Part shown: piece by piece, positions 1 through 64,000 of the stretch
Numbering within the stretch: the first letter of the stretch is position 1
How the letters are laid out: every line of letters begins with the position of its first letter
Assembly: GCF_003430825.1 (NCBI RefSeq)
Contig: NZ_CP024047.1
Span: forward strand, 2,852,001-2,916,000
Origin: Natrarchaeobaculum sulfurireducens
Lineage (GTDB): Archaea; Halobacteriota; Halobacteria; Halobacteriales; Natrialbaceae
DNA length: 64,000 bases
Direction: 5' to 3'
Notes under the pieces: model-generated
Database searches by the model: none
Seen by the model: the letters and a program-made list of their open reading frames with translations, nothing else
Told to the model about the DNA's origin: nothing
Translations under genes and position numbers: made by a program

Positions 1-426
1 GCGAAGGGCTACCTCGTCGAGACTGACGACGGGACGACGACCATCGCCGCCGACGACGAGCGGTTTACCGAGACGGCGACCAGACAGACGGTGAAAGGTA
101 ACCTCACCGTCTTCCGGGCGGCAGCGTCCGCCCGATACCTCAAACGAACCGGCGAGCGCGGTGACCACGACCTGCCTGCCCTCGAGTTCGAGTCGTTCCT
201 CGAGGAGCAAGCGCCCGCGGTGTTCGACGCCGACCGGCTCGAATGCGGCCACAGACTGCTCGAGCGAAAGCGCCGAGGCGACGGCAACGCCGTGATCGGT
301 GACCGCGTCGGTCGCGAATTCGCACATCCGCCACGACTGATCGACCCCGCAGTTCACGCCCGCGATGGACCCGACCGAACGCGACTGAACGATGCCGTCG
401 ACGCGATGATCGATGCGAGTCGCTGA
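1..426 (+). CDS. 3' end of an unrecognised haloarchaeal protein (truncated by window edge)
   Basis: The reading frame is open from base 1 and ends in TGA at 424-426, leaving 141 codons of a gene that begins outside the window. The part seen is charged and soluble-looking, with no membrane segment. Near its middle it has a run of acidic and hydrophobic residues around LEFESFLEEQ, then a basic ERKRRGDGN stretch. GC-rich third positions and the amino-acid mix match a real haloarchaeal gene. An internal ATG at 91 exists, but coding quality continues upstream of it, so I treat the frame as a 5'-truncated gene. I recognise no family. It lies about 250 bases upstream of the RNA polymerase epsilon gene on the same strand, too far to claim an operon. 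Confidence 0.6.
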   Translation, partial: AKGYLVETDDGTTTIAADDERFTETATRQTVKGNLTVFRAAASARYLKRTGERGDHDLPALEFESFLEEQAPAVFDADRLECGHRLLERKRRGDGNAVIGDRVGREFAHPPRLIDPAVHARDGPDRTRLNDAVDAMIDASR

Positions 427-675
427 CACAGGGCTTCGATTCGGGTCCGACCGCCGCTCGCCGTCGTTCGTTTAAGTGCTTCTGGTCACGAGGTAGAGCT
501 ACGAAGGGCTTTTCGCGGAGGCATCCTGTCGACAGCCGTGAGTGACGACACACGATAGCGATGCTGTTCGACCCCGGTATTGAACCCCGTTCGAAAGGCG
601 TACGTGAGGGTGTAGTGACAGGTTTGTCGAAACGAGCGAGGCTTTTTCCGTCTCCCTGTCCGAGCCCCAGACGAG

Positions 676-1443
676 ATGAGAGACGACGGTGTCGACCCCG
701 CCGGTCGCGACCCCCCACTCGTCCCGGACGGCGGCGTCACGCCCGACCGCGACCCCGAACGCAGACTCGAGACGCGTCCAGGCTCGGGCTCGCTCTCGCG
801 TGTGGAGGTCAGACGTGACTCGACGATCCGCCAGTGGGGTGTCGTCACGCCGAGTGCGACCGTCATCGGCCGCGCAGAATCGCCTGATGCGGACCTCTCG
901 GAGAGCGTTCGTCGCCTCCACGACGAGCAACACGCGGCGACACCTGGCTACAGCGAGCGCGCCCACCACCTCGATCGGTTGCGAACGACGCAGGCGCTGT
1001 GTAACGCCCTCGAGGTGACGCCGTGGCAACGCGACCTCGCGTTGGGCGTGATGGACGAGATCGATCTCACCGAGTTCGGCAGCCAGCGGGCGATTCCGAC
1101 GGTCGCACTGGTGGTCATCCGCCACGTCGTCGACGTCGACCGCCAGCGGTACTTCGGCCTCGACGACGTCGACGTCCAGGCGCTGTCCGCCGACCGCATG
1201 GAGGAGCTATTCACGCAGTATCGCGCCCACGACATCACCGAGGAGCCGACGTTCAAACGGCTCGCAGCCACCCACGGTCTCGATACGACGAGTCTGAACC
1301 GCCTCCGGCGCGTGCTGAAGTCCCAGCTCGAGGACGGCTTTCCGGCCTACGGTCGCAATCCGTATCGCGATCCGAACCTGCCGGAGTCGACCCGAACTCC
1401 GGCGGCCGACGCTGACGACTCCCCTCCCGAATCCGACGGTTGA
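676..1443 (+). CDS. DNA-directed RNA polymerase subunit epsilon (haloarchaeal)
   Basis: The 255-residue protein matches the haloarchaeal protein annotated as RNA polymerase subunit epsilon. It has the proline-rich start (DPAGRDPPLVP), the RQWGVVTPSATVIGR segment near residue 50, and the helical block containing LHDEQH, HHLDRLRTTQALCNAL and TPWQRDLAL (about 80-130). The region after about residue 75 resembles a cyclin/TFIIB-type all-helical repeat, and the tail is a disordered acidic segment. Its exact role is not well established. It is known as a polymerase-associated polypeptide of Halobacteria, and a transcription-factor-like role is inference. It is monocistronic, and the next gene (NAD kinase) faces it. 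The start at 676 gives the usual N-terminus. Confidence 0.8.
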   Translation: MRDDGVDPAGRDPPLVPDGGVTPDRDPERRLETRPGSGSLSRVEVRRDSTIRQWGVVTPSATVIGRAESPDADLSESVRRLHDEQHAATPGYSERAHHLDRLRTTQALCNALEVTPWQRDLALGVMDEIDLTEFGSQRAIPTVALVVIRHVVDVDRQRYFGLDDVDVQALSADRMEELFTQYRAHDITEEPTFKRLAATHGLDTTSLNRLRRVLKSQLEDGFPAYGRNPYRDPNLPESTRTPAADADDSPPESDG

Positions 1444-1586
1444 GACGGGGAAGTCGATCGCCAAAGCGGATAGCGCTGCTGGCTTTTCGTCCCGACACGT
1501 CGCGGCCACGTCACCCACAGCACAGTCTCAGCCGACCGGATCGCCCGGAACCGAGAAGCGTCCCTCGAGCCCCAGCCAGTAGCCCC

Positions 1587-2423
1587 TCACTCGAGTTTGC
1601 CGAGCGCCTCGAAGAAGTGGGGCCGCGGGCCGACCAGCCGGACGGGGGCGTCGGCGACCGAGACCGACACCGTCGCCGGCGGCTCGAGCGGCCGACGGTT
1701 GCGACCGTCGGCGATCACGTAGCCAGCATCGGCGTCCGAGATCGAGAGTTCGATCTCCACCGCCGGGTCGACGACCAGCGGCGCCATCGGCTCCGCGGTG
1801 GCCATCCCGCTGATCACCAGCGCGTCGGTCGTCGGGTTAATCAGGGGGCCGTCCTCGCTCAGGTTGTACGCGGTCGATCCCGTTGGCGTTGCCACGAGCA
1901 CGCCGTCAGCGTGACTCTCGTGGTACCGCCGGCCGTCGACGAGAACCGCTATCGTCGCGCCACCACCGTGGCCCCGTCGAGGACCGTGGACGACCACCTC
2001 GTTGAGCGCCGGCTCGAGCGTCCACTCGTCGTCGGCTCCGGTCGCCACGAGCCGGGCGAGTTCGTGGCCGTCGAGCGTACTCGCCTGCAGGCGGCCGACG
2101 AGGCTGCACACGACTTCCAGGGCGTCCGACGGATCGACGGCGTTGAGATACCCGACCTCACCGAGGTTGACCCCGAGGACCGGGGTGTCGCCGACCTCGC
2201 GGGCAACGAACAGCAACGTGCCATCACCACCGATGCTGACGACCAGTTCACACGCCGCCATCGCGCTGACTGGCACGCTCGTGGCGTCGATCGCGTCCCC
2301 TGTTTCCTCGTCGACGACCGGGCGCTCGCCGTACTCACGATCGAGCACCGCGAGGAGTGTCTCGGCGAGCGCCTGTGCACGGTCGTTTTTACGCTGGGCA
2401 ACGACTCCGACGGCGGCCTCCAT
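1587..2423 (-). CDS. nadK: NAD kinase
   Basis: ATP-dependent NAD kinase makes NADP from NAD in the cytoplasm. With the start at 2423 the protein has 278 residues. It contains the hallmark GGDGT loop (residues 65-69, within VVSIGGDGTLLF), the LGVNLGEVGYL stretch, the NEVVVH segment that contacts NAD, and the PTGSTAYNLS motif followed by GPLINP. A longer frame opens at 2504, but those extra 27 residues are not family-like, so the start at 2423 (MEAAVGVVAQRKN) is preferred. The gene is convergent with the RNA polymerase epsilon gene and divergent from the KaiC-like ATPase. All key motifs are intact. Confidence 0.9.
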   Translation of the reverse strand: MEAAVGVVAQRKNDRAQALAETLLAVLDREYGERPVVDEETGDAIDATSVPVSAMAACELVVSIGGDGTLLFVAREVGDTPVLGVNLGEVGYLNAVDPSDALEVVCSLVGRLQASTLDGHELARLVATGADDEWTLEPALNEVVVHGPRRGHGGGATIAVLVDGRRYHESHADGVLVATPTGSTAYNLSEDGPLINPTTDALVISGMATAEPMAPLVVDPAVEIELSISDADAGYVIADGRNRRPLEPPATVSVSVADAPVRLVGPRPHFFEALGKLE

Positions 2424-2670
2424 CGTCGGCGCATACCCGTTCTGGGAGCAAAAAGCCACAGCTTCGAGCGGAGGTCCTTCGTCGCATGGAACCGACACCA
2501 ACATTCATCTCGCTGGGATTACTCGGAATATGTGAGCGGGTTCACCACCCCCGTCAGACGCTCCGATATGGAACATGTGCACTCGAGCAGTGCCGGGCGG
2601 CCAGTTTCGCCAGGACGGCCAGTGAGCGTTGGCTGTGTGCCAGTCCTCGATGCGGACGGAGGTGACCGAG

Positions 2671-3768
2671 ATGTCTGAAGACGATGAAGACTGGTTCGAA
2701 CGAGCACTGACGCAAGACGAATCGGAAACGACTGAAGACGGTCCAGAGTCAGGAGATGCCGGTACCCCTCAGACCGAGGAGCCGACCGACGGCGACGACT
2801 CCCTCGAGTTCGACGAGGGGGATTTCGATGGCTTTACCGAGAGAGATTTCGACGCGTTGGCCGATCCGGAAACCGATGCGTTCGGAGACGCGTCCAACGA
2901 CAACGACGACGACGGCGGCTCGCTGTTCAACGAGGACTTCGGGTCCGCACTCGAGAACGCCCCCGATATTCCCGTCGACGAGGGGGGCGAGAGTGGAGTC
3001 CCCGGCGGCTCCTCGGGGGTCAGTTTCGTCAGTTCCGACGAGGCTGATTTCGACGACGAGATCGATTCCGATCTCCCCAGGTTCGAACTCGGGATCGAAG
3101 GGTTAGACCGGATGATTCAGGGCGGCGTGCCGGAACGCTCGCTGATGACCGCCATCGGCGGCGCCGGGACCGGGAAGACGACGTTCGGACTGCAGTTTCT
3201 CAACCACGGGCTCGCACAGGGCGAACGCGGCGTGTACATCACGCTCGAGGAGAGCCACCAGCGAGTGGTGAACAGCGCGACCGAGAAGGGGTTCCCATTC
3301 GACGAGTACCTCGAGGAGGGACGGCTGGCCATCGTCGACCTCGATCCCGTGGAGATGGCAAACAGTCTGGCGTCGATTCGGTCCGAACTGCCGACGCTCG
3401 TCGAGGGTTTTGGCGCGTCGCGACTCGTCCTCGACTCGGTATCGCTGCTCGAGATGATGTACGACGAGCGGGCGACGCGGCGAAACGAGGTCTACGATTT
3501 TACCGAGAGTCTGAAAGACGCCGGCGTGACGGCGCTGTTGACGAGCGAGGCCTCCGAACGGACGCCCTATGCCTCCCGCCACGGTATCGTCGAGTACCTG
3601 ACCGACGCCGTCTTCGTGTTACAGTACGTCCGCCCCGACGACTTCCGCGAGACGCGACTCGCGATCGAGATCCAGAAGATCCGAGACGCGAACCACTCCC
3701 GGGAGAAAAAGCCCTACGAAATCACGGACGAGGGGATCTCCGTCTACCAGCAGGCGAACCTGTTCTGA
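2671..3768 (+). CDS. KaiC/RadA-like RecA-superfamily ATPase (haloarchaeal HTR-like type)
   Basis: The 365-residue protein has two parts. Residues 1 to about 135 are a very acidic, low-complexity region rich in D, E, S and G. Residues about 135-365 form one RecA/KaiC-type ATPase domain. It starts with the typical FELGIEGLDRMIQGGVPE and has a Walker A loop GGAGTGKTT near residue 165. A hydrophobic Walker B-like strand follows (SRLVLDSVSLLEMMYD). Start 2671 is chosen because a GGAGGTG ribosome-binding site lies at 2658-2664. Such ATPases are predicted signalling or DNA-transaction proteins; the substrate is unknown. It is divergent from nadK. The long acidic extension is characteristic of haloarchaeal members. 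Confidence 0.8.
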   Translation: MSEDDEDWFERALTQDESETTEDGPESGDAGTPQTEEPTDGDDSLEFDEGDFDGFTERDFDALADPETDAFGDASNDNDDDGGSLFNEDFGSALENAPDIPVDEGGESGVPGGSSGVSFVSSDEADFDDEIDSDLPRFELGIEGLDRMIQGGVPERSLMTAIGGAGTGKTTFGLQFLNHGLAQGERGVYITLEESHQRVVNSATEKGFPFDEYLEEGRLAIVDLDPVEMANSLASIRSELPTLVEGFGASRLVLDSVSLLEMMYDERATRRNEVYDFTESLKDAGVTALLTSEASERTPYASRHGIVEYLTDAVFVLQYVRPDDFRETRLAIEIQKIRDANHSREKKPYEITDEGISVYQQANLF

Positions 3769-3948
3769 CCGTCTCCGGCTCGCCTCGACGGCCACGGGCT
3801 GAAACGGACGGTGTTGGATCTCGCATCGCTCGAGTCATCGACTACCGGCTCGAGCAGCCGTCCGTTCTCGAGTAAGTACGTGTTTGCGGTCTGTAGGTGC
3901 GGTCGTTCGCGGCGCATACTTTTCAGGACCGGACCGCCAGGGCGTCGT

Positions 3949-4194
3949 ATGGCAGACCGGACCACCGTAGACGAGACGCTCACCCGTGAGGAACTGGCGG
4001 CATATTTCGAACACCTCTCGACGGCGTTTGCAGACGGCGAGACGGTTCGTATCGAGGTGGGGAACAAGACGGTCGAGCTCACTCCCCCGGAAACGGTCGA
4101 ACTCTCCGTCGACGTGATCGAACGGTCGACGCTCCTGCGCGGGAACCGAGAAGAGATCGAGATCGAACTCGCCTGGAAGCCGACCAGTCCGTAA
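3949..4194 (+). CDS. Amphi-Trp domain protein
   Basis: This small 81-residue protein matches the amphi-Trp family. It starts with a helix (TREELAAYFEHLSTAF), has a beta-rich middle including VELTPPETVELSVDV, and ends in the hallmark EIEIELAWKP strand with the conserved tryptophan. Function is unknown; the family is common in halophiles and is thought to be a small soluble domain. The start at 3949 replaces a longer open frame because it lies at the family's usual N-terminus. It sits between the KaiC-like ATPase and a universal stress protein, all on the plus strand but with gaps that suggest separate transcripts. Confidence 0.75.
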   Translation: MADRTTVDETLTREELAAYFEHLSTAFADGETVRIEVGNKTVELTPPETVELSVDVIERSTLLRGNREEIEIELAWKPTSP

Positions 4195-4240
4195 CGGGCC
4201 AGGAACCTGACAGTGGCGGTGGCACACACGGCGCGGACGA

Positions 4241-4261
4241 GAAGGAAGTTCTTTTTCCTTC
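4241..4261. promoter_or_regulatory. 7-7-7 inverted repeat upstream of the universal stress gene
   Basis: The bases form GAAGGAA, a 7-base spacer GTTCTTT, and TTCCTTC, a perfect inverted repeat ending 20 bases before the ATG at 4282. The pyrimidine-rich right half overlaps the usual position of archaeal promoter or initiation elements. It could be an operator for the stress gene or a terminator for the gene before it. The sequence alone cannot decide. Confidence 0.35.
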
Positions 4262-4281
4262 CACGCCAGTGGTCCGACTAG

Positions 4282-4710
4282 ATGTACGAGACGATCCTCT
4301 TTCCCACCGACGGGAGCGACCACGCGGCGACGGTCGCCGAACATGCCTTCGAGGCCGCGAACACGCGATCGGCGACGCTTCACGTACTTTCCGTTGTCGA
4401 CGACCGCGCGTTCCTCGTTCTCGACGACGCTCGCGTCGAACAGGTTCGGTCGGACCTCAAGGTTACCGCGCGTGAAGCGACCGACGCGGCCGCAACGCGC
4501 GCCTCCGAGGCGGGGCTCGAGGTGGAGACGGCGATCGAAACCGGCCACCCGGCGGAGTGTATCGTCGACTACGCAACCGAGAACGACGTCGACCTCATCG
4601 TCATGGGGACCAGCGGTGACGAGTACGAGAGCAACGTCGTCGGGAGCGTCTCCCAGCGCGTGGTCCGAACCGCGCCGATACCCGTAACGACGGTCGGACC
4701 GGACGTCTGA
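4282..4710 (+). CDS. Universal stress protein (UspA family)
   Basis: A single-domain cytoplasmic UspA-type protein of 142 residues. It opens with the typical MYETILFPTDGSDHA strand-loop and ends with the ATP-binding-type segment VDLIVMGTSG, then GS and TAPIPVTTVGP. This is close to the ATP-binding GxxG-x9-G(S/T) pattern, one residue shorter in the spacer. ATP-binding members of the family act in stress signalling, but the ligand here is not provable. It is monocistronic, with an inverted repeat just upstream (4241-4261). Confidence 0.85.
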   Translation: MYETILFPTDGSDHAATVAEHAFEAANTRSATLHVLSVVDDRAFLVLDDARVEQVRSDLKVTAREATDAAATRASEAGLEVETAIETGHPAECIVDYATENDVDLIVMGTSGDEYESNVVGSVSQRVVRTAPIPVTTVGPDV

Positions 4711-4819
4711 GACTGGCCTGGACACGGCCACCGAACTGCCGCGGGTGTCGGATCCGACGAGTGCCGACGGCGAACCGAGTGGATAGGTTGATATGTCTGC
4801 TCTGGCTACCCGCTGAAGA

Positions 4820-6217
4820 ATGCGCCGCTCAATCGTGATCGCGGTCACACTGATCGCCATCGCGTTCGTCCTCATCGGGGGCCCATCGCTGTTGTTCTCG
4901 CCGTCGACGGACGAACTCACACCCGAAGCAGACGACGGCCCCGAGCCCGCTATCATCTCGCTCGAGGACAGCGACAGCGGCTTCTGGCCCTACCTCAACG
5001 CACGCCAGGCCCACGAAAACCGGAGTCCGCTGAACGTCGTCGTGCGGGGCGACGCCAACCAGGTGCTGACGCTGCTGGCCGAACACGGCGACGGTGACTG
5101 GGAGGAAGCCGATCACGATCACTTCGAAGCCGAGGAACTCCTCGAGTTCGGCGACAACGAGACGGACTCGAGGATGGATCCCGACGCTGATCTGGACAAC
5201 GTTTCCAACACGACCGTCGAAGACGTCAGACCGATCTCGCCGACCGACATTCCGTGGTCTGAAGCCGACGGTGCGACGCGATACGCTTACCTCGACCCCG
5301 GCCCGGACGAGGATGGCATCTGGACGACCGAAACACTCCAACTCGAAGATGGCGAGTACTACGGCTACCGGTACCATATCCGCGCCTACGAGAGCCCGAA
5401 CCCCGACGACGAGTGGGTCGTGATGCAGACCCACTCCGAGCACTTCGACTGGCTCACCCTCCGTCACCGCGTCGACGGCGTCGAAGGAGCCCAACTGCGT
5501 CTCGAGCGCGACCTGATGGCGATTCCCGGTGTCGACGTCCAGGAGGACGTCCAGCGGCTCTACCTCGACAACAGCGGCCCCTCCGATGCCGACGGGTGGG
5601 CGACCAAGGTCGATCTCACCGCAATGGCGCTTGCACCTCTCGCTCTGGGACTTGCGGCGCGGCGCGACCGCGAGATCCACGCCGAGAGTGCAGGCCTCCT
5701 CGAGCGCGCCAGCGGAGAGGTCGACGACCGACTCAACGAGGGAGAGCGCGCCCGACTTGCGGCCGTTGCCGACCGACTCGAGGCGCGCCACCTGATCCTC
5801 GCGGGAACGATCCTCGCGATCATCCTCGGCGTCCGCATCGCCGGTATCGCGCTGGATCGCACGGTCGATATGCTGACTGTCCACATGATCGCTGGCCTGC
5901 TCTACCCCGTCATCGCCGTGGGAGTACCCGTCGCGACCTACGCCATCGCCAACGGCCTCGAGAGCCGCATCGACGCTGCTGTCGCTGCGTCTACCTCGCT
6001 CGCTGTCGCGATCTGGCTCGATTACAGCCTGCTAGGCGTCGACGTCCTCCCGGTCGACGTCGTCGTCCAGCGTGCGCTCGTCGTCGTCGCCCTGGGGCTC
6101 ATCGCTGGCGGTGCAGCCCGGCGAGCGACCCGCAACTCGAGGCTCAACGACATGCTGGTCGCTGGCGTTGGACTGTGGGTGGTGGTGCTGGTCGGGACCC
6201 TGTTTGGCTACCTGTAG
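4820..6217 (+). CDS. Multi-pass membrane protein with a large N-terminal extracytoplasmic domain (unknown function)
   Basis: The 465-residue protein starts with one membrane helix (about 5-30: IVIAVTLIAIAFVLIGGPSLL). A roughly 230-residue acidic hydrophilic domain follows and is probably outside the cell. About five or six membrane helices end the protein (for example around LILAGTILAIILGVRIAGIAL and MLVAGVGLWVVVLVGTLFGYL). A charged cytoplasmic-looking segment (LLERASGEVDDRLNEGERARL) sits after the first C-terminal helix. I do not recognise the family. The gene stands alone, with its own upstream region after the stress protein, and the dpp operon follows after a 170-base gap. Confidence 0.7.
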   Translation: MRRSIVIAVTLIAIAFVLIGGPSLLFSPSTDELTPEADDGPEPAIISLEDSDSGFWPYLNARQAHENRSPLNVVVRGDANQVLTLLAEHGDGDWEEADHDHFEAEELLEFGDNETDSRMDPDADLDNVSNTTVEDVRPISPTDIPWSEADGATRYAYLDPGPDEDGIWTTETLQLEDGEYYGYRYHIRAYESPNPDDEWVVMQTHSEHFDWLTLRHRVDGVEGAQLRLERDLMAIPGVDVQEDVQRLYLDNSGPSDADGWATKVDLTAMALAPLALGLAARRDREIHAESAGLLERASGEVDDRLNEGERARLAAVADRLEARHLILAGTILAIILGVRIAGIALDRTVDMLTVHMIAGLLYPVIAVGVPVATYAIANGLESRIDAAVAASTSLAVAIWLDYSLLGVDVLPVDVVVQRALVVVALGLIAGGAARRATRNSRLNDMLVAGVGLWVVVLVGTLFGYL

Positions 6218-6268
6218 TCTCCGTTCCGTCCGGCGGCCTCGACTGCCAGAAGAGCAACCTTGCTCGAG

Positions 6269-6284
6269 TTCAAATCGATTTGAA
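6269..6284. promoter_or_regulatory. 16-bp perfect palindrome upstream of the first dpp operon
   Basis: TTCAAATCGATTTGAA is a perfect 16-base palindrome 105 bases before the binding-protein start at 6390, in an AT-rich intergenic stretch. Its symmetry suits a dimeric regulator, and its position suits transcriptional control of the transporter operon. It could also belong to a terminator for the upstream gene. Confidence 0.4.
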
Positions 6285-6389
6285 ATACAGCCAATCAGTA
6301 CAAATACGATCACGGATATGGACAACAGTACGCGATTTATCACGCTCTGATCGGAAGGACTATTACGACCCACTGAAATTCTGATACTC

Positions 6390-8024
6390 ATGCGCACGAA
6401 TTCGCGCCGATCATTCCTCCGATCGGTTGGGGCAGCAGGTGCTGTTGGGACGGCCGCCCTCGCAGGGTGTGTTGGGGTTGACGACGGGGCAGACGAAGAC
6501 CTCGGAGAGCCCGTACCGGAGATCCAGTTCGTCTTCCAGACTGCTGGAGCGAGTCCGGACCGAAACGAACTCGGCAATCTCATCGCGGATAACTTCGAGG
6601 CAGTCGGCTTCGAAGTCGACCGCCAGGAACGTGAGTTCGATCCGGCCGTCCAGCAGACCGTCGTCGAACAGGACTTCGACGTCTCGCTTCTCGGGTGGGG
6701 TGGAACGCCAGAGCGGATCGATCCGCACATCTTCCTGACGGACATGCACCACTCGGATTACACTGAAGAAGGGGGACGGAACACGCCAGGTTACGAGAAT
6801 CCCGACTACGACGAACTCGCGGAAGCGCAGGCTCGAGAGGTCGACGAGGATGCTCGACGCGAACTCGTCTTCGAGGCACAGGCGATGCTCTCGGAAGATC
6901 AGCCGCGCTGTTACATCGCAAACGAGGGTGGAGACCACCCATACAACGCCGAGCGACTCGACAGCGTGAACCCGACGTTGGGCGAGGGACTCAACGGCTT
7001 CTGGAACTTCATGGAACTGGAGCCGGCCGACGGCGTCAATGAGGTGTCGTTCGGCTACGGAGCCGACATCATCTCGCTGAACCCGATGCAGGATATGGCC
7101 ACGCCGGACCGACAGTTTATCCGGCTCATCTACGACCAGCTCTATCGCTTCGGTGAGGACGGCGATCCGGTTCCGTGGCTGGCGGTCGACGAACCGGAGA
7201 TCTCCGACGACGGGACTATGTTCACTGTCGAGATCCGCGAGGGCCACACGTTCCACGACGGCGAAGACGTGACAGTCGACGATGTCGCGTTCTCGTTCGA
7301 TCTCTTTTACGAGCACTCCCCGACGTACCAAGCGTACCTCGATGGGATCGAAGAGATAGAGACCAGCGGAAACGAGATCACGTTCCACCTCGAGGAACCC
7401 GACGCGACGTTCATCAGTAACGCGCTGGCTCAGATCTACGTCTTCCCCGAACACATCTGGTCCGAGATCCACGACCCCACGGAACAGGGAGACGACGACT
7501 ACATCGGGAGCGGCCCGTTCGAGTTCGAAGACTGGGAGCGCGAGGTCGAGCTGCAACTGGGCAGGTTCGACGACCACTTCCAGCCGCCGAACGTCAGCAG
7601 ACTCATCCGCATTCCCGGCGACGCTGGCACGTTGGTCGATCAGATCGAGGCTCACGAGATCGACATGTTCGGTAACGAGCCGACGCCGACGCAGGCCGAA
7701 CGGATCGCTGACGACCCGGACCTGGGTCTGGCCACCTTCCAAGACGTCGGCCACGTGAAACTGGCGTACAACATGCGCCGGGATCACATGGACGATCCAC
7801 ACCTCCGACGAGCGATGTCCTACTGTGTCCCCAAAGAGACCTTCGTCGAGGACATCCGTGGCGGGATGGGAACGGTGACCCACTCACCGATCTCCGAGGC
7901 AGTCGAAAACTGGCACAACCCCGACGTAGAGCAGTACACCGAAGACCTCGAGGCTGCCGAAGAGGAACTCGAGGCCGGTGGCTACGAGCGAGGAAGCGAC
8001 GGCAAGCTGTACTACGCAGAGTAA
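6390..8024 (+). CDS. Family-5 (Dpp/Opp) substrate-binding lipoprotein with circularly permuted domain order
   Basis: This 544-residue protein would capture peptides or similar solutes outside the cell for the permease encoded downstream. It has a twin-arginine signal (SRRSFLR, 5-11) and a lipobox ending at Cys27 (TAALAGC). Residues about 44-212 match the part that is normally C-terminal in this family: strand, helix LGNLIADNFEAVGFEV, then LLGWGGTPERIDPHIF, the GYENPDYDELAEAQ segment and a closing QPRCYIAN. Residues about 215-544 match the part that is normally N-terminal: LNPMQDM, YDQLYRFG, VPWLA, the HTFHDGEDVTVDDVAFS signature, GSGPFEF, and the LRRAMSYCVPKETFVEDI and ELEAGGY segments. It stops exactly where the usual C-lobe would begin. 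The paralogue at 40552-42333 has the normal order. Confidence 0.85.
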   Translation: MRTNSRRSFLRSVGAAGAVGTAALAGCVGVDDGADEDLGEPVPEIQFVFQTAGASPDRNELGNLIADNFEAVGFEVDRQEREFDPAVQQTVVEQDFDVSLLGWGGTPERIDPHIFLTDMHHSDYTEEGGRNTPGYENPDYDELAEAQAREVDEDARRELVFEAQAMLSEDQPRCYIANEGGDHPYNAERLDSVNPTLGEGLNGFWNFMELEPADGVNEVSFGYGADIISLNPMQDMATPDRQFIRLIYDQLYRFGEDGDPVPWLAVDEPEISDDGTMFTVEIREGHTFHDGEDVTVDDVAFSFDLFYEHSPTYQAYLDGIEEIETSGNEITFHLEEPDATFISNALAQIYVFPEHIWSEIHDPTEQGDDDYIGSGPFEFEDWEREVELQLGRFDDHFQPPNVSRLIRIPGDAGTLVDQIEAHEIDMFGNEPTPTQAERIADDPDLGLATFQDVGHVKLAYNMRRDHMDDPHLRRAMSYCVPKETFVEDIRGGMGTVTHSPISEAVENWHNPDVEQYTEDLEAAEEELEAGGYERGSDGKLYYAE

Positions 8025-8284
8025 CCGTCGGCTGTACTACGGGAACCGTCCAACGGCCGGTCAACCCGTTGCACAGCGAAACGGAACGAACGAGAGGCCC
8101 TCGAATTGGACCTCGTTTCGCAACGCTACTGATCCGATTCGACCCGTCGACTGACAGGACTGAAAACCGAACGATCGATGCTACACACCGACTATACCCG
8201 ACACGATCGGCAGCTCCCGCGTGAGCGACGCGGGAGACGAATAGAACCGAGCGCACGACCGAGCGTACCGGAAGGAGACGACAG

Positions 8285-9265
8285 ATGGGACTGAGAGAGT
8301 ACATCGTCCGCCGTATTCTCCAGCTCGTCTTTACGCTGTGGGCGTTCGTCACGCTCCTGTTCGTACTGTTCCGGATGGTGCCTGGCGATCCGACGACGCG
8401 GTTCGTCATGGAGTATCCAACGCCGGAAGCGCGAGAACAACGAATCGAAGAGCTCGGGCTCAACGAGCCGCTGTACGTCCAGTATTTCGAGTACCTGGGC
8501 CAACTGTTGCGAGGTGAGTTCGGCGACTCGACTCACTACCGAGAGCCGGTGAGTGAACTCATCTTCCCGCTGTTTCTCAACACGGTCGTTCTCATGTTCA
8601 CCGCGTTGATCATCGCCTACACGTTCGGCGTGCTCTTCGGCGCGGCCATGGGATGGCTGCGAGGCAGTCGCTTCGAGCGTGGTGGCATCGTCCTCACGCT
8701 CGTCGCTCGCTCCTCGCCCGAGTTCTGGATCGGCGTCATCCTGGTCTGGATCTTCGTCTTCCAGCTCGGGGTCCTCCCCCGGAGTGGGATCGGCGCTCAC
8801 GGCGGCGAGTTGACCATGAACGTCGTCGACCGATACGCCAACGTCGACTTCCTCCGGCACCTGATCCTGCCCGCGTTGACGGGGGCGATCTACTACATGG
8901 CGACGCCCGCCCTGCTGATGCGAAACACCATGCTCGAGGTCCTGAAAGCCGACTTCATCGAGATCAAGAAAGCCGAGGGCCTGCCCGAGCGAACGGTGTT
9001 GTACAAACACGCCGCCCGCAACTCCGTGTTGCCACTCGTGACCGTCGTCGCGATCGCAACCGGTGCCGCGATGGGCGGATCGGTCATCATCGAGACCGTC
9101 TTCAACTGGCCAGGGATCGGCCGTGAGATGGTCGCCTCGGTGACCAGAAACGACTATCCGGTCGCGATGGCGGCGTTTTTCCTCATGGGAACTGCCGTGA
9201 TCGTAATGAATTTCGTCGCCGACCTGGCGTACCTCTATCTCGACCCACGGGTGAAATACGAATGA
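8285..9265 (+). CDS. Peptide/solute ABC transporter permease (DppB type)
   Basis: The 326-residue integral membrane permease has the classic DppB layout. A short cytoplasmic start precedes the first membrane helix (RILQLVFTLWAFVTLLFVLF), followed by RMVPGDP. The extracytoplasmic loop carries LGLNEPLYVQYFEYL, and about five more helices follow. The ATPase-contact EAA-type loop is seen at ADFIEIKKAEGLPERTVLYK and RNSVLPLVT. The start at 8285 follows a GGAAGGAGA ribosome-binding site. A 260-base gap separates it from the binding-protein gene, and its end overlaps the next permease by ATGA, showing translational coupling. With the DppC partner it forms the membrane channel. Confidence 0.9.
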   Translation: MGLREYIVRRILQLVFTLWAFVTLLFVLFRMVPGDPTTRFVMEYPTPEAREQRIEELGLNEPLYVQYFEYLGQLLRGEFGDSTHYREPVSELIFPLFLNTVVLMFTALIIAYTFGVLFGAAMGWLRGSRFERGGIVLTLVARSSPEFWIGVILVWIFVFQLGVLPRSGIGAHGGELTMNVVDRYANVDFLRHLILPALTGAIYYMATPALLMRNTMLEVLKADFIEIKKAEGLPERTVLYKHAARNSVLPLVTVVAIATGAAMGGSVIIETVFNWPGIGREMVASVTRNDYPVAMAAFFLMGTAVIVMNFVADLAYLYLDPRVKYE

Positions 9266-10227
9266 GTCTCGAGACCGCTACTGCTGACGACGACTCGCTA
9301 GACCGACGCAAACTTCGCTGGCAGCGCCGCCTCGAGGCGCTTCGCAACTGGGCAGGCGTCCTGAAAGAAGACCGAATGGGCCAGACAGGGATCGCCATCC
9401 TGGCAGTGTTTTTCTTCATCGGGATTTTCGCCCGACCGATCGAAATCTCGGTCGGCCCCGTCTGGGCGACGGTCCAGCCGTTCTCGCTTGCACCCTACGA
9501 GCCCGGTGCTCGGGTCGCCGGAACAGGGCTCCAGGGCCCCTCGTGGGACCACCCGCTCGGAACGACGGCGCTCGGCCGGGACGTCCTGTCTCAACTCCTC
9601 GCCGCGACGCGAGTGACGCTGATCGTCGGCATCGTCGCGGCGTTCATGGCCGTCTTCATCGGCGCGAACGTCGGCATCATCAGCGCCTACTACGGCGGCT
9701 GGGTCGACGACATCCTGATGCGAATTACCGACGTCGTCTACGGCGTTCCGTTCTTGCCCTTCGCTATCGCGCTGGTGTTCATCATCGGTGCCAGCCTGGT
9801 CAACGTCATCTTTGCGATCGTGTTGATCCTCTGGCGCGGCACCGCACGTGTCGTCCGGTCACAGGTACTGAGTCACAAACAACGGCCGTACGTCGAGAGC
9901 GCCCGAGCGATCGGCGCAAGCGACTTTCGGATCATGTACGTCCAGATCATGCCGAACGTCCTGCCACTGATCTCGCTGTACGCCGCCTTCGCGGTGGCGT
10001 GGGCGGTGATCGCCGAGGCGAGTCTCTCGTTCCTCGGGCTGGGCCCACCGGGAATGATCTCCTGGGGCGAGATGATCTACGACGTCCGGAGCGCCGGTGC
10101 ACTCCGCGAGGCGTGGTGGTGGGTGTTCCCACCTGGCATCGCCATCATGCTGTTCGTGATGTCGGTGTTCTTCATCGGCCGCTCGCTCGAGAAAGTAGTC
10201 AACCCCGAACTGCGCCACTCCAAGTAA
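9262..10227 (+). CDS. Peptide/solute ABC transporter permease (DppC type)
   Basis: The second permease subunit has 321 residues. A charged N-terminal cytoplasmic segment leads to the first helix (IAILAVFFFIGIFARPI). The DppC-specific loop is present (HPLGTTALGRDVLSQLL), then helices and the ATPase-contact loop VESARAIGASDFRIMYVQIMPN. It ends with SLSFLGLGPPGMISWGEM and a last helix. It overlaps dppB by four bases and precedes the first ATPase by four bases, so the four membrane and ATPase genes form one tight operon. Confidence 0.9.
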   Translation: MSLETATADDDSLDRRKLRWQRRLEALRNWAGVLKEDRMGQTGIAILAVFFFIGIFARPIEISVGPVWATVQPFSLAPYEPGARVAGTGLQGPSWDHPLGTTALGRDVLSQLLAATRVTLIVGIVAAFMAVFIGANVGIISAYYGGWVDDILMRITDVVYGVPFLPFAIALVFIIGASLVNVIFAIVLILWRGTARVVRSQVLSHKQRPYVESARAIGASDFRIMYVQIMPNVLPLISLYAAFAVAWAVIAEASLSFLGLGPPGMISWGEMIYDVRSAGALREAWWWVFPPGIAIMLFVMSVFFIGRSLEKVVNPELRHSK

Positions 10228-10231
10228 CACA

Positions 10232-11284
10232 ATGACGCTACTCACAATCGACGGTTTGCAGATGTACTACCGGAGCGAGGCAGGATACGTCCGCGCCGCC
10301 GACGACATCAACATCGAACTCGAGCGCGGACAGACGCTCGGACTCGTCGGCGAGAGCGGCTCCGGAAAGACGACTATCGCCCGCTCGATCATCCGGCTGT
10401 TGCCGGACAACGCCGAGGTCGTCGACGGATCGATCGACTTCGACGGCACGGACATCACCGAACTCACCGACCGGGAACTGCGCAACCAGATCCGATGGCA
10501 GGAGGTATCGATGATCCCGCAGAACGCGATGAACGGCTTCGACCCGGTCTACACCGTCGGCCAACAGATCGTTCAGGTTATCAGACACCACGAAGACGGC
10601 GTCTCGAAAGCCGAGGCGAAAGACCGCGCCAGATCGCTGTTCGACGAACTCGGCATCGATCCCGACCGTGTCGATGACTATCCCCACCAGTTCTCCGGCG
10701 GGATGGCCCAGCGGGCGATGATCGCACTGGCACTGTGTCTCGAGCCGCGGCTGATCCTCGCTGACGAGCCGACGACGGCACTGGACGTGGTGATCCAAGA
10801 CCGCATCCTCGATACGATCAAAGAGATGCAAGCGGAGTACGACAGCGCGATGATCCTGATCACCCACGACATCTCGGTGGTCAGCGAGACCTCCGATCGG
10901 ATCGCCGTCTGCTACGGCGGCCGGATCGTCGAGCAGGCCGACGCGGCCACGATCATCAAGAACCCCCGTCACCCCTACACGCTCGGACTGCGCAACGCAT
11001 TTCCCGACATCGCAGATTCCGACGAGGACCTCATCTCGATTCCGGGAACGCCACCCGAACTCGTCGACCCCGGTGAGGGCTGTCGATTCGCGCCTCGCTG
11101 TCCGTTCGCAGAAGACGAGTGCTGGGAGGTAACGCCGGAACCCGAAGAGTACGGCGACGGCCATATCGTCGAGTGTCACCGCGCCGACGAGGCCGACGAA
11201 CTCCGCTCGCTCGCCGCAAAGCGAGAGACGTGGATGGGCACCGACGAAGCGAAAACAACGCCGGCACAGGGAGGTGACGACTGA
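10232..11284 (+). CDS. Peptide/solute ABC transporter ATP-binding protein (DppD type)
   Basis: A cytoplasmic ABC ATPase of 350 residues that energises the DppBC channel. It has Walker A (GESGSGKTT, about residue 43), a Q-loop region (VSMIPQNAMNGFDP), the ABC signature FSGGMAQR, Walker B with [13 protein letters not shown], and the switch histidine in LITHDISVV. The C-terminal oligopeptide domain contains the cysteine pattern CRFAPRCPFAEDEC plus a later EC. Its stop overlaps the next gene's start (TGATG). All catalytic motifs are intact. Confidence 0.9.
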   Translation: MTLLTIDGLQMYYRSEAGYVRAADDINIELERGQTLGLVGESGSGKTTIARSIIRLLPDNAEVVDGSIDFDGTDITELTDRELRNQIRWQEVSMIPQNAMNGFDPVYTVGQQIVQVIRHHEDGVSKAEAKDRARSLFDELGIDPDRVDDYPHQFSGGMAQRAMIALALCLEPRLILADEPTTALDVVIQDRILDTIKEMQAEYDSAMILITHDISVVSETSDRIAVCYGGRIVEQADAATIIKNPRHPYTLGLRNAFPDIADSDEDLISIPGTPPELVDPGEGCRFAPRCPFAEDECWEVTPEPEEYGDGHIVECHRADEADELRSLAAKRETWMGTDEAKTTPAQGGDD

Positions 11285-12582
11285 TGTCGCTTACCTCAGA
11301 GACCGAAGAGCACTCAGAGCGGGCCGACGACGCGAAACTCCGGCTCGAGAACCTCGATAAGCATTTTACGGTCAATCAAGGCATCCTCTCGCGAATCCTC
11401 CGCGGGGAGTCCTCTCAGTACGTCCACGCCGTCGACGACGTCACCGTCGAAATCGCCGAGGGAGAAGCATTCGGCTTAGCTGGCGAGTCCGGCTGTGGGA
11501 AGACGACGCTCGGAAAGACCGCGATCAAGTTGACCGAGCCCACGAACGGTCGGATCGTCTTCGACGGCGAGGACGTCACCGACTTAAGCGGCGACGACCT
11601 GAAGGCGTTCCGACGAGAGGCCCAGGTGATCCACCAGAACCCGTACGACTCGATCAACCCCCGATTTACGGTTTACGAGTGGATCGAAGAGCCCCTCATC
11701 GTCCACGGCATCGGGACACCCGAAGAACGCGAAGCTCGCGTCCTCGAGACCCTCGAGATGGCTGGCCTCGAGCCGCCCGAAGCCTACGCCCACGAGTATC
11801 CCACCGAACTCAGCGGTGGTGAACGCCAGCGGGTCGGTATCGCCCGTGCACTGGTACTCGAGCCGTCGTTCCTGCTGGCAGACGAGCCCGCGAGTATGCT
11901 CGACGTCTCGATTCGCGCGAGTATCCTCGACGTGTTCGAGCGGCTCCAGACCGAACTCGGTCTGACGGCGTTGTACATCAGCCACGACCTCTCACTGTTG
12001 AAACACATCTGTGACCGCATCGGGATCATGTACCTCGGCGAACTGGTCGAAGTCGGCCCCGCAGACGAGATCATCGACAATCCCCAGCACCCCTACACGC
12101 AGGCGCTCGTCTCCTCGGTCCCGCGACTCGACCCCGACGTCGACCGCGAGCGAATCGAACTCGTCGGTGAGGTCCCCGACGCCGTCGACGTTCCCAGCGG
12201 CTGTCGCTTCCACCCCCGGTGTCCGAAGCTCGTCCCGCCAGAAGACGTCGACCTCGAGCAAGCCGTCTGGCGAGCCGTCGCCAATCTCCGGCGCGATCTC
12301 CTCGAGGACGACCTCTCGCTGACCGGTGACGAGACACACACCCCTGGCGAGATTCGGGCAGAGTACGGCGTTCCGGACGAGCTTTCCGACCCCCACGTCG
12401 AAGCGGTGCTCTCGGAGGCCCTCGAGGCGTTCGTCGAAACTGAAGACGCGACACTCGACCGACTCCGGGAGGCACTCGAGAGCCCGTGTGAACGCGGCTC
12501 GATCCCGACGTATCAGGCCACCGACGTCCAGCGCTCGCAGTGTCTGTTACACGACCCCGACGGGCCATATCGGGCCGGGTGA
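11284..12582 (+). CDS. Peptide/solute ABC transporter ATP-binding protein (DppF type) with extended C-terminus
   Basis: This is the second ATPase of the operon, 432 residues, about 100 longer than usual DppF. Motifs are Walker A (GESGCGKTT), the signature LSGGERQR, Walker B LLADEPASMLDV and the switch YISHDLSLL. The usual C-terminal domain (CRFHPRCPKLVPPE) is interrupted by about 100 acidic, helical residues before the final cysteines (SPCERGS and QCLLHD). It is translationally coupled to the DppD gene by TGATG. Four cysteines remain in the domain, as in relatives that bind an iron-sulfur cluster; that role is inference. The second operon's DppF has a similar insertion. Confidence 0.88.
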   Translation: MSLTSETEEHSERADDAKLRLENLDKHFTVNQGILSRILRGESSQYVHAVDDVTVEIAEGEAFGLAGESGCGKTTLGKTAIKLTEPTNGRIVFDGEDVTDLSGDDLKAFRREAQVIHQNPYDSINPRFTVYEWIEEPLIVHGIGTPEEREARVLETLEMAGLEPPEAYAHEYPTELSGGERQRVGIARALVLEPSFLLADEPASMLDVSIRASILDVFERLQTELGLTALYISHDLSLLKHICDRIGIMYLGELVEVGPADEIIDNPQHPYTQALVSSVPRLDPDVDRERIELVGEVPDAVDVPSGCRFHPRCPKLVPPEDVDLEQAVWRAVANLRRDLLEDDLSLTGDETHTPGEIRAEYGVPDELSDPHVEAVLSEALEAFVETEDATLDRLREALESPCERGSIPTYQATDVQRSQCLLHDPDGPYRAG

Positions 12583-12688
12583 CCAACGGCTGACCGGCCA
12601 GGTCGGACGCCTCGAACCCCGATCATCAACATAAACACTGCTTCGGCCACCGACTCCTCGATCCGTCTACAGAGATACAGCGAGAGTG

Positions 12689-12709
12689 CCTCGGGGCTTG
12701 ACCCCGAGG
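12689..12709. repeat. Perfect hairpin, possible remnant of a TnpB-element right end
   Basis: CCTCGGGG (12689-12696), a 5-base loop and CCCCGAGG (12702-12709) form an 8-bp stem, followed by TAGTTCAC. Such a GC stem followed by a short conserved tail resembles the 3' ends of haloarchaeal IS1341/IS605 elements. No matching transposase lies upstream, so it would be an orphan end. The alternative is simply the terminator of the dpp operon. Confidence 0.35.
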
Positions 12710-12876
12710 TAGTTCACGAGACACTCACGGACGACTTCAGTACGGACAGGCAGACCACAGCAACAACTGCAACGGTTTGCACACTGATCGCCGGTCCGTC
12801 TGACGAGCAGGTGCGCACTGACGTGCTGTGGGTACTATCTTCTTACAGCGAGAGAATCCCGCCGTTCACGGTGTTG

Positions 12877-12925
12877 ACGAGACGCTTTGCGTCTCGTTCG
12901 CACATCAGAACGCGAAGCGTTCTGA
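12877..12925. repeat. Two tandem 9-bp hairpins with 3-base loops
   Basis: ACGAGACGC-TTT-GCGTCTCGT (12877-12897) and TCAGAACGC-GAA-GCGTTCTGA (12905-12925) are two perfect 9-bp stems only 7 bases apart. They lie 110-160 bases before the TnpB start. IS200/IS605 transposases recognise subterminal hairpins, so these may mark a left end, but no tnpA is present to confirm it. Confidence 0.45.
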
Positions 12926-13034
12926 GGACGGGCGTGAATCGCGTCACTCAACTACGCGAACCACCGCTCGATAGCGGGCTGGATATTCCACGCTAATCCA
13001 CACCATTAAGTTGATTCATTTACATGGGCTATGT

Positions 13035-14282
13035 ATGGCGATTCAGGTCACGCGCACCTACGTTGGTTCGATCCAGAACCACCGGCAGGTCTGCGATGGC
13101 CTTGACTCGCTCGGAGACTCCGCCTCGAAGATCTGGAATGTCGCACGATGGACAGCCGACCGAATCTGGGATGAGACCGGTGAAATCCCAGACGAGGGTG
13201 TGCTGAAATCGTACATGAAGAACCAGTCGTGCTGGAAAGACCTGAACGCACAATCCAGTCAGAAAGTCATCGAAGAACTTTCTGACGCTTTCCAGTCGTG
13301 GTTCGATCTGCGACAGAAGGATGACGAGGCGAATCCACCCGGCTACCGCAAACACGGCGACACCCGGCCCAAGAGTACGGTTACGTTCAAACCAGACGGG
13401 TTCAAACACGACCCAGAGAACAACCGCGTCCGGCTCAGCAAAGGGTCGAACCTCAAGGAGTACTGGTCAGACTTCATCCTCTGCGAATACCAGACACGCC
13501 CAGATGTTGCCCTCTCGGAAGTCACCAAGGTACAGAACGTTCGAACCGTCTGGAACGGCGACGAGTGGGAGCTGCACTTTGTCTGCAAAGTCGAACTCGA
13601 AACCAGCGACTCCGCAGGCGACGGCGTTGCTGGAATCGACCTTGGGATCAAAAATATTGCCACGGTCGCATTTCCCGACGAATACGTCCTCTACCCCGGC
13701 AACTCGATCAAGCAAGACAAACACTACTTCAAGCGAGCCGAGTACGACACTGCGGGTGAGGGCCCCTCGGAGAAGTCACTGTGGGCACGTCGGAAACTCG
13801 CAGATCGTGAAACGCATTTCTACCACACGCTTACGGACACCATCATTACGGAGTGTGTCGAACGTGGTGTCGGCACGCTCGCGGTGAGTTGGCCTGAAGA
13901 CGTGCGAAACTCAGACTGGGGGAAGAGTGGCAACAAGAAACTCCACACGTGGGCGTTCGACCGCATTTACCAGTCCCTCGAATACAAAGGCGAGATCCGT
14001 GGCATCGAGGTGCTGAAAGAAAATGAATGGAACACCTCGAAAACGTGTTCAGCGTGTGGTGACGACACGAAGTCGAACCGGAAGCATCGTGGATTGTACG
14101 TCTGTTCGTCGTGTGAGTTGGTAGCCAACGCCGATTGTAACGGGGCGGAGAACATGAGACAGAAGATAACTCCGAGTCCTCACGGTGAGGATAGGAGTAA
14201 CGGCTGTGTGGCACAGCCATCGGTACACCTGTTCGACCGCGAGAGCGGGTCGTTCAAAACGAGAGAACAGGTCGTATCGTAG
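13035..14282 (+). CDS. Solo TnpB-family (IS1341-type) RNA-guided nuclease-like protein with altered RuvC motif II
   Basis: The 415-residue TnpB/OrfB protein has an N-terminal helical region, a RuvC-like core and a zinc finger (CSACG near 338-342, CSSCE near 357-361). RuvC motif I is intact (GIDLGIKN, Asp202), as is motif III (NADCNGAENM, Asp367). In motif II the glutamate usually seen in a VxEDL setting aligns with Ser285 in TLAVSWPEDV. The nearest glutamate, Glu288, is three residues later, so full nuclease activity is uncertain. Start 13035 (MAIQVTRTYVGS) replaces an upstream ATG at 13011. There is no TnpA nearby. A structured RNA-like 3' region follows directly. It sits 450 bases after a transporter operon, a setting reminiscent of transporter-linked nuclease-dead TnpB relatives. 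Confidence 0.85.
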   Translation: MAIQVTRTYVGSIQNHRQVCDGLDSLGDSASKIWNVARWTADRIWDETGEIPDEGVLKSYMKNQSCWKDLNAQSSQKVIEELSDAFQSWFDLRQKDDEANPPGYRKHGDTRPKSTVTFKPDGFKHDPENNRVRLSKGSNLKEYWSDFILCEYQTRPDVALSEVTKVQNVRTVWNGDEWELHFVCKVELETSDSAGDGVAGIDLGIKNIATVAFPDEYVLYPGNSIKQDKHYFKRAEYDTAGEGPSEKSLWARRKLADRETHFYHTLTDTIITECVERGVGTLAVSWPEDVRNSDWGKSGNKKLHTWAFDRIYQSLEYKGEIRGIEVLKENEWNTSKTCSACGDDTKSNRKHRGLYVCSSCELVANADCNGAENMRQKITPSPHGEDRSNGCVAQPSVHLFDRESGSFKTREQVVS

Positions 14283-14284
14283 AC

Positions 14285-14392
14285 CAACAAATATCCCACC
14301 CTGCGGTACGGGAAGCCTCGCCGTCGTCGGGCATCGCCCGACTGCCTGAGGGAGCTTCGCTCCCTCTCCGTTTACGGCGAGGAGGATGTCAC
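14285..14392 (+). ncRNA. Putative omega-RNA 3' end / right end of the TnpB element
   Basis: Immediately after the TnpB stop, the sequence can fold into a three-way structure. The outer stem is CCTCGCCGT (14316-14324) with ACGGCGAGG (14374-14382). It encloses two perfect hairpins: GTCGGGC-ATC-GCCCGAC (14326-14342) and GAGGGAGC-TTC-GCTCCCTC (14348-14366). The tail AGGATGTCAC follows, after which a guide would be expected. TnpB proteins use RNA from this part of their gene, and sense-overlapping transcripts are known for IS1341-type genes in Halobacterium. The exact RNA ends and guide cannot be set from sequence alone. Confidence 0.6.
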
Positions 14393-14645
14393 ATGAGTCG
14401 AATCCAGTGAGAGATCGGCGTCCTTGCCGCTTGTTGTAGCACTTTTCCAGCTCGAATTCGATACAACAGGACCCCTCCCGCTAGTCCTATATTCCAGGCC
14501 CGACTTGACAAAGTAACGGGTAGAAAGACAATCAAAGCACATTTTTCGAGTCTTAAGACTTATTTTAGGTAGTGATAATAGAAATATGAATTTTACCTAA
14601 CCATATTGGGTCCGAGCTTTTTTCTCTACGTTCTCTACATGTGAT
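14393..14645. other. AT-rich intergenic region
   Basis: There is no gene here. The composition drops to AT-rich compared with the rest of the window, with several possible TATA-like stretches around 14552-14610 ahead of the HalOD1 gene. Its first 15-20 bases would be the guide segment if the omega-RNA model is right. Confidence 0.5.
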
Positions 14646-14951
14646 ATGGTACGAACCGATCACTGCTGTCCGCCTGAAAATACGCAAGTTGAGTTCCAAA
14701 CTGAACGAAAGCGGTCGGAGTCGATGGTCCAGGCGATCGTCAGAGCACTTTCCACTACCAAAGACGTCCCCGTGACTGAACTGGACTCTTTGTACGAGTC
14801 CATCAATACGGAGGCTGTAAACTCACTGTTTGGACATGCCGAGACGCGCCACACGGCTATTTGCCTCGAGTTCACGCATCAAGATCACACGGTCACTGTA
14901 ACCCAAAGTGGAGCGATCTACGTCCGAAGCAGCGATGACGAATACGGGTGA
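14646..14951 (+). CDS. HalOD1 output-domain protein
   Basis: The 101-residue protein matches the HalOD1 domain of haloarchaeal signalling proteins. It has a helix ESMVQAIVRALSTTKDVPV, then LDSLYESINTEAVNSLF, a beta strand with CLEFTHQDHTVTV, and a final GAIYVRSS. Free-standing HalOD1 proteins are thought to be regulatory outputs linked to response regulators, but no partner lies next to it. It stands between the TnpB element and the tRNA-Gly cluster in a locally AT-rich area, so it may have arrived with the mobile DNA. Confidence 0.75.
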   Translation: MVRTDHCCPPENTQVEFQTERKRSESMVQAIVRALSTTKDVPVTELDSLYESINTEAVNSLFGHAETRHTAICLEFTHQDHTVTVTQSGAIYVRSSDDEYG

Positions 14952-14974
14952 GGGGCCAAGACAAGACGGAAGCA

Positions 14975-15102
14975 TGCGCCGACCGGGAATTGAACCCGGG
15001 CTATGAGCTTGAGACGCTCATGTCCTCCCACTAGACTTCCGATGAACTCACTGCGCTCGTTCATCGACCTTCGCCTCGCTCCGCTCGGCTCAGCACCGGC
15101 GC
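14975..15102 (-). pseudogene. Broken tRNA-Gly-like gene with anticodon CTC
   Basis: On the minus strand the T arm, anticodon arm and D arm are nearly identical to the intact tRNA-Gly at 15118-15188. The anticodon loop reads GTCTCAA instead of TTCCCAA, giving anticodon CTC (bases 15011-15013), which would read Glu codons. The 5' acceptor strand is not adjacent. A copy of GCGCCGGTG occurs 57 bases further on (15094-15102), and the intervening DNA includes a GATGAAC/GTTCATC hairpin. The bases directly next to the D arm pair poorly with the 3' acceptor strand. It is most likely a decayed duplicate. An intron at the position 9/10 junction is possible but unusual. Confidence 0.6.
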
Positions 15103-15117
15103 TGCGGAGAATAGCAG

Positions 15118-15188
15118 TGCGCCGACCGGGAATTGAACCCGGGCTATGAGCTTGGGAAGCTCATGTCCTCCCACTAGACCACCGGCGC
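15118..15188 (-). tRNA. tRNA-Gly (anticodon CCC)
   Basis: The 71-base gene has all arms. The acceptor is GCGCCGG paired with TCGGCGC (one G-U). The D arm contains GTCTAGTGGGAGGAC. The anticodon arm is TGAGC-TTCCCAA-GCTCA with anticodon CCC at 15154-15156, and the T arm is CCGGG-TTCAATT-CCCGG. The discriminator is A and CCA is not encoded. It reads the GGG glycine codon. A broken near-copy lies just beside it (14975-15102), and a stray copy of its 5' end lies at 15241-15253. Confidence 0.95.
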
Positions 15189-15220
15189 TCACTCACGCTG
15201 TTCGTTCGCGCCGTCGTTCG

Positions 15221-15303
15221 TAGTTCCGGCGGAACTACTCACCACCGGCGCTCGTTTACTTCTGTCGTTCGTGCCCCGAGGATCGCGATTCCGAAAGAAT
15301 CGC
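15221..15303. repeat. Duplicated tRNA-Gly 5' fragment and two hairpins
   Basis: ACCACCGGCGCTC at 15241-15253 repeats the 5' end of tRNA-Gly and its flank (15178-15190). GTAGTTCC-GGC-GGAACTAC (about 15221-15239) is an 8-bp hairpin, and GCGATTC-CGAAA-GAATCGC (15285-15303) is a 7-bp hairpin. Together they show that the tRNA region was duplicated and rearranged. Confidence 0.5.
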
Positions 15304-15451
15304 TCACCTCCAGCGCACACTTACCTCGAGCGTATCCGCCGATCACACTTCAACGTAGCGTTCGCTCGAGCCCACGCCACCTGTCGAACGTTCGTCCAGT
15401 TTTTGCCAGTTAGGGGTGCCTATTAGGATAGTGAGACCGAATGATTGCGTA

Positions 15452-16246
15452 ATGATCGACCTACGATTTTCGGAGGCCGAACTCGAGCAGCGACGTGACC
15501 ACCTCACCGGCTTCATCCGTGAGCAAGCCGACGCGGCAGGAGCCGATGGGGCCGTCCTCGGGCTCTCCGGCGGGATCGACAGCACGCTCACCGCCTCCCT
15601 CGCCGTCGAAGCTCTCGGTGCCGACGGGGTCCACGGCCTCGTGTTGCCGGCCGAGGTCAGCAGCGAGGACAACATGAGCGACGCCGAGCGGGTCGCCCAG
15701 GACCTCGAAATTAGCTACGACGTCATCGCGGTCGAACCGATCGTCGAGACCCTGCTCGAGGCCTATCCAGACGCCGACGGGGACCACGTGGCGGTTGGGA
15801 ACGCTCGTGCTCGCGTGCGTGCAGTGTTGAACTACCTCGTCGCAAACCACGAAAACCGGCTCGTGTTGGGGACCGGCAACCGAAGCGAGGCCGCCGTCGG
15901 CTACTTCACCAAGTACGGCGACGGCGCGGTCGACTGTCACCCGATTGGCAACCTCTACAAGGCCCAGGTTCGCCAACTTGCACGCTACGTCGGCGTTCCC
16001 GAGGATCTGGTCGAAAAGACGCCGACTGCGGAGCTGTGGGCCGAGCAGACCGACGAGGAGGAGATGGGAATGGACTACGACACCCTCGACGCGATTCTCG
16101 TGACCCACATCGACGGCCCGCTGTCGGTCGACGCCACCTGTCGCTTACTCGAGGTCGACGAAGCGACGGTCGCGACGGTTCGTGAGATGTACGAAGCCAG
16201 CGAACACAAACGCACCGTCCCACCAGCCCCAGCGCCGCTCGAGTGA
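15452..16246 (+). CDS. nadE: NAD synthetase (ammonia-dependent type)
   Basis: This enzyme makes NAD from deamido-NAD, ATP and ammonia in the cytoplasm. The 264-residue single-domain form has the ATP pyrophosphatase P-loop LSGGIDS (39-44). It also has the conserved RARVRAVLNYLVAN segment, GTGNRSEAAVGYFTKYGDGA, HPIGNLYKAQVRQLARY and the KTPTAELW stretch. It lacks the glutaminase domain, as expected for this type. Start 15452 (MIDLRFSEAE) is preferred over an earlier ATG at 15416, which adds non-family residues. It is convergent with an acetyltransferase gene. Confidence 0.93.
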   Translation: MIDLRFSEAELEQRRDHLTGFIREQADAAGADGAVLGLSGGIDSTLTASLAVEALGADGVHGLVLPAEVSSEDNMSDAERVAQDLEISYDVIAVEPIVETLLEAYPDADGDHVAVGNARARVRAVLNYLVANHENRLVLGTGNRSEAAVGYFTKYGDGAVDCHPIGNLYKAQVRQLARYVGVPEDLVEKTPTAELWAEQTDEEEMGMDYDTLDAILVTHIDGPLSVDATCRLLEVDEATVATVREMYEASEHKRTVPPAPAPLE

Positions 16247-16251
16247 CGACC

Positions 16252-16812
16252 CTACGCCGTTCGTTCGGCCCCGGCCGTCTCGTCCGCTCGCCACTCCTCC
16301 TCGAGCAATCCATACCAGTAGGTATCCCGGTACTCGCCGTCGATGAACGCGCTGTCCCGGTGGACGCCCTCACGCGTGAAGCCGACGGACTCGAGGAGTC
16401 GCTGTGAAGCGTCGTTAAACCCGAAGACGCGGGCTTCGATGCGATGGAGACGGAGGTGATCGAAGCCATAGCTGACGAGCAGTGCCGCCGCCTCGGTGCC
16501 GTACCCCTGCCCGTGATAGTCGGGGTCGATCCAGTACCCGATCTCGGCCCGACCGGACGCGAGGTCGACTTCGTCAAGTGAAATCGTGCCGATTGGCCTT
16601 TCTGGCCCGACGACGAGCAGGTGAACACCGTCGTCACTACAAACCGCGTCCTCGAAGAACGCCCGTTCTTGCCGTCCGTTCACCGGTCGCGACCTGCCGA
16701 TCGGTCGCCAGATTCGCGGATCGTTGATCAGCCCTCGCAGATACTCGAGGTCGTCCTCCTCGATCGGTCGCAGGTCGACGCGGTCACCGGAGAGGAACGT
16801 TGCATTCGACAT
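16252..16812 (-). CDS. GNAT N-acetyltransferase (RimJ/RimL-like)
   Basis: The 186-residue acetyltransferase has the family start (LRPIEEDDLEYLRGLINDPRIW) and the core IGTISLDEVDLASGRAEIGYWI. The acetyl-CoA-binding segment is GQGYGTEAAALLVSYGF, followed by HRIEARVFGFNDASQRLLESVGF. This subgroup often acetylates protein N-termini or small amines; the substrate cannot be set here. Its tail has a short C-terminal acidic and alanine segment. It is convergent with nadE, with only a 5-base gap, and lies upstream of a methyltransferase gene that shares its strand but is separately spaced. Confidence 0.85.
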   Translation of the reverse strand: MSNATFLSGDRVDLRPIEEDDLEYLRGLINDPRIWRPIGRSRPVNGRQERAFFEDAVCSDDGVHLLVVGPERPIGTISLDEVDLASGRAEIGYWIDPDYHGQGYGTEAAALLVSYGFDHLRLHRIEARVFGFNDASQRLLESVGFTREGVHRDSAFIDGEYRDTYWYGLLEEEWRADETAGAERTA

Positions 16813-16884
16813 ACACTATCGTTCGGAACGGATGATAAAAAAGGCGCTAGGGCATGCTACCACATGGTATCTGAGCAGACACCA

Positions 16885-17664
16885 CTACCTGCCGTCGGAC
16901 CTGACTGCAACCACGCGAAGCCGTCGGTAGTCAGCGACCCACGTGCCGTCTACGAACAGATCCTCGCGCAGGTCGTTCTCGACGGCCGCCACGACTGACC
17001 CGCGTTCGTCGTCGGGGACCGCCGCCAGGAGGTCGTCACCGAACAGCTCGAGCCACGCGGCCAGTCCCTCCGCGCCAGCATCCAGTTCGGTCGGCCGATC
17101 GAACAGCCGCGCGTACCGGACCTCGAAGCCGTGGGCCTCGAGTCGACTGGCGTACTCGCCGACGGACGGGAAGTACCACGGGTTCTCGGCTACGTAGCCG
17201 CGACGCTCGAGTTCGGCTTCGACGGCGTCGACAATCGCCGCGACGTTCCCGGTCCCGCCGAGTTCGGCGACGAACCGGCCCCCGGGACCCAGCGCGTCCG
17301 CAACCGACTCGAGGACGGCGTCCTGATCTCGAATCCAGTGTAAGGCGGCGTTCGAGAAGACGGCGTCGAACGGCTCGGCGAACGCGAACTCGCGAGCGTC
17401 GGCGCGAACGAACGCACAGTCTGGATAGGTCTCTCTGGCCGTCGCGAGCATCTCGGGAGAACGATCGAGGCCGACGACCGCTGGGCCTGCCTCGGCGACC
17501 TGTCCCGTTAGATGCCCGGTCCCACAGCCGAGGTCGAGGACGCGCTCGTCGGGCGTGGGCTCGAGCAGGTCGAGGACGTCCGCACCGTACTCGTAGACGA
17601 ACGAGTGGGCGTCGTCGTACGCACTCGAGTCCCACTCCGGCTCGGCGTCGCTCGATGGTGCCAT
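16885..17664 (-). CDS. Class I SAM-dependent methyltransferase (trans-aconitate methyltransferase-like)
   Basis: The 259-residue protein has the SAM-binding motif I VLDLGCGTGHLT, motif II around VVGLDRSPEML, the DAREFAF acidic segment and FDAVFSNAALHWI. Then come GGRFVAELGG and an alpha-helical C-terminus. The layout is that of trans-aconitate and related small-molecule methyltransferases. The substrate is not determinable. The start at 17664 (MAPSSDAEPEW) is chosen; the open frame reaches 17811, but the extra residues are arginine- and serine-rich and non-typical. It has its own transcription unit and is followed downstream on the same strand by the GNAT gene. Confidence 0.83.
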   Translation of the reverse strand: MAPSSDAEPEWDSSAYDDAHSFVYEYGADVLDLLEPTPDERVLDLGCGTGHLTGQVAEAGPAVVGLDRSPEMLATARETYPDCAFVRADAREFAFAEPFDAVFSNAALHWIRDQDAVLESVADALGPGGRFVAELGGTGNVAAIVDAVEAELERRGYVAENPWYFPSVGEYASRLEAHGFEVRYARLFDRPTELDAGAEGLAAWLELFGDDLLAAVPDDERGSVVAAVENDLREDLFVDGTWVADYRRLRVVAVRSDGR

Positions 17665-17710
17665 TACTGCTCGATTGGAGCCAGGCGTCCTAAAAGGTGG
17701 GTTGAGTCGC

Positions 17711-18421
17711 CTACTCGAGTGCAGCGTCGACGTCATCGGCGTGTGACTCCACGAGTTCGCCGAAGGCGCGTGCCTCGCGTCGTTCCTGTGTAGCGCGTTC
17801 TGCATCGTCACGGATGCGGCGTTTGACCAGCCCGAGCGCGTCGTGGGCGTTAGTCGCGATCGACTCGGCGACGACGCGGGGGTCGTCTTCGATCCGGGAG
17901 ATCAGCCCCATCCGCAGTGCCGCCTCGGCGTCGACCGTCCGACCGCTGAGTGTGAACTCGAGGGCGTCGCCCGTCCCGAGGACGCGTGGCAGCCGGACCG
18001 TCCCACCCCAGGCACCGAACAGGCCGAAGGTGACGCCCGGCTCGCCGTACGTCGAGGCCGGCGTCCCCACGCGGACGTCACAGGCGAGCGCGAGCTCGAG
18101 ACCGCCACCGCGGGCGGGGCCGTCGATCCCGGCGACAACGACCGCCGGCGAGTCCTCGATCGTCCGGGCGACCCGCTGGCCCAGCCGAGCGAACGCTTCG
18201 GCCCGCTCGCGGTCGCCATCGAGGTCGCCGACGGCCTCGAGGTCGGCACCCGCACAGAACGCCGGTCCGCGTCCAGTGAGGTAGATCACCGGCTCGTCGG
18301 CGTCGGCGACCGCCGCCTCGAGTTCCTCGAGCCCCGCTACGGACAGGGCGTTGCGCACTGCGGGGCGATCGAGCGTGATGGTCCTGATCGATCCTGCATC
18401 GTCGATCGTGACGTCGATCAT
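17711..18421 (-). CDS. Enoyl-CoA hydratase/isomerase family protein
   Basis: The 236-residue crotonase-fold protein would act on CoA thioesters in the cytoplasm. The start (18421) gives MIDVTIDDAGSIRTITLDRP. RPAVRNALS and the oxyanion-hole region (FCAGADLEAVGD) follow. Then comes GPARGGGLELALACDVRVG, a second oxyanion-hole region, and EPGVTFGLFGAWGGTVRLPR, which is typical of hydratases with a glutamate before the GL. Helical C-terminal segments complete the trimer-forming end. The exact reaction is not fixed. It is divergent from the conserved haloarchaeal gene at 18482, with 60 bases between them. Confidence 0.85.
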   Translation of the reverse strand: MIDVTIDDAGSIRTITLDRPAVRNALSVAGLEELEAAVADADEPVIYLTGRGPAFCAGADLEAVGDLDGDRERAEAFARLGQRVARTIEDSPAVVVAGIDGPARGGGLELALACDVRVGTPASTYGEPGVTFGLFGAWGGTVRLPRVLGTGDALEFTLSGRTVDAEAALRMGLISRIEDDPRVVAESIATNAHDALGLVKRRIRDDAERATQERREARAFGELVESHADDVDAALE

Positions 18422-18481
18422 GCCCCCAGTCGATCGGGCGTTTCCAAAGGCCTTTGCCTCCTCCGTCGTAAGCTTCGAGCA

Positions 18482-19210
18482 ATGGAGACGGCCGACAACT
18501 GTCGGCGTGCCGCGTTCGAATCTGTAGCGGACGTCGAACCACCGCGGTTGCACGATCTCGTCGAATCCGTCCTCGAGACGGCGTCGATGGTCCCCGGCGC
18601 GCTCACGCTCGAAAGCGCTGCAACGGCAGCTAGCGACGCGAGAGCGACCCTCGAGGAGCCGACTGACGAGTTCGCCCCCGAGACTGTTCACGCCCACGCC
18701 GCCGGCGTGCAGCTCATCTACGAAGGGCTTCGCCTCACACGAACGCTGGCTCACGAGGAACCCTGGACGGACGCCGACTCGAACGGGAGCGGCGACCTCG
18801 AGATTCTGGCTGCTGACATCCTCGTCGCTCGTGGCTTCTATTTGCTCGCACAGACCGACGCAGCCGACAAGGCCGTCCGGACGGTCCAGGCGTTCGGTCG
18901 CGACCAGACGAAACGCGCCGATCTCCTCAGCGATGTCGACTCGCTCGACGATCCAGACGAGATCGATACCACCACACTCGACGCCAACCTCGAGCGCGAT
19001 GTCCTCGAACTCGCCGTCCTCACCGGCGCTGCCACCGTCGGCGAACCGGCCCCACCGGGGCTGCTCGCGTTCGCAGAGGACCTCGCTCGAGACGTCGGAC
19101 CCGCGTTCCCCCCGACCGAAGAGTGTCTCACCGATCTCGAGCCACCATCGTCGAAGCGCCCGCTCGAGGACGGCACGACGGATCGTGCAACGTCGGCGAC
19201 CGACCACTGA
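18482..19210 (+). CDS. Conserved haloarchaeal protein, mostly alpha-helical (DUF7114-like)
   Basis: The 242-residue protein is predicted soluble and almost all helical. Distinct segments are HAAGVQLIYEGLRLTRTLAHEEPW (about 80-105), ILAADILVARGFYLLAQTDAADKAVRTVQAFGRDQT and LERDVLELAVLTGAA. I recall it as a conserved haloarchaeal family, probably DUF7114, whose helices loosely resemble polyprenyl-synthase folds. The catalytic aspartate motifs of that fold are not visible, so the role is unknown. Start 18482 matches the divergent promoter shared with the enoyl-CoA hydratase gene. Confidence 0.6.
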   Translation: METADNCRRAAFESVADVEPPRLHDLVESVLETASMVPGALTLESAATAASDARATLEEPTDEFAPETVHAHAAGVQLIYEGLRLTRTLAHEEPWTDADSNGSGDLEILAADILVARGFYLLAQTDAADKAVRTVQAFGRDQTKRADLLSDVDSLDDPDEIDTTTLDANLERDVLELAVLTGAATVGEPAPPGLLAFAEDLARDVGPAFPPTEECLTDLEPPSSKRPLEDGTTDRATSATDH

Positions 19211-19300
19211 TCTGACATCGGACTGCGCTGCGACAACTCGACCCACGCGCCGGGCAAATCGAAACCCATAAAGACAACTCGGGGCAACGTACTATTGCGT

Positions 19301-19372
19301 GCCTGGGTAGCTTAGCGGTAAAGCGCGTCCTTGGTAAGGACGAGAGCCCGGGTTCAAATCCCGGCCTAGGCT
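19301..19372 (+). tRNA. tRNA-Thr (anticodon GGT)
   Basis: The 72-base gene folds fully. The acceptor is GCCTGGG with CCTAGGC (one G-U). The D arm contains GCTTAGCGGTAAAGC, and the anticodon arm is CGTCC-TTGGTAA-GGACG with anticodon GGT at 19333-19335. The T arm is CCGGG-TTCAAAT-CCCGG and the discriminator is T. CCA is not encoded. It reads threonine ACC/ACU codons. It is transcribed away from the conserved gene upstream. Confidence 0.95.
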
Positions 19373-19728
19373 TGTATTTTTAGCGTCAAACTGCCTATCT
19401 GTAGGATTCGGTACCCCCGGAATTTCTGATCGCCCCGTCGATTCAAAACGGTTGCATTCTCGAGGACTGTCACGGCATGACGACCGGCTCGTCGTCACCC
19501 CCGAAAGCGTCCACAGCGGTTACTGTGTGGAGAGTCTCGTCAGTATCACGGTTCAGGTCGAGACAGTCACTGCAGTACCCACGAGCAGGGAGCCGACGGC
19601 GATGGGGAAGCGTCACTCGAGCGCGGAGAACACTACGAGAACCTCCTTACTCGAGGACGGCCCGCCGCAGCGCACGCTCGACACGGTCGTCCCAGAGCCT
19701 CGACTCGAGGTTGACGTCCCACCTTGCG
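19373..19728. other. Gene-poor stretch after tRNA-Thr
   Basis: No convincing gene is seen here. Several short overlapping frames exist on both strands, but none has a family-like sequence. I found no second copy of the tRNA-Thr 3' end that would mark an integrated element. Confidence 0.4.
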
Positions 19729-20043
19729 ATGCGGACGGATACAGCGATCTCCCCGACGAACCTCTCGAGTCAGCAGATGGCCGACATTGCAGCTTTCCAG
19801 GCTGTCGAGGGGTCGTATACGGACGCCGTGATCACGGCCCGGATTACGGTGCTGCCGGACGAGATTGGCTGGAACGTCATCGACGCGCTGAACGTCCCGC
19901 AGTTGCCCGGTGGGCCCTACCAGGTCCTCGACGAGGACACTGATCCACGCCGGGGGCAGTTCCCGCTGGGCGTCGGGCGTGGTGGCAAGGAAGAGATCCA
20001 GCGTCTGGACGACCAGACTGGACACCTAAGCGAGCGTAACTGA
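19729..20043 (+). CDS. Small hypothetical protein (possible gene or gene remnant)
   Basis: From an ATG at 19729 (or 19777) a frame runs to TGA at 20043. The last 88 residues have haloarchaeal codon use and a coherent look: YTDAVITARITVLPDEIGWNV, then ALNVPQLPGGPYQVLDEDTDP and GVGRGGKEEIQRLDDQ. I recognise no family. The frame upstream of 19729 is arginine/serine-rich and not gene-like, so this may be the surviving 3' part of a broken gene. An overlapping minus-strand frame (19633-20025) is a less likely alternative. Confidence 0.35.
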   Translation: MRTDTAISPTNLSSQQMADIAAFQAVEGSYTDAVITARITVLPDEIGWNVIDALNVPQLPGGPYQVLDEDTDPRRGQFPLGVGRGGKEEIQRLDDQTGHLSERN

Positions 20044-20241
20044 ACTCGCCGTTTCTGTTTTCGTCTTTTGTATTGGTGAAAATGACTACTTGAACACGCA
20101 CGGAGTGGCAACGCTTTGGTCTTCGATCCAGTCCAACAGCGCTGACGCTACGCGTTGCTGGGTGATGTTGCGTCAATAAAAAATCGGTGTATCGCGGAAG
20201 ACCGGAACCGAGTTCCGGTTAGTTAGCTGCTGATTGCTGCC

Positions 20242-23200
20242 TTAGTTCTGGCGGCGGAGTGCCAGCATGCCGGCGGCGATCAGGGCGAAGAGTGCAACGG
20301 CGATGCCGAAGCCGGGGACACCGTCGTCGTCCTCAGGCTCTGGCTCGTCGTCATCCTCTTCCATGTCGTCGTCTTCGACTTCGACGTCGTCATCTTCCTC
20401 TTCGACGTCGTCATCTTCTTCGACTTCTTCGTCATCTTCTTCGACTTCTTCGTCGTCATGGTCGTCGACTTCCTCGTCGTCGACGTCTTCAACTGCTTCG
20501 ACGAAGATGCCGTCAGCGTCGTCTTCACTGCTTCCGTCAATGCGGAAGTCGAGGCTGGCTTCGTCGCCTTCTGCGCGGTCACTGAAGTCGACTTCCTCGG
20601 TCGCGAAGGTACCGTCGGAGTCGATCTCAGCGTCCGCCGTCGTCAGGAAGCTCGAGGTGTCGCCAGCGTCACTCATGCGGACGGAGGTGTCGGAGCCGGG
20701 TGCGACGTTAGTCTCACCGCTCACGACTGCCTCTTCGCTGGTCTCGATCTGGACGTTGTCGTCCTCATCGAGGTTGTCGAACTCGGCCATGCGGTCCTCG
20801 AAGGTGAACGTCGTGGAGACGCTCTGGCTCGAGTCAGCCTGGAAGTATGGGAAGGCTTCATCTTCCTCGCCGTCAGCTGCGCCGAGTGGGCCGGCTTCTT
20901 CAATCTCGTCACCGCCGACTTGGTCGAAGAAGCGGAAGCGGTCGTCGTCGTCAGTCTCGTATTCGAGTTCGATTTCGAATTCGTCACCGTCGTCGATCGA
21001 GCGGTCGAACGGTTCGTCACTGGTGTCGACGACGACGTAGAACGCACCGTTGTCGTTGTCGATCAGGACGAAGACTTCGTCCTCGTCAGCATCGAGTTCG
21101 AGGTCGTTAGCGTCCTGGTTGCCAGTTGCGTCAACGTCTTCGAAGGTGAGCTCGACACCTTCACCGTCTCGATCATCGACCAGCGTTTCGAGGTCTTCGC
21201 CTGCAAGTCCGTCTTCGAGGACGTCGTCGATGTCGTCATCGGAGATGGCTGCAAGGTGACCGAAGATACCGCTGGCCTGGAATTCGGCGACCATCAGGTC
21301 ATCGATTGCGACGTTGTCGCGCTCGGTGAGTTGGTCGACGAGTTCGTCGATGTCCTCTTCGTCATCAGCGTCCTCTTCAGGTCCGACCCAGGTGTTCACC
21401 GCATCGAGGCTTGGGTCAACCAGATCGAGGGTTGCGAAGCCGATCTCGTCGTCGACATCGGATTCGTCATCTTCGGCGATGAAGTGACCGTTCTCATCAG
21501 CCGTGATGTCGTAGTTGGTCGGCTGGAGCGGGCGGACGATTTGTTCCGTTGGGTGATCGTCAGCGTTACTCACTAGGTCAAGTTCTTCGAGGTAGTCACC
21601 GTATCCCTCGAATTCGTCATCAATCACGTCATCGGAACCGAGGTCGTCGTCGTCATAGAACGTCGCACCTCCGACGTTGTCGTAGTCCTCGTCAATTACT
21701 TTATCGTGGAGGTAGCTCTCGACGATGTCGTCGTCGGAGTAGAAGACGTCATCTGCGTCGAGACCTGCTTCATCGTGCATCGTGCCGACGAGGCGGGTGT
21801 TGACCCAGAAGTTCACTTCGTCGTCCTCGCCACCGTCATCCTCGAGGTAGAGGATGTCGATGAAGCCAGCGTCTTCGTCGCCGAACTGGACGAACGTTTC
21901 GTCGGTGTCTTCGAGTTCAACCGTGAACTCAATGAGGTCGCCTGCAGTCTGCGTGTAGACGTCCTCATCGAAGTTCGCTTCAGCATCGGATTCGGAGACG
22001 CTGATGTCATCCGAAGCGGATGCTTCGGTGTCGCTTACGTTGAAGTCAAAGGTGTAGTCACCTTCGTCAATGTCCTGGAAGTCGACGTCTTCGTCAACGT
22101 CACCGGAGTTGACGAAGACGACCTTCTCGTCGTAGTCATCCTCATCGGAGTCCCACAGTCCGACACTGAAGTCACCGAAGCTCTGCTCACCCTCGTCGAG
22201 AGCGGTCTGCATTGCATCGGCGTCGTCAGCTTCGGTGTTGTCTGGTGCGACTGCGCTTGGGTTGTCAGCCACGTCCGTTTCGTAAACAGCGTCAACGCCG
22301 CGGAGTGCGTCAACGATGTCTTCGTGGTCGACATCAGCAAGTTCGTCGGCCTCGTCGTCGAAGGCAACTGCGATTGCTGCAGCGCGTTCGTACTCAGTCT
22401 CGGGTTCGTCTTCATTGTCCGCGAAGACGGTATTGAAGTCACCGCTGCTGTCGAAGACGTCCGACTCAGTGTCGGTGTCCTCGTCGAAGTTTTCAGGTAG
22501 GGCGATCTGGAATAGTTCGTCGTCATCCAGGTCGCCGTCAGCGCTCGCGTTGACCGAGTACGAGCTACGGTCGGAGTCGATGTCGAGTTCGGTGTCCGAG
22601 TCAGGACCAGCGTCGGTCACTTGGTCGTCATCGAACTCAGCATCGAAGTCCTGCACCGTGATTTCGAACGTGTCATCCTGTGGTGGGCTCGAGTTGAGGT
22701 CGCCACCGCGCAGGAAGAAGTCCTCATCTTCGAGATCGTCAGTGTCGATCTCGACGAGGAGTTCACCGCTGCCCAGGAAGTCGAACTCATCCTCAAGCTC
22801 GAGGTCTTCGACGGTTTCAGCGTTGAGCTGCTCTTCGAAGCTGCTCGAGTCGACCTGACCGCCGTCGAACTCGTTAACGGAACGGAGTTCGTAGTCGGTG
22901 GAGTCGTCGAGCTTGCCGTCAGGCGAGAAGACGTAGACGTCCTGGCCCTGGAAGACAACACTTACCGTGTCATCTGCATCCTCGGGGTTAACGGGGTGGT
23001 ACGTTGGGACGCCGTCAGCCTCGCTGATAGTCACTGTTGCGTCGTCTTCAACGCTGACGAAGTCACCTTCATCACCATCCCAGACTTGGACATCCTCACT
23101 GCGGTCGGTGAGCGTGACCGTCACGTCGTCGGTCTCTTCGATGTCACCGAAGTCGTCAAGTGTGACAACCTCGTCCTCGCCGGTGAATTCAGCCGAGTCC

Positions 23201-23814
23201 TCACCGCCGTCTTGGACATTGAGGTCAACGGCACCTTCGTCCGAATCGTCATCGAGGAACGTAGCAGTTACCTCAATGCTGTCGACGGGGTCCTCAGAGG
23301 AGACATCGTCAACTTCGATGTCAGCGTCGACGACGGTTTCGGTTTCATCGCCAAGACGGTCGTCGCCGTCGCCATCGAACCCTTCAATCACATCTCCGAT
23401 CTCGGCATCGGTCACAGCAACGTCGGATCCCTCGACCTCAACTTGGTCATCATTTGGGAACAGGTGGACCGTGTGGTCACCGGGGAAGCCTCCCGTATCC
23501 TCGACTTCGATTCCGATGTCCTCATCGTCAGCATCGCTGGCGTCCGCAATCCCAGCGACAACATCGTTGCCGCCATCTTCGTAAGTTACGACGAGAGTTG
23601 CGTCGCCATCAACTGTCGTCCCATCTCCTACTTGTACAAATACGTTTCCATCGCTGAGGGTCTGCTCCTCAAAGCTATCTAAGGTACCCTCGGTTGCGTC
23701 CGCCGCCGCCGCGCCGCCCGCAAACGCTGCGGACATGGCAACAACGGAAAGGACCATAATCGCTGCGAGGAACACTGCACGTCCCTTTTCACGATATGAT
23801 ACGTTATCGTTCAT
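20242..23814 (-). CDS. csg: S-layer-type surface glycoprotein with PGF-CTERM anchor
   Basis: The 1190-residue exported protein probably forms the outer cell-surface layer. The N-terminus is the haloarchaeal surface-glycoprotein signal (MNDNVSYREKGRAVFLA, then a hydrophobic stretch ending near AAFAGGAAAAD). The body is extremely acidic, beta-rich and repetitive. Putative N-glycosylation sites are seen at NAS, NSS and NVS. The tail has an acidic linker (EEVEEDDEEVEEDD) followed by PGFGIAVALFALIAAGMLALRRQN. This is the PGF-CTERM sorting signal, processed by archaeosortase A to lipid-anchor the protein. It lies alone with an unusually long AT-rich upstream region, in keeping with very high expression. 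Confidence 0.88.
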   Translation of the reverse strand: MNDNVSYREKGRAVFLAAIMVLSVVAMSAAFAGGAAAADATEGTLDSFEEQTLSDGNVFVQVGDGTTVDGDATLVVTYEDGGNDVVAGIADASDADDEDIGIEVEDTGGFPGDHTVHLFPNDDQVEVEGSDVAVTDAEIGDVIEGFDGDGDDRLGDETETVVDADIEVDDVSSEDPVDSIEVTATFLDDDSDEGAVDLNVQDGGEDSAEFTGEDEVVTLDDFGDIEETDDVTVTLTDRSEDVQVWDGDEGDFVSVEDDATVTISEADGVPTYHPVNPEDADDTVSVVFQGQDVYVFSPDGKLDDSTDYELRSVNEFDGGQVDSSSFEEQLNAETVEDLELEDEFDFLGSGELLVEIDTDDLEDEDFFLRGGDLNSSPPQDDTFEITVQDFDAEFDDDQVTDAGPDSDTELDIDSDRSSYSVNASADGDLDDDELFQIALPENFDEDTDTESDVFDSSGDFNTVFADNEDEPETEYERAAAIAVAFDDEADELADVDHEDIVDALRGVDAVYETDVADNPSAVAPDNTEADDADAMQTALDEGEQSFGDFSVGLWDSDEDDYDEKVVFVNSGDVDEDVDFQDIDEGDYTFDFNVSDTEASASDDISVSESDAEANFDEDVYTQTAGDLIEFTVELEDTDETFVQFGDEDAGFIDILYLEDDGGEDDEVNFWVNTRLVGTMHDEAGLDADDVFYSDDDIVESYLHDKVIDEDYDNVGGATFYDDDDLGSDDVIDDEFEGYGDYLEELDLVSNADDHPTEQIVRPLQPTNYDITADENGHFIAEDDESDVDDEIGFATLDLVDPSLDAVNTWVGPEEDADDEEDIDELVDQLTERDNVAIDDLMVAEFQASGIFGHLAAISDDDIDDVLEDGLAGEDLETLVDDRDGEGVELTFEDVDATGNQDANDLELDADEDEVFVLIDNDNGAFYVVVDTSDEPFDRSIDDGDEFEIELEYETDDDDRFRFFDQVGGDEIEEAGPLGAADGEEDEAFPYFQADSSQSVSTTFTFEDRMAEFDNLDEDDNVQIETSEEAVVSGETNVAPGSDTSVRMSDAGDTSSFLTTADAEIDSDGTFATEEVDFSDRAEGDEASLDFRIDGSSEDDADGIFVEAVEDVDDEEVDDHDDEEVEEDDEEVEEDDDVEEEDDDVEVEDDDMEEDDDEPEPEDDDGVPGFGIAVALFALIAAGMLALRRQN

Positions 23815-24390
23815 TTAGTGTTATGTTGTCGTGTTTCGATTTCGCAATTAGTTAGCGCGCGATCCGTCATCTTTGGAGGCGACCATCGTCGTCCGGCCGA
23901 CTTCATCTTCGAGTACCGACCCGGCCGCCCGGATAGGGGTGTTCACGACTTACGCAAGGTATTTAATAAGTCTTGTGGCTTTGAATGTCTTATTCTTCAA
24001 CTAGTGGAAAACACCATATATATGTGTTTCAAACCATCTAACGTCGACTTAGGACCTGACAACCGAGCAGTGTTTGGTGATCTCACACAGTGTAACTGGT
24101 ATAAAAATCTCCTCGAGCAAACCGGTCGGATGAGGCGACCAGTTCGGCGCGCTCCCCTCACTGCCCAAAGGAAGCTCGAGGACCCGACTGGACTGGATCA
24201 GGTGTGCACCATCGGCCACGTTTGGCAGAAGACCTCGACCACCCGACAACCGCCTCGAGGAGGCGAACGGCCACCCAGGAAAACTGTTCTCACTCCTCGG
24301 CGACGATTTTCACGGTCCGACGTACACGGTCGTCACGACAGGGTCCGCTCCGAACGGGAAATCGTACTCGAGCCATCGGCCACCGCGGGT
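23815..24390 (-). promoter_or_regulatory. Long AT-rich upstream region of the S-layer gene
   Basis: These 576 bases hold no credible gene; the open plus-strand frame here is not coding-like. For the minus-strand S-layer gene, a TATA-like CTTATTAAAT lies at 23961-23970, which would give a 5' leader of roughly 120 bases. A second AT-rich element sits inside an inverted repeat, AAACAC (24009-24014) and GTGTTT (24024-24029), around CATATATAT. The arrangement suggests a strong or double promoter, or an operator. Confidence 0.5.
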
Positions 24391-24888
24391 TCAATCTGCG
24401 TCGCTTTCGGCGCTGGGTTCTAGCTCGGCGATCGTCAACTCGGGAATCGTCCGCTCGCCGTTGGCAGCACTCGAGTCATACGTGTAAGGGCCATCGACGA
24501 CCGCCCAGAGGTCGATGACGTCGTCTTCCTCGACCGGGTCGCCATCCCACCAGCCGACGGCATCGGCGACGTTCCCCGGACCGAACAGCAGGTGATACTG
24601 AACCATCCCGTCGTGGTCGATTGCCTGGAAGACCGTCGCCGACTCGATGCTGACTGACTCACCTTCGAACGCCTCGGGATCGTCGGCAAGTTCCTGTGGA
24701 TCGACCGCACGGGCCGCTTCGCGAACCCCCTCCGAATCGGACTCCGGCTCGCCGGTCGGTTCGGTCTCGAGATCGTCGAGTGAGTCGACGTCGTCGGGGT
24801 CGTCTACGTCGTCGGGCTCATCATCGCTCGAGAGACAACCAGCGGCCATGACGAGTGCGCCCCCGGCGAGAACGTGGCGTCGCTTCAT
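24391..24888 (-). CDS. Small Tat lipoprotein, unknown function
   Basis: The 165-residue secreted lipoprotein starts MKRRHVLAGGALVMAAGC, combining a twin-arginine-like RR and a lipobox ending at Cys18. A long D/E/P-rich spacer (to about residue 60) separates the lipid anchor from a compact beta-rich domain (VSIESATVFQAIDHDGMVQYHLLFG, then VIDLWAVVDGPYTY), which may be an OB-like fold. I do not recognise the family. It is encoded next to the S-layer gene but on its own promoter. Confidence 0.7.
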   Translation of the reverse strand: MKRRHVLAGGALVMAAGCLSSDDEPDDVDDPDDVDSLDDLETEPTGEPESDSEGVREAARAVDPQELADDPEAFEGESVSIESATVFQAIDHDGMVQYHLLFGPGNVADAVGWWDGDPVEEDDVIDLWAVVDGPYTYDSSAANGERTIPELTIAELEPSAESDAD

Positions 24889-24897
24889 GTCGGGGCG

Positions 24898-25140
24898 CTA
24901 CGAACACGCCACGCAAGAGTGTGGTGGTCGAGCGGTGACACCACCGGAGACGAGAACAGCCACGGGTGACGGTTTCCTCGCGGGTCGGTCACCCACCGTG
25001 AGAGAGACGTAATCAAAACTCCCACAGCAACGGCAGTGCTCGCACAGCCACCGAACGACGTCGTCGACAGCGGCGTGCTCGAGGATCGTGGCGTCGAACG
25101 GGGCGCTGGAATCGTCCATCCACGCGCGCACGTTGGTCAT
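24898..25140 (-). CDS. Small cysteine-containing hypothetical protein (weak)
   Basis: The frame starts at ATG 25140 (MTNVRAWMDD). Its first half has haloarchaeal codon bias and a helix with a cysteine cluster, RWLCEHCRCCGSF, that could bind metal. The second half is less gene-like. No family is recognised, and the frame may be spurious. It lies next to the lipoprotein gene on the same strand. Confidence 0.3.
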   Translation of the reverse strand: MTNVRAWMDDSSAPFDATILEHAAVDDVVRWLCEHCRCCGSFDYVSLTVGDRPARKPSPVAVLVSGGVTARPPHSCVACS

Positions 25141-25404
25141 AAGTAAACGAGGCAGCCACCGGACGATGACGGGCTGGGAGGCGCTCGAGTCCGGGTGATC
25201 GACAGTCGCCACTGCTGGGGAGTATATGCCGACAGAACGGGGAGCGATCGGTCTGAAACGAGAATCGAGTGGAAGCTGCGGGTAGTGTGATCCGGATGGG
25301 AACCGTGGCAGTCGGTGCTGGTCGAACGAGCACGGGGTGTTCGCGCTGTCGAACAGCGGAGTAGAAGTCGACGAAGGCCCGTCGGTGACTGCGTTTCGAC
25401 GAGC
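25141..25404. other. Intergenic region downstream of the exporter operon
   Basis: I see no gene here. The short frames inside this stretch are shadow-like. It probably contains the terminator of the RND exporter operon and the upstream region of the small gene at 24898-25140. Confidence 0.4.
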
Positions 25405-27882
25405 TCAGCGCAGGCGGGCCGTCAGTCGGTCGGTTGCCTCGCCGGACTCGATCCACGCTGCCCACAGATAGAGTGCGGGCGGTAAGGCGACGACCGCGGC
25501 GACGAAGGAGTAGACAACGCTCAGCGCCATGAGCAGGCCGAAGTCCCCGAGCACGGGCGTAATCGCGAGCGCGAGCGCGCCGGTTCCGAGCGTCGTCGTC
25601 AACATACTCCCGGCGAGCGCCCCGCCGGTGCCCGAAAGCGTCGTCGTCAGGGAGGTACGGACGTCTTGATCGACCGAATACTCGTCGATGAACCTGGCCG
25701 TGGTGTGGACCGAGTAAGCGATCCCGATCCCGATCGAAATCGACAGGATCGTCGCCGTCAGTGCGTTCAACGGCATCCCGAGCAATCGCATCGTTCCGAT
25801 GAGGAACGCGACGGCGATGGCGATCGGGAACACGTTGACGACCCCAAGCCACGGCTTTCGCTCGAGGATCAGATACGAGATGACCAGGAACACCGCGGTA
25901 AGCACGAGCGCAAGCGTCAGTCCCTGGGTGGCGGAGTCGAAGATGATCTGCGTAATCGCATCGAAGATGACGACCTCGCCGGTTGAGGTGGCCGTATAGC
26001 GGAAGTCCTCGGCGAACTCGGCACCGTCGGCGGCGACTTCCTCCTGGGTGGCTTCAGCGTCGATCGAATACTCGACCTGGGCGCTGCGGCGGTCATCGGT
26101 GAGGTACTGTTCGGCCTGTGAGCCAGCCGGGGAGGCGAACAGCTCGTCGTAGATCCGATCGAGGTTTCGGTCGGGGATGCCGTTGCCACTGCGGTCGTTT
26201 CGCTCGACCAGCTCGGCGAATTCGGGGTCTTCTTGTGCGTAGGAGTTGATAACCGTCAGAATGCTCGTCGCATCGGCCTCACCACCCGGTCCGACGGCCA
26301 GGCTGTCGGTCGGGTCCTCGTTGGGGCTCTCGAGTGACTCGAGTGCGTGGTCCTCCTCGAACGGCCCCTCGACGTAGATCGTAATCGACTCGTCTTGATT
26401 CGCCTCGAACCGATCCTCGAGGAGGTTGATCGTCTCGGTGATGGTGTACTCACCGGGTGCGAACGGCTCGGGGATGTGTTCGACGTACCAGGCTTCGTCT
26501 TCGGGCGGGAGGAAGTCCTCGTTTTCGAAGCTCGTGTCGACACCCGTCCCGTAAGCACCCATCGCACCACCGCTGACCAACAAGACGACGACAAAGAGAG
26601 CGGGTGCGCGCTCGCTTACGACTGCGGACGTCGATAGTACCCGTCCGAGCGTGGAGTCTTCGCTCGCGATCGGCGTCGAGTTGAACTCGGGGACGCCAAA
26701 GCGCGCTCTGAGCTGGTCGACCTCGAGTTTCGCCGCGGGGAGAAAGAGCCCGAAGATGAGGAAGGTAAACGCGATGCCGACGCTCGAGACGATCCCCATG
26801 TTCCTGATCGGCTCGAGGTCGGAGATGACGTTGGCACCGAAACCGATGATCGTCGTGACGGTGACGATGACGAACGCGATCATCAACTGGTTGTTCGCCG
26901 TCCGCATCGCCTCGATCGGGTCGTACCCCTGGACGGTCTCTTCGCGATACCGGTTGATGATGTGGATACCGAAGTCGACCCCGACCGCCAGTAACAACAC
27001 CGGGACGGCGATGAGCTGTTGGTCGAACGGAATCCCCGAGAACCCGAGGAAGCCGAACGTCCACACGATCGTCATCAACAGCGCGAACAGGCCGAGTGCG
27101 AGATCGATGGGGTCACGATAGGCTGCGACGAGGAAGACGAGCAATAAGAGGAGCACGACTGGCATCACGATCGCCAGCGAGTCGCCGATGATGTTGTCGA
27201 ACTCCTCCATCAGGATCCCGCCGCCGAACACGCGGATGTCCGACGATTCGCCGCCAGCGATCGAATCGATCGAGAGCTGGATGCCAGAGAGATCGTCGTC
27301 GTCGAACTCAGGCGGCACCTCGTGAGTGACGACCGTAATCGACGCCGAGGCGGACGCTTCGTTCGCGTTGAAGTCATCGGAGACGGTCGCCTCGAACTGC
27401 TGTTCGTCACCGACTGCCTGGACGGCCTGTCTGAACTCCGTGTTCGTTGCACCCTCGACGGCCCGTCGCTGGTCGGCCATCGTCGTCGCGTTCGGTTCGA
27501 TCGCCTGTGCGATCATCGTCGGCGGCCCGTTGGCCGATTCCATCCGCAGTTCAGCCCGGTCTTCGACCTGCTCGAGGGTTCTGAGCGTAGCGAGCACCTC
27601 CTGACGTGTCAGGACGTCGTTGCCGACGTGGACGAGTTGTGTCGTCTCTTCTTCGGCGGCAAACGGTCCTTCGAACTCGTCGTTGATGGCATCGAGGGCG
27701 TCTTGCTCTGGAATGTCTTCGGTGAACGAATCCGAGGGATCGGCTTCCGTCGAGATGGCCGTCATGCCACCGCCGAAGACGACGGTCAACAACAGAAAGC
27801 CGACGACGATCGTCTTCGGCTGTGAGACGATAAGCTCGCTTAGGTGCGCTGTTGCCGCCTCGATTCGGTCGCCAGCGTTCAT
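25405..27882 (-). CDS. RND/MMPL-family transporter
   Basis: The 825-residue exporter has the RND/MMPL plan. A first membrane helix (TIVVGFLLLTVVFGGGMTAI) is followed by a large extracytoplasmic loop. Then comes a membrane block with LAVGVDFGIHIINRYREE (the conserved acidic helix), a second large loop after about residue 430, and a second membrane block ending with a last helix near YSFVAAVVALPPALYLWAAW. Proton-driven export of lipids, drugs or hydrophobic compounds is typical of the family; the substrate is unknown. It lies 3 bases downstream of the envelope beta-domain gene at 27886-29574, in one operon, opposite a TetR-type regulator. Confidence 0.85.
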   Translation of the reverse strand: MNAGDRIEAATAHLSELIVSQPKTIVVGFLLLTVVFGGGMTAISTEADPSDSFTEDIPEQDALDAINDEFEGPFAAEEETTQLVHVGNDVLTRQEVLATLRTLEQVEDRAELRMESANGPPTMIAQAIEPNATTMADQRRAVEGATNTEFRQAVQAVGDEQQFEATVSDDFNANEASASASITVVTHEVPPEFDDDDLSGIQLSIDSIAGGESSDIRVFGGGILMEEFDNIIGDSLAIVMPVVLLLLLVFLVAAYRDPIDLALGLFALLMTIVWTFGFLGFSGIPFDQQLIAVPVLLLAVGVDFGIHIINRYREETVQGYDPIEAMRTANNQLMIAFVIVTVTTIIGFGANVISDLEPIRNMGIVSSVGIAFTFLIFGLFLPAAKLEVDQLRARFGVPEFNSTPIASEDSTLGRVLSTSAVVSERAPALFVVVLLVSGGAMGAYGTGVDTSFENEDFLPPEDEAWYVEHIPEPFAPGEYTITETINLLEDRFEANQDESITIYVEGPFEEDHALESLESPNEDPTDSLAVGPGGEADATSILTVINSYAQEDPEFAELVERNDRSGNGIPDRNLDRIYDELFASPAGSQAEQYLTDDRRSAQVEYSIDAEATQEEVAADGAEFAEDFRYTATSTGEVVIFDAITQIIFDSATQGLTLALVLTAVFLVISYLILERKPWLGVVNVFPIAIAVAFLIGTMRLLGMPLNALTATILSISIGIGIAYSVHTTARFIDEYSVDQDVRTSLTTTLSGTGGALAGSMLTTTLGTGALALAITPVLGDFGLLMALSVVYSFVAAVVALPPALYLWAAWIESGEATDRLTARLR

Positions 27883-27885
27883 CTG

Positions 27886-29574
27886 TTATTGCCTCTGGTA
27901 GACGTATGCGCCAGCGCCGAGGGTGGCTAGCAGCACTGTTCCGACGGCGAGCCATGGAATACCGCCGTCGCTTTCGGTGACGTCGATCGCCACACGCGTA
28001 GTATCAGACAACTGGCTGTTACCCCGCTCGTCGTCGTAGCGGAAGTCGAACGAAACGGGATACGTCTTCGCCGTTGCACCGTCTTCAGCGTCGAGATCGA
28101 ACGTCATCGTGACCGTCTCGCCGGGTTCGAGTTCTTCGACGAATCCTTCGTCGTCGTCGCTGTCGAGTGGGTCGTCGGTGAACAGGCTCGCCTCGACGTC
28201 GGTGACGGTCTGATCGAGGTTGTTGGTCACCTCGACGTCGATGAGTTTCTGTTCTCCGGCGGCGATCTGGCGATCCTCGACATTGACGAGGAACTGATCT
28301 CGCTGTTCTTCGACACCGATCATCGCGGCTGCGTCCTCGAACAGTCGCATCTGCAGATCCTCGTTGCGATACTGCACCGCGAGGTCGATCTCGCGGTCGA
28401 TCGCTTCGGCCTCACCGCTGACGTCGACTGGGAGGCTAAACGGGGCGGATTCGCCCGACTCGAGGCTATCGACGGCCACACCCGTTTCGATCGGGATCAC
28501 GTTGGGAGACTCGTCGGTAAACTGCACGACGACGTTTTCGGCGTCTTCAGGCCCCTCGTTCGTGACGTAGCCTTCGAGGTCACCGTCTTCGCCGACCCGC
28601 AGCGTCGAGTGGACGTCGGTGATGGTAAATCGCTGTTCGGCGAGCGGCATTACACCGCTCGAGACACGCTCATCGACTCGATCGAGTCCGTCGTCAGTTT
28701 CGAACTGGACGGTCCCTTCGAGCGGGTAGTACCGAACCGAGGTGTCATCCGGGAACGCGACGTCGTACGTCACGGTCGCCGTCTCGCCGGGTTCGAGTTC
28801 GTCGATCCGAGCGGAGTCCTGTGCGCTTTCACCGAAGCCGAGTCCCGGACTCGTCGACTCCATCGCGACGTTGATATCGGTCGCGACCTCTTCGCCTACG
28901 TTCTCGAGTTCGACGTCCATCGAACCGGTGTCGCCGATCTGGGCGTCCGTTTCGACGTCGACGATGTCGAATCGAGCCTCCTCGTCTACCTCGAGGTCGA
29001 TCGACACCGACTCGGTTCGGGACTGTTCGTACGTCGTCCCGTCACCGGCTTGTTGACTGGTGTACGTATACGAAAGGTCGACGTCGAGCGAATATTCTCC
29101 TGCCGAAACGTCGTCAGGGACGTCGATCGCGATCGGGACTTCACTCGGCTGTTGGTCCGTCACTGTTCCGATCGACGTCTCACCGGATCTGACGGTGAGT
29201 GGATCGTCGGCCTCTGCCTCGACGGTCACGTCTCGAGCGGCGGTGACGATATCACGCGATTGTGCGTCGCCGATGCTGAGGTCACCGCCGTTCGAGACGA
29301 CGACGGTAACCTCATTGGTCTCACCCGACTGGACGATCGGGTTCGGAGCGAACACGTCAAGGTCCGGGGAACCGCGGACGAACGGCCGGTCTTGCATAGA
29401 TTGCCGAGTTTCCCGTAGCTCGGCTTGCTGCTGTTGGAGCTCTGCTTCGCGTTCGTCAAGCTCCGCTTCGCGTTCGTCTAAATCGTCGTCGTCCGCCGCT
29501 CCGATACCGGTGATACCGAGACTCGTGACGAGCAACACGACCAGTAGAACCGTCGACACTGATTGCCAGTTCAT
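27886..29574 (-). CDS. Exported COG1361/NEW3-like envelope protein, exporter partner
   Basis: The 562-residue protein has an N-terminal signal (VLLVVLLVTSLGITGIGAAD) and a short coiled-coil (DEREAELDEREAELQQQQAEL, about 30-55). A series of immunoglobulin-like beta domains follows, each with the TNEGP/NNL-type loops and GETVTMTFD or GETATVTYD ends. A C-terminal membrane helix (WLAVGTVLLATLGAGAYVY) and a short basic tail end the protein. It is the first gene of the RND exporter operon and is probably a periplasmic-side adaptor or accessory subunit; this role is inferred from context. Confidence 0.8.
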   Translation of the reverse strand: MNWQSVSTVLLVVLLVTSLGITGIGAADDDDLDEREAELDEREAELQQQQAELRETRQSMQDRPFVRGSPDLDVFAPNPIVQSGETNEVTVVVSNGGDLSIGDAQSRDIVTAARDVTVEAEADDPLTVRSGETSIGTVTDQQPSEVPIAIDVPDDVSAGEYSLDVDLSYTYTSQQAGDGTTYEQSRTESVSIDLEVDEEARFDIVDVETDAQIGDTGSMDVELENVGEEVATDINVAMESTSPGLGFGESAQDSARIDELEPGETATVTYDVAFPDDTSVRYYPLEGTVQFETDDGLDRVDERVSSGVMPLAEQRFTITDVHSTLRVGEDGDLEGYVTNEGPEDAENVVVQFTDESPNVIPIETGVAVDSLESGESAPFSLPVDVSGEAEAIDREIDLAVQYRNEDLQMRLFEDAAAMIGVEEQRDQFLVNVEDRQIAAGEQKLIDVEVTNNLDQTVTDVEASLFTDDPLDSDDDEGFVEELEPGETVTMTFDLDAEDGATAKTYPVSFDFRYDDERGNSQLSDTTRVAIDVTESDGGIPWLAVGTVLLATLGAGAYVYQRQ

Positions 29575-29913
29575 TCAGCTCACCGTCGCCAGGCAGCTCG
29601 TGCACACGGACGCGGGGCTCGTACGCGAATCGGCTGCAGTAATATCTCGTTGCACAGCGATTAACATCTCTATACCGGGTTGAAGGATACAGGAATCAAA
29701 AGCGTTTTCATTCGTGGATTCGTCGATACCCTATGGTCGGGAGAAAACACTCGCGTGAGTGGGTCGAACGAGCCACTGGTATGGGGAGTACGGTCGGGCG
29801 ACCAATCGCACGCCAGTGTATCGACCACCGGGCTATGAGGCGACGAGACGAGTTCTCGAAGACGCCGAACCGAATCACAGCTACCGACCGGTTACGATGG
29901 AGTGACTACCACA
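29575..29913. promoter_or_regulatory. Divergent control region between exporter operon and TetR regulator
   Basis: These 339 bases contain no gene. They separate the minus-strand exporter operon from the plus-strand regulator, so both promoters must lie here. An AT-rich stretch around 29695-29720 is a candidate for the exporter promoter. No single clear operator palindrome was found. Confidence 0.45.
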
Positions 29914-30525
29914 ATGAAAGGCTTCAGTGAGAAAGAGCGCGAACGGATTAGGGAACGATTACTCGAGGAGGGACAACAGCTCTTTTCGAGGTTCGGACCC
30001 GAACGGACACGCGTCAAAGACGTCACCGACGCATCGGATATCGGAACGAGTACGTTCTACAGTTTTTTCGACTCGAAACAGGAGTTGTACATCGAGGTAC
30101 TCATCCGAGAGCACAAAGCGTTCCACGAAGCGATCGAAGCGGCGATCGATGGCGTCGAAGACCCCCGTGAACAGGTGCATATTACGCTCGAGACGATCTT
30201 CGAGGAGCTCGAATCGAACCCGCTTATCTATAGTCTGATCGTCGAGGGAGAACTCTACTCGCTTCGGACGTGGCTCTCAGATGAAGAGCGAAGCCGAATC
30301 GTCGAACGGATTCGGGGGAGACGGCTGGGAGCAATCGATGAATGGGTATCGGATCCGTCGTTTGCTGTGGACGATCCGGCAGTCGCGGATGCCCTTCTCA
30401 GACACATCGTCTTCGTAAGCCAGGCACAGGGCGTTCAAGTCGACACAGACGAGCACCCGGACTACGAAGCAGTCCGTTCGGTGTTGGTCGACATTATCGT
30501 CGACGGACTGTTCGAATCGTCGTAG
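29914..30525 (+). CDS. TetR/AcrR-family transcriptional regulator
   Basis: The 203-residue regulator has the TetR DNA-binding domain at the N-terminus: the helix RIRERLLEEGQQLFSRFGPERT, then VTDASDIGTSTFYSFFDSKQELYIEVL. A helical ligand-binding domain follows (for example EQVHITLETIFEELESN and IVFVSQAQGVQVDTDEHPDYEAVRSVL). The start at 29914 (MKGFSEKERERI) is preferred to a slightly earlier ATG. It is divergent from the RND exporter operon, the usual layout for a local repressor of an efflux pump. The effector is unknown. Confidence 0.85.
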   Translation: MKGFSEKERERIRERLLEEGQQLFSRFGPERTRVKDVTDASDIGTSTFYSFFDSKQELYIEVLIREHKAFHEAIEAAIDGVEDPREQVHITLETIFEELESNPLIYSLIVEGELYSLRTWLSDEERSRIVERIRGRRLGAIDEWVSDPSFAVDDPAVADALLRHIVFVSQAQGVQVDTDEHPDYEAVRSVLVDIIVDGLFESS

Positions 30526-30772
30526 CTTACGGGTAGTCGAAAGCGCCCCGGACGAGGGGGAGTCCGTGCTATCTATAACACGTATCGGACCGACCCCACG
30601 AGCGAGGGGGCAACACTCCCATAGGTCCGGCTGCCAGTCAGTTGACACGCGAGCACACGAAAGCCGTGCTGTCGGGTACGGAATACGCACTCGTCGGGAC
30701 GACGAAGTGTAGTCACTGGTCGAACGAGAGTGCAGAAAATCACACACATCGCCGCGAGGCGGCGGAAGTGGA
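30526..30772. other. Intergenic region between TetR regulator and cold-shock gene
   Basis: No coding features are supported here. The region lies between the ends of two convergent genes and probably holds their terminators. Confidence 0.4.
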
Positions 30773-30967
30773 TTAGTTGCGGACGACGTTCGTCGCGCGG
30801 GGGCCTTTGGGGGCCTGTTCGATGTCGAATTCGATCTCGGTCCCTTCCGTCAGGTCCTCGCCGCCAACGTCTTCCATGTGGAAGAACACGTCGTCGTCGG
30901 AGTCGTCAGTGTCGATGAAACCGTAGCCGCCTGTGTCGTTGAAGAAATCAACCTTACCGTTTGCCAT
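30773..30967 (-). CDS. cspA: Cold-shock domain protein (CspA family)
   Basis: A 64-residue single cold-shock domain: MANGKVDFFNDTGGYGFID (RNP-1-like GYGFI), DDVFFHME (RNP-2-like VFFH), and the final GPRATNV. It binds single-stranded RNA or DNA in the cytoplasm. The start at 30967 is the classic CspA start; a longer frame opens at 30997. A TATA-like CTTATG lies about 30 bases upstream, suggesting a leaderless transcript. Confidence 0.9.
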   Translation of the reverse strand: MANGKVDFFNDTGGYGFIDTDDSDDDVFFHMEDVGGEDLTEGTEIEFDIEQAPKGPRATNVVRN

Positions 30968-31203
30968 TACAACCAGACAAACTCGGAGTACCCGCATAAG
31001 TGTTCCGCATTCGTTCGGAAAAATGGCCGAGCGATTCTTGAATGTTTTTTACCGACTCTTTCAAATAGACATTCGTCCTGTATCGGAAGTTATCTGGGAG
31101 ATCCTGTCCGATTCGTCGTGACGAGCACCAGCTTCTGTGGGATCAGCAGTTCGAGCTGTGCAGGTGCAACCGGATCGGCTGAGGCGGCGTCCAACGAGCC
31201 TTT

Positions 31204-31848
31204 ATGTCTACTCCGCCGTTGATACACGTGGATTCTAACGACGTTCGTCGACAGTGGGAAGCCCGGTCGGGAGAGTACTCGCCCGAATACTACGCCTACT
31301 ACGGTCCGAACGATACGAGCGACGCCCTGCGGTGTATCTTCGAGCAGTTCCTCGAGCCGAATGCGTCCGTGCTGGAACTCGGCTGTAGCTCGGGCCGACA
31401 CCTCTCACATCTGTCCGTACACGGCTTCGAGAATCTGGCCGGCATCGAGGTCAATCCCGATGCATTCGACGTGATGGCGGAGACCTATCCGGACCTCGCA
31501 GCCGAAGGGGAGTTCTATCTGGACGCGATCGAAGACGTCGTCACCGACTTCGACGACGGGGAGTTCGATGCAGTCTATTCGGTGGAGACGCTCCAACATC
31601 TCCACCCGGACGCCGAGTGGGTGTTCGACGAACTGGCTCGGATCACGAGCGACCTCCTCGTCACGGTCGAAAACGAAGGCGACGTCGACCGCGACGGGTC
31701 GACCGAACCCGACGTCAACTACGTCAACGACGACTTTCCGCTGTACTACCGCGATTGGAACACGATTTTCACCGATCGGGGTCTCGTCGAAGTCGACGCG
31801 AGAGAGGGACAACGGGACACGATCCGAACGTTCCGGACAGCTCAATAG
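31204..31848 (+). CDS. Class I SAM-dependent methyltransferase
   Basis: The 214-residue methyltransferase has motif I (VLELGCSSGRHLSHL), motif II (GIEVNPDAFD), a later acidic DFDDGEFDAVYSVETLQHLHP and a C-terminal beta strand. Substrate and role cannot be fixed. Its stop is 6 bases from the stop of the convergent amidase gene. Alternative starts (such as GTG at 31228) exist; 31204 is used because it gives a plausible N-terminus. Confidence 0.8.
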   Translation: MSTPPLIHVDSNDVRRQWEARSGEYSPEYYAYYGPNDTSDALRCIFEQFLEPNASVLELGCSSGRHLSHLSVHGFENLAGIEVNPDAFDVMAETYPDLAAEGEFYLDAIEDVVTDFDDGEFDAVYSVETLQHLHPDAEWVFDELARITSDLLVTVENEGDVDRDGSTEPDVNYVNDDFPLYYRDWNTIFTDRGLVEVDAREGQRDTIRTFRTAQ

Positions 31849-31854
31849 CGTCAG

Positions 31855-33360
31855 TCACTGGCGTTCAGCCTCGAGTGCATCGGCCGCCCGCAACACGGTC
31901 GCGTCGTCGAACCGAGAGCCGACGAGCATGAGGCCGACGGGGAAGCCGTCCACGTCGTCAGCGGGAACGCTCACGGCGGGGTGGCCAGTGCGATTGAAGG
32001 GGGCGGTGTTGGCGACGACGTCGTCTGCTTGCAGTCGCTCGAACTGATCGCGCTCTGGGCGGTGTTCGGGAGCCGTCACGACCGTCGTCGGCATGGCGAG
32101 CAGATCGTACGTCTCGAGGAGTTCGTCGTAGCGCTTCGTGAGTTCGACGACGAGGTTCATCGCCTGAGCGTAGTAGCGCGAATGGTACTCGTGGTTGGTG
32201 TACGCTCCCATGAGCAAGAGCAGTTTGAGCATCGCGGGGAAGTCATCGGCTTGGGCCCGTCGGAACTTGCCGAACGACTCGATCCACGACCGGTTGTACC
32301 ACGCCTTCCAGCCGTGGCCCAGCCCCTCACCGAGCATCGCGTCGAGCAGTCCTTCGGCCGTACAGACCGAGTGGATGGCGTCCGCGTCGGCGTGCATCGG
32401 GATGGAAACGTCCTCGACCGCCGCGCCCATTGCTGCGAACTGATCGATCCCCTCGCGGACGGTCTCGAGGACGGCATCGTCGCTGCCGGACCGGTCGAAT
32501 CCCTCCTCGAGGACGCCGATCGAGAGCGAGGAGACGTCGCCATCGAGGGACGCCTCGTAGCGCTCGACGGGAACGGGTGCGTGAGCCCGGAGGTCACGTT
32601 CGTTGCTGCCAGCGATTACGGAGAGGACGCGGGCGACGGACTCGACGTCGGGCCCCATCGGTCCCGGATGATCGATCGCGTGTTCGATCCCGATGCAGCC
32701 GGTGTAGGGGACGAGCCCGTAGGTCGGTTTGTGGCCGACGATACCACAGAGTGCCGCCGGAATCCGGACGCTGCCACCCTGATCGGAGCCGATCGCCGCG
32801 TCGACCTCGTCCGTCGCGATGGCGACCGCACTGCCACCGCTCGAGCCGCCGGCGAGGGAGTCGTCGTCGTGGGGGTGGAGGATCGGCCCGAACGCACTGT
32901 GGCCCGTCCGCGTCATCGCCATGTCGTCCATGTTCGTCTTTCCGACGATGTCAGCTCCGGCCTCGAGCAGGCGAGTGACGACGGTTGCATCGCGGTCGGG
33001 AACGTAGCCCTCGACGACCTGTGAGCCACACGTCAGCTCGACGCCGGCGACGCAGACGTTGTCCTTGATCCCGAGTTCCCAGCCATCGAGGTCGCCCCCG
33101 TCGTTGCCGGCAACGTAGCACCGACTCACCCAGGCGTTGTACGGGTCCTCGTCGCTCGAGGGGCGGCGACCCGAACTGCGTTCGCGGCCTTCGGTGCCGC
33201 CGAGTCGTGGCTCCAGATCGTAGGACATCACGGTCTCGTAAGAACTCAGCCGCCGATTGGCTATCTCGGTGAACGCCTCGAGTTCGTCGTCGGTGAGATC
33301 CAGATACTGCTCCGCAGCGAGTTCGTTTAGGGCGGCTTCCGTCGGTGGACGAAGCGGCAT
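31855..33360 (-). CDS. Amidase-signature family amidase
   Basis: The 501-residue amidase-signature enzyme has the catalytic triad pattern Lys99 (GIKDN), Ser173 (in GGSSGGSA) and Ser197 (in GSDQGGSVRI), plus the conserved glycine-rich GHKPTYGLVPYTG segment. It hydrolyses an amide bond; the substrate is not known. It is not clearly GatA, because it lacks GatBC neighbours. The N-terminal 80 residues are a helical extension. It ends a few bases from a convergent methyltransferase gene and is followed upstream by a GNAT gene on the same strand. Confidence 0.85.
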   Translation of the reverse strand: MPLRPPTEAALNELAAEQYLDLTDDELEAFTEIANRRLSSYETVMSYDLEPRLGGTEGRERSSGRRPSSDEDPYNAWVSRCYVAGNDGGDLDGWELGIKDNVCVAGVELTCGSQVVEGYVPDRDATVVTRLLEAGADIVGKTNMDDMAMTRTGHSAFGPILHPHDDDSLAGGSSGGSAVAIATDEVDAAIGSDQGGSVRIPAALCGIVGHKPTYGLVPYTGCIGIEHAIDHPGPMGPDVESVARVLSVIAGSNERDLRAHAPVPVERYEASLDGDVSSLSIGVLEEGFDRSGSDDAVLETVREGIDQFAAMGAAVEDVSIPMHADADAIHSVCTAEGLLDAMLGEGLGHGWKAWYNRSWIESFGKFRRAQADDFPAMLKLLLLMGAYTNHEYHSRYYAQAMNLVVELTKRYDELLETYDLLAMPTTVVTAPEHRPERDQFERLQADDVVANTAPFNRTGHPAVSVPADDVDGFPVGLMLVGSRFDDATVLRAADALEAERQ

Positions 33361-33527
33361 ACGCGACTAGTCGCTCAACTGACCGAAGTGATCGGCGCAC
33401 GCACCCGCAAGGGACTAAACACGCGTTCGTCCGACCGACACGCACCGACCGATCGACGACTCGAGCGAGCGTTGCTCGACGGCACCCAGCACCGGCCGCC
33501 GTCTGCGAACCCGACGGTCCCCGGCGA

Positions 33528-34046
33528 TTACAGCCGCTTCGAGAAGACGTCGGTCTCATAGGCCTCGCCGCCGAGTTCGATCTCGTTGCGCTCCGTCCGC
33601 TCGAAGCCGCGGCCCTCGTAGAACTGCCTACCGACCTCGTTCCCCGCGAGCATCTCGAGTCGAATCGTCGAGACAGCTGTGGGGAGCGCCTCGAGTCCAC
33701 GCTCGAGCAACGCCGTTCCGACGCCGGTCCCCCAGTGGTCCGGATCGACGTAGATCGCTTTCAACTCGGCCTCGTCCGGGCCGACGAACGACTTCATCTC
33801 GGCGTCGCCCCAGCGGACGTCCGCGAACCCGACTACGTCGCCGTCCTCGCTCGCGACGAACACCCCATCAGGGTTCGGTGTGAGCGACTCCAGCCAGCGG
33901 CGTTCGTCCTCGGGAGATGGATCGACGGCCACGTTCTCGAGCACTCGTCGGGGGAGCAACTCCGCGTACGCTGTGTGCCACGCACGGCCGTGGGCGCGGA
34001 TCACTCCAGGAACGTCGTCGGCTCCCTGGAACCTTCGGATCTCCAT
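33528..34046 (-). CDS. GNAT N-acetyltransferase
   Basis: The 172-residue GNAT protein starts with MEIRRFQGADDVPGVI (the family helix-strand opening). It has the central strand VVGFADVRWGD, the acetyl-CoA-binding segment ELKAIYVDPDHWGTGVGTALLERGL, and a final EVGRQFYEGRGFERTE. The start at 34046 is preferred to a longer frame reaching 34169, which does not look like the family. The substrate is unknown. It lies downstream of a methyltransferase gene on the same strand, with a 91-base gap. Confidence 0.8.
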   Translation of the reverse strand: MEIRRFQGADDVPGVIRAHGRAWHTAYAELLPRRVLENVAVDPSPEDERRWLESLTPNPDGVFVASEDGDVVGFADVRWGDAEMKSFVGPDEAELKAIYVDPDHWGTGVGTALLERGLEALPTAVSTIRLEMLAGNEVGRQFYEGRGFERTERNEIELGGEAYETDVFSKRL

Positions 34047-34137
34047 ATCCGCACTCCTGTATCCGAGCCAATAAGATGGTTGGCCCCTCGAGCCTCCCAG
34101 GCGGACAACACGAGTTTCGGGGCGTTTTCGAGCCAGA

Positions 34138-34770
34138 TTACGGGGGCTGCCACGCCCAGTCGACGCCATCGGCTGGGATACTCGCGACGAGCGTCACTCG
34201 GGGCTCCCCGTCGACACGATACTCGGCGTAGTACAGCACGCGCAGGCTCGCCGTCGCCGACAGGAGTTCGTTCGGCGCGAACCGGTATCGGTCGCCGGCT
34301 CCCGACTCGCCTGGCCCCGACTCGAGGTAGTGCTCGTAGAAGAGGACGCCACCCGGCGCGAGCGTCGATTCGATAGCGGACAGTCGGTCGCGAGCGTCGA
34401 AAAAACTGATCGTCACGAGGTCGTACGCGGCCTCGGGGAAGGCGTAGCTGTCGACGTCCGCGAGGACGAATTCGATTGCGTCCGCGTGAGCACCCGCCCG
34501 GTCGCGCGCCCACTCCAGGTGCACGCGCGAGAGGTCGACCGCGTCGACCGACCAGCCACGAGCCGCGAGAAACAGTGCGTTTCGACCGCCTCCAGTCGCA
34601 AGGTCGAGCGCACGACCTACCGAGAGGGCCTCGAGCACCGAGCGGAGCACGGGTGAGACGTCAGCTCCGTGCGTGTCGTCGTCCGTCACTGAACGTGATG
34701 ACGGTGACGAGGGCCTTGTAGCTACTCGAGACAACACGTGGTCGCTCGGCGAGGCGGTACTCGAACGCAA
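34138..34770 (-). CDS. Class I SAM-dependent methyltransferase (TehB-like)
   Basis: The protein has motif I (ALDLATGGGRNALFLAARGW), the following VDAVDLSRV, the DVDSYAF acidic segment, VTISFFDARD and GGVLFYEHYLESG. This is the order of TehB-like small-molecule methyltransferases. The longest frame starts at 34770; an alternative GTG start at 34689 would remove a serine-rich, low-complexity N-terminus and may be the true start. The substrate is unknown. Confidence 0.72.
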   Translation of the reverse strand: MRSSTASPSDHVLSRVATRPSSPSSRSVTDDDTHGADVSPVLRSVLEALSVGRALDLATGGGRNALFLAARGWSVDAVDLSRVHLEWARDRAGAHADAIEFVLADVDSYAFPEAAYDLVTISFFDARDRLSAIESTLAPGGVLFYEHYLESGPGESGAGDRYRFAPNELLSATASLRVLYYAEYRVDGEPRVTLVASIPADGVDWAWQPP

Positions 34771-34800
34771 AAAGGCGAGCGACCGTCCGAGGGTGCGAGC

Positions 34801-35901
34801 CTAGTTCGTCAACGGCTGATTGAATCCGCGTTCGCGCTCGAGGACGGTCTCCCAGGTGAGTTCACAGTCACAGGAGACCTGCTCGAAGACGGTGGGGTCC
34901 TGGCGGAGGCCGAAGTCCTTGATCGCCTTTTGGACGAGGTCGTCACACTCCGTGCAGTTGTGTGAGCCGCGGTCGGAGCCGTGGCCGACGGGATCGGAGA
35001 CGACGATTGCGTCGACGTCGGCGGTCTGCTCGAGGACGTGGGCGACCGACCAGAGCCACGGCGGCCGATAGCCATCACGGAAGTACAGCTCGTCGACCAT
35101 GGTGTAGCGCTGGACGTTACACGGGTTCATCGAAACCGTATGACAGCCGGGAACGTCGGCACAGCGTTCGATCGAGGAGATCATGTCGGAGACGGCTTCG
35201 GACTCCGTGAGAAACGGCGGCTTCATCAGCAGGTAGGCTTTGATTCCGGCGTCGGCGGTCTCGCCTGCGTCCTCGTCAGCTCTCGCAGCCTCCGCACAGG
35301 CCGCCTCGAAGTCTGCGAAGTCGAAGTACTTGTTCACGCAGTCGTGACGGACGCGGTCGGTGGCGGTCTCGAGGCCGATCGCGATGTCCGTGTCGATGCC
35401 GTGGGCGGTGAAGTCGGAAATCTTCTCGCGGGAGACGAAATCAGGGAGCGACTCGAGGACGATTCGCTCGCGGTCGGCGAACGTCTCGCCGATGGCGCGA
35501 CGGGTTTCGGCATCGACTTCGCGCTCGTCTAAGAACGAGCCGGAGGTGTAGATCTTGATGAGTTGGGCTGGCTCGTCGGCGTTGTCGGCCTCGTGGTCGA
35601 GACAGACGTCGATCTGGTCCATCAGTGCCTCGTGGGAGACGGAACCGCCGTCGACGCTCTCTGCGACGTAGCCACACATGGTACAGCCGCCGGCGCGGGC
35701 CCAGCGACAGCCCCCCGTGTTCAAGATGATCGTCAGACTCTGTTTGACGCCGTCGGGCGTGTTGTCCTCGTCGATCCAGACGCGGGTGGGTTCGTGGGGA
35801 TCGTAGCTGGCCTCCTTACGCGAGCGGATCTCGCGCATGACCTGATTGTGGGCATCCATGCCCTTGCCCTGCTCGTAGACCTCGGGCGTGGGTTTGCTCA
35901 T
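34801..35901 (-). CDS. raSEA: Archaeosine biosynthesis radical SAM protein RaSEA
   Basis: The 366-residue radical SAM enzyme works with ArcS to turn the preQ0-derived base at position 15 of tRNA into archaeosine (lysine adduct to G+). The Fe-S-binding cysteines are in GGCRWARAGGCTMCGY, spaced C-x7-C-x2-C. IKIYTSGSFLDEREV, IAIGLETATDRVRHDCVNK and the FLTESEAVSDM segment follow, then the family end with CNVQRYTMVDELYFRDGYRPPWLWSV and CTECDDLVQKAIKDFG. tgtA and arcS, the other steps, are at 61.5-64 kb. The gene has its own unit, divergent from nothing directly adjacent. Confidence 0.85.
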   Translation of the reverse strand: MSKPTPEVYEQGKGMDAHNQVMREIRSRKEASYDPHEPTRVWIDEDNTPDGVKQSLTIILNTGGCRWARAGGCTMCGYVAESVDGGSVSHEALMDQIDVCLDHEADNADEPAQLIKIYTSGSFLDEREVDAETRRAIGETFADRERIVLESLPDFVSREKISDFTAHGIDTDIAIGLETATDRVRHDCVNKYFDFADFEAACAEAARADEDAGETADAGIKAYLLMKPPFLTESEAVSDMISSIERCADVPGCHTVSMNPCNVQRYTMVDELYFRDGYRPPWLWSVAHVLEQTADVDAIVVSDPVGHGSDRGSHNCTECDDLVQKAIKDFGLRQDPTVFEQVSCDCELTWETVLERERGFNQPLTN

Positions 35902-35957
35902 TAGGAGGGAAAAGCGGGCCAGCGCCTAAAGCGCCTTCGCTGTGGACGACAGCGCGG

Positions 35958-37313
35958 TCACTCCACGAGAGAGCCTGGACCCTCGCGATGTGAGGTGTCG
36001 GCGTCCGCTTTCTGTCCAGTGGCTGTTCTCCGCTCGTCGGTCAGGTGACAGGCACACCGATGGGCAGGTCCGACCGTCTGAGTCTCCGGGTCGGACCGCT
36101 GACAGACCGTCGGAAACGTCGACTCGAGGTGCGTACGAGCGGTTTCGACGTCCCCCACGGTGAGCAGTTGAACCGCGCGTTCGAAGCCTGCTTCGACGGT
36201 AGAGTCAGTGAACCCGGACTCGAGTTCGTACTCCGCACGAAGTGCAGCGTCGACTGCGTCCTCGTGAAGTCGGTCCGGGACGTCCGCCTCTTCGGGCGGC
36301 TCGTCGGGATGTAACAGTTCGTACAGCTCCTCGCGGTCGAGTCCGTCTTCGACGCGTTGTTTGAACTCGAGGAGGGACCGCCAGGTTCGCTGGTCGATAT
36401 CGTGTTCTTCCGGTGGGATGACTTCCGGACAGCGCGTGTGGAACCGGCAGCCACGGGGTGGGTTCGACGGATCGGGGACGGTCCCACTGAGGCGTACCCG
36501 TTCGCCGCGTTTCGAGAGGTCGGTCGAGGGGATCGCCGAGATCAGCGCTCGCGTGTATGGGTGCTGCGGATCGGCGAAAATCTCCTCGGTCGGTCCGACC
36601 TCGACGAGTTCGCCGAGATACATGACGCCGACGCGGTCACAGATGTGGCGGATGACCCCGAGGTTGTGGCTGATGAGCAGGATGCTCAGCCCGAACTCCC
36701 GCTGGAGGTCGGCCATCAGGTTGAGGATCTCCGCCTGAACGGAGACGTCGAGCGCGCTGACCGGTTCGTCGGCGACGAGTAGTCGGGGATTCAACACGAG
36801 CGCTCGAGCGAGGCCGATTCGCTGTTTCTGGCCGCCGGAGAACTCGTGTGGATATCGGTCGATGTCCTCAGCCTGTAAGCCGACACGAACCAGCATGGCT
36901 TCGACGATGCGTCGCCTTCGCTTTCGGTCGGTCATTCCGTGGACGATCAGTGGCTCCGCAAGCGACTCGCCGACGCTCATCCGCGGGTCGAAACTCGAGT
37001 CGGGGTCCTGAAAGATCATCTGGGCCTCACGTCGGAAGCGTTTCAGTTCAGTTCGGCCGTACTCGGTGATGTCCTGTCCGTCGAACCGAACGGTTCCCGA
37101 CGTCGGCTCCTCGAGCCGAAGGATCGTTCGTGCGGCCGTCGACTTTCCACAGCCGGATTCGCCGACGACACCGAACGTCTCCCCTTCCCGAATCTCGAAC
37201 GTGATCCCGTCGACGGCCTTTACCCGGCCGATTTCGTCGTTCAACACGCCTCGAGTCATCGAGAAGTGTTTCCGAAGGGCGTCGACCTCGAGAAGTGGAC
37301 GACCGGCGCTCAT
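35958..37313 (-). CDS. Peptide/solute ABC transporter ATP-binding protein (DppF type), second operon
   Basis: The 451-residue cytoplasmic ATPase has Walker A (GESGCGKST), Q-loop region [12 protein letters not shown], signature FSGGQKQR, Walker [14 protein letters not shown] and switch LISHNLGVI. The C-terminal oligopeptide domain starts [15 protein letters not shown]. It then carries a long helical acidic insertion, and the closing cysteines are far downstream (TVCQR, HRCACH). It is the last gene of the second dpp operon and overlaps the DppD gene by four bases. Confidence 0.88.
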
Positions 37314-38347
37314 CGGTCACCTCCGGCGACCGGGCTCACGTCACGGTCGCCGCCGGGTTCGGGGAGGCCGTCGCTTCCCGGTTCCCAGTGGACACACGAG
37401 ACGCGGTGCTCGGGCGAGCGGTCGTACATCGGCGGCTGTTCACCGACGGAACACTCCCCGTTTGCGTACGTACAGCGGTCGTGGAACCGACAGCCGTCGG
37501 GCGGGTCGATCGGACTCGGCAAGCTACCCGGAATCGGCTCGAGCGTCGACCGCCCCGGCAGGCACTCGAGTAGCGCCTGCGTGTACGGATGGGCAGGGGT
37601 CTCGAAGACGTCTTCGACGGTACCGACTTCCATCACCTTCCCCGCGTACATGACGACGACGCGGTCTGCGATTTCAGCGACGACGCCGAGATCGTGAGTG
37701 ATAAAGACGATACTCACGTCGTACTCGTCTTGGAGGTTATCCAGGAGGTCGAGGATCTGTGCTTCGATCGTTACGTCGAGTGCCGTCGTCGGCTCGTCGG
37801 CGATCAAGAGGTCGGGCTCGCAGGCCAGCGCTATCGCAATCACGACGCGCTGTTTCATCCCGCCGGAAAACTCGTGTGGGTAGTCATCGACGCGAGTGGC
37901 GGCCTCCGGAATGCCGACGTCCTCGAGGAGATCGATGGCCCGCTGGCGGGCGTCGGCCTTCGAGACGTCGTGGTGGGCGGTGATGGCTTCTCGAATCTGG
38001 TATCCGACGGTGTAGACGGGATTGAGCGCCCCCTGTGGATTCTGGAAGACGTGACCGATTCGGCCGCCCCGGAGGGCTCGTAACTCGCCGTCAGACAGCG
38101 TGGTTACGTCCTCGCCGTCGAAGTACACCTCGCCGTCAGCGATTTCGCCGGGCGGCATCGGGATCAACTGGGTGATCGATTCGCTCGTTACTGACTTTCC
38201 GGACCCGCTTTCGCCGACGATACAGACGGTCTCGCCGCGGGCGACGTCGAAGCTCACGCCGTCGACCGCTTCGACGACGCCATCGTCGGTGTGAAAACGG
38301 GTTCGGAGGTTTCGGATCGAAAGGAGTGGTTCGTCGGTCATCGTCAC
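37310..38347 (-). CDS. Peptide/solute ABC transporter ATP-binding protein (DppD type), second operon
   Basis: The 345-residue ATPase has Walker A (GESGSGKSV), [16 protein letters not shown] around the Q-loop, signature FSGGMKQR, Walker [14 protein letters not shown], and the switch [12 protein letters not shown]. The C-terminal [14 protein letters not shown] motif is a compact four-cysteine domain. It overlaps its neighbours by four bases on each side, showing tight coupling with the DppC and DppF genes. Confidence 0.9.
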
Positions 38348-39504
38348 TGGTGTCGGGGATCGAGCGCGTCTCGCAGCGCATCGCCAAGGAAGTTAAACGC
38401 CAGTACCGTCAGAAACAAGAACACGCCGGGAATCGTCGCGACCCACCAGGCGTTCTGGATGTCACTTCGTCCCTCCGAGATCGCCCGGCCCCAGGACCAG
38501 ACGTTCGGATCGCCGAAGCCGAGGAACGCGAGCACCGCCTCATAGAGGATCAACGACGGGATCACGAGCGTCGCCGCCGTGATGATCGTATTCGAGACGT
38601 TCGGGACGAGATGCCGGGTGATGATCCAGCGCTCACTTGCGCCGACGTTCTTTGCGGCCTCGATGTACTGTTCTTCGTTGCGCTGGAGCGCCTCCGAACG
38701 CACTAGTCTCGAGGTCGCCGTCCACGTCGTGAATCCGAGGATCAGGATGATCGTGAACAGGTCGCCGCCGTAGAGATAGACGACGAAGAGGATCAGAAAG
38801 AACGTCGGGAACGTGAGCATGATGTCGACGAAGCGCATCAGGACCTCATCGACCCAGCCGCCGAAGTACGCAGCCGTTGTCCCCACCGCGCTCGCGAGTA
38901 CGATGATGATGAGACAGCCGATAAGCCCAACCATCATGCTCACTCGAGCGCCGATGACGACGATCTGGAGGAGGTCCTCGCCGGACTGCATCGTGCCGAG
39001 CGGATGAGCCCACGTGCCGCCCTCGAGACCTGGAACGTACTGGTAGAACACCGGCGGTTCGTAGGCGTTCGCGACGTCGAGTTCCGGTCGACCGAAGACG
39101 AACGGACCGACCACCGCGAGCGCGAAGACGAACGCGAGAAAGAACAGGCTTGCCACGGCCGCCTTGTTCTTTTTCAGTTCCGTCCAGTAGTGTTTCGTCC
39201 GGCGCGGATTCCGATACAGTGGCACGACACCGTAGAAAAACAGGACCACGACGGTGAGGATGAACAGCCACTCGACGTTCCCCGGATTCGGAGCGAACTC
39301 GATCGGACCGAACTGGGCGTCGACGATCGGCTGGCGATGGCTCCCGAACAGGGAATCGAGGACCCATCCGGCGATGACTACTGCCACCGATAGGACCGTT
39401 GCGATGCGTATCGGCGTTAGTTCGAGGCCGCCCTCGTACTGTTCCCAGTCGACGTCTTCGAACCCGACGTCTGGCGTCGAATCCGGTTGCGTATCCGTAC
39501 TCAT
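38344..39504 (-). CDS. Peptide/solute ABC transporter permease (DppC type), second operon
   Basis: The 386-residue permease has an unusually long N-terminus with an extra hydrophobic segment (IRIATVLSVAVVIAGWVLDSLFG) before the first canonical helices. The rest is typical: AHPLGTMQSGEDLLQIVVIGARVSMMVG, helices, and the ATPase-contact loop IEAAKNVGASERWIITRHLVPNVSN. FLGFGDPNVWSWG and a final helix follow. It overlaps dppB by one base and dppD by four. Confidence 0.9.
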   Translation of the reverse strand: MSTDTQPDSTPDVGFEDVDWEQYEGGLELTPIRIATVLSVAVVIAGWVLDSLFGSHRQPIVDAQFGPIEFAPNPGNVEWLFILTVVVLFFYGVVPLYRNPRRTKHYWTELKKNKAAVASLFFLAFVFALAVVGPFVFGRPELDVANAYEPPVFYQYVPGLEGGTWAHPLGTMQSGEDLLQIVVIGARVSMMVGLIGCLIIIVLASAVGTTAAYFGGWVDEVLMRFVDIMLTFPTFFLILFVVYLYGGDLFTIILILGFTTWTATSRLVRSEALQRNEEQYIEAAKNVGASERWIITRHLVPNVSNTIITAATLVIPSLILYEAVLAFLGFGDPNVWSWGRAISEGRSDIQNAWWVATIPGVFLFLTVLAFNFLGDALRDALDPRHQ

Positions 39505-40478
39505 TAGCGATCACCGAACTCGATCCGCGGGTCGAGAACCGTATAGCAGATATCCTGAACGAGGTTGCCGATGATCGCGATGAACACCGGAATCAACACC
39601 GTCGCCAACACGAGCGGCGTATCCTGCTGGATGATCGCCTCGTAGCTAACGAGACCAAGCCCAGGAATGCCGAAGATGTACTCGATCACGTAGCCGCCAG
39701 CGAACAACAGACCGAGGATGTCGCCGACCAGAATCGTGATCAACGGCACCATCGCGGGCCGGAAGATGTGCCGGACGGTCACCTCGTTCTCGGTGAGCCC
39801 CTTTGCTCGGGCCGTCTTGACGAACTCCGCGTGGACGTACTCGAGCGATTCCGCACGCGCATACCGCATCTCGGAGGCGATTGCGGACGTCGAGAGGACG
39901 ATCACCGGGAGTATCAGTTGGTGGATGTTTTCCAGTGAGAGAAGTCCCGGAACGTCGGTCGTATAGTAGATCGGGAACCACCCGAGAACGACGCCGCCAA
40001 CGAGGATCAGCATGATCGCAAACCAGAAGTTCGGCAGGCTGATTCCGGTGAACGCAAACAGCGTCGCGGCGTAGTCGCCTTTCGTGTACTGGTGGGTCGC
40101 CGAGTAGAGACCGATCGCGAATCCGATGACGACCGAGAGCACCGTCGCTGGCAAGACGTACTGGAACGAGTAGATCCACGAGTTGGCGATGACCTCCGTC
40201 ACCGGTTGGTTGTACGTCGACGACCAGCCCCAGTCGAACGTCGCCAGTCCGACCATGAAGTTGGTGTATCGTTCCCAGACAGTATCGCCGTGTCCGAGTT
40301 GTTGTTCGTACAGTTCTCTGGCTTCGTCTGCGTCCATCCCCGCCTGCACCTGTTGGTCGATGAACTCCGCACCACCCGCCGAAATCGGCGAGAAGTCGAT
40401 CAACAGGAACGTAATCGTCACCGTTACCCAGGTGGCGAAAACGGTCCAGAGGAGGCGTTTTGCGATGTACGCTTTCAT
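39504..40478 (-). CDS. Peptide/solute ABC transporter permease (DppB type), second operon
   Basis: The 324-residue permease starts MKAYIAKRLLWTVFATWVTVTITFLLIDFSP. It has the DppB-type helices and the contact loop ARAESLEYVHAEFVKTARAKGLTENEVTVRHIFRPAM, followed by the last two helices. It contains a lengthened extracytoplasmic segment (DADEARELYEQQLGHGD). It lies 73 bases downstream of the binding-protein gene and is translationally coupled to the DppC gene. Confidence 0.9.
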   Translation of the reverse strand: MKAYIAKRLLWTVFATWVTVTITFLLIDFSPISAGGAEFIDQQVQAGMDADEARELYEQQLGHGDTVWERYTNFMVGLATFDWGWSSTYNQPVTEVIANSWIYSFQYVLPATVLSVVIGFAIGLYSATHQYTKGDYAATLFAFTGISLPNFWFAIMLILVGGVVLGWFPIYYTTDVPGLLSLENIHQLILPVIVLSTSAIASEMRYARAESLEYVHAEFVKTARAKGLTENEVTVRHIFRPAMVPLITILVGDILGLLFAGGYVIEYIFGIPGLGLVSYEAIIQQDTPLVLATVLIPVFIAIIGNLVQDICYTVLDPRIEFGDR

Positions 40479-40551
40479 TGTCCGTCTCGATTGAAACTCA
40501 TGGTGAGCAGTCTATAGGATTTGAAACGTCTGAAATAGCTCGAGGGCAGTG

Positions 40552-42333
40552 TTACTGCTCGGCCTCGATCTCCCATCGATGGACGTCGTATCCCCACGCG
40601 ATGCTCGGTTCCTCGGTGGGATCGACGTGGTGGCGATAGCCGTTCAGGTCCTCAGGGAAGTAGAGGAACATCCAGGGTTGTTCCTCGCTCAAGATCCCGA
40701 ACGCTTCCGCCAGCGTGCGCTGTCGTTCGTCCTGATCCGGCGTTGTGGCGGCTTCCGAAAGCATGTCCGCGACGCCTTCGGGATCGTCGTAGCCATAGCC
40801 GTTCACGGACTCACCAGGTCGCCAGAAGCCTTCCGTTGCCTCCGGCGCACGTGGATAGGAGTTTCGGCCGATGCCAGCCATGAAGTCCCACTCGCGGGAG
40901 TCGCCCGGTTCGGCGTACAGATAGTCGTCGAGCATGGTGTTCCACGGGACGGGATCGAGTTCGACCTCGAGACCGAGGTTCTCGTCGAGTTCGTCCTGGA
41001 TGAATCGTGCTACCAGCTCGGTGTCGTCTGCACTATCGGAGAAGACGTAGTTGAGGACGACTTCCTCGCCGTCGGCGTCGACGAGGCGACCGTCGTCGTA
41101 GCCGTATCCGTCCGGAAGGTTGTTCTCGAACCGGTCGCGGGCACCGTCCGGATCGTACTCCCATTCGGCGACCTCGGAATCGTCGTAGAAGTCGGAGTAC
41201 TCCGGTGAAAGCGTATGCGCAACCGTGCCGTAGCCGTACTGGATGTCGTCGACGATCGACTGGCGGTCGACGGCCATCGTGATCGCCTGGCGCACCTCCG
41301 GAATATCGAGGGCCTCCCAGCCGTCGTCTCGCATGTTGTAGAACATGCTCTGACAGTAGACCGTCGGCGTGCTGATGACCTGCACGTCGTCCATCCCGTC
41401 GAACTCTTCGGCACGACGTGCAGGGATACCGGCGGCAGTGATTTCACCCGCCTGAATCGCCGATAGCCGGGTCGACTCCTCGCCCATAACCTCATAGGTC
41501 CACTCGTCGATGTGCGGGGAGTCCTCGTGACCCTCGTAGTTGCGCAGGTAGTAGTCGTCGCTGCGCGGAGCGTACATGCGGGCTTCGGTCTCGAGGACTT
41601 CGACGGTGAACGCGCCGAGGTTCCCCGTGTAACTCAGTTCCTGAATCTCGTCGTCCTCGTTGAGTCCCTCGCCGTCCCGGTCCTCGACGTACGGCTCGGC
41701 GAGCTCCCGCGGAACAACCTCCTGAAAGCCCCAGAGGATCGGTTCCTCGAGGAAGCCGGGGAACGGTTCGGGCATCTCGACGGTGAACTCGTAGTCGCCG
41801 GTCTGTTCGACGTTGAACCAGGCCTGTTCGCCGTCCTCGTCGGCTGCCTCGAAGCCGTCGGGGACCGCATCGACGGGCATTCGCCAGTCATCGGCCATCG
41901 AGACTGCAGCCCAGTTGTCCTCTCCCTGGATGATCTCGGTGATCGAGTACACCCAGTCGTCGGCAGTCATCTCGCCATAGGGCTCAGACCACTCGCCGTA
42001 CTCGGTGAGCGTGAACGTCCACTCGGTGAAGTCGTCGTTGACCTCGTAGTCGCGGACGAGTCGTGGGACGAACTCGTCGTTCTCATCGAACGCATACGCA
42101 GGGTCCATGACCCGGGTGACGCGGTCGCCCGACGTCGTATCCGTAATCCGGAAGACGTTGTAGTTGGGCGCTTCGCTTCCTTGAGCCCCGATCCAATGGT
42201 TTCCATCACCGGTATCGTCACCGGCGGCTGGTGCGTCATCAGAACAGCCAGCCAGGAGTGCGGCCCCACCGGCTATCGTCGACTTCAGCACCGTTCGCCT
42301 GTTGATACCGTCCGTCACGTTTTCGGAAGTCAC
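40552..42333 (-). CDS. Family-5 (Dpp/Opp) substrate-binding lipoprotein, normal domain order
   Basis: The 593-residue binding lipoprotein has a Tat signal (RRTVLK) and a lipobox ending at Cys30 (ALLAGC). The domain order is canonical. The N-lobe opens with YNVFRITDTT, FVPRLVRDYEV and the WTFTLTEYGEWSEP region. The conserved VRQAITMAVDRQSIVDDI follows, and the C-lobe (RFIQDELDENLGLEVELDPV) comes at the end. It is the first gene of the second operon, opposite in order to the permuted protein at 6390-8024. Extracytoplasmic capture of peptides or related solutes is the family role; the ligand is unknown. Confidence 0.88.
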   Translation of the reverse strand: MTSENVTDGINRRTVLKSTIAGGAALLAGCSDDAPAAGDDTGDGNHWIGAQGSEAPNYNVFRITDTTSGDRVTRVMDPAYAFDENDEFVPRLVRDYEVNDDFTEWTFTLTEYGEWSEPYGEMTADDWVYSITEIIQGEDNWAAVSMADDWRMPVDAVPDGFEAADEDGEQAWFNVEQTGDYEFTVEMPEPFPGFLEEPILWGFQEVVPRELAEPYVEDRDGEGLNEDDEIQELSYTGNLGAFTVEVLETEARMYAPRSDDYYLRNYEGHEDSPHIDEWTYEVMGEESTRLSAIQAGEITAAGIPARRAEEFDGMDDVQVISTPTVYCQSMFYNMRDDGWEALDIPEVRQAITMAVDRQSIVDDIQYGYGTVAHTLSPEYSDFYDDSEVAEWEYDPDGARDRFENNLPDGYGYDDGRLVDADGEEVVLNYVFSDSADDTELVARFIQDELDENLGLEVELDPVPWNTMLDDYLYAEPGDSREWDFMAGIGRNSYPRAPEATEGFWRPGESVNGYGYDDPEGVADMLSEAATTPDQDERQRTLAEAFGILSEEQPWMFLYFPEDLNGYRHHVDPTEEPSIAWGYDVHRWEIEAEQ

Positions 42334-42352
42334 GAATGGTTATTACCGAAAG

Positions 42353-42367
42353 AACATATAAAACTTC
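42353..42367 (-). promoter_or_regulatory. Likely promoter (TATA box) of the second dpp operon
   Basis: On the minus strand the sequence reads GGAAGTTTTATATGT, with an AT-rich TATA-like core centred near 42360. That is about 27 bases before the ATG at 42333, the usual spacing for a leaderless haloarchaeal transcript. The IS200/IS605 element begins only about 80 bases further upstream, leaving this core promoter intact. Confidence 0.55.
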
Positions 42368-42446
42368 CTATGGTGCTACATATGCTGTGACTTTTTAGCG
42401 AAATGTGTCGAATATCAGCCGGTACCGTTGATTCAGGCACAATTGA

Positions 42447-42475
42447 CCTCCTCCCGCGCCTAAACTCGCGGGAAT
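42447..42475 (-). ncRNA. Right-end hairpin and likely 3' end of the omega-RNA of the IS200/IS605 TnpB
   Basis: TCCCGCG (42452-42458), an 8-base loop and CGCGGGA (42467-42473) form the right-end stem. The minus-strand RNA would run through this stem and GGAGGAGGTCAAT, and then into the flanking DNA (bases at and below about 42443), which would act as the guide. The exact RNA ends are inferred from the TnpB family. Confidence 0.55.
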
Positions 42476-42517
42476 CCCACCATGGAATTTCAGGCCGAGC
42501 GATTCGACCCTAAGGTT

Positions 42518-43753
42518 TCAAGACGCATACGCTCCAAGCGTCAATTCCTGGGCTTCAGCATCGGCTTGGCTGTCTTGTGGGCCGGTCAAACGGCCCCCTT
42601 CCTCAGCCGAGTCATCGTCATCCGTGTGTTCTCTTGAAAGACTCTCTCCGCTGAGGTAGCGGTCTGCAATGTTGAGCGCGGCGTTGATGTCCGCGTGGGA
42701 CTCCGAAACCCAACACTCCAAATTGGAACACTTGAACGTTGCTTGATCGGGGCGGTAGCCCTGTTCTCCGCAACAGTGGCACGTCTTCGAGGTGTACGCG
42801 GGATTCACCGTCTCCACGCGAATCCCTTTCTCGGCGGCTTTGTAGCGGAGTTGGGCGTGCATCTTCGCAAAGCCCCATCCGTGCAAGCGCCGGTTCATGA
42901 ACGCGCCGTAGTCCATGCTCTCGCGGATATGCGTGAGGTCTTCGAGGACCAACACGGGATTCTCGAATTGGTCGGCGTAGGCGACGACCTCCGATGTGAC
43001 CGTGTGGAGAATGCCGTCTATCTGCCGCCAAAGCGAATCGCCGTAGGACTTTGCGATACGTTCACTCCCACGTTGCTGAAGGCGTCGAGTCGCCGTGAAG
43101 TACGTCTCACGGAGCCGCCGAACCTGTTTGCCTTCGTCGTTCCAAAGGTTGGGTGTAGCCGGGGAGCCGCGCTCGTCACGGTGACACACCGTTAACAAAG
43201 AGGCTTCCCCGATGTCTACCCCAATCGGCGTTTCGTCCGCCGAACTGGATCGTTCCTCCACGTCCCGCGTTGCGACGACGTGCAAGTACCACTCGCCGTC
43301 ACGGTCGAACAGCCGACACTCGCCCATCTTCGCGTCCCTCGCGTGCAACGCTTCCAGCCACTCTCGCTGTTCGGGGTTCGGTTGCGCGGGGAGCCACAGG
43401 TTGTAGTCGTCGTGATGCGGGATTTTGACGTACCACTCGATGGCGTTCTGTGGCTTGTGGTCGAGCTTCGGGCCTTCGTTCGTGAACCGAACCGGGTGGT
43501 CGTCGTGAAGCTCCTTCGCGTCGTAGCTTCCACCACAGAGTTGCGGGACATACTTCTTGAGGGCGTTCTTCGCGTACCCAGAAAGGTCGTAGTTGACCAC
43601 CACGTCGTTCGCTTCGGTCTGAGTGGTGCAGTTTGCGTTAAACGCGGCTTCGAGGGCGTCTTGGTACGCTCGTTTCGTCTCACAGAGTTTGCGGTGCTTG
43701 TGGGCATTCGGCTCCACAAGCTTGAGTTCCAGCGTCTCGGTGAGTTCGGTCAT
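42518..43753 (-). CDS. tnpB: TnpB, RNA-guided nuclease of the IS200/IS605 element
   Basis: The 411-residue TnpB has an N-terminal helical region and a RuvC core with all three catalytic acids: Asp180 (GVDIGEASL), Glu271 (LVLEDLTHI) and Asp355 (SHADINAALNIA). A zinc finger is present (CHCCGEQG near 325-332, CSNLEC near 342-347). It is followed by an acidic, glutamine-rich C-terminus. The intact catalytic set contrasts with the solo TnpB at 13035-14282. The start overlaps the tnpA stop by four bases. It probably cuts DNA guided by the omega-RNA transcribed from the element's right end. Confidence 0.9.
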   Translation of the reverse strand: MTELTETLELKLVEPNAHKHRKLCETKRAYQDALEAAFNANCTTQTEANDVVVNYDLSGYAKNALKKYVPQLCGGSYDAKELHDDHPVRFTNEGPKLDHKPQNAIEWYVKIPHHDDYNLWLPAQPNPEQREWLEALHARDAKMGECRLFDRDGEWYLHVVATRDVEERSSSADETPIGVDIGEASLLTVCHRDERGSPATPNLWNDEGKQVRRLRETYFTATRRLQQRGSERIAKSYGDSLWRQIDGILHTVTSEVVAYADQFENPVLVLEDLTHIRESMDYGAFMNRRLHGWGFAKMHAQLRYKAAEKGIRVETVNPAYTSKTCHCCGEQGYRPDQATFKCSNLECWVSESHADINAALNIADRYLSGESLSREHTDDDDSAEEGGRLTGPQDSQADAEAQELTLGAYAS

Positions 43754-44139
43754 TGTTCGTCCTCCTCGCGACGTTGGATGTAGTCTTGAACCGTTTCACT
43801 TGAGACGTGCCCTGCTGTTCCGGCGTAGTAGCCGCGCGCCCACTTGATTTTCTCGCCGTCGTGGTCGGCGTAGCGGTGGTTGTATTTCCGCGAACTGATG
43901 CCTTTGAACCAGTTGGCGAGAAGTGACGGGGCGTGTTTCGGTGGACTACTCACGAACAGGTGAACGTGGTCGGATTGGACGGTGAGGTCGACAATCTCCA
44001 ATCCTTTTTCCTCGGCGATTTCGTGGAGGATTCGACGCACACGGTGTTCGACCTCGTTAACCAGTACCGAGTTGCGGTACTTCGGCAACCACACTATGTG
44101 GTAGTTGAGGTTGTAGGTCGCGTGTCGTGTGGTCTTCAT
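43750..44139 (-). CDS. tnpA: TnpA, Y1 HUH transposase of the IS200/IS605 element
   Basis: A typical 129-residue IS200/IS605 single-strand transposase. The HUH pair is in SDHVHLF (His58 and His60), and the catalytic tyrosine is Tyr120 (VQDYIQR). The core strands start NYHIVWLPKYR. It would excise and insert the element as single-stranded DNA using the two subterminal hairpins. It is complete, so the element may be active. Confidence 0.92.
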   Translation of the reverse strand: MKTTRHATYNLNYHIVWLPKYRNSVLVNEVEHRVRRILHEIAEEKGLEIVDLTVQSDHVHLFVSSPPKHAPSLLANWFKGISSRKYNHRYADHDGEKIKWARGYYAGTAGHVSSETVQDYIQRREEDEQ

Positions 44140-44307
44140 CCGTACTACACACTATGGTGAGAAACGGTGTTAAAACTACCGAGTGGCGTGGGAAATACGG
44201 CCGATTGTGGCAACGTGGGGTTGGACGCACTATGCCTACCGCTCGACCCGCGCCTGAAGACGCGGGTATCCGCTCACACTATGTATCACGACGACCGGCA
44301 CAACTGC

Positions 44308-44670
44308 CTACAGGGCACCGTGCTGAAAGAGAAACGACGCAGTGAACAGGGCCACCGCGACGAGAACGAGTCTGATACCCGTTCGAAACTGGACCGATGG
44401 ATCGCGAACCGACGACCGTCCGGAGGCAACACCGCGCTCGCTAGCTCCCGTGGTCTCTCGCCTCGCCCGCCGCCTCGAGACCGACGGACGGGTCAGGACC
44501 GTAGCGATGGCGAAGAGACCGACAGCGAGTACGAACAACGCGTCGATGACGGATTCGAGCCTCCAACCGAGTGCCACCCCAAGCCCAGAGACGGCGAGTA
44601 GACAGACGGTCGCGGCTACGGCCGACGGAGCCAGGTACGTTCGAGACGCATCAATCACGTTCACTGTCAT
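44308..44670 (-). CDS. Small membrane protein, unknown function
   Basis: With the start at 44670 the 120-residue protein has three likely membrane helices: TYLAPSAVAATVCLLAVSGLGVAL, LESVIDALFVLAVGLFAIATVL and IRLVLVAVALFTASFLF. A basic, serine-rich loop lies before the last helix. I do not recognise the family. Its coding sequence begins just after the IS200/IS605 element and runs on the same strand. A longer frame reaches 44733. Confidence 0.6.
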   Translation of the reverse strand: MTVNVIDASRTYLAPSAVAATVCLLAVSGLGVALGWRLESVIDALFVLAVGLFAIATVLTRPSVSRRRARRETTGASERGVASGRSSVRDPSVQFRTGIRLVLVAVALFTASFLFQHGAL

Positions 44671-44729
44671 GTAACACGGCCGCTCCGTTGTAGCTGTTTC
44701 GGGGAGAAACCGAGTTGGCAACCGCAAAC

Positions 44730-44921
44730 TCACTCGAGGCGAATAGATCTCGTTTCGACCGCTTCACAGATCGGACAGACGAACTGATACTGAACGCGGC
44801 CTCTCGAGGCCGTCACGCGCCAGCCACCGTCGTCGTCGAGGTAGCCACACTGTCGGCACTCGAGTTCCGACTCGTCGAACTTCTGACGGAGTCGATCGAA
44901 CGGTGAGCGATGGGCAGACAT
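44730..44921 (-). CDS. Small zinc-ribbon protein (HVO_0649 family)
   Basis: The 63-residue protein has two CxxC pairs (CRQCG and CPICE) separated by a beta-rich segment RVTASRGRVQYQFV. It starts MSAHRSPFDRLRQKFDESEL, the typical beginning of the HVO_0649 family of haloarchaeal zinc-finger microproteins. It probably binds one zinc ion; regulatory and nucleic-acid roles have been proposed for such proteins, but none is shown here. It lies upstream of the membrane gene on the same strand. Confidence 0.78.
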   Translation of the reverse strand: MSAHRSPFDRLRQKFDESELECRQCGYLDDDGGWRVTASRGRVQYQFVCPICEAVETRSIRLE

Positions 44922-45111
44922 ATGTTACCATACGCCATCTAGAGTAATAACCTTCGGGGTAAGCCGGTTGCGATCGGTTCGCCAGCGTGAACTCGAACGG
45001 TCTAAGGGGCGTGAACAAGAGGTACGAGGTAGAGCCTGACTGTAACCGCGCGGAGGTTGTCAAGGGCTGGGACCACCATAGTTATTCAATGTGGCCTTCT
45101 TATGGAGGCGT

Positions 45112-46983
45112 ATGAGTGAAATCGATGCGGAGTCTGGCGGCGACGAGTCCCCATCCTCGTCGGCGGCAGCTGCGCTCGAGCACGTCGTCGACCCCGTCGT
45201 CATCGTCGCCGACGGGCGGATCACCTACACGAACGGTGCCGCACGCGATGCGTTCGGGCTCGGTACCGACGACTCGGACGAGTCCCAGCCGGGGACGGCA
45301 CTCGACGGATGGGAGACACTCGAGACAGCGATCGACGAAACGACCGTCGGAACCGCTCGACGGGTCGAACTGGCGGCGTCGAAATACGACGCACGAGTCC
45401 ACCGCGAGGCAGACGCCGCGACGGTCATCTTCCAGCCCGATCTCGAGATCGAATCGACGAAAAGTGACCGCGTGGTCAAAGACCGGGCGATCGACGAGGC
45501 TCCCGTCGGGATCTCGATTTCCGATCCTGACCGTGACGACAACCCGCTCGTCTACATCAACGACGCCTATCAGGAGATTACCGGCTACAGCTACGACGAC
45601 GTTGTCGGCTGTAACTGCCGACTCCTCCAGGGCGAAGACTCCGACGAGGAAACGATCGCCGAGATGGCGGTGGCGATCGACGAGGACCGGCCCGTCACCG
45701 TCGAGATCAAAAACTACCGCAAGGACGGCACCGAGTTCTGGAACGAGGTCACCCTCGCCCCCGTCCGCGACGACGACGGCGAGGTTACCAACTACGTCGG
45801 CTTCCAGAACGACGTAACTGCACGCAAGGAGGCCGAACTCGCACTCGAGCAGCGGACGGAAGAACTCGAGTACGTCCTCGACCGAGTCGAAGGGCTCGTC
45901 CAGGACGTCACCGCCGCCGTCGCGGGAGCGACCGACCGATCGACGCTCGAAAGCGCCGTCTGTGACCGGATCGCCGCGGAACCGGCCTACAATGGCGTCT
46001 GGATCGGCGAGCGAAACCCCGCGACCGAACGGATCGACGTGCGGGCGGACGCGGGCGATGCCCCTGAGGGACTCTCGGCCGACGACGACCACCCCGCTGC
46101 GACGGCGATCCGAACGGAGTCGACCGCGACCGACACCCGCGACGGATCGACGATTGCCGCGTTCCCACTCGTCTACAACGACATCGAGTACGGCGTGCTG
46201 GCGGTTCGGACGGCCACGGACCGCTCGATCGACGACCGCGAAGCCGTCGTCCTCTCGGCGCTCGCGCGCGCGATCGCAAGCGGTGTCAACGCTCGTGAGA
46301 CTAGCCGCGTCCTCGCGACCGATGCCGTCGTCGCCGTCGAGGTCGACGTCACCGACACGGCCGTTGCCCCCGTCGCGGTCTCGGCCGCCGCTGACTGTCG
46401 ACTCGAGTACCGACGGACAGTCCATCGAACCGGCGACCGAACGGCGTCGCTGTTCACCGCCATCGGTCCCGACGCCAGCGAGGAGGCGCTCGCGGACGCG
46501 CTCACTGACCGGACCGACCTCGAGTGGCGGGTCGTTGTCGAGCGCGACGGCGAGTGTCTGCTCGAGGTGAGCGGTGGCGACGACCCCGTCGCCTGGCTCT
46601 CGGGTCGCGGCGTCCGTGTTCAGGCGATCGAGAGCGAAAACGGGCGAGCCAGGCTCACACTCGAGATCCCTCGCTCGGCGGACGTTCGGTCGGTCGTCGA
46701 AGCCATCGAGGAGCGCTACGATCGTACCGACGTCGTCTCGTTCCGCCAGCGCGAGCGCGACGGCGACACCCGTGAAGAGTTCGCAGTCAGACTCGAAGAA
46801 GAGCTCACCGAACGCCAGTTCGCCGCCTTGCAGCGAGCCTACCTCGGCGGCTACTTCGAGTGGCCACGGCCGACGACCGGTGAAGACCTCGCGGAGACGA
46901 TGGGCGTCTCGCGGCCGACCTTTCACGAACACTTGCGAACGGCCGAATCGAAGCTCTGTCAGGCCTTCTTCGCCGACCGATAG
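45112..46983 (+). CDS. LOV-PAS/GAF Bat-type transcriptional regulator
   Basis: The 623-residue regulator has a first PAS-like region, then a LOV-type PAS domain. That domain has GISISDPDRDDNPLVYIND, the photoactive-cysteine motif GCNCRLLQG (Cys169 in NCRLLQ), NYRKDGTEFWNE and VGFQNDVT. A coiled linker follows (LALEQRTEELEYVLDRVEG). Then come GAF and Bat-associated domains and a C-terminal HTH_10 domain: LTERQFAALQRAYLGGYFEWPR and LAETMGVSRPTFHEHLR. The conserved LOV residues fit flavin binding and blue-light sensing. Relatives such as Bat control purple-membrane genes. The target genes here are unknown. It is monocistronic. Confidence 0.85.
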   Translation: MSEIDAESGGDESPSSSAAAALEHVVDPVVIVADGRITYTNGAARDAFGLGTDDSDESQPGTALDGWETLETAIDETTVGTARRVELAASKYDARVHREADAATVIFQPDLEIESTKSDRVVKDRAIDEAPVGISISDPDRDDNPLVYINDAYQEITGYSYDDVVGCNCRLLQGEDSDEETIAEMAVAIDEDRPVTVEIKNYRKDGTEFWNEVTLAPVRDDDGEVTNYVGFQNDVTARKEAELALEQRTEELEYVLDRVEGLVQDVTAAVAGATDRSTLESAVCDRIAAEPAYNGVWIGERNPATERIDVRADAGDAPEGLSADDDHPAATAIRTESTATDTRDGSTIAAFPLVYNDIEYGVLAVRTATDRSIDDREAVVLSALARAIASGVNARETSRVLATDAVVAVEVDVTDTAVAPVAVSAAADCRLEYRRTVHRTGDRTASLFTAIGPDASEEALADALTDRTDLEWRVVVERDGECLLEVSGGDDPVAWLSGRGVRVQAIESENGRARLTLEIPRSADVRSVVEAIEERYDRTDVVSFRQRERDGDTREEFAVRLEEELTERQFAALQRAYLGGYFEWPRPTTGEDLAETMGVSRPTFHEHLRTAESKLCQAFFADR

Positions 46984-47050
46984 CGCTCGAGAGTTCCCTC
47001 GTCGTCGGTCGTTTGCCGTCGATCGGGAGCGCTCGAGACTCTCTCGCTGC

Positions 47051-47128
47051 TGACCGATTCCGTCTCACCGTTGTGACCGATTCCGTCTCACCGTTGTGAC
47101 CGATTCCGTCTCACCGTTGTGACCGATT
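47051..47128. repeat. Tandem 23-bp repeat (3.4 copies)
   Basis: The unit TGACCGATTCCGTCTCACCGTTG (23 bases, described here by its ends TGACCGATT and CACCGTTG) occurs at 47051-47073, 47074-47096 and 47097-47119, followed by a partial copy to 47128. The copies are exact. It lies in the gap between the LOV-Bat regulator and the DUF1328 gene, with no open reading frame across it. A role as a binding-site array or a slippage product is possible. Confidence 0.8.
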
Positions 47129-47238
47129 GAGTCGGTTCCGTGAGTATCGCTTCTGTGGACCTGTAGACGCTGCGTACGGCCAGATGGCGGCCCTGACAGT
47201 GGGTGGCGTTTATGTATTACGTCGTGATAGGGCGGCCC

Positions 47239-47436
47239 ATGTTCGAGATTCCGACGGTGGCACTGCCGGCTCAGTTCGGCGCTGGCGAGTTTCTGTCGTG
47301 GGCGATCGTCTTCTTCGTGCTGGCGATCCTCGCTGCGGCGGTCGGTGCTCGCGGTGTCGCCGGCATCTCGATGGAGATCGCACGAATCTTCGTGTTGATC
47401 TTCATCATCCTCGCGATCGTTGCCCTGCTACTCTAA
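47239..47436 (+). CDS. DUF1328-family small membrane protein
   Basis: With the start at 47239 the 65-residue protein has two membrane helices, FLSWAIVFFVLAILAAAVGARGVAGI and ARIFVLIFIILAIVALLL, matching the DUF1328/YtjA pattern. Function is unknown; family members are tiny membrane proteins found widely in bacteria and haloarchaea. A TATA-like TTATGTATT lies about 28 bases before the ATG, suggesting a leaderless transcript. Confidence 0.82.
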   Translation: MFEIPTVALPAQFGAGEFLSWAIVFFVLAILAAAVGARGVAGISMEIARIFVLIFIILAIVALLL

Positions 47437-47628
47437 CCCATCGGAAAGCTGGTTCACTTGATTTTTGGCGCTATTTGCGCCCGAGGAGTGGTGTAAATAG
47501 CATAACGTCACTTGCCGCCAGTCGCTCGTTCGGTCGTCGTTCCAGTCGCCGGTGTGTAACCACACCTAGTTGCGGGTAGCTGGCAACAACTAACATGATA
47601 GACGCCCTATCTAGGGGTAGCGATTACA

Positions 47629-49557
47629 ATGACATCACTCGGCGGTTTCCAAGACAAGGTTGCACGAATCGACCTCTCCGAGGAGTCGGTCGCCTACGAG
47701 TCGATCGACGACGAGGACGCAAAGAAGTACATCGGTGCCCGTGGACTCGGCGTAAAGTACGTCTTCGAGAAAGGGGCGGACGTCGATCCGCTCGGATCGG
47801 AGAATCTGCTTGCGTTCATGAACGGCCCACTGTCGGGGACTCAGACGACCATGAGCGGCCGCATCGCGGTCGTAACGAAGTCGCCGCTGACCGGCACCGT
47901 CACCGACAGCCATCACGGTGGCTGGTCCGGCGCTCGGCTCAAATGGGCCGGCTTCGACGGCCTGCTCTTCGAGGGAAAAGCCGACGAGCCAGTCTATGCG
48001 TACGTCGAAGACGGCGAGGTCGAACTTCGAGACGCCTCGGAGCTGTGGGGGAAGGGATTCCACGAGACCCGTGAGACGATCGAAGACGACCTCGAGGGCG
48101 CGTATGGCAAGAACCTCTCGATCATGGGGATCGGACCCGGCGGCGAAAACGAGGTCAAGTACGCCTGCATTATCAACGAGGACGACCGTGCCTCCGGTCG
48201 GGGTGGCACTGGCTGCGTGATGGGGTCGAAAAATCTCAAAGCTATCGTCGTCAAGTCCACAACGCGGATGCCAAAACCTGCCGACCCCGAGACGTTCAAA
48301 GAGGGGCATCAGCAGGCGATGAAGGCGATTCAGGAGTCCGAAGTCACTGCCCCCAACGAAGGTGGCCTCTCGATGTACGGGACGAACGTCCTGATGAACG
48401 TCGGCGAAGAGATGGACGGCCTCCCGACCAAAAACGGCCGCTACACCTCTACTGAGAGCATGCGAGAGGCCGAGGGAGCTGATCTCGATGCCGAGGAGGT
48501 TTCAGGAGAGAACGTCCGCGAGAACATCCTTGTCGACGAACCGACCTGTCACTCCTGTCCGGTCGCCTGCAAGAAGGAAGTCGAAGTCCAGACGATGCAC
48601 AAAGGCGAGGAGATGAACGTCCGGACGGAGTCATACGAGTACGAGTCGGCGTACGCACTCGGCCCGAACTCCGGGCACACCGACCGGGACAAGGTCGCGG
48701 TCATGATCGAACGCTGTAACGATATGGGCGTCGACACCATCGAGGTCGGCAACATGATGGCGATGGCGATGGAGATGACCGAGGAAGGCAAACTCGAGGG
48801 CGTCGGTGAACTCGAGTGGGGCGATAGCGAGACGATGATCGATATGATCGAACGCATCGCCCGCCGCGAGGACGACCTCGCGGACCTGCTGGCAGAGGGG
48901 CCACGCCGCGTGGCCGACCGAATGGACGCCCACGACAACTCGCTGGCGGTCAAAGGCCAGACAATCGCTGCCTACGACCCACGCTGTATGAAGGGGATGG
49001 GCATCGGCTATGCCACCTCTAACCGCGGTGCCTGTCACCTGCGTGGATACACCCCGGCCGCCGAGATTCTCGGCATCCCCGAGAAAGTCGACCCCTACGA
49101 GTGGGAGGGCAAAGGCGAGCTGACCGCTGCCTTTCAGGATCTACACGCCATCTCCGACAGTTTCGACATCTGTAAGTTCAACGCCTTTGCCGAAGGAATC
49201 GAGGAGTACGTCCTCCAGTACAACGGCATGACCGGCCTGGACGTCACCGAGGACGAACTGCTCGAGACCGGCGAGCGGATCTACAACTTAGAGCGATACT
49301 ACAACAACCTCGCCGGGTTCGACGGCACCGACGACTCGCTGCCCGAGCGGTTCCTCGAAGACGGCATCCGCGGTCAAGGGGCCAGCGAGGACGAGTACTG
49401 TGAACTCGAGGAGATGAAAGCGGAGTACTACGACCTCCGCGGCTGGGTCGACGGCGTCGTCCCGGACGAGAAACTCGAGGAACTCGAGATCGAAATCGGT
49501 CCCGGGACGGGCGTCTCCGCCGACGACAGCGGTACAGCAGCGCCAAGCGACGACTGA
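47629..49557 (+). CDS. aor: Aldehyde:ferredoxin oxidoreductase
   Basis: This cytoplasmic tungstopterin enzyme oxidises aldehydes with ferredoxin as acceptor. The 642-residue protein has the family N-domain (GARGLGVKYVFEKG, then NGPLSGTQTTMSGRI), the pterin-binding regions, and the 4Fe-4S cysteines (CHSCPVACKK near residue 308-316, with a later Cys in FDICKFNAF). It also has the CHLRGYTPAAEILGIP segment. The tail after about residue 610 is a disordered acidic segment. It is monocistronic, so it is not part of a visible electron-transfer operon. The nearby SAMP1 and MoaD-related genes (53-55 kb) may serve its cofactor; this is inference. Confidence 0.9.
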   Translation: MTSLGGFQDKVARIDLSEESVAYESIDDEDAKKYIGARGLGVKYVFEKGADVDPLGSENLLAFMNGPLSGTQTTMSGRIAVVTKSPLTGTVTDSHHGGWSGARLKWAGFDGLLFEGKADEPVYAYVEDGEVELRDASELWGKGFHETRETIEDDLEGAYGKNLSIMGIGPGGENEVKYACIINEDDRASGRGGTGCVMGSKNLKAIVVKSTTRMPKPADPETFKEGHQQAMKAIQESEVTAPNEGGLSMYGTNVLMNVGEEMDGLPTKNGRYTSTESMREAEGADLDAEEVSGENVRENILVDEPTCHSCPVACKKEVEVQTMHKGEEMNVRTESYEYESAYALGPNSGHTDRDKVAVMIERCNDMGVDTIEVGNMMAMAMEMTEEGKLEGVGELEWGDSETMIDMIERIARREDDLADLLAEGPRRVADRMDAHDNSLAVKGQTIAAYDPRCMKGMGIGYATSNRGACHLRGYTPAAEILGIPEKVDPYEWEGKGELTAAFQDLHAISDSFDICKFNAFAEGIEEYVLQYNGMTGLDVTEDELLETGERIYNLERYYNNLAGFDGTDDSLPERFLEDGIRGQGASEDEYCELEEMKAEYYDLRGWVDGVVPDEKLEELEIEIGPGTGVSADDSGTAAPSDD

Positions 49558-49699
49558 TCATCCGACGACGACCGTCTCACCGTCGGTGGCGTGATTGCCG
49601 CGTTCGTCCCCCGTGAGGCCGCTACCGCCGTCTACTGGACGGGATCGGTTCACCACGGTTTCGACGGACGTATGCAGAGTCCATCCGTAGTACGTCGCG

Positions 49700-50305
49700 A
49701 TGATGGCTACGACCCATGTGTTCGTGGGACTGCTCCTCGCCGGAGCCGTCGCGTTCGTCGCGCCACAGTTCGCCGCCATCGTTGCCATCGCGGCGATCGT
49801 CGGCGGGCTGTTCCCCGACCTCGACGTGGTCGCGAACCACCGTCGGACGCTGCATTTTCCCGTCTACTATTGGCTTCCTGCCGGCCTCACGGGAGCACTC
49901 GCACTCGCAGTGCCGACCACGATGACCGTCGGACTCGCCGTTTTCTTCCTCGTCGCCGCCGTCCACTCGCTGTCGGATCTCCTCGGCGGCAGCCACGAAC
50001 TCGAGCCGTGGGACGGGACGGTCGATCGGGCCGTCTACAGCCACTACCACGGCCGCTGGCTCGGGGCGCGACGGTGGGTCGGCTACGACGGTTCACCGGG
50101 AGACCTCGCGCTGGCAGGTGCGCTGGCGATCCCCATCCTGTTTCTGTTCGACGGCGTCGTCCAGCCGATCGTGATCGGGATGCTCATCGTCTCGATCAGC
50201 TACGCCCTTCTGCGACGACCGATCGCCGCGAGCCTCAAGCGAGGGCTCGAGCGTCCCGAGAGAGACACACCGAACGAGCGAGGGCTCGAGTCGATCAACG
50301 AGTGA
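49700..50305 (+). CDS. Membrane-bound metal-dependent hydrolase (YdjM/LexA-type family)
   Basis: The 201-residue inner-membrane protein starts with a THVFVGLLLAGAVAFV helix and holds the PDLDVVANHRRTLHFP stretch, with the His and Asp residues typical of this YdjM-like family. Further helices follow, including PLLHV-like LAVFFLVAAVHSLSDLLGGSHE. Hydrolase activity is a family prediction; the substrate is unknown. The longer ORFs reading through this region in other frames are shadows of this gene. A short C-terminal arginine-rich tail lies in the cytoplasm. Confidence 0.72.
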   Translation: MMATTHVFVGLLLAGAVAFVAPQFAAIVAIAAIVGGLFPDLDVVANHRRTLHFPVYYWLPAGLTGALALAVPTTMTVGLAVFFLVAAVHSLSDLLGGSHELEPWDGTVDRAVYSHYHGRWLGARRWVGYDGSPGDLALAGALAIPILFLFDGVVQPIVIGMLIVSISYALLRRPIAASLKRGLERPERDTPNERGLESINE

Positions 50306-50603
50306 CAAACGCTCGAGACGACGATAATCGGGCGACCGGATCAACAGACGGAATCGGTGAACTGAGCAGGCGTGGGGTTCGGTTCCGCCGGTTCAGCCGG
50401 CGTAGCCGTGTCGTCGACGGGAAGCGGGTAGCAAAAAAATAACCGCTGGCTCAGCTAGTGGCTGTCGAGAGAACAAAGACAGGGGTCCGCGAGAGGCGGT
50501 CCCGCTGGTCAGAACGAAAAGAACGTCGACGATCCGAGTCGTCCACTACGACGCGAGTCCGAAAACGGGCGTCACGTCGAGCTCATCGACTGCGATTCGT
50601 CGA
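50306..50603. other. Intergenic region after the membrane hydrolase
   Basis: I see no gene here. A T/A-light stretch follows the stop of the hydrolase, then a region with no clear structure, up to the stop of the HTH regulator on the opposite strand. It is a convergent terminator area. Confidence 0.4.
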
Positions 50604-50993
50604 TCAGTCGTCTGCGGCCGCGTAGGAAGCGGTCGCAGCGTCGTTGGTGTCGGGCTTCGTCATTTCGATCTCGATTTCACCACCCTCTCCGACGGAGACG
50701 ACGACGTCGTCGAAACACTTCCGGTACTCGGTGGCGTGTTTGCCCGAGGTGTTGATTCGAACCCGCTCTTCGACGAGGTCGGCCTCGGTGAGCATCTCGA
50801 CTTTCCGGTAGGCCGTCGACATCGGAATCTCACATTGCTCCGAGAGCTCCGTCGCCGTGAGCGCCTCCTCGCTCGTCGCTTCGAGGATCACTCGACAGGC
50901 GTCGTCCTCGAGCGCAGCGAGGACCGCCTGGGGGTCTGCAGGTTCTTCGGTAGCCGGCCATCCTCGCGGGGAATTAGCGTTCGTAGCGGACAT
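50604..50993 (-). CDS. Winged-helix HTH transcriptional regulator (ArsR-like)
   Basis: The 129-residue regulator has a single winged-helix domain: DPQAVLAALEDDACRVILEATSEEALTATELSEQCEIPMSTAYRKVEMLTEADLVEE. It is followed by a beta-hairpin and an acidic tail that ends AAADD. It is probably a local repressor; the effector and target are unknown. Upstream on the minus strand, TATTTATT lies near 51046-51053, about 55 bases before the start, and GGAGGTGC sits near 51022. Confidence 0.8.
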   Translation of the reverse strand: MSATNANSPRGWPATEEPADPQAVLAALEDDACRVILEATSEEALTATELSEQCEIPMSTAYRKVEMLTEADLVEERVRINTSGKHATEYRKCFDDVVVSVGEGGEIEIEMTKPDTNDAATASYAAADD

Positions 50994-51141
50994 CGTATAC
51001 CCACTAGTACCGACCAGTGCACCTCCAAATGAGTCCCAATAAATACAGGGCTCTTTAAGTCAGGTCGACTATCGTCGCGGCGAGAACCAGGGCATCGGTA
51101 CGGGCAGAGGGTTTAGGAGGGATCGCTCCTATCTTCCGACA

Positions 51142-51801
51142 ATGCCGTCGGGGATCCGCGCGGAGATCACGCTCGAGAATCCGCCAGATTGCGTCGTCAC
51201 CCAAGCTGCGATCGAGGCAGACGGACGGGTTCACTCGGTCTCGAAGAGTACAAATCCGGAGACACCAGACCGCGTCGCCGAAGAGTTCAGGCTCGAGGCC
51301 GAAACCTACCCCGACTCGTTCGAACTCGAGCCGGAGCCGACGGAGGTCTTTGCGTACGGCTCGAGTGCGGTCTACTCGTTCCAGCGTGACCTCGGTTATG
51401 GCTGTCCCTGTGAAGTCGTCGAGTCGTTCGACTGCCCAGTGACTGACGTGCGGGTTCACGACGGATCGCTGCACCTGACCTTCCACGCGCCCGATATGCA
51501 CGGGTTGCAGGCGATCATCGGCGATCTCAGAGACCAGTATGCCCTCGACGTCAAGCGGTTGCTCCAGTCACAGCAAGATCACGCCGACGAACACCTCGTC
51601 TTCGTCGACCGGAGCACCCTCACCGACCGCCAGCTCGAGGTACTCGAGACGGCCCATCGGATGGGATACTTCGATCACCCCAAGGGCGCCAACGCGGGCG
51701 AGGTGGCCGACGAACTCGAGATTACGGGGACGACGTTCACCGAACACCTCGCCGCCGCCCAAACGAAGCTGCTCGATGCGATCCTCGCCCACGGAGACTA
51801 A
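51142..51801 (+). CDS. HTH_10-type (Bat-like) transcriptional regulator
   Basis: The 219-residue regulator has a C-terminal HTH_10 domain (LTDRQLEVLETAHRMGYFDHPKGANAGEVADELEITGTTFTEHLAAAQTKL). An N-terminal beta-rich domain (VAEEFRLEAETYPDSFEL) resembles the sensor half of Bat-type and DmsR-like regulators, without the PAS/GAF modules of the LOV protein at 45112. The ligand is unknown. It is divergent from the winged-helix gene and followed by a zinc-ribbon gene. Confidence 0.8.
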   Translation: MPSGIRAEITLENPPDCVVTQAAIEADGRVHSVSKSTNPETPDRVAEEFRLEAETYPDSFELEPEPTEVFAYGSSAVYSFQRDLGYGCPCEVVESFDCPVTDVRVHDGSLHLTFHAPDMHGLQAIIGDLRDQYALDVKRLLQSQQDHADEHLVFVDRSTLTDRQLEVLETAHRMGYFDHPKGANAGEVADELEITGTTFTEHLAAAQTKLLDAILAHGD

Positions 51802-51910
51802 TACAAGAACCCTTCGGCAACTACCCGGCCACGGTAGTGAACCCCATTTCTATATATACTCGACGCACACCTATACTCGTAATCACTTCGCTCACACGAG
51901 TACGCCCCTC

Positions 51911-52057
51911 ATGAGTAGATACCTATTCACATGCCCCGAATGTGGGCAAGAGATCGAGGTCAACGAATCGATGCGGGAGGCGACACTCACGCACGGTTGT
52001 CCCGTCTGCGGCGCGACTGTGACACGAGCCGCGTTCGCCACCGAACAGCCGAGCTAA
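51911..52057 (+). CDS. Small zinc-ribbon protein
   Basis: The 48-residue protein has two CxxC pairs, CPECGQEI and CPVCGATV, separated by a helix-loop, as in haloarchaeal zinc-ribbon microproteins (DUF7560-like). It probably binds one zinc ion. It lies about 110 bases after the HTH_10 regulator, on the same strand. An overlapping larger frame does not fit the family. Confidence 0.65.
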   Translation: MSRYLFTCPECGQEIEVNESMREATLTHGCPVCGATVTRAAFATEQPS

Positions 52058-52094
52058 GCGACAGTCACTCGCGTTCGAGTCAAAAGACCTCCGT

Positions 52095-52547
52095 CTACTC
52101 CTCGCGGTCGACTTCGGTTCGACGACCCTCGAGCGAGTCGGGGTCGAGTCGGTACAGTTCGATGTCGAGTTCGTTCTTCGATTGAGCCCAGATCTCGAAC
52201 AGTGGTCGCTTTGCCTGTCCGTACTGAGCGATCTGATCCGCAGTCAGCTCCGATGGTGGAATACCCTCGAGCGTTCCCGACGCGACGATACTCCGATAAA
52301 CCGGGCCTTGCTCGTCGTAGACGACGAGCCTGGCGGCTGGTGACGAGTCGAGGAACTCCCGCTTTTCGCTTTCCGGCGTCGAAACGAGTCGCATATAGAA
52401 CTCCCGCTCGCGTTCGTGATACCCGTACGAGATCGGAATCGCGTACGGCTCGTCGGTCCGCGCGAGCGACAACACCCCCGTCTCGTGTCGACCGAGGAAA
52501 CCGTCGATCTCCGCGTCGGTCATCTCCACTTCCTGATTGATAGCCAT
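52095..52547 (-). CDS. Pyridoxamine 5'-phosphate oxidase-fold flavin protein
   Basis: The 150-residue PPOX-fold protein has the N-terminal helix LGRHETGVLSLARTDEPYAIPISYGY, then FYMRLVSTPESEKREFLDSSPAARLVVYDE and a final IWAQSKNELDIELYRLDPDS. It probably binds FMN or F420, but the true cofactor and substrate are unknown. It follows the unknown gene at 52599, downstream on the same strand, in a loose series. Confidence 0.8.
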   Translation of the reverse strand: MAINQEVEMTDAEIDGFLGRHETGVLSLARTDEPYAIPISYGYHEREREFYMRLVSTPESEKREFLDSSPAARLVVYDEQGPVYRSIVASGTLEGIPPSELTADQIAQYGQAKRPLFEIWAQSKNELDIELYRLDPDSLEGRRTEVDREE

Positions 52548-52598
52548 CGTCTCAGTGCGTTCTCAATGGAGGAACACCGCCTTTATAGTTGTTATCAG

Positions 52599-52979
52599 CT
52601 ACCGGGAGGCGTCAGTGGCTTCAACAATCGGGAAGAACACCGCTTCGCGAATCTCGAGGGCGGTCTCGAACTCCGCCTCACGGTCCCGTTTGCGACCGAT
52701 CCGCAACAGTTGTTCTTCGTGGGCTCGACGGACGGCCGACGCCTCCCGGTCGCCGAGTTCCAGCGTCACTCCGACCTCGTCCCAGTGGCCCCACTCGACG
52801 AGAAACGCCTCCCGGTGCTCGTCCTCGTAAATCTGCTCGTACTCGCGGCGATACCGCTCGACCTGTGGGCTCAGGTGGGCTGTCGTTCGCTCGAGGAGGT
52901 CGGGCAACCGAGCCGGCGGAACGCTCGCTTTCGCCGCCGTGAGCACGATCACCTGGCCGTCGATCGGCACGTCAGCCAT
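52599..52979 (-). CDS. Conserved haloarchaeal protein, unknown function
   Basis: The 126-residue protein begins MADVPIDGQVIVLTAAKASVPPARLPDLL and contains a helical HLSPQVERYRREYEQIY stretch, then the beta segment EWGHWDEVGVTLELGDREA. It has no visible catalytic motif. I recall similar small haloarchaeal proteins but cannot name the family with certainty. Its start abuts the stop of the MoaD-related gene (52980), so the two are translationally linked. Confidence 0.6.
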   Translation of the reverse strand: MADVPIDGQVIVLTAAKASVPPARLPDLLERTTAHLSPQVERYRREYEQIYEDEHREAFLVEWGHWDEVGVTLELGDREASAVRRAHEEQLLRIGRKRDREAEFETALEIREAVFFPIVEATDASR

Positions 52980-53240
52980 CTATCCTCCCGCTCGCATCGC
53001 CTTCTGTGCGAAACGCTCGACGAGTGGCTCGAGCGTCTCTGTCTCACCCTCGAAGACGACCGTCACCTCCGACAGCGTGAGTGACGGGCCGATCGCGACC
53101 GAGTCGACGGTGATCGACGCCGACCAGCCCTCGCCACGGACCAATCCGTCTTCGACGCGTTCGCCACCGAGGTTTCGCAAGTATCGCACCGCGAGCCGCT
53201 CGGAGATGCCACGAAAGGAGCGTTCGATGCGCTGTTCCAT
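52980..53240 (-). CDS. Small protein resembling a MoaD-related C-terminal domain
   Basis: With the start at 53240 the 86-residue protein is MEQRIERSFRGISERLAVRYLRNLGGERV, then VDSVAIGPSLTLSEVTVVFEG, and finally ERFAQKAMRAGG. The layout resembles the domain found at the C-terminus of some archaeal MoaD-like proteins, and the family is probably linked to molybdopterin or sulfur-carrier chemistry. SAMP1 (54571-54849) is close by. This assignment is tentative, and the stretch is too short for certainty. Confidence 0.5.
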   Translation of the reverse strand: MEQRIERSFRGISERLAVRYLRNLGGERVEDGLVRGEGWSASITVDSVAIGPSLTLSEVTVVFEGETETLEPLVERFAQKAMRAGG

Positions 53241-53304
53241 GGGTTCGATTCGCGTTCTGGACGGATAAACTCGCGCTCGGTGACGGCTCCGGAAGGCCTC
53301 GGGT

Positions 53305-53658
53305 TCAGATGAGGGCCCTGAACCCGACGATGCCGAGAACGCCGGCGACCAGCGCAAGCAGAATGCTCTCGCTTTTCCACATGACGAGCAACACGAGCCC
53401 TGCTGCACCCCACTCGGCCGGTCCACCGGCCGCGAGTTCAGGCCCGAGCACTGCGATCACGATCGCGCCCGGGAGCACCGAGAGCCCGGCCTCGAGGCGG
53501 TCGCTCAATTCGACGTGACGCACGAGCCAGATGCCCCCGACCTTCGTGAGGACGGTTACAGCGGCCATCGCAAGCACGACCGCGACCACGAGCGGATCGA
53601 GCGTGAGCGCATCGCTCGAGGGGGCGACGGCGACTGCGTTGGTTAGCTCACCCGTCAT
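53305..53658 (-). CDS. azlD: AzlD-family branched-chain amino acid export subunit
   Basis: The 117-residue small membrane protein has four helices with the AzlD layout (ALTLDPLVVAVVLAMAAVTVLTKVGGIWLV, then LSVLPGAIVIAVLGPELAAGG). With AzlC it forms an exporter for branched-chain amino acids or analogues. It overlaps the AzlC stop by 11 bases, so the two are co-translated, and the pair is intact. Confidence 0.85.
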   Translation of the reverse strand: MTGELTNAVAVAPSSDALTLDPLVVAVVLAMAAVTVLTKVGGIWLVRHVELSDRLEAGLSVLPGAIVIAVLGPELAAGGPAEWGAAGLVLLVMWKSESILLALVAGVLGIVGFRALI

Positions 53659-54406
53659 ATCGGATCACCTCGACGACGGCTGCAGCGAGCCCACCCAGGA
53701 GGATGTACCACTGTCCTGGGACGAGCGCGGAGGCGACGACGGCGACCGCGAGGGCGACGAGCCACGGGACGACGGACGAGCGCCCCTCCCAGAGTTCGGC
53801 GGCGAGCGCGACGAAGACGAGTGCCAGCATGAAGTCGATGCCGTACTCGGTCGGGTCGCCGACCGCGCCACCGGCGAGTGCACCGACGGTCGTCGAGGCG
53901 ACCCAGAAGACCCACATCGCGATCCCGCTGCCGAGCAAGAACGCCCCACGGCCGTTGCCGGATTGCAGGTCGCGAAGCGTCAGCGCCCAGTTTTCGTCCG
54001 CCATGAAAAAGAGACTACCGTAGACCTTTTTCCAGGAGAGCGACTGAAACCACGGCTGGAGCGCTGCGCCCATCAGCGAGTATCGCAGATTGATCGCGAA
54101 GACGGTGAGGACGATCGTTGCGACCGGGATCGGGTCGGCCCAGAGTTCGATCGCGACGATCTGTGAGGCTCCGGCCAGAACAGTCGCGCTCATCAGTGCC
54201 GCCTCGGCGACGCTCAGGCCGGCCTGGTTCGCGAGGACGCCGAAGGCGACCCCGTACCCGCCAACGCCGATCGCGATCGGTGCACACGTAAGGAAACCGG
54301 CTCGAACACCGTCCCAGCCGAACGTAACCGGCGTCCGATCCGTCTCCGATACCTGCCGGTCGGCTTCCGACTCCGACGACTCAGCCGTCTCCGCATTCGC
54401 TTCCAT
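53648..54406 (-). CDS. azlC: AzlC-family branched-chain amino acid export subunit
   Basis: The 252-residue membrane protein starts with a hydrophilic acidic segment. It then has the AzlC core FLTCAPIAIGVGGYGVAFGVLANQ, the helices NLRYSLMGAALQPWFQSLSWK and FFMADENWALTLR, and further helices. With AzlD it exports branched-chain amino acids. It is the first gene of the azlCD pair and is probably co-transcribed with it. Confidence 0.87.
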   Translation of the reverse strand: MEANAETAESSESEADRQVSETDRTPVTFGWDGVRAGFLTCAPIAIGVGGYGVAFGVLANQAGLSVAEAALMSATVLAGASQIVAIELWADPIPVATIVLTVFAINLRYSLMGAALQPWFQSLSWKKVYGSLFFMADENWALTLRDLQSGNGRGAFLLGSGIAMWVFWVASTTVGALAGGAVGDPTEYGIDFMLALVFVALAAELWEGRSSVVPWLVALAVAVVASALVPGQWYILLGGLAAAVVEVIRYDG

Positions 54407-54570
54407 CGAATCGCTCTATACTCTCTCGAATCGTCGAGACCTAAAGTGATCTCGGAATGGAATCGTCGAGGCGTAAGGCGATCTCGAAGTCGGTTCACCG
54501 CTGGTACGAGCGGCTGCTGGAACCCACAAAACGGGACAAACCGGCCGAGAACGAACGTCGAGCAGTCGTC

Positions 54571-54849
54571 TTACCCGCCAGCAACCGGTGGGAACACTGA
54601 CAGCGTGTCCCCGTCCTCGAGTTCCGTCTCCGGACCCGCCATGTGTGTGACGTCCCGGCCGTTTTTCAGCACGCTCAGTTGCGGACGGATCGTCCCGTCC
54701 TCGAGCAACTGTTCCTCGAGGCCGTCGTACTCCGACTCGAGCGTCGCGAGGACGTCGCCCACTGTAGCGTCGCCGTCGAACCGCCCGGTTCGCTCTTTCT
54801 CGCCGACTGCTTCACGGAAGGTGGCGAAAAACCGCATATCGATCTCCAT
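54571..54849 (-). CDS. samp1: SAMP1 / MoaD-like ubiquitin-like small modifier protein
   Basis: The 92-residue beta-grasp protein is MRFFATFREAVGEKERTGRF, then VGDVLATLESEYDGLEEQLLEDGTIRPQLSVLKNGRDV, ending in VFPPVAGG. The Gly-Gly tail is the hallmark of small archaeal modifier protein SAMP1, which is activated like MoaD. It works both in sampylation of proteins and as a sulfur carrier for molybdopterin synthesis. ATG at 54849 is used; a second ATG, 12 bases later, is also possible. It is monocistronic. Confidence 0.88.
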   Translation of the reverse strand: MEIDMRFFATFREAVGEKERTGRFDGDATVGDVLATLESEYDGLEEQLLEDGTIRPQLSVLKNGRDVTHMAGPETELEDGDTLSVFPPVAGG

Positions 54850-54912
54850 ACTCGTACGAGGACCGCCTGACCTATAAGTTCAGTCGGTCGTTCGGACGAC
54901 GGATCGGAGCGA

Positions 54913-55263
54913 TCAGTCGGCCGAGACGGCGGGTGAAGAGGTATACGAGATCGAACTGACGTCCGCGTTTTCGAGGGCCTCGGCGATCGCGCTCGCGCCG
55001 ATCTCCTCGGCGCTGGCATCGTCGTCGGCGTCGACGATGACCTCGACGGTGAACTCGAGGGTAATCGTGTACGGGTCAAACGGCGCAGTGGGGTGTTCGT
55101 AGACGGTCGCATCGGTGATCTCGAAGTCCGAGATCGTCCCGTCGACAGCGAGAGACTCGAGGCGAGTGGCCAACTCGTCGGTGGCCTCGTCGCGGGCGGT
55201 CGTATCAGTTCCCTCGTGGAGGGTAACGAGGGTCGTTCCGGCGCGGGAAACGGCGAACTCCAT
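54913..55263 (-). CDS. Conserved hypothetical haloarchaeal protein
   Basis: The 116-residue soluble protein has a strand-rich start (MEFAVSRAGTTLVTLHEG), a helix (DEATDELATRLESLAVDG), then further strands and a helix ASAEEIGASAIAEALENA. It looks like a small alpha/beta domain with no visible catalytic or metal motif. I do not recognise the family. Start 55263 is chosen over 55269. It stands alone next to SAMP1. Confidence 0.6.
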   Translation of the reverse strand: MEFAVSRAGTTLVTLHEGTDTTARDEATDELATRLESLAVDGTISDFEITDATVYEHPTAPFDPYTITLEFTVEVIVDADDDASAEEIGASAIAEALENADVSSISYTSSPAVSAD

Positions 55264-55620
55264 ACCCACCCTATCGACCGAGGCTAATTGAATCCTTGGT
55301 CATGAATGTCACGGTCGATTGTCAAAAGCACACCGTACTCGAGGGTAGCATCCACCTACCTGGCGCAGGTTCTGCCCACGTACGTCGATAGGGTACCCGG
55401 CGAACCGTTGTATATGAACGGAACCCGGATCGCTCGAGTACGGGTAGACGACTCGACTGCCACGTTGTCGACGCTTGCTACCGTGGTTGCAGGCACGACT
55501 ACCCTGCTCGACTGCCGGACCAGTCCGAACGAGCGTACTCACCCGCTCCTCCCAAAAATCCGCCGAGACAGCGATGCTACTCCGTCAATAACGATCCGAT
55601 GGGCCGTACTCGGCCCCCAC
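55264..55620. other. Intergenic region upstream of the deacetylase lipoprotein
   Basis: No gene is supported in these 357 bases, although a longer open frame runs through from 55306 in the deacetylase frame without coding-like character. It should carry the promoters of the divergent flanking genes. Confidence 0.4.
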
Positions 55621-56847
55621 ATGAACCGACGCGCGTATCTCGCGTCCGGGCTCGTGGTAACGATCGGGGGCTGCATGGACGGCAGTGACGGCGACTCGGC
55701 CGACGACGGCTCGAGCGACGACGCCAGTGAACAGGAGGCCACCGGACCGATCGAGCCCGAATCGGGCGAGACGGTCGACGACTTCTCCGACATCGACGCA
55801 TGGGAGCTGGTCGCCGGCGCGGTCGCTCGCGACGAGGATCGAGCGATCGTTGGCGACAGCTGCGCTCGCCTCGAGAACCGTGAGAGTGACGAACAGGCTC
55901 GGATCGCCTACGAGTTCGACGAGCCACTCGACTGCCGACGACACAGTCCAGGGCTCGCAATCGCGGCGGATGAGTCGATGGCCCCGTTACTCCAGTTGTT
56001 CGACGACGGCGGCGGCCACGTGACGTTCCGGGCGACCATCGAGGCCGACGTCGAACTGCTTCGGCCCCCGTTCGGCATCCAACACGCCGACGACGTCGAC
56101 CTCGGGGCGATCACCAGGCTCGAGATTGCACACGTCGCCGGCGAAGAGATCGAACGACACCTCTGGATCGACGACCTCCACTTCGTAGCCCGGCCCGAAA
56201 CGGGCGTCGTCACGCTCCAGTTCGACGGCGGTCACGAGTCGGTCTACGAGAACGGACTCCCGATTACTGAAGAGTACGGCTATCCCGCGACGGTCTTTGT
56301 CCCCACTGGCCGCGTCCGCGAGGAAGCCGACCACGACGGCGAGGCACTGGCCGAAACCCAGCTCGAGGAACTCGACGACGCGGGCTGGACGATTGCCAGC
56401 CACACGGCTCGCAGCCGCCCGCTCACCGACCTCGAGGACGACGAACGCCGCGAAGAGATCGAAGACGCCGTCGAGTGGCTCGAGAGCGAGGGCTACGACG
56501 ACGGAACGCGGTACGTCGCCTACCCGTCCGGCCGGTACGACCAGGCTGGGCTCGAGGCCGTACGAGGGGTTCACGAATTCGGGTTCGTCGGCCGCTATCC
56601 GTGTCAGGGGGAACCAGCGGAGCCGCTACTGTGCTCGCGCGTCCTCGAGCCAGAGCCAGAGGAGGTCGAAGAGGTACTCGACCGAGCCGCGACCTACGGC
56701 GGAATTACGGCACTCGGATGGGGTCGCCTCGAGGATGAGTCGCTCGAGTCGTTCGAGATCACAGTGGAGGTCCTCTCAGAACTCGAAACCGAGGGCGACC
56801 TCGAGGTAGTCACGCCCCAAGAACTCGACCAGCGGTACAGTCACTGA
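55621..56847 (+). CDS. Secreted polysaccharide-deacetylase-like lipoprotein
   Basis: With the start at 55621 the 408-residue protein has a lipobox (GLVVTIGGC, Cys18). Then comes an acidic linker and a beta-rich carbohydrate-binding-like domain (residues about 55-200, including FDEPLDCRRHSPGLAIA). A NodB-like deacetylase domain follows, starting GVVTLQFDGGHESVYENGLPITEEYGYPATVFVPTG. The usual metal-binding Asp-Asp pair at the start is seen as FDGG, and the later SHTARSR histidine fits. It may modify surface polysaccharides. Activity is not certain, because the first catalytic aspartate pair looks reduced. Confidence 0.75.
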   Translation: MNRRAYLASGLVVTIGGCMDGSDGDSADDGSSDDASEQEATGPIEPESGETVDDFSDIDAWELVAGAVARDEDRAIVGDSCARLENRESDEQARIAYEFDEPLDCRRHSPGLAIAADESMAPLLQLFDDGGGHVTFRATIEADVELLRPPFGIQHADDVDLGAITRLEIAHVAGEEIERHLWIDDLHFVARPETGVVTLQFDGGHESVYENGLPITEEYGYPATVFVPTGRVREEADHDGEALAETQLEELDDAGWTIASHTARSRPLTDLEDDERREEIEDAVEWLESEGYDDGTRYVAYPSGRYDQAGLEAVRGVHEFGFVGRYPCQGEPAEPLLCSRVLEPEPEEVEEVLDRAATYGGITALGWGRLEDESLESFEITVEVLSELETEGDLEVVTPQELDQRYSH

Positions 56848-56989
56848 CAGAGGCCTCGAGGGGTGGTGTAGGAACGGATTTCGAGTTGGTAGGCGGGAAG
56901 AACGTACAGCCGACGGAAAGAAACAACCCGAAAATCAGGGTAACTGACTATCCCGTTTTTGCCGTCCACGACCGGCGTTTTGCCTGCCG

Positions 56990-58213
56990 ATGACCATATC
57001 ACGACGATCCACAATCAAAGCCATAGGCGTCGTCGGTGCCGGCTCGACGCTCTCCGGTACCGCACTGGCAGTCAGTGAATACGATGACGACGAACGAGAT
57101 CCCGAAGAGACCCCAGAGGACGAGGAGATGGGGGCACTCCGGGTTGCACACTTCTCACCTGATGCACCGGACGTCGACGTCTACGTCGACGACGATCAGA
57201 TCCTCGCGGACGTCGCGTACGACGACGTCTCGCCGTACCTCGAGATCGCACCAGGAACGTATACCGTAACTATCACCGCCGCCGGAGATCCGGAGACGGT
57301 CGCTTACGAAGAACAGGTTACGGTCGACGAAAACTACTACACCGCCGCTGCGATCGGTGAACTCGAGGGTGACGCGCCGGTCGACGACGAGGAAGATGGC
57401 CTCGAGGACGAAGAAGCAGACGGCCTCGAGGACGAGGAAGACGACGAGACGTTCGATGAGGACCCAGACACCGCGTTCGACGTCCTGTTACTCGTCGACG
57501 ACACCCCCGAAGACGTACAGGAGGAGACGGCGAATCTCCGGTTCGTCCACGCCTCGCCCGACGCCCCGGCCGTCGACATCGTCGACGAAGAAAGCGGTGC
57601 AGCGATCTTCGAGGGCGTTCCCTTCGGACAACCGACCGGATACGTCCCGGTCGAACCGACCGAGACGACGATCGGGGTGTTCCCCGCGGACGACGAAGCG
57701 GACGGCCTCGATAACGAGGATGATGAGGACGGCCTCGAGGAAGCGGACGACGAGGACGACGGCTTCGAGACGGAAGAAGACGTAATCGAGCCGGAAGACC
57801 CAGTCCTATCGGTCGACGTCGAACTCGAGGAGCAGATGGCGTACACCGCCTTCGCTATCGGGTACCTCGAGGACGAGGAGGTCGACGACGAGATGGCCGA
57901 CGATGACGACGATCCGTTGGCCGACGACGAGATCGAAGAGGATGAAGAGCGTCCGCTCGACGTTCGCCTGCTCGTCGACGGGACGATGGAAGAAGAAGAA
58001 GACGACGTCGAACCCGAAGAAGAAGAGGAACTGGAGCCGGACGAAGAAGAGCCCGAACCAGAAGAAGAAGACGTCGAACCGGATGAGGAAGAAGCAGTCG
58101 ATCCAGATGAAGAAGCAGTCGACCCGGATGACGACGAACTCGAGCCTGACGAAGAGCCCGAGCCAACAGAAGACGACTACGAGGACGACGAGCTGGTAGA
58201 AGCTGACGACTGA
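56990..58213 (+). CDS. DUF4397-domain secreted protein with acidic insertions
   Basis: The 407-residue protein has a Tat signal (ISRRSTIKAIGVVGAGSTLSGTALA). DUF4397-type halves follow: LRVAHFSPDAPDVDVYVDDDQ near residue 48, and LRFVHASPDAPAVDIVDEE near residue 183. Between and after the halves are long glutamate/aspartate-rich insertions, ending with a very acidic tail repeating EPDEEE. DUF4397 proteins are predicted cell-surface or secreted beta proteins of unknown function. The acidic insertions are unusually long even for a haloarchaeon. Confidence 0.75.
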   Translation: MTISRRSTIKAIGVVGAGSTLSGTALAVSEYDDDERDPEETPEDEEMGALRVAHFSPDAPDVDVYVDDDQILADVAYDDVSPYLEIAPGTYTVTITAAGDPETVAYEEQVTVDENYYTAAAIGELEGDAPVDDEEDGLEDEEADGLEDEEDDETFDEDPDTAFDVLLLVDDTPEDVQEETANLRFVHASPDAPAVDIVDEESGAAIFEGVPFGQPTGYVPVEPTETTIGVFPADDEADGLDNEDDEDGLEEADDEDDGFETEEDVIEPEDPVLSVDVELEEQMAYTAFAIGYLEDEEVDDEMADDDDDPLADDEIEEDEERPLDVRLLVDGTMEEEEDDVEPEEEEELEPDEEEPEPEEEDVEPDEEEAVDPDEEAVDPDDDELEPDEEPEPTEDDYEDDELVEADD

Positions 58214-58773
58214 TCGATGAGCGGCGCGAACTGACTGCCTGCGGGCTACCGTAAACGGCAGCATACGGCGTCGAGCAGCCGCTGTACGACACCATTTCTT
58301 TCGTTCACCCGAGCCTACAGGGAGCATCCTGAACAGCCAGCGCTGTCCTGCGACCGATGACGTAGCTCGCCGCTCCGGTGACGGCGAACGACTAACAGTC
58401 TAGTGGTGTGACCGATATGCACACGGATCGAACCGCCGAGACACTCTCGAAGCGCGCAGGCTGCTCGAGTCGACGCTGCTGGGTTGGTTTCGGGTCGAAG
58501 TCAGTCTGGTCTCGAGTCGACTCTTCGCGCCGGACGGACGAGGCAGTGCGAGTCGGCAGCTCGAGGTGCAACCGCCGGCAGCGTCACTGGTGTCGCATCG
58601 GGGGTGCTCGAAACTCGAGTGACACCGGTTCGCGAGCGCTGACAATCGCTACAGAGCTGTGTCGTCGATCAACCCTGAAAGCTTCAGTCAGGAGTGATAC
58701 TGCCGGACAGCAGGCAATAGAGAGAATTCGCCGCATTTCAGACGAACTCTCACACTAGTGTTATCCGACAGTG
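58214..58773. other. Intergenic region before the PadR regulator
   Basis: I see no convincing gene in these 560 bases; a plus-strand frame at 58408-58758 is arginine-rich and not family-like. Near the PadR stop lies the 10-bp palindrome ACACTAGTGT (58752-58761). Confidence 0.45.
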
Positions 58774-59049
58774 TTAGACGTCGACGTACTGATCGACCCA
58801 CTCCTGTCGGCGCTGGAGTTCTCGCCGCCCTTTGGGAGTCAGAGCGTAGTAGTTCGTCCGTCGATCGAGTTGGCCTTTCTCGACGAGGTCCATCTCGACA
58901 AGAGTGTCGAGGTTCGGATACAGCCGGCCGTGTGTGACCGGTTGATCGATGTACCGATTGATATCGTCGAGAATCTCCTGGCCTGACGGACGGTCTTTGC
59001 CGGCGATGACGTACAAGAGGTCACGTTGAAATCCGGTGAGTTTGTCCAT
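58774..59049 (-). CDS. PadR-family transcriptional regulator
   Basis: The 91-residue regulator is a compact PadR winged helix: TGFQRDLLYVIAGKDRPSGQEILDDINRYIDQPVTHGRLYPNLDTLVEMDLVEKGQ, then DRRTNYYALTPKGRREL. There is no long C-terminal coiled coil, as in the short PadR class. The target and effector are unknown. It is divergent from the NUDIX gene, with about 180 bases between them. Confidence 0.85.
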   Translation of the reverse strand: MDKLTGFQRDLLYVIAGKDRPSGQEILDDINRYIDQPVTHGRLYPNLDTLVEMDLVEKGQLDRRTNYYALTPKGRRELQRRQEWVDQYVDV

Positions 59050-59230
59050 GGATCATCCTCTGAATACCGACGTTCACCGATTCATGGCTTTGTTATAGAG
59101 GTGGTACGACGGAGAAATATCGCGGAACGGACCGCGTAGCCGCGGTACAGCCCGCATTATCGAACGACGTCGACGAGCCGACTTCGGTCGTGACGGGGCG
59201 TTTTTGGGTCGGACACCCGTACCGACCGGT

Positions 59231-59788
59231 ATGCCAACCGATCCGCTGGCCTGGAAGACGCTCGATCGCTCGGTAGCGTACACCTGCCCCGGCTTCGACG
59301 TCGTTAACGAAACCGTTCGACTTCCTGACGAAACCGAGACCGACTTCGACTACCTCTCGGAACCAGCGAGCGTCTGCGTGCTCCCCTTTCGTCCGGACGG
59401 CGACGTCGTCTGCATCGACGAGTGGCGACAGGCTGTCGGCCGCGTCAACCGCGGCCTCCCCGTCGGCGGTACCGAACCTGACGACGACGACCTCGAGGCC
59501 GCGGCCCGTCGCGAACTCGCCGAAGAGACCGGCCACGAGGCCGACCGGCTCGAGCCGCTGGTGACCGTCGAACCCGCCAACGGTATGGCCGACGCCGTCT
59601 TGCACGTCTTCGTCGCGTTCGACTGCCGGCCGACGGCCGAACAACGACTCGATCACAACGAGAGTATCCGCGTGACGGTGATGGGGTACGACGACCTTCT
59701 CGAGGCCGTCGGCGCTGGTGAGATCCGCGACGGCCGAACCGTGCTCGCGGTCTCACACTACGAGTTGTTCGGCGTCGACGGCGAGTGA
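59231..59788 (+). CDS. NUDIX hydrolase
   Basis: The 185-residue NUDIX enzyme has the Nudix box G-x5-E-x7-REL-x-EE-x-G (residues about 86-108; pieces EAAARRELAEETG). A preceding VCVLPFRPDGDVVCIDEWRQ and a following LVTVEPANGMADAVLHVFVAFD resemble ADP-ribose pyrophosphatase-type relatives. The start at 59231 (MPTDPLAWKTLDRSV) is chosen over an upstream ATG. Substrate identity is not certain. Confidence 0.85.
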   Translation: MPTDPLAWKTLDRSVAYTCPGFDVVNETVRLPDETETDFDYLSEPASVCVLPFRPDGDVVCIDEWRQAVGRVNRGLPVGGTEPDDDDLEAAARRELAEETGHEADRLEPLVTVEPANGMADAVLHVFVAFDCRPTAEQRLDHNESIRVTVMGYDDLLEAVGAGEIRDGRTVLAVSHYELFGVDGE

Positions 59789-59845
59789 CGGCCCCGTCGG
59801 CGATGGAATCGGTCAGCAAAAGCGACGGCTGGCGATCGAATCCGG

Positions 59846-61204
59846 TTAGCCCAGAAGGCCGACCGACAGCACACCGTCGTCCGCATCGTCTGCATCATCG
59901 TCCTCCACTACGGAGTCGTCGGCTTCCTCGTCGTCATCGAGACTATCATCGGCTTCGTCGTCGTTCTCGAGGCCGTCGGCTTCGGCGATCGTCAGCGAGT
60001 CGGCGGTCGCGTCACCGATGTCGATCGAGGAGGCGGAGGCCTGCATGACGGTTTCCTCGTCGTTGACGTCGTTCTCGTTCTCAACGTCGTTCTCATCGTC
60101 GTCCATCATGTCATCGTCGTCATCCATCATGTCATCGTCGTCATCGAGACCATCATCGGCTTCGTCGTCATCCATCATGTCATCGTCGTCATCGAGACCA
60201 TCATCGGCTTCGTCGTCGTCCATCATGTCGTCGTCTTCCTCGTCGACGTCGTCAACCGACTCGACAGTCATCGAGTCGATCGTGATTTCGTCGACGTCGA
60301 ACTGCTCGATCGTGAGTGAGCCGATCTCTTGCTCTTCAACGTCGTTGTCGTCATCATCGTTGAGGAGGCCATCGTCTTCTTCGTCATCATCGTTCTCCTC
60401 ATCGTCGTCGTTGAGAAGGTCATCATCGTTCTCCTCATCGTCGTCGTTGAGAAGGTCATCATCTTCCTCCTCAACGTCGTTCTCCTCGGCTTCTTCGTCG
60501 TCGACGTCATTGTCCTCGACAGTCAGGTCGTCGATCGTCATTTGATCGACATCCATCGTCTCGATAGTGAGGTCTTCGACGGTGAGCGAGTCGGCGTCCT
60601 CGTCGATCAGGTCGTCTTCCTCGTCAACGTCGTTTTCGTCGTCAACGTCGTTCTCCTCGTCGTCGACACCGTTCTCTTCGTCATCGTCGAGCGCATCGTC
60701 TTCTTCGTCAGCGAGATCGTCGTCTTCCTCGTCGACGTCGTCGGCCTCATCCTCATCGAGCTCGAGGTCGTCGACAGTCACGTCGTCGAGTTCGAGCTGT
60801 TCGATCTCGACGTCAGAGAAGGTGACCTCGCCGTTTTCGACGTTGTTGTCGTCGTCAACAGCGTTTTCATCGTCATCGACGTCGTTCTCTTCGTCGTCAA
60901 GGGCGTCATCGTTGTCGTCGTTCATCGCGTCATCGTCTTGCTCGTCGACGTCGTTGTCGTCCTCGACGGCCGCCATGAGTTCGTCCTCGTCAGCGTCGAG
61001 GTCATCAACGTTCAACTCCTCGATTGTCGCGTCCTCGACCGTGACGTCCTCGAGTTCGAGGGTTTCTACGTCGATATTTTGCAGGGTTACGCTTACGTCG
61101 CCATCGTCGGCCGCTGACGTCGCACCGGCGAGGGCAGGTCCGCCAGAGAGTGCGACCATCAGGGCCACGAGTACAACACCGAGCGTCTGTGATCGTGACA
61201 GCAT
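59846..61204 (-). CDS. Hyperacidic secreted repeat protein
   Basis: With the start at 61204 the 452-residue protein has a signal peptide (MLSRSQTLGVVLVALMVALSGGPALAG). It then has at least four similar beta-like blocks of pattern xTIExxDVDxxTIDxxTVE: VSVTLQNIDVETLELEDVTVEDATIEELNVDD, then VTFSDVEIEQLELDDVTVDDLELDE, SLTVEDLTIETMDVDQMTIDDLTVE and SLTIEQFDVDEITIDSMTVES. The blocks are separated by linkers of almost pure Asp, Glu and Asn. A final acidic tail ends VLSVGLLG. The repeats look like a small beta-helix or beta-sheet stack, possibly calcium-binding. I do not recognise a family. Confidence 0.65.
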   Translation of the reverse strand: MLSRSQTLGVVLVALMVALSGGPALAGATSAADDGDVSVTLQNIDVETLELEDVTVEDATIEELNVDDLDADEDELMAAVEDDNDVDEQDDDAMNDDNDDALDDEENDVDDDENAVDDDNNVENGEVTFSDVEIEQLELDDVTVDDLELDEDEADDVDEEDDDLADEEDDALDDDEENGVDDEENDVDDENDVDEEDDLIDEDADSLTVEDLTIETMDVDQMTIDDLTVEDNDVDDEEAEENDVEEEDDDLLNDDDEENDDDLLNDDDEENDDDEEDDGLLNDDDDNDVEEQEIGSLTIEQFDVDEITIDSMTVESVDDVDEEDDDMMDDDEADDGLDDDDDMMDDDEADDGLDDDDDMMDDDDDMMDDDENDVENENDVNDEETVMQASASSIDIGDATADSLTIAEADGLENDDEADDSLDDDEEADDSVVEDDDADDADDGVLSVGLLG

Positions 61205-61530
61205 GCGCTCTGACGCTACCGTCACGTACAGAGTAAAACGAGGCGACTGTTACGTCATTAGCTCGGTCAAAGCCACGGTTTGAACCGTGCAACGGTCGAT
61301 AATCGAGCTTTCATTTCCCCGAGGGAAGCGGTGACGTGCTGCTCGCTCGAGGAGCGGTTGCTCAGGCAAACAGTCAGTTTGGCCTGCGGTCGCCACCGCG
61401 TATACGTCTGTCGGCGAACGGCGTCCCTACGGCTTCAACGGTGTGCTGCGGTTCGAAACTCGGTCGAGGTTCGACCGGCCGTGGTCGGAAATCTTCACTG
61501 ACTTACGTCCGACCACCCAACGGAGGACCA
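61205..61530. other. Intergenic region between the hyperacidic gene and tgtA
   Basis: No gene is supported in these 326 bases. They carry the divergent promoters of the hyperacidic secreted gene and of tgtA. An open frame continues upstream of tgtA through this stretch but is not family-like. Confidence 0.4.
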
Positions 61531-63006
61531 ATGCGCGAGCACTTCGAGCTACGGGCCGTCGACGCCGGCGGGCGGATCGGCGAACTCACCGTCCCACGGG
61601 CCGAGACGACCGTCGAGACGCCGGCACTGTTGCCGGTGATCAACCCGAACCTGGATACGATTAGCCCCCGTCGACTCGCCGACGAGTTCGGTGCCGAGAT
61701 CCTCATTACGAACTCCTACATCATCCATAGTACCGACGACGTCCGCGAACGCGCCGTAGCGGAGGGGCTACACGAACTGCTGGATTTCCCCGGTGCGATC
61801 ATGACCGACTCGGGCTCCTTTCAACTCTCGGAGTACGGCGAGATCAGCGTCACGACCGAAGAGATCCTCGAGTTCCAGCACCGAATCGGCTCTGACATCG
61901 GGACGCCGGTCGACATCCCGACGCCACCGGACGTCACACGTGAACGCGCCGAAGCCGAACTCGAGACGACCCAGGAACGGCTCGAGCTCGCCGAAACCGT
62001 CGACACCGGCGACATGCTCGTTACCGCGCCCGTTCAGGGCTCGACCTACCCCGACCTTCGAGAGGCGGCCGCCCGCCACGCCGACGGGACCACCCTCGAC
62101 GTCTTCCCGGTCGGCGCGGTCGTCCCGTTGATGAACGAGTATCGGTACGACGACATGGTCGACGTCGTCGCCGCCGCAAAGCGCGGGCTGGGTGCCGACG
62201 CACCGGTTCACCTCTTCGGTGCGGGCCACCCCATGATGTTCGCACTCGGCGTCGCGATGGGCTGTGACCTGTTTGACTCCGCCGCTTACGCTCTCTATGC
62301 CCGCGACGATCGTTATCTGACGGTTCGTGGCACCCGCCACCTCGAGGACCTCGAGTATCTCCCGTGTTCGTGTCCCGTCTGTACCGCGTTCTCGCCCGAG
62401 GAACTCCGGGAGCTGCCGGACGACCGCCGCGAGGAGGAACTCGCCGCCCACAACCTCCACGTCACGTTCGAGGAACTGCGCCGGATCAAACAGGCCATCC
62501 GCGCCGGCACCCTCCTCGAACTCGTCGAACAGCGCGCCCGGGCACACCCGACGATGCTCGACGGCTACCGGACGCTGCTCGACCACGCCACCCAGCTCGA
62601 GGAGTCCGACCCCGTCTCGAAGGGCTCGTTCTTCTACACCTCTCACGAGAGCGCCCGTCGCCCCGAGGTGCTCCGCCACCACAAACGCCTCGAGCGACTC
62701 TCAGTACCGGGCTCACTGTTGCTCACGGAGGGCCAACCCGCCCGCGGCGACGAGTTCGACGAGTCCTGGCGGGTCGAACCGCCGTTTGGCCCGTTCCCAC
62801 GGGCGCTGTCGAAGAGCTATCCGCTCACCGCGGAAGTTCCCGAACGGACGGATCGTGCGGCACTCGCGGCTGCGGCCGACGGCGTCGCCCGCCTCGTCGA
62901 GACGAACCCGGACGCCGACGTGACGCTTGGCCATCGCGGCTGGCCGGCCAGCGTCCTCGAGCGCGTGCCCGACGGAGTCACGCTGGTCGACCTCGACGAG
63001 GCGTAG
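61531..63006 (+). CDS. tgtA: tRNA-guanine(15) transglycosylase (archaeosine synthesis)
   Basis: The 491-residue enzyme replaces guanine 15 of tRNA with preQ0, the first step of archaeosine synthesis. The catalytic nucleophile is Asp93 in [16 protein letters not shown]. The zinc site is the cysteine group CSCPVC (with a fourth ligand downstream), and [20 protein letters not shown] carries the base-binding residues. The C-terminal region continues with the archaea-specific domains. The start at 61531 follows a CGGAGGA ribosome-binding site; the longer open frame upstream is not family-like. It heads a cluster with a TRAM protein and arcS. Confidence 0.93.
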
Positions 63007-63063
63007 TCGGACCACGGCAACGCCGATCAGAACAGCGAAGAGGGACGCGTTCCCAGTCGGCGT

Positions 63064-63420
63064 ATGCTCGGTGCAACGTCGCTCGTCCTCGGTGTGATCG
63101 TGACGGTCCTGTTCGGCTCGTGGCTGATCCGGCGGTTTCGCGGGGGCTCAAGCGACCGGCGTGAGTCATGGGAGCGACACAAGGAAGCCCAGACGCGAGC
63201 ACCACCGGTCGACCTCGGTGAGACACGACGCGGCGTCGTCGAGGACTTCTCCGAACACCACACCGGCAAGCGCCACGCCGTCTGCAAGGTCGAGGGGTTC
63301 GTCGTCTTCGTCGAGGACATCCCCCGCGGGCTCGAGGAAGGTGACGTGATCCAACTCGAGGTTCGGTCGTTCAATCGCGGCCACACCTCTGCGACGGCGA
63401 CGTTTCTCGAGCGCGTCTGA
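63064..63420 (+). CDS. Membrane-anchored TRAM-domain protein
   Basis: The 118-residue protein has one N-terminal membrane helix (TSLVLGVIVTVLFGSWLIRRF), then a basic linker. It ends in a TRAM domain (GVVEDFSEHHTGKRHAVCKVEGFVVFVEDIPRGLEEGDVIQLEVRSFNRGHTSATATFLE), the beta-barrel found in tRNA-modifying enzymes. It is encoded between tgtA and arcS on the same strand, separated by about 57 and 60 bases. The placement suggests a role in tRNA modification, but no direct function is shown. Confidence 0.75.
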   Translation: MLGATSLVLGVIVTVLFGSWLIRRFRGGSSDRRESWERHKEAQTRAPPVDLGETRRGVVEDFSEHHTGKRHAVCKVEGFVVFVEDIPRGLEEGDVIQLEVRSFNRGHTSATATFLERV

Positions 63421-63480
63421 TCGGGCACCGTCGGCGCCAGGACCGACAGCCTCTTTCGCCCTCCCCCTCCCAGTTTTCGT

Positions 63481-64000
63481 ATGACCGAGTACTTCGAAGT
63501 ACACGCTCGCGACGGGGCCGCGCGCGTGGGCGAACTCCGCCTCGAGTCGGCCCGGACGACACCCGCGCTTGTCGACGACATCCTCGAGGATGCGGGCTCG
63601 CTGTGGGCTGCCGATCGCGAGGTACCCGCGGGCGACGAGTCGACGCTGACCGTGCTCCCCCACCGAGCGTTCCCCGGCGGCACCGCCCCGGAAGTCCAGA
63701 AGTCGTTCGCCGTCGACTACCCCGACGTCGACTATCCGAGCGTCGCCGTCGTCTCGAGTGAGTCCGTCGACGATCAGGGGACCGACGCCTACGCCGTCTC
63801 CAACGTGCAGTCAATCGTCGGCCACGGCGCGGCACTCGTCGAGGCCGTCGTCTCCGTCCGCGAGGCGATTCCGGCCGACACCGCACTCTACTTCTCGGGG
63901 GTCGCGACGCCGCGAAACGTCGCGCTGCTCGCCTACGCTGGCGTCGACCTCTTCGATGCGACCGCGGCCGTCATCAGGGGCACCGAGGGCCGCTATCTCA
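63481..64000 (+). CDS. arcS: Archaeosine synthase ArcS (5' part, cut by window end)
   Basis: An ATG at 63481 (MTEYFEVHARDGAARVGELRLESARTTPALVDDILE) opens a frame that runs off the window after 173 codons. The visible part matches the N-terminus of archaeosine synthase, which adds lysine to preQ0 in tRNA so that RaSEA (34801-35901) can complete archaeosine. It includes YFSGVATPRNVALLAYAGVDLFDATAAVIRGTEGRYL near the cut. No stop is inside the window, so the length is unknown. It follows tgtA and the TRAM gene. Confidence 0.9.
   Translation, partial: MTEYFEVHARDGAARVGELRLESARTTPALVDDILEDAGSLWAADREVPAGDESTLTVLPHRAFPGGTAPEVQKSFAVDYPDVDYPSVAVVSSESVDDQGTDAYAVSNVQSIVGHGAALVEAVVSVREAIPADTALYFSGVATPRNVALLAYAGVDLFDATAAVIRGTEGRYL

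Follow-up and report, generated by a model that had tools for sequence, protein, structure and literature searches.

A naturally circularly permuted family-5 substrate-binding lipoprotein in Natrarchaeobaculum sulfurireducens, and the recurrence of the rearrangement within its family

How can a single open reading frame (ORF) encode both parts of a family-5 substrate-binding protein (SBP) with the part that normally comes last placed at the front, and is this an accident of one genome or a property of the family? The question is raised by the gene at 6390-8024 of the window, i.e. the whole stretch of 64,000 nucleotides of N. sulfurireducens analysed here, whose product was described in the initial annotation as carrying a complete C-lobe ahead of a complete N-lobe (Table 1). 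The exchange is confirmed by phmmer, Pfam and split profiles alike. Among PDB chains, 8efz is matched in exchanged order (query 223-538 to 16-328, query 52-171 to 344-454), as is AppA (1xoc; query 268-538 to 73-351, query 34-177 to 349-487), and DppA (1dpp) likewise gives two matches in swapped order. Searched alone, residues 42-213 find no part of solved family-5 SBPs other than the C-terminal one (8efz 347-454, E 4.5e-6; 4qfk 386-505; 5f1q 388-515). With 213.4 bits, the PF00496 match clears its cut-off of 32.4; it falls into two stretches, of which the principal one aligns residues 260-539 to model positions 2-285, and profile HMMs of the separate halves, a check proposed at the outset, rank the C half ahead of the N half. 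The second SBP_bac_5 gene of the window, said to have the normal order, does have it and serves as internal control. The linear order of family 5, in which the N-terminal two thirds precede the C-terminal third, is not met at 6390-8024; because the C-terminal third comes first, the protein is classed as a permuted variant and not as an ordinary SBP_bac_5 member. It does satisfy the criteria of natural circular permutation, namely two segments from one parent fold, an exchanged order and a single uninterrupted ORF.

Table 1. Features of the permuted gene, its operon and the canonical control (window coordinates)
Feature	Coordinates	Strand	Basis
Circularly permuted SBP_bac_5 (PF00496) substrate-binding lipoprotein, 544 aa	6390..8024	+	ORF, phmmer, Pfam, split profiles
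Twin-arginine signal (SRRSFLR) with lipobox LAGC, predicted lipidated Cys27	6390..6470	+	read from sequence
Residues 42-213, homologue of the canonical SBP C-terminal part (within lobe 2, starting at the beta-hairpin strand and running to the C-terminus)	6513..7028	+	
Residues 102-112, GWGGTPERIDP, binding-cleft loop; DppA equivalent GWTGDNGDP with Asp436 (precursor numbering)	6693..6725	+	alignment
Junction, about residues 208-220, ELEPADGVNEVSF: old C-terminus directly onto old mature N-terminus	7010..7049	+	
Residues 214-544, homologue of the canonical N-terminal two thirds (NPM, HDGE, GSGPF signatures)	7029..8021	+	
New C-terminus GYERGSDGKLYYAE-stop; conserved breakpoint 'AGYxWDxDGxLHYPE' in the hairpin	7980..8024	+	alignments
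ABC permease, OppB/DppB type	8285..9265	+	Pfam; conserved beside orthologues
ABC permease, OppC/DppC type	9262..10227	+	Pfam; conserved beside orthologues
ABC ATPase, OppD/DppD type, oligo_HPY C-terminus	10232..11284	+	Pfam; conserved beside orthologues
ABC ATPase, OppF/DppF type, oligo_HPY C-terminus	11284..12582	+	Pfam; conserved beside orthologues
Second SBP_bac_5 of the window, canonical order (internal control)	40552..42333	-	Pfam and the same half profiles: N before C

A single odd gene is what an assembly or sequencing error, or the fusion of a truncated gene to an unrelated N-terminal domain, would produce, and either outcome had been named beforehand as one that would overturn the proposal. 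Neither materialized: the first 170 residues share ancestry with lobe 2 of SBPs of known structure, and the exchanged order is conserved in dozens of genomes, at 92%, 89%, 76% and lower identity in independent genomes and on complete plasmids. Error or chance fusion is thereby refuted and retains practically no credence. Full-length collinear homologues are 92% and 89% identical in sister species, 76-58% in the same family and about 25-53% elsewhere, and were found in many haloarchaea, Pseudomonadota, Clostridia, Brevibacillus, Alkalispirochaeta and Desulfurococcaceae. Permuted members are encoded in Halobacteria, in Alpha-, Beta- and Gammaproteobacteria (Aliihoeflea, Martelella, Billgrantia, Halomonas, Natronospirillum), in Clostridia (Anoxynatronum, Dethiosulfatibacter), in Brevibacillus reuszeri and Alkalispirochaeta, on contigs labelled Trueperaceae, Desulfobacterales, Bathyarchaeota, Desulfurococcaceae and others, and in plasmid records of Nitratireductor, Maritalea, Roseomonas, Neorhizobium and Ketogulonicigenium, where they are annotated as plain substrate-binding proteins. 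The proposed search of haloarchaea for the same order thus reveals not a unique gene but a member of a large permuted group, widespread in archaea and bacteria and apparently unrecognized.

How reliably can the two architectures be told apart? Half profiles built from permuted proteins recognize DppA, NikA and OppA of E. coli in canonical order and can therefore sort ORFs by architecture. They assign the family-5 ORF entries of the collected loci to 101 permuted and 25 canonical proteins, with 3 unassignable; these are entries and not species, and a few loci overlap or split. Since the loci were gathered with permuted queries, the ratio of 101 to 25 says nothing about the share of either form in nature. 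The Meiothermus, Cytobacillus and Deinococcus plasmid matches, possibly permuted as judged by coverage, proved canonical by the half profiles. Separately, two permuted SBP genes look broken or split in the annotation, one on a Salinigranum rubrum plasmid (L047, 3000-4500) and one in Neorhizobium galegae VafX2 (L041). A search of 293 haloarchaeal genomes (E<=1e-100) gave 17 matches, all collinear with the permuted query, and hence no unpermuted close orthologue of the 6390-8024 gene. The idea of finding the unpermuted ancestor in syntenic genomes consequently failed for this gene, but succeeded for another, independently permuted haloarchaeal SBP family (see below).

Where exactly was the chain opened? 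After rotation, the permuted proteins align with canonical ones straight through the break in an exact fit, canonical GYR..GGVRVGKDGKRLEFTLLV facing permuted GYE..GSDGKLYYAE up to the stop and VPEIQFVFQT beyond it; more generally, canonical '..GY...GG....DGK.L.FTLLV' equals the permuted C-terminus '..AGYxWDxDGxLHYPE-stop' plus the permuted N-terminus 'VPxIxxxxxT'. Because the rotated alignment runs through at that point, the break can be placed in the turn of the hairpin that follows the 'AGY' helix, and the homologues share this one breakpoint inside lobe 2. At the other end, no more than a few linker residues separate the old terminus '..FWNFMELEPA' from the former mature start '..NEVSFGYGADIISLNPM'. 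In DppA, the RRAMSYCV...AGGY stretch, i.e. the 'AGY' helix and the segment preceding it, is already part of lobe 2, so the chain was opened within lobe 2 and not between the lobes. The swap of C-lobe and N-lobe as first described is therefore right as to the exchanged order, but slightly inexact in taking the lobe boundary as the break.

An AlphaFold2 prediction, suggested as a check of the proposal, yielded a confident model from 58 permuted sequences (pLDDT 91, pTM 0.87), with low values only in the signal and tether, and in this model the two lobes are predicted to form one compact fold. The best 50 PDB matches listed by Foldseek are all family-5 SBPs, with E values reaching 8e-18; most align sequentially over ~350 columns, at TM ~0.5. 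Such values fit a permutant, because an aligner that works sequentially is limited to one of the two segments; by the same token, they do not prove a permuted or rotated superposition. None of the 60 best PDB matches listed is a solved chain collinear with the permuted profile.

Does the rearranged protein still work as a transport receptor? It is encoded with Dpp/Opp-type permeases and ATPases, as expected for the family, and the operon of SBP, two permeases and two ATPases is complete here and intact in 5 further genomes examined. A complete and conserved operon makes it most likely that the permuted SBP serves a Dpp/Opp-type importer as its receptor, an inference from genomic context and family. 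By the same inference, and in the absence of structure or binding data, it would close on its ligand and deliver it to the permeases like an ordinary SBP. The exchanged order, its conservation, the shared breakpoint, the operon and the repeated origin of permutation are shown directly; although no experimental structure or binding data exist, we regard it as very probable that 6390-8024 encodes a functional, lipid-anchored SBP of a five-gene Dpp/Opp-type ABC importer with a circularly permuted family-5 fold. Elsewhere around these genes, a 465-residue membrane-protein-like ORF without a Pfam or NCBIfam match lies directly upstream (window 4820-6217, plus strand); a 74% identical copy occurs in another genome (G003), near the orthologous operon but not adjacent to it. 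TnpB-like ORFs (IS200/IS605 type, with zinc finger) lie at 13011-14282 (plus strand) and 42518-43753 (minus strand), one near each SBP operon.

What might the ligand be? In DppA, Arg383 and Asp436 (precursor numbering) are the pair used for peptide termini. This pair is named in the title of PDB entry 8z1z. The equivalents in the 6390-8024 protein are Ala and Thr, so it does not qualify as a DppA-type dipeptide binder, and across 95 permuted rows of the alignment the two positions are mostly Q/A/E and R/T/G. The second is most often Arg within R-xxR-x-DP, read here as T-PER-I-DP, and P112 is nearly invariant among homologues. Because Arg383 and Asp436 are replaced, mostly by an Arg-containing R/T-xxR-x-DP loop, the ligand is probably not bound as a dipeptide is in DppA; that the unidentified ligand of the permuted group may be acidic is a weak inference. 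Flanking genes differ between the orthologues examined, and no substrate is inferred from them. Three alphaproteobacterial operons with permuted SBPs (L040, L041, L042) adjoin M28/M20 peptidase or hydantoinase/oxoprolinase genes, a possible hint at a ligand. Compared with DppA, OppA, AppA and NikZ (SBP_bac_5, cluster C), the protein shares both segments, the Pfam family and the type of operon, but differs in N-to-C order and, with its group, in not retaining DppA's Arg383 and Asp436.

The permutation also has a consequence at the membrane. The RR...AGC motif aligns in most haloarchaeal homologues, and the lipid anchor is inferred to enter lobe 2 instead of lobe 1. Was this shift the reason for which the permutation was selected? 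The lipobox does now precede a lobe-2 strand, and tethering was raised by the authors describing TpMglB-2 as a possible driver of their permutant (PMC4990184); however, canonical haloarchaeal SBPs are tethered too, and Gram-negative homologues are permuted as well, at least one of which (L038) has no lipobox in its N-terminal sequence. An adaptive shift of the tether is for these latter reasons doubtful, and only a small chance is given to it.

Did the arrangement arise only once? Half of the 8 PF00496 genes in the N. sulfurireducens genome are permuted. One of these, at G000:C3:2626369-2628018 (loci L003/L143), has a different breakpoint, about 20-30 residues earlier than that of 6390-8024 and ahead of the helix 'DEAIALVERGLEAAG', and its order is common to orthologues in 7 other genomes (L144-L150). 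A close canonical sister of this second family (L151) reads '...FREEMFEEYGGYDIDEAVELIEEGFDEEGIDAPLDV...' where the permuted proteins stop and start; an AlphaFold2 model of the family, built from 8 sequences only, reached a pLDDT of 66, too low for use. A third haloarchaeal family (L157, L165, L173-L185) is broken just after that helix, ending in 'NEYNVERAEELLEQVAADN-stop' and resuming with 'FPLDVQLEVNADN' after the tether; L156, its canonical relative, shows 64-65% identity to it in each of the two exchanged segments.

It is conceivable that all permuted SBPs descend from one ancient permutation followed by reversals, since the trees cannot orient gain versus loss and permuted and canonical forms interleave in the third family. 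Yet the three groups have three different breakpoints, all solved structures compared here have canonical order, and AU tests (31 rows) reject all permuted proteins as one clade (p 3e-6) as well as the unions P2+P3 (6e-33) and P1+P2 (2e-15), which makes a single permutation very unlikely. A 74-row tree keeps the three permuted groups separate and recovers the 6390-8024 group as one clade (SH-aLRT 97), and the N-half tree agrees on both points; the C-half tree and another tree of smaller size require two changes for the 6390-8024 group, which strong branches do not force. A common origin of the three groups is rejected, and at least three separate swaps have taken place in the family.

The third family deserves separate consideration. 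Among 194 haloarchaeal genomes, it (L157, L165, L173-L199) is permuted in 13 and canonical in 14; each of 8 genomes checked has one copy, and the same downstream permease follows, at more than 40% identity, in 26 of the 27 genomes. Its permuted members do not form one clade (p 3e-4 on the N part and 0.008 on the C part alone, 6e-6 when the two are combined), and one permuted and one canonical protein are fully supported sisters. As the two forms interleave, the order cannot be fixed once gained. The pattern could reflect repeated permutation, reversal or gene conversion between the forms; the common breakpoint speaks for one event with recombination, whereas the trees of both segments speak for several. 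Taken with the three groups, we think it probable that family-5 SBPs were permuted at least three times, at breakpoints within a short stretch of lobe 2, and that a single-copy family switches order more than once between proteins of ~65% identity. If so, family 5 offers a natural series of permutation events of different ages.

By what route does a gene exchange its segments? Under the mechanism inferred here, duplication and fusion would have joined the old C-terminus to the old mature N-terminus through a short linker; the outer parts would then have been lost and the signal peptide retained, reopening the chain at the beta-hairpin that follows the 'AGY' helix in lobe 2. Tandem duplication followed by loss of the outer halves, as already suggested in the initial annotation, is plausible but undemonstrated. 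Neither duplicated intermediates nor leftover halves occur in the collected loci or the third-family flanks, and tblastn found no second partial copy near 6390-8024 in the window. For want of a tandem-duplicate intermediate the route remains an inference, and because the search was limited to the collected sequences it is not excluded either. Alternatively, separate half polypeptides may have been re-fused in the opposite order without any tandem duplication. Fission and fusion is one of the two standard models (PMC3320104), and would give a product of the same appearance, and no duplicated intermediate was detected here; no separate half-genes were detected beside the permuted genes, however, and at the third-family junction the end of the canonical protein and the linker that follows the lipobox at its start are both preserved, as expected from tandem fusion. 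Fission and fusion thus remains possible, if rather unlikely, next to the duplication route. Permutation by duplication is known from saposins/swaposins and DNA methyltransferases (PMC3320104); family 5 would resemble these in its proposed genetic route, and differs in that the event repeats within a short breakpoint region and duplicated intermediates were not found.

How do these findings relate to what is known of SBPs? The nearest precedent is TpMglB-2 (Tp0684), the glucose-binding lipoprotein of Treponema pallidum, a naturally permuted protein termed 'Type Ic / Cluster Bc' (PMC4990184). Like the protein described here, it is a lipid-tethered ligand-binding protein of an ABC system, and it is reported to bind its ligand (PMC4990184). 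It differs in its cluster B (type I) fold, its break in the N-lobe and its sugar ligand, against a family-5 fold opened in lobe 2; the 6390-8024 protein matches family-5 SBPs, both by sequence and in Foldseek, and does not meet the Type Ic / Cluster Bc criterion, by which the first three N-lobe strands have moved to the C-terminus. In family 5, moreover, the permutation recurs within the family. Engineered permuted halves of a Thermotoga ribose-binding protein, laboratory constructs of a type I SBP, are reported to show that pieces of an SBP can fold after rearrangement (PMC9815098). No report of permutation in family-5 SBPs was found in the full-text literature, a search that left subscription literature mostly uncovered. 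The type of rearrangement is accordingly a known one; the family, a very common one, is new for it, and the recurrence is unusual.

Transporters of this family are very common, and the permutation touches a substantial part of them. As members of the family are annotated simply as 'ABC transporter substrate-binding protein', annotation and structure alignment that depend on order capture each permuted protein only in part. Permuted and unpermuted orthologues of ~65% identity in the same operon position constitute closely matched natural pairs, on which it can be tested how permutations arise and whether folding, closure or membrane tethering is altered by them.
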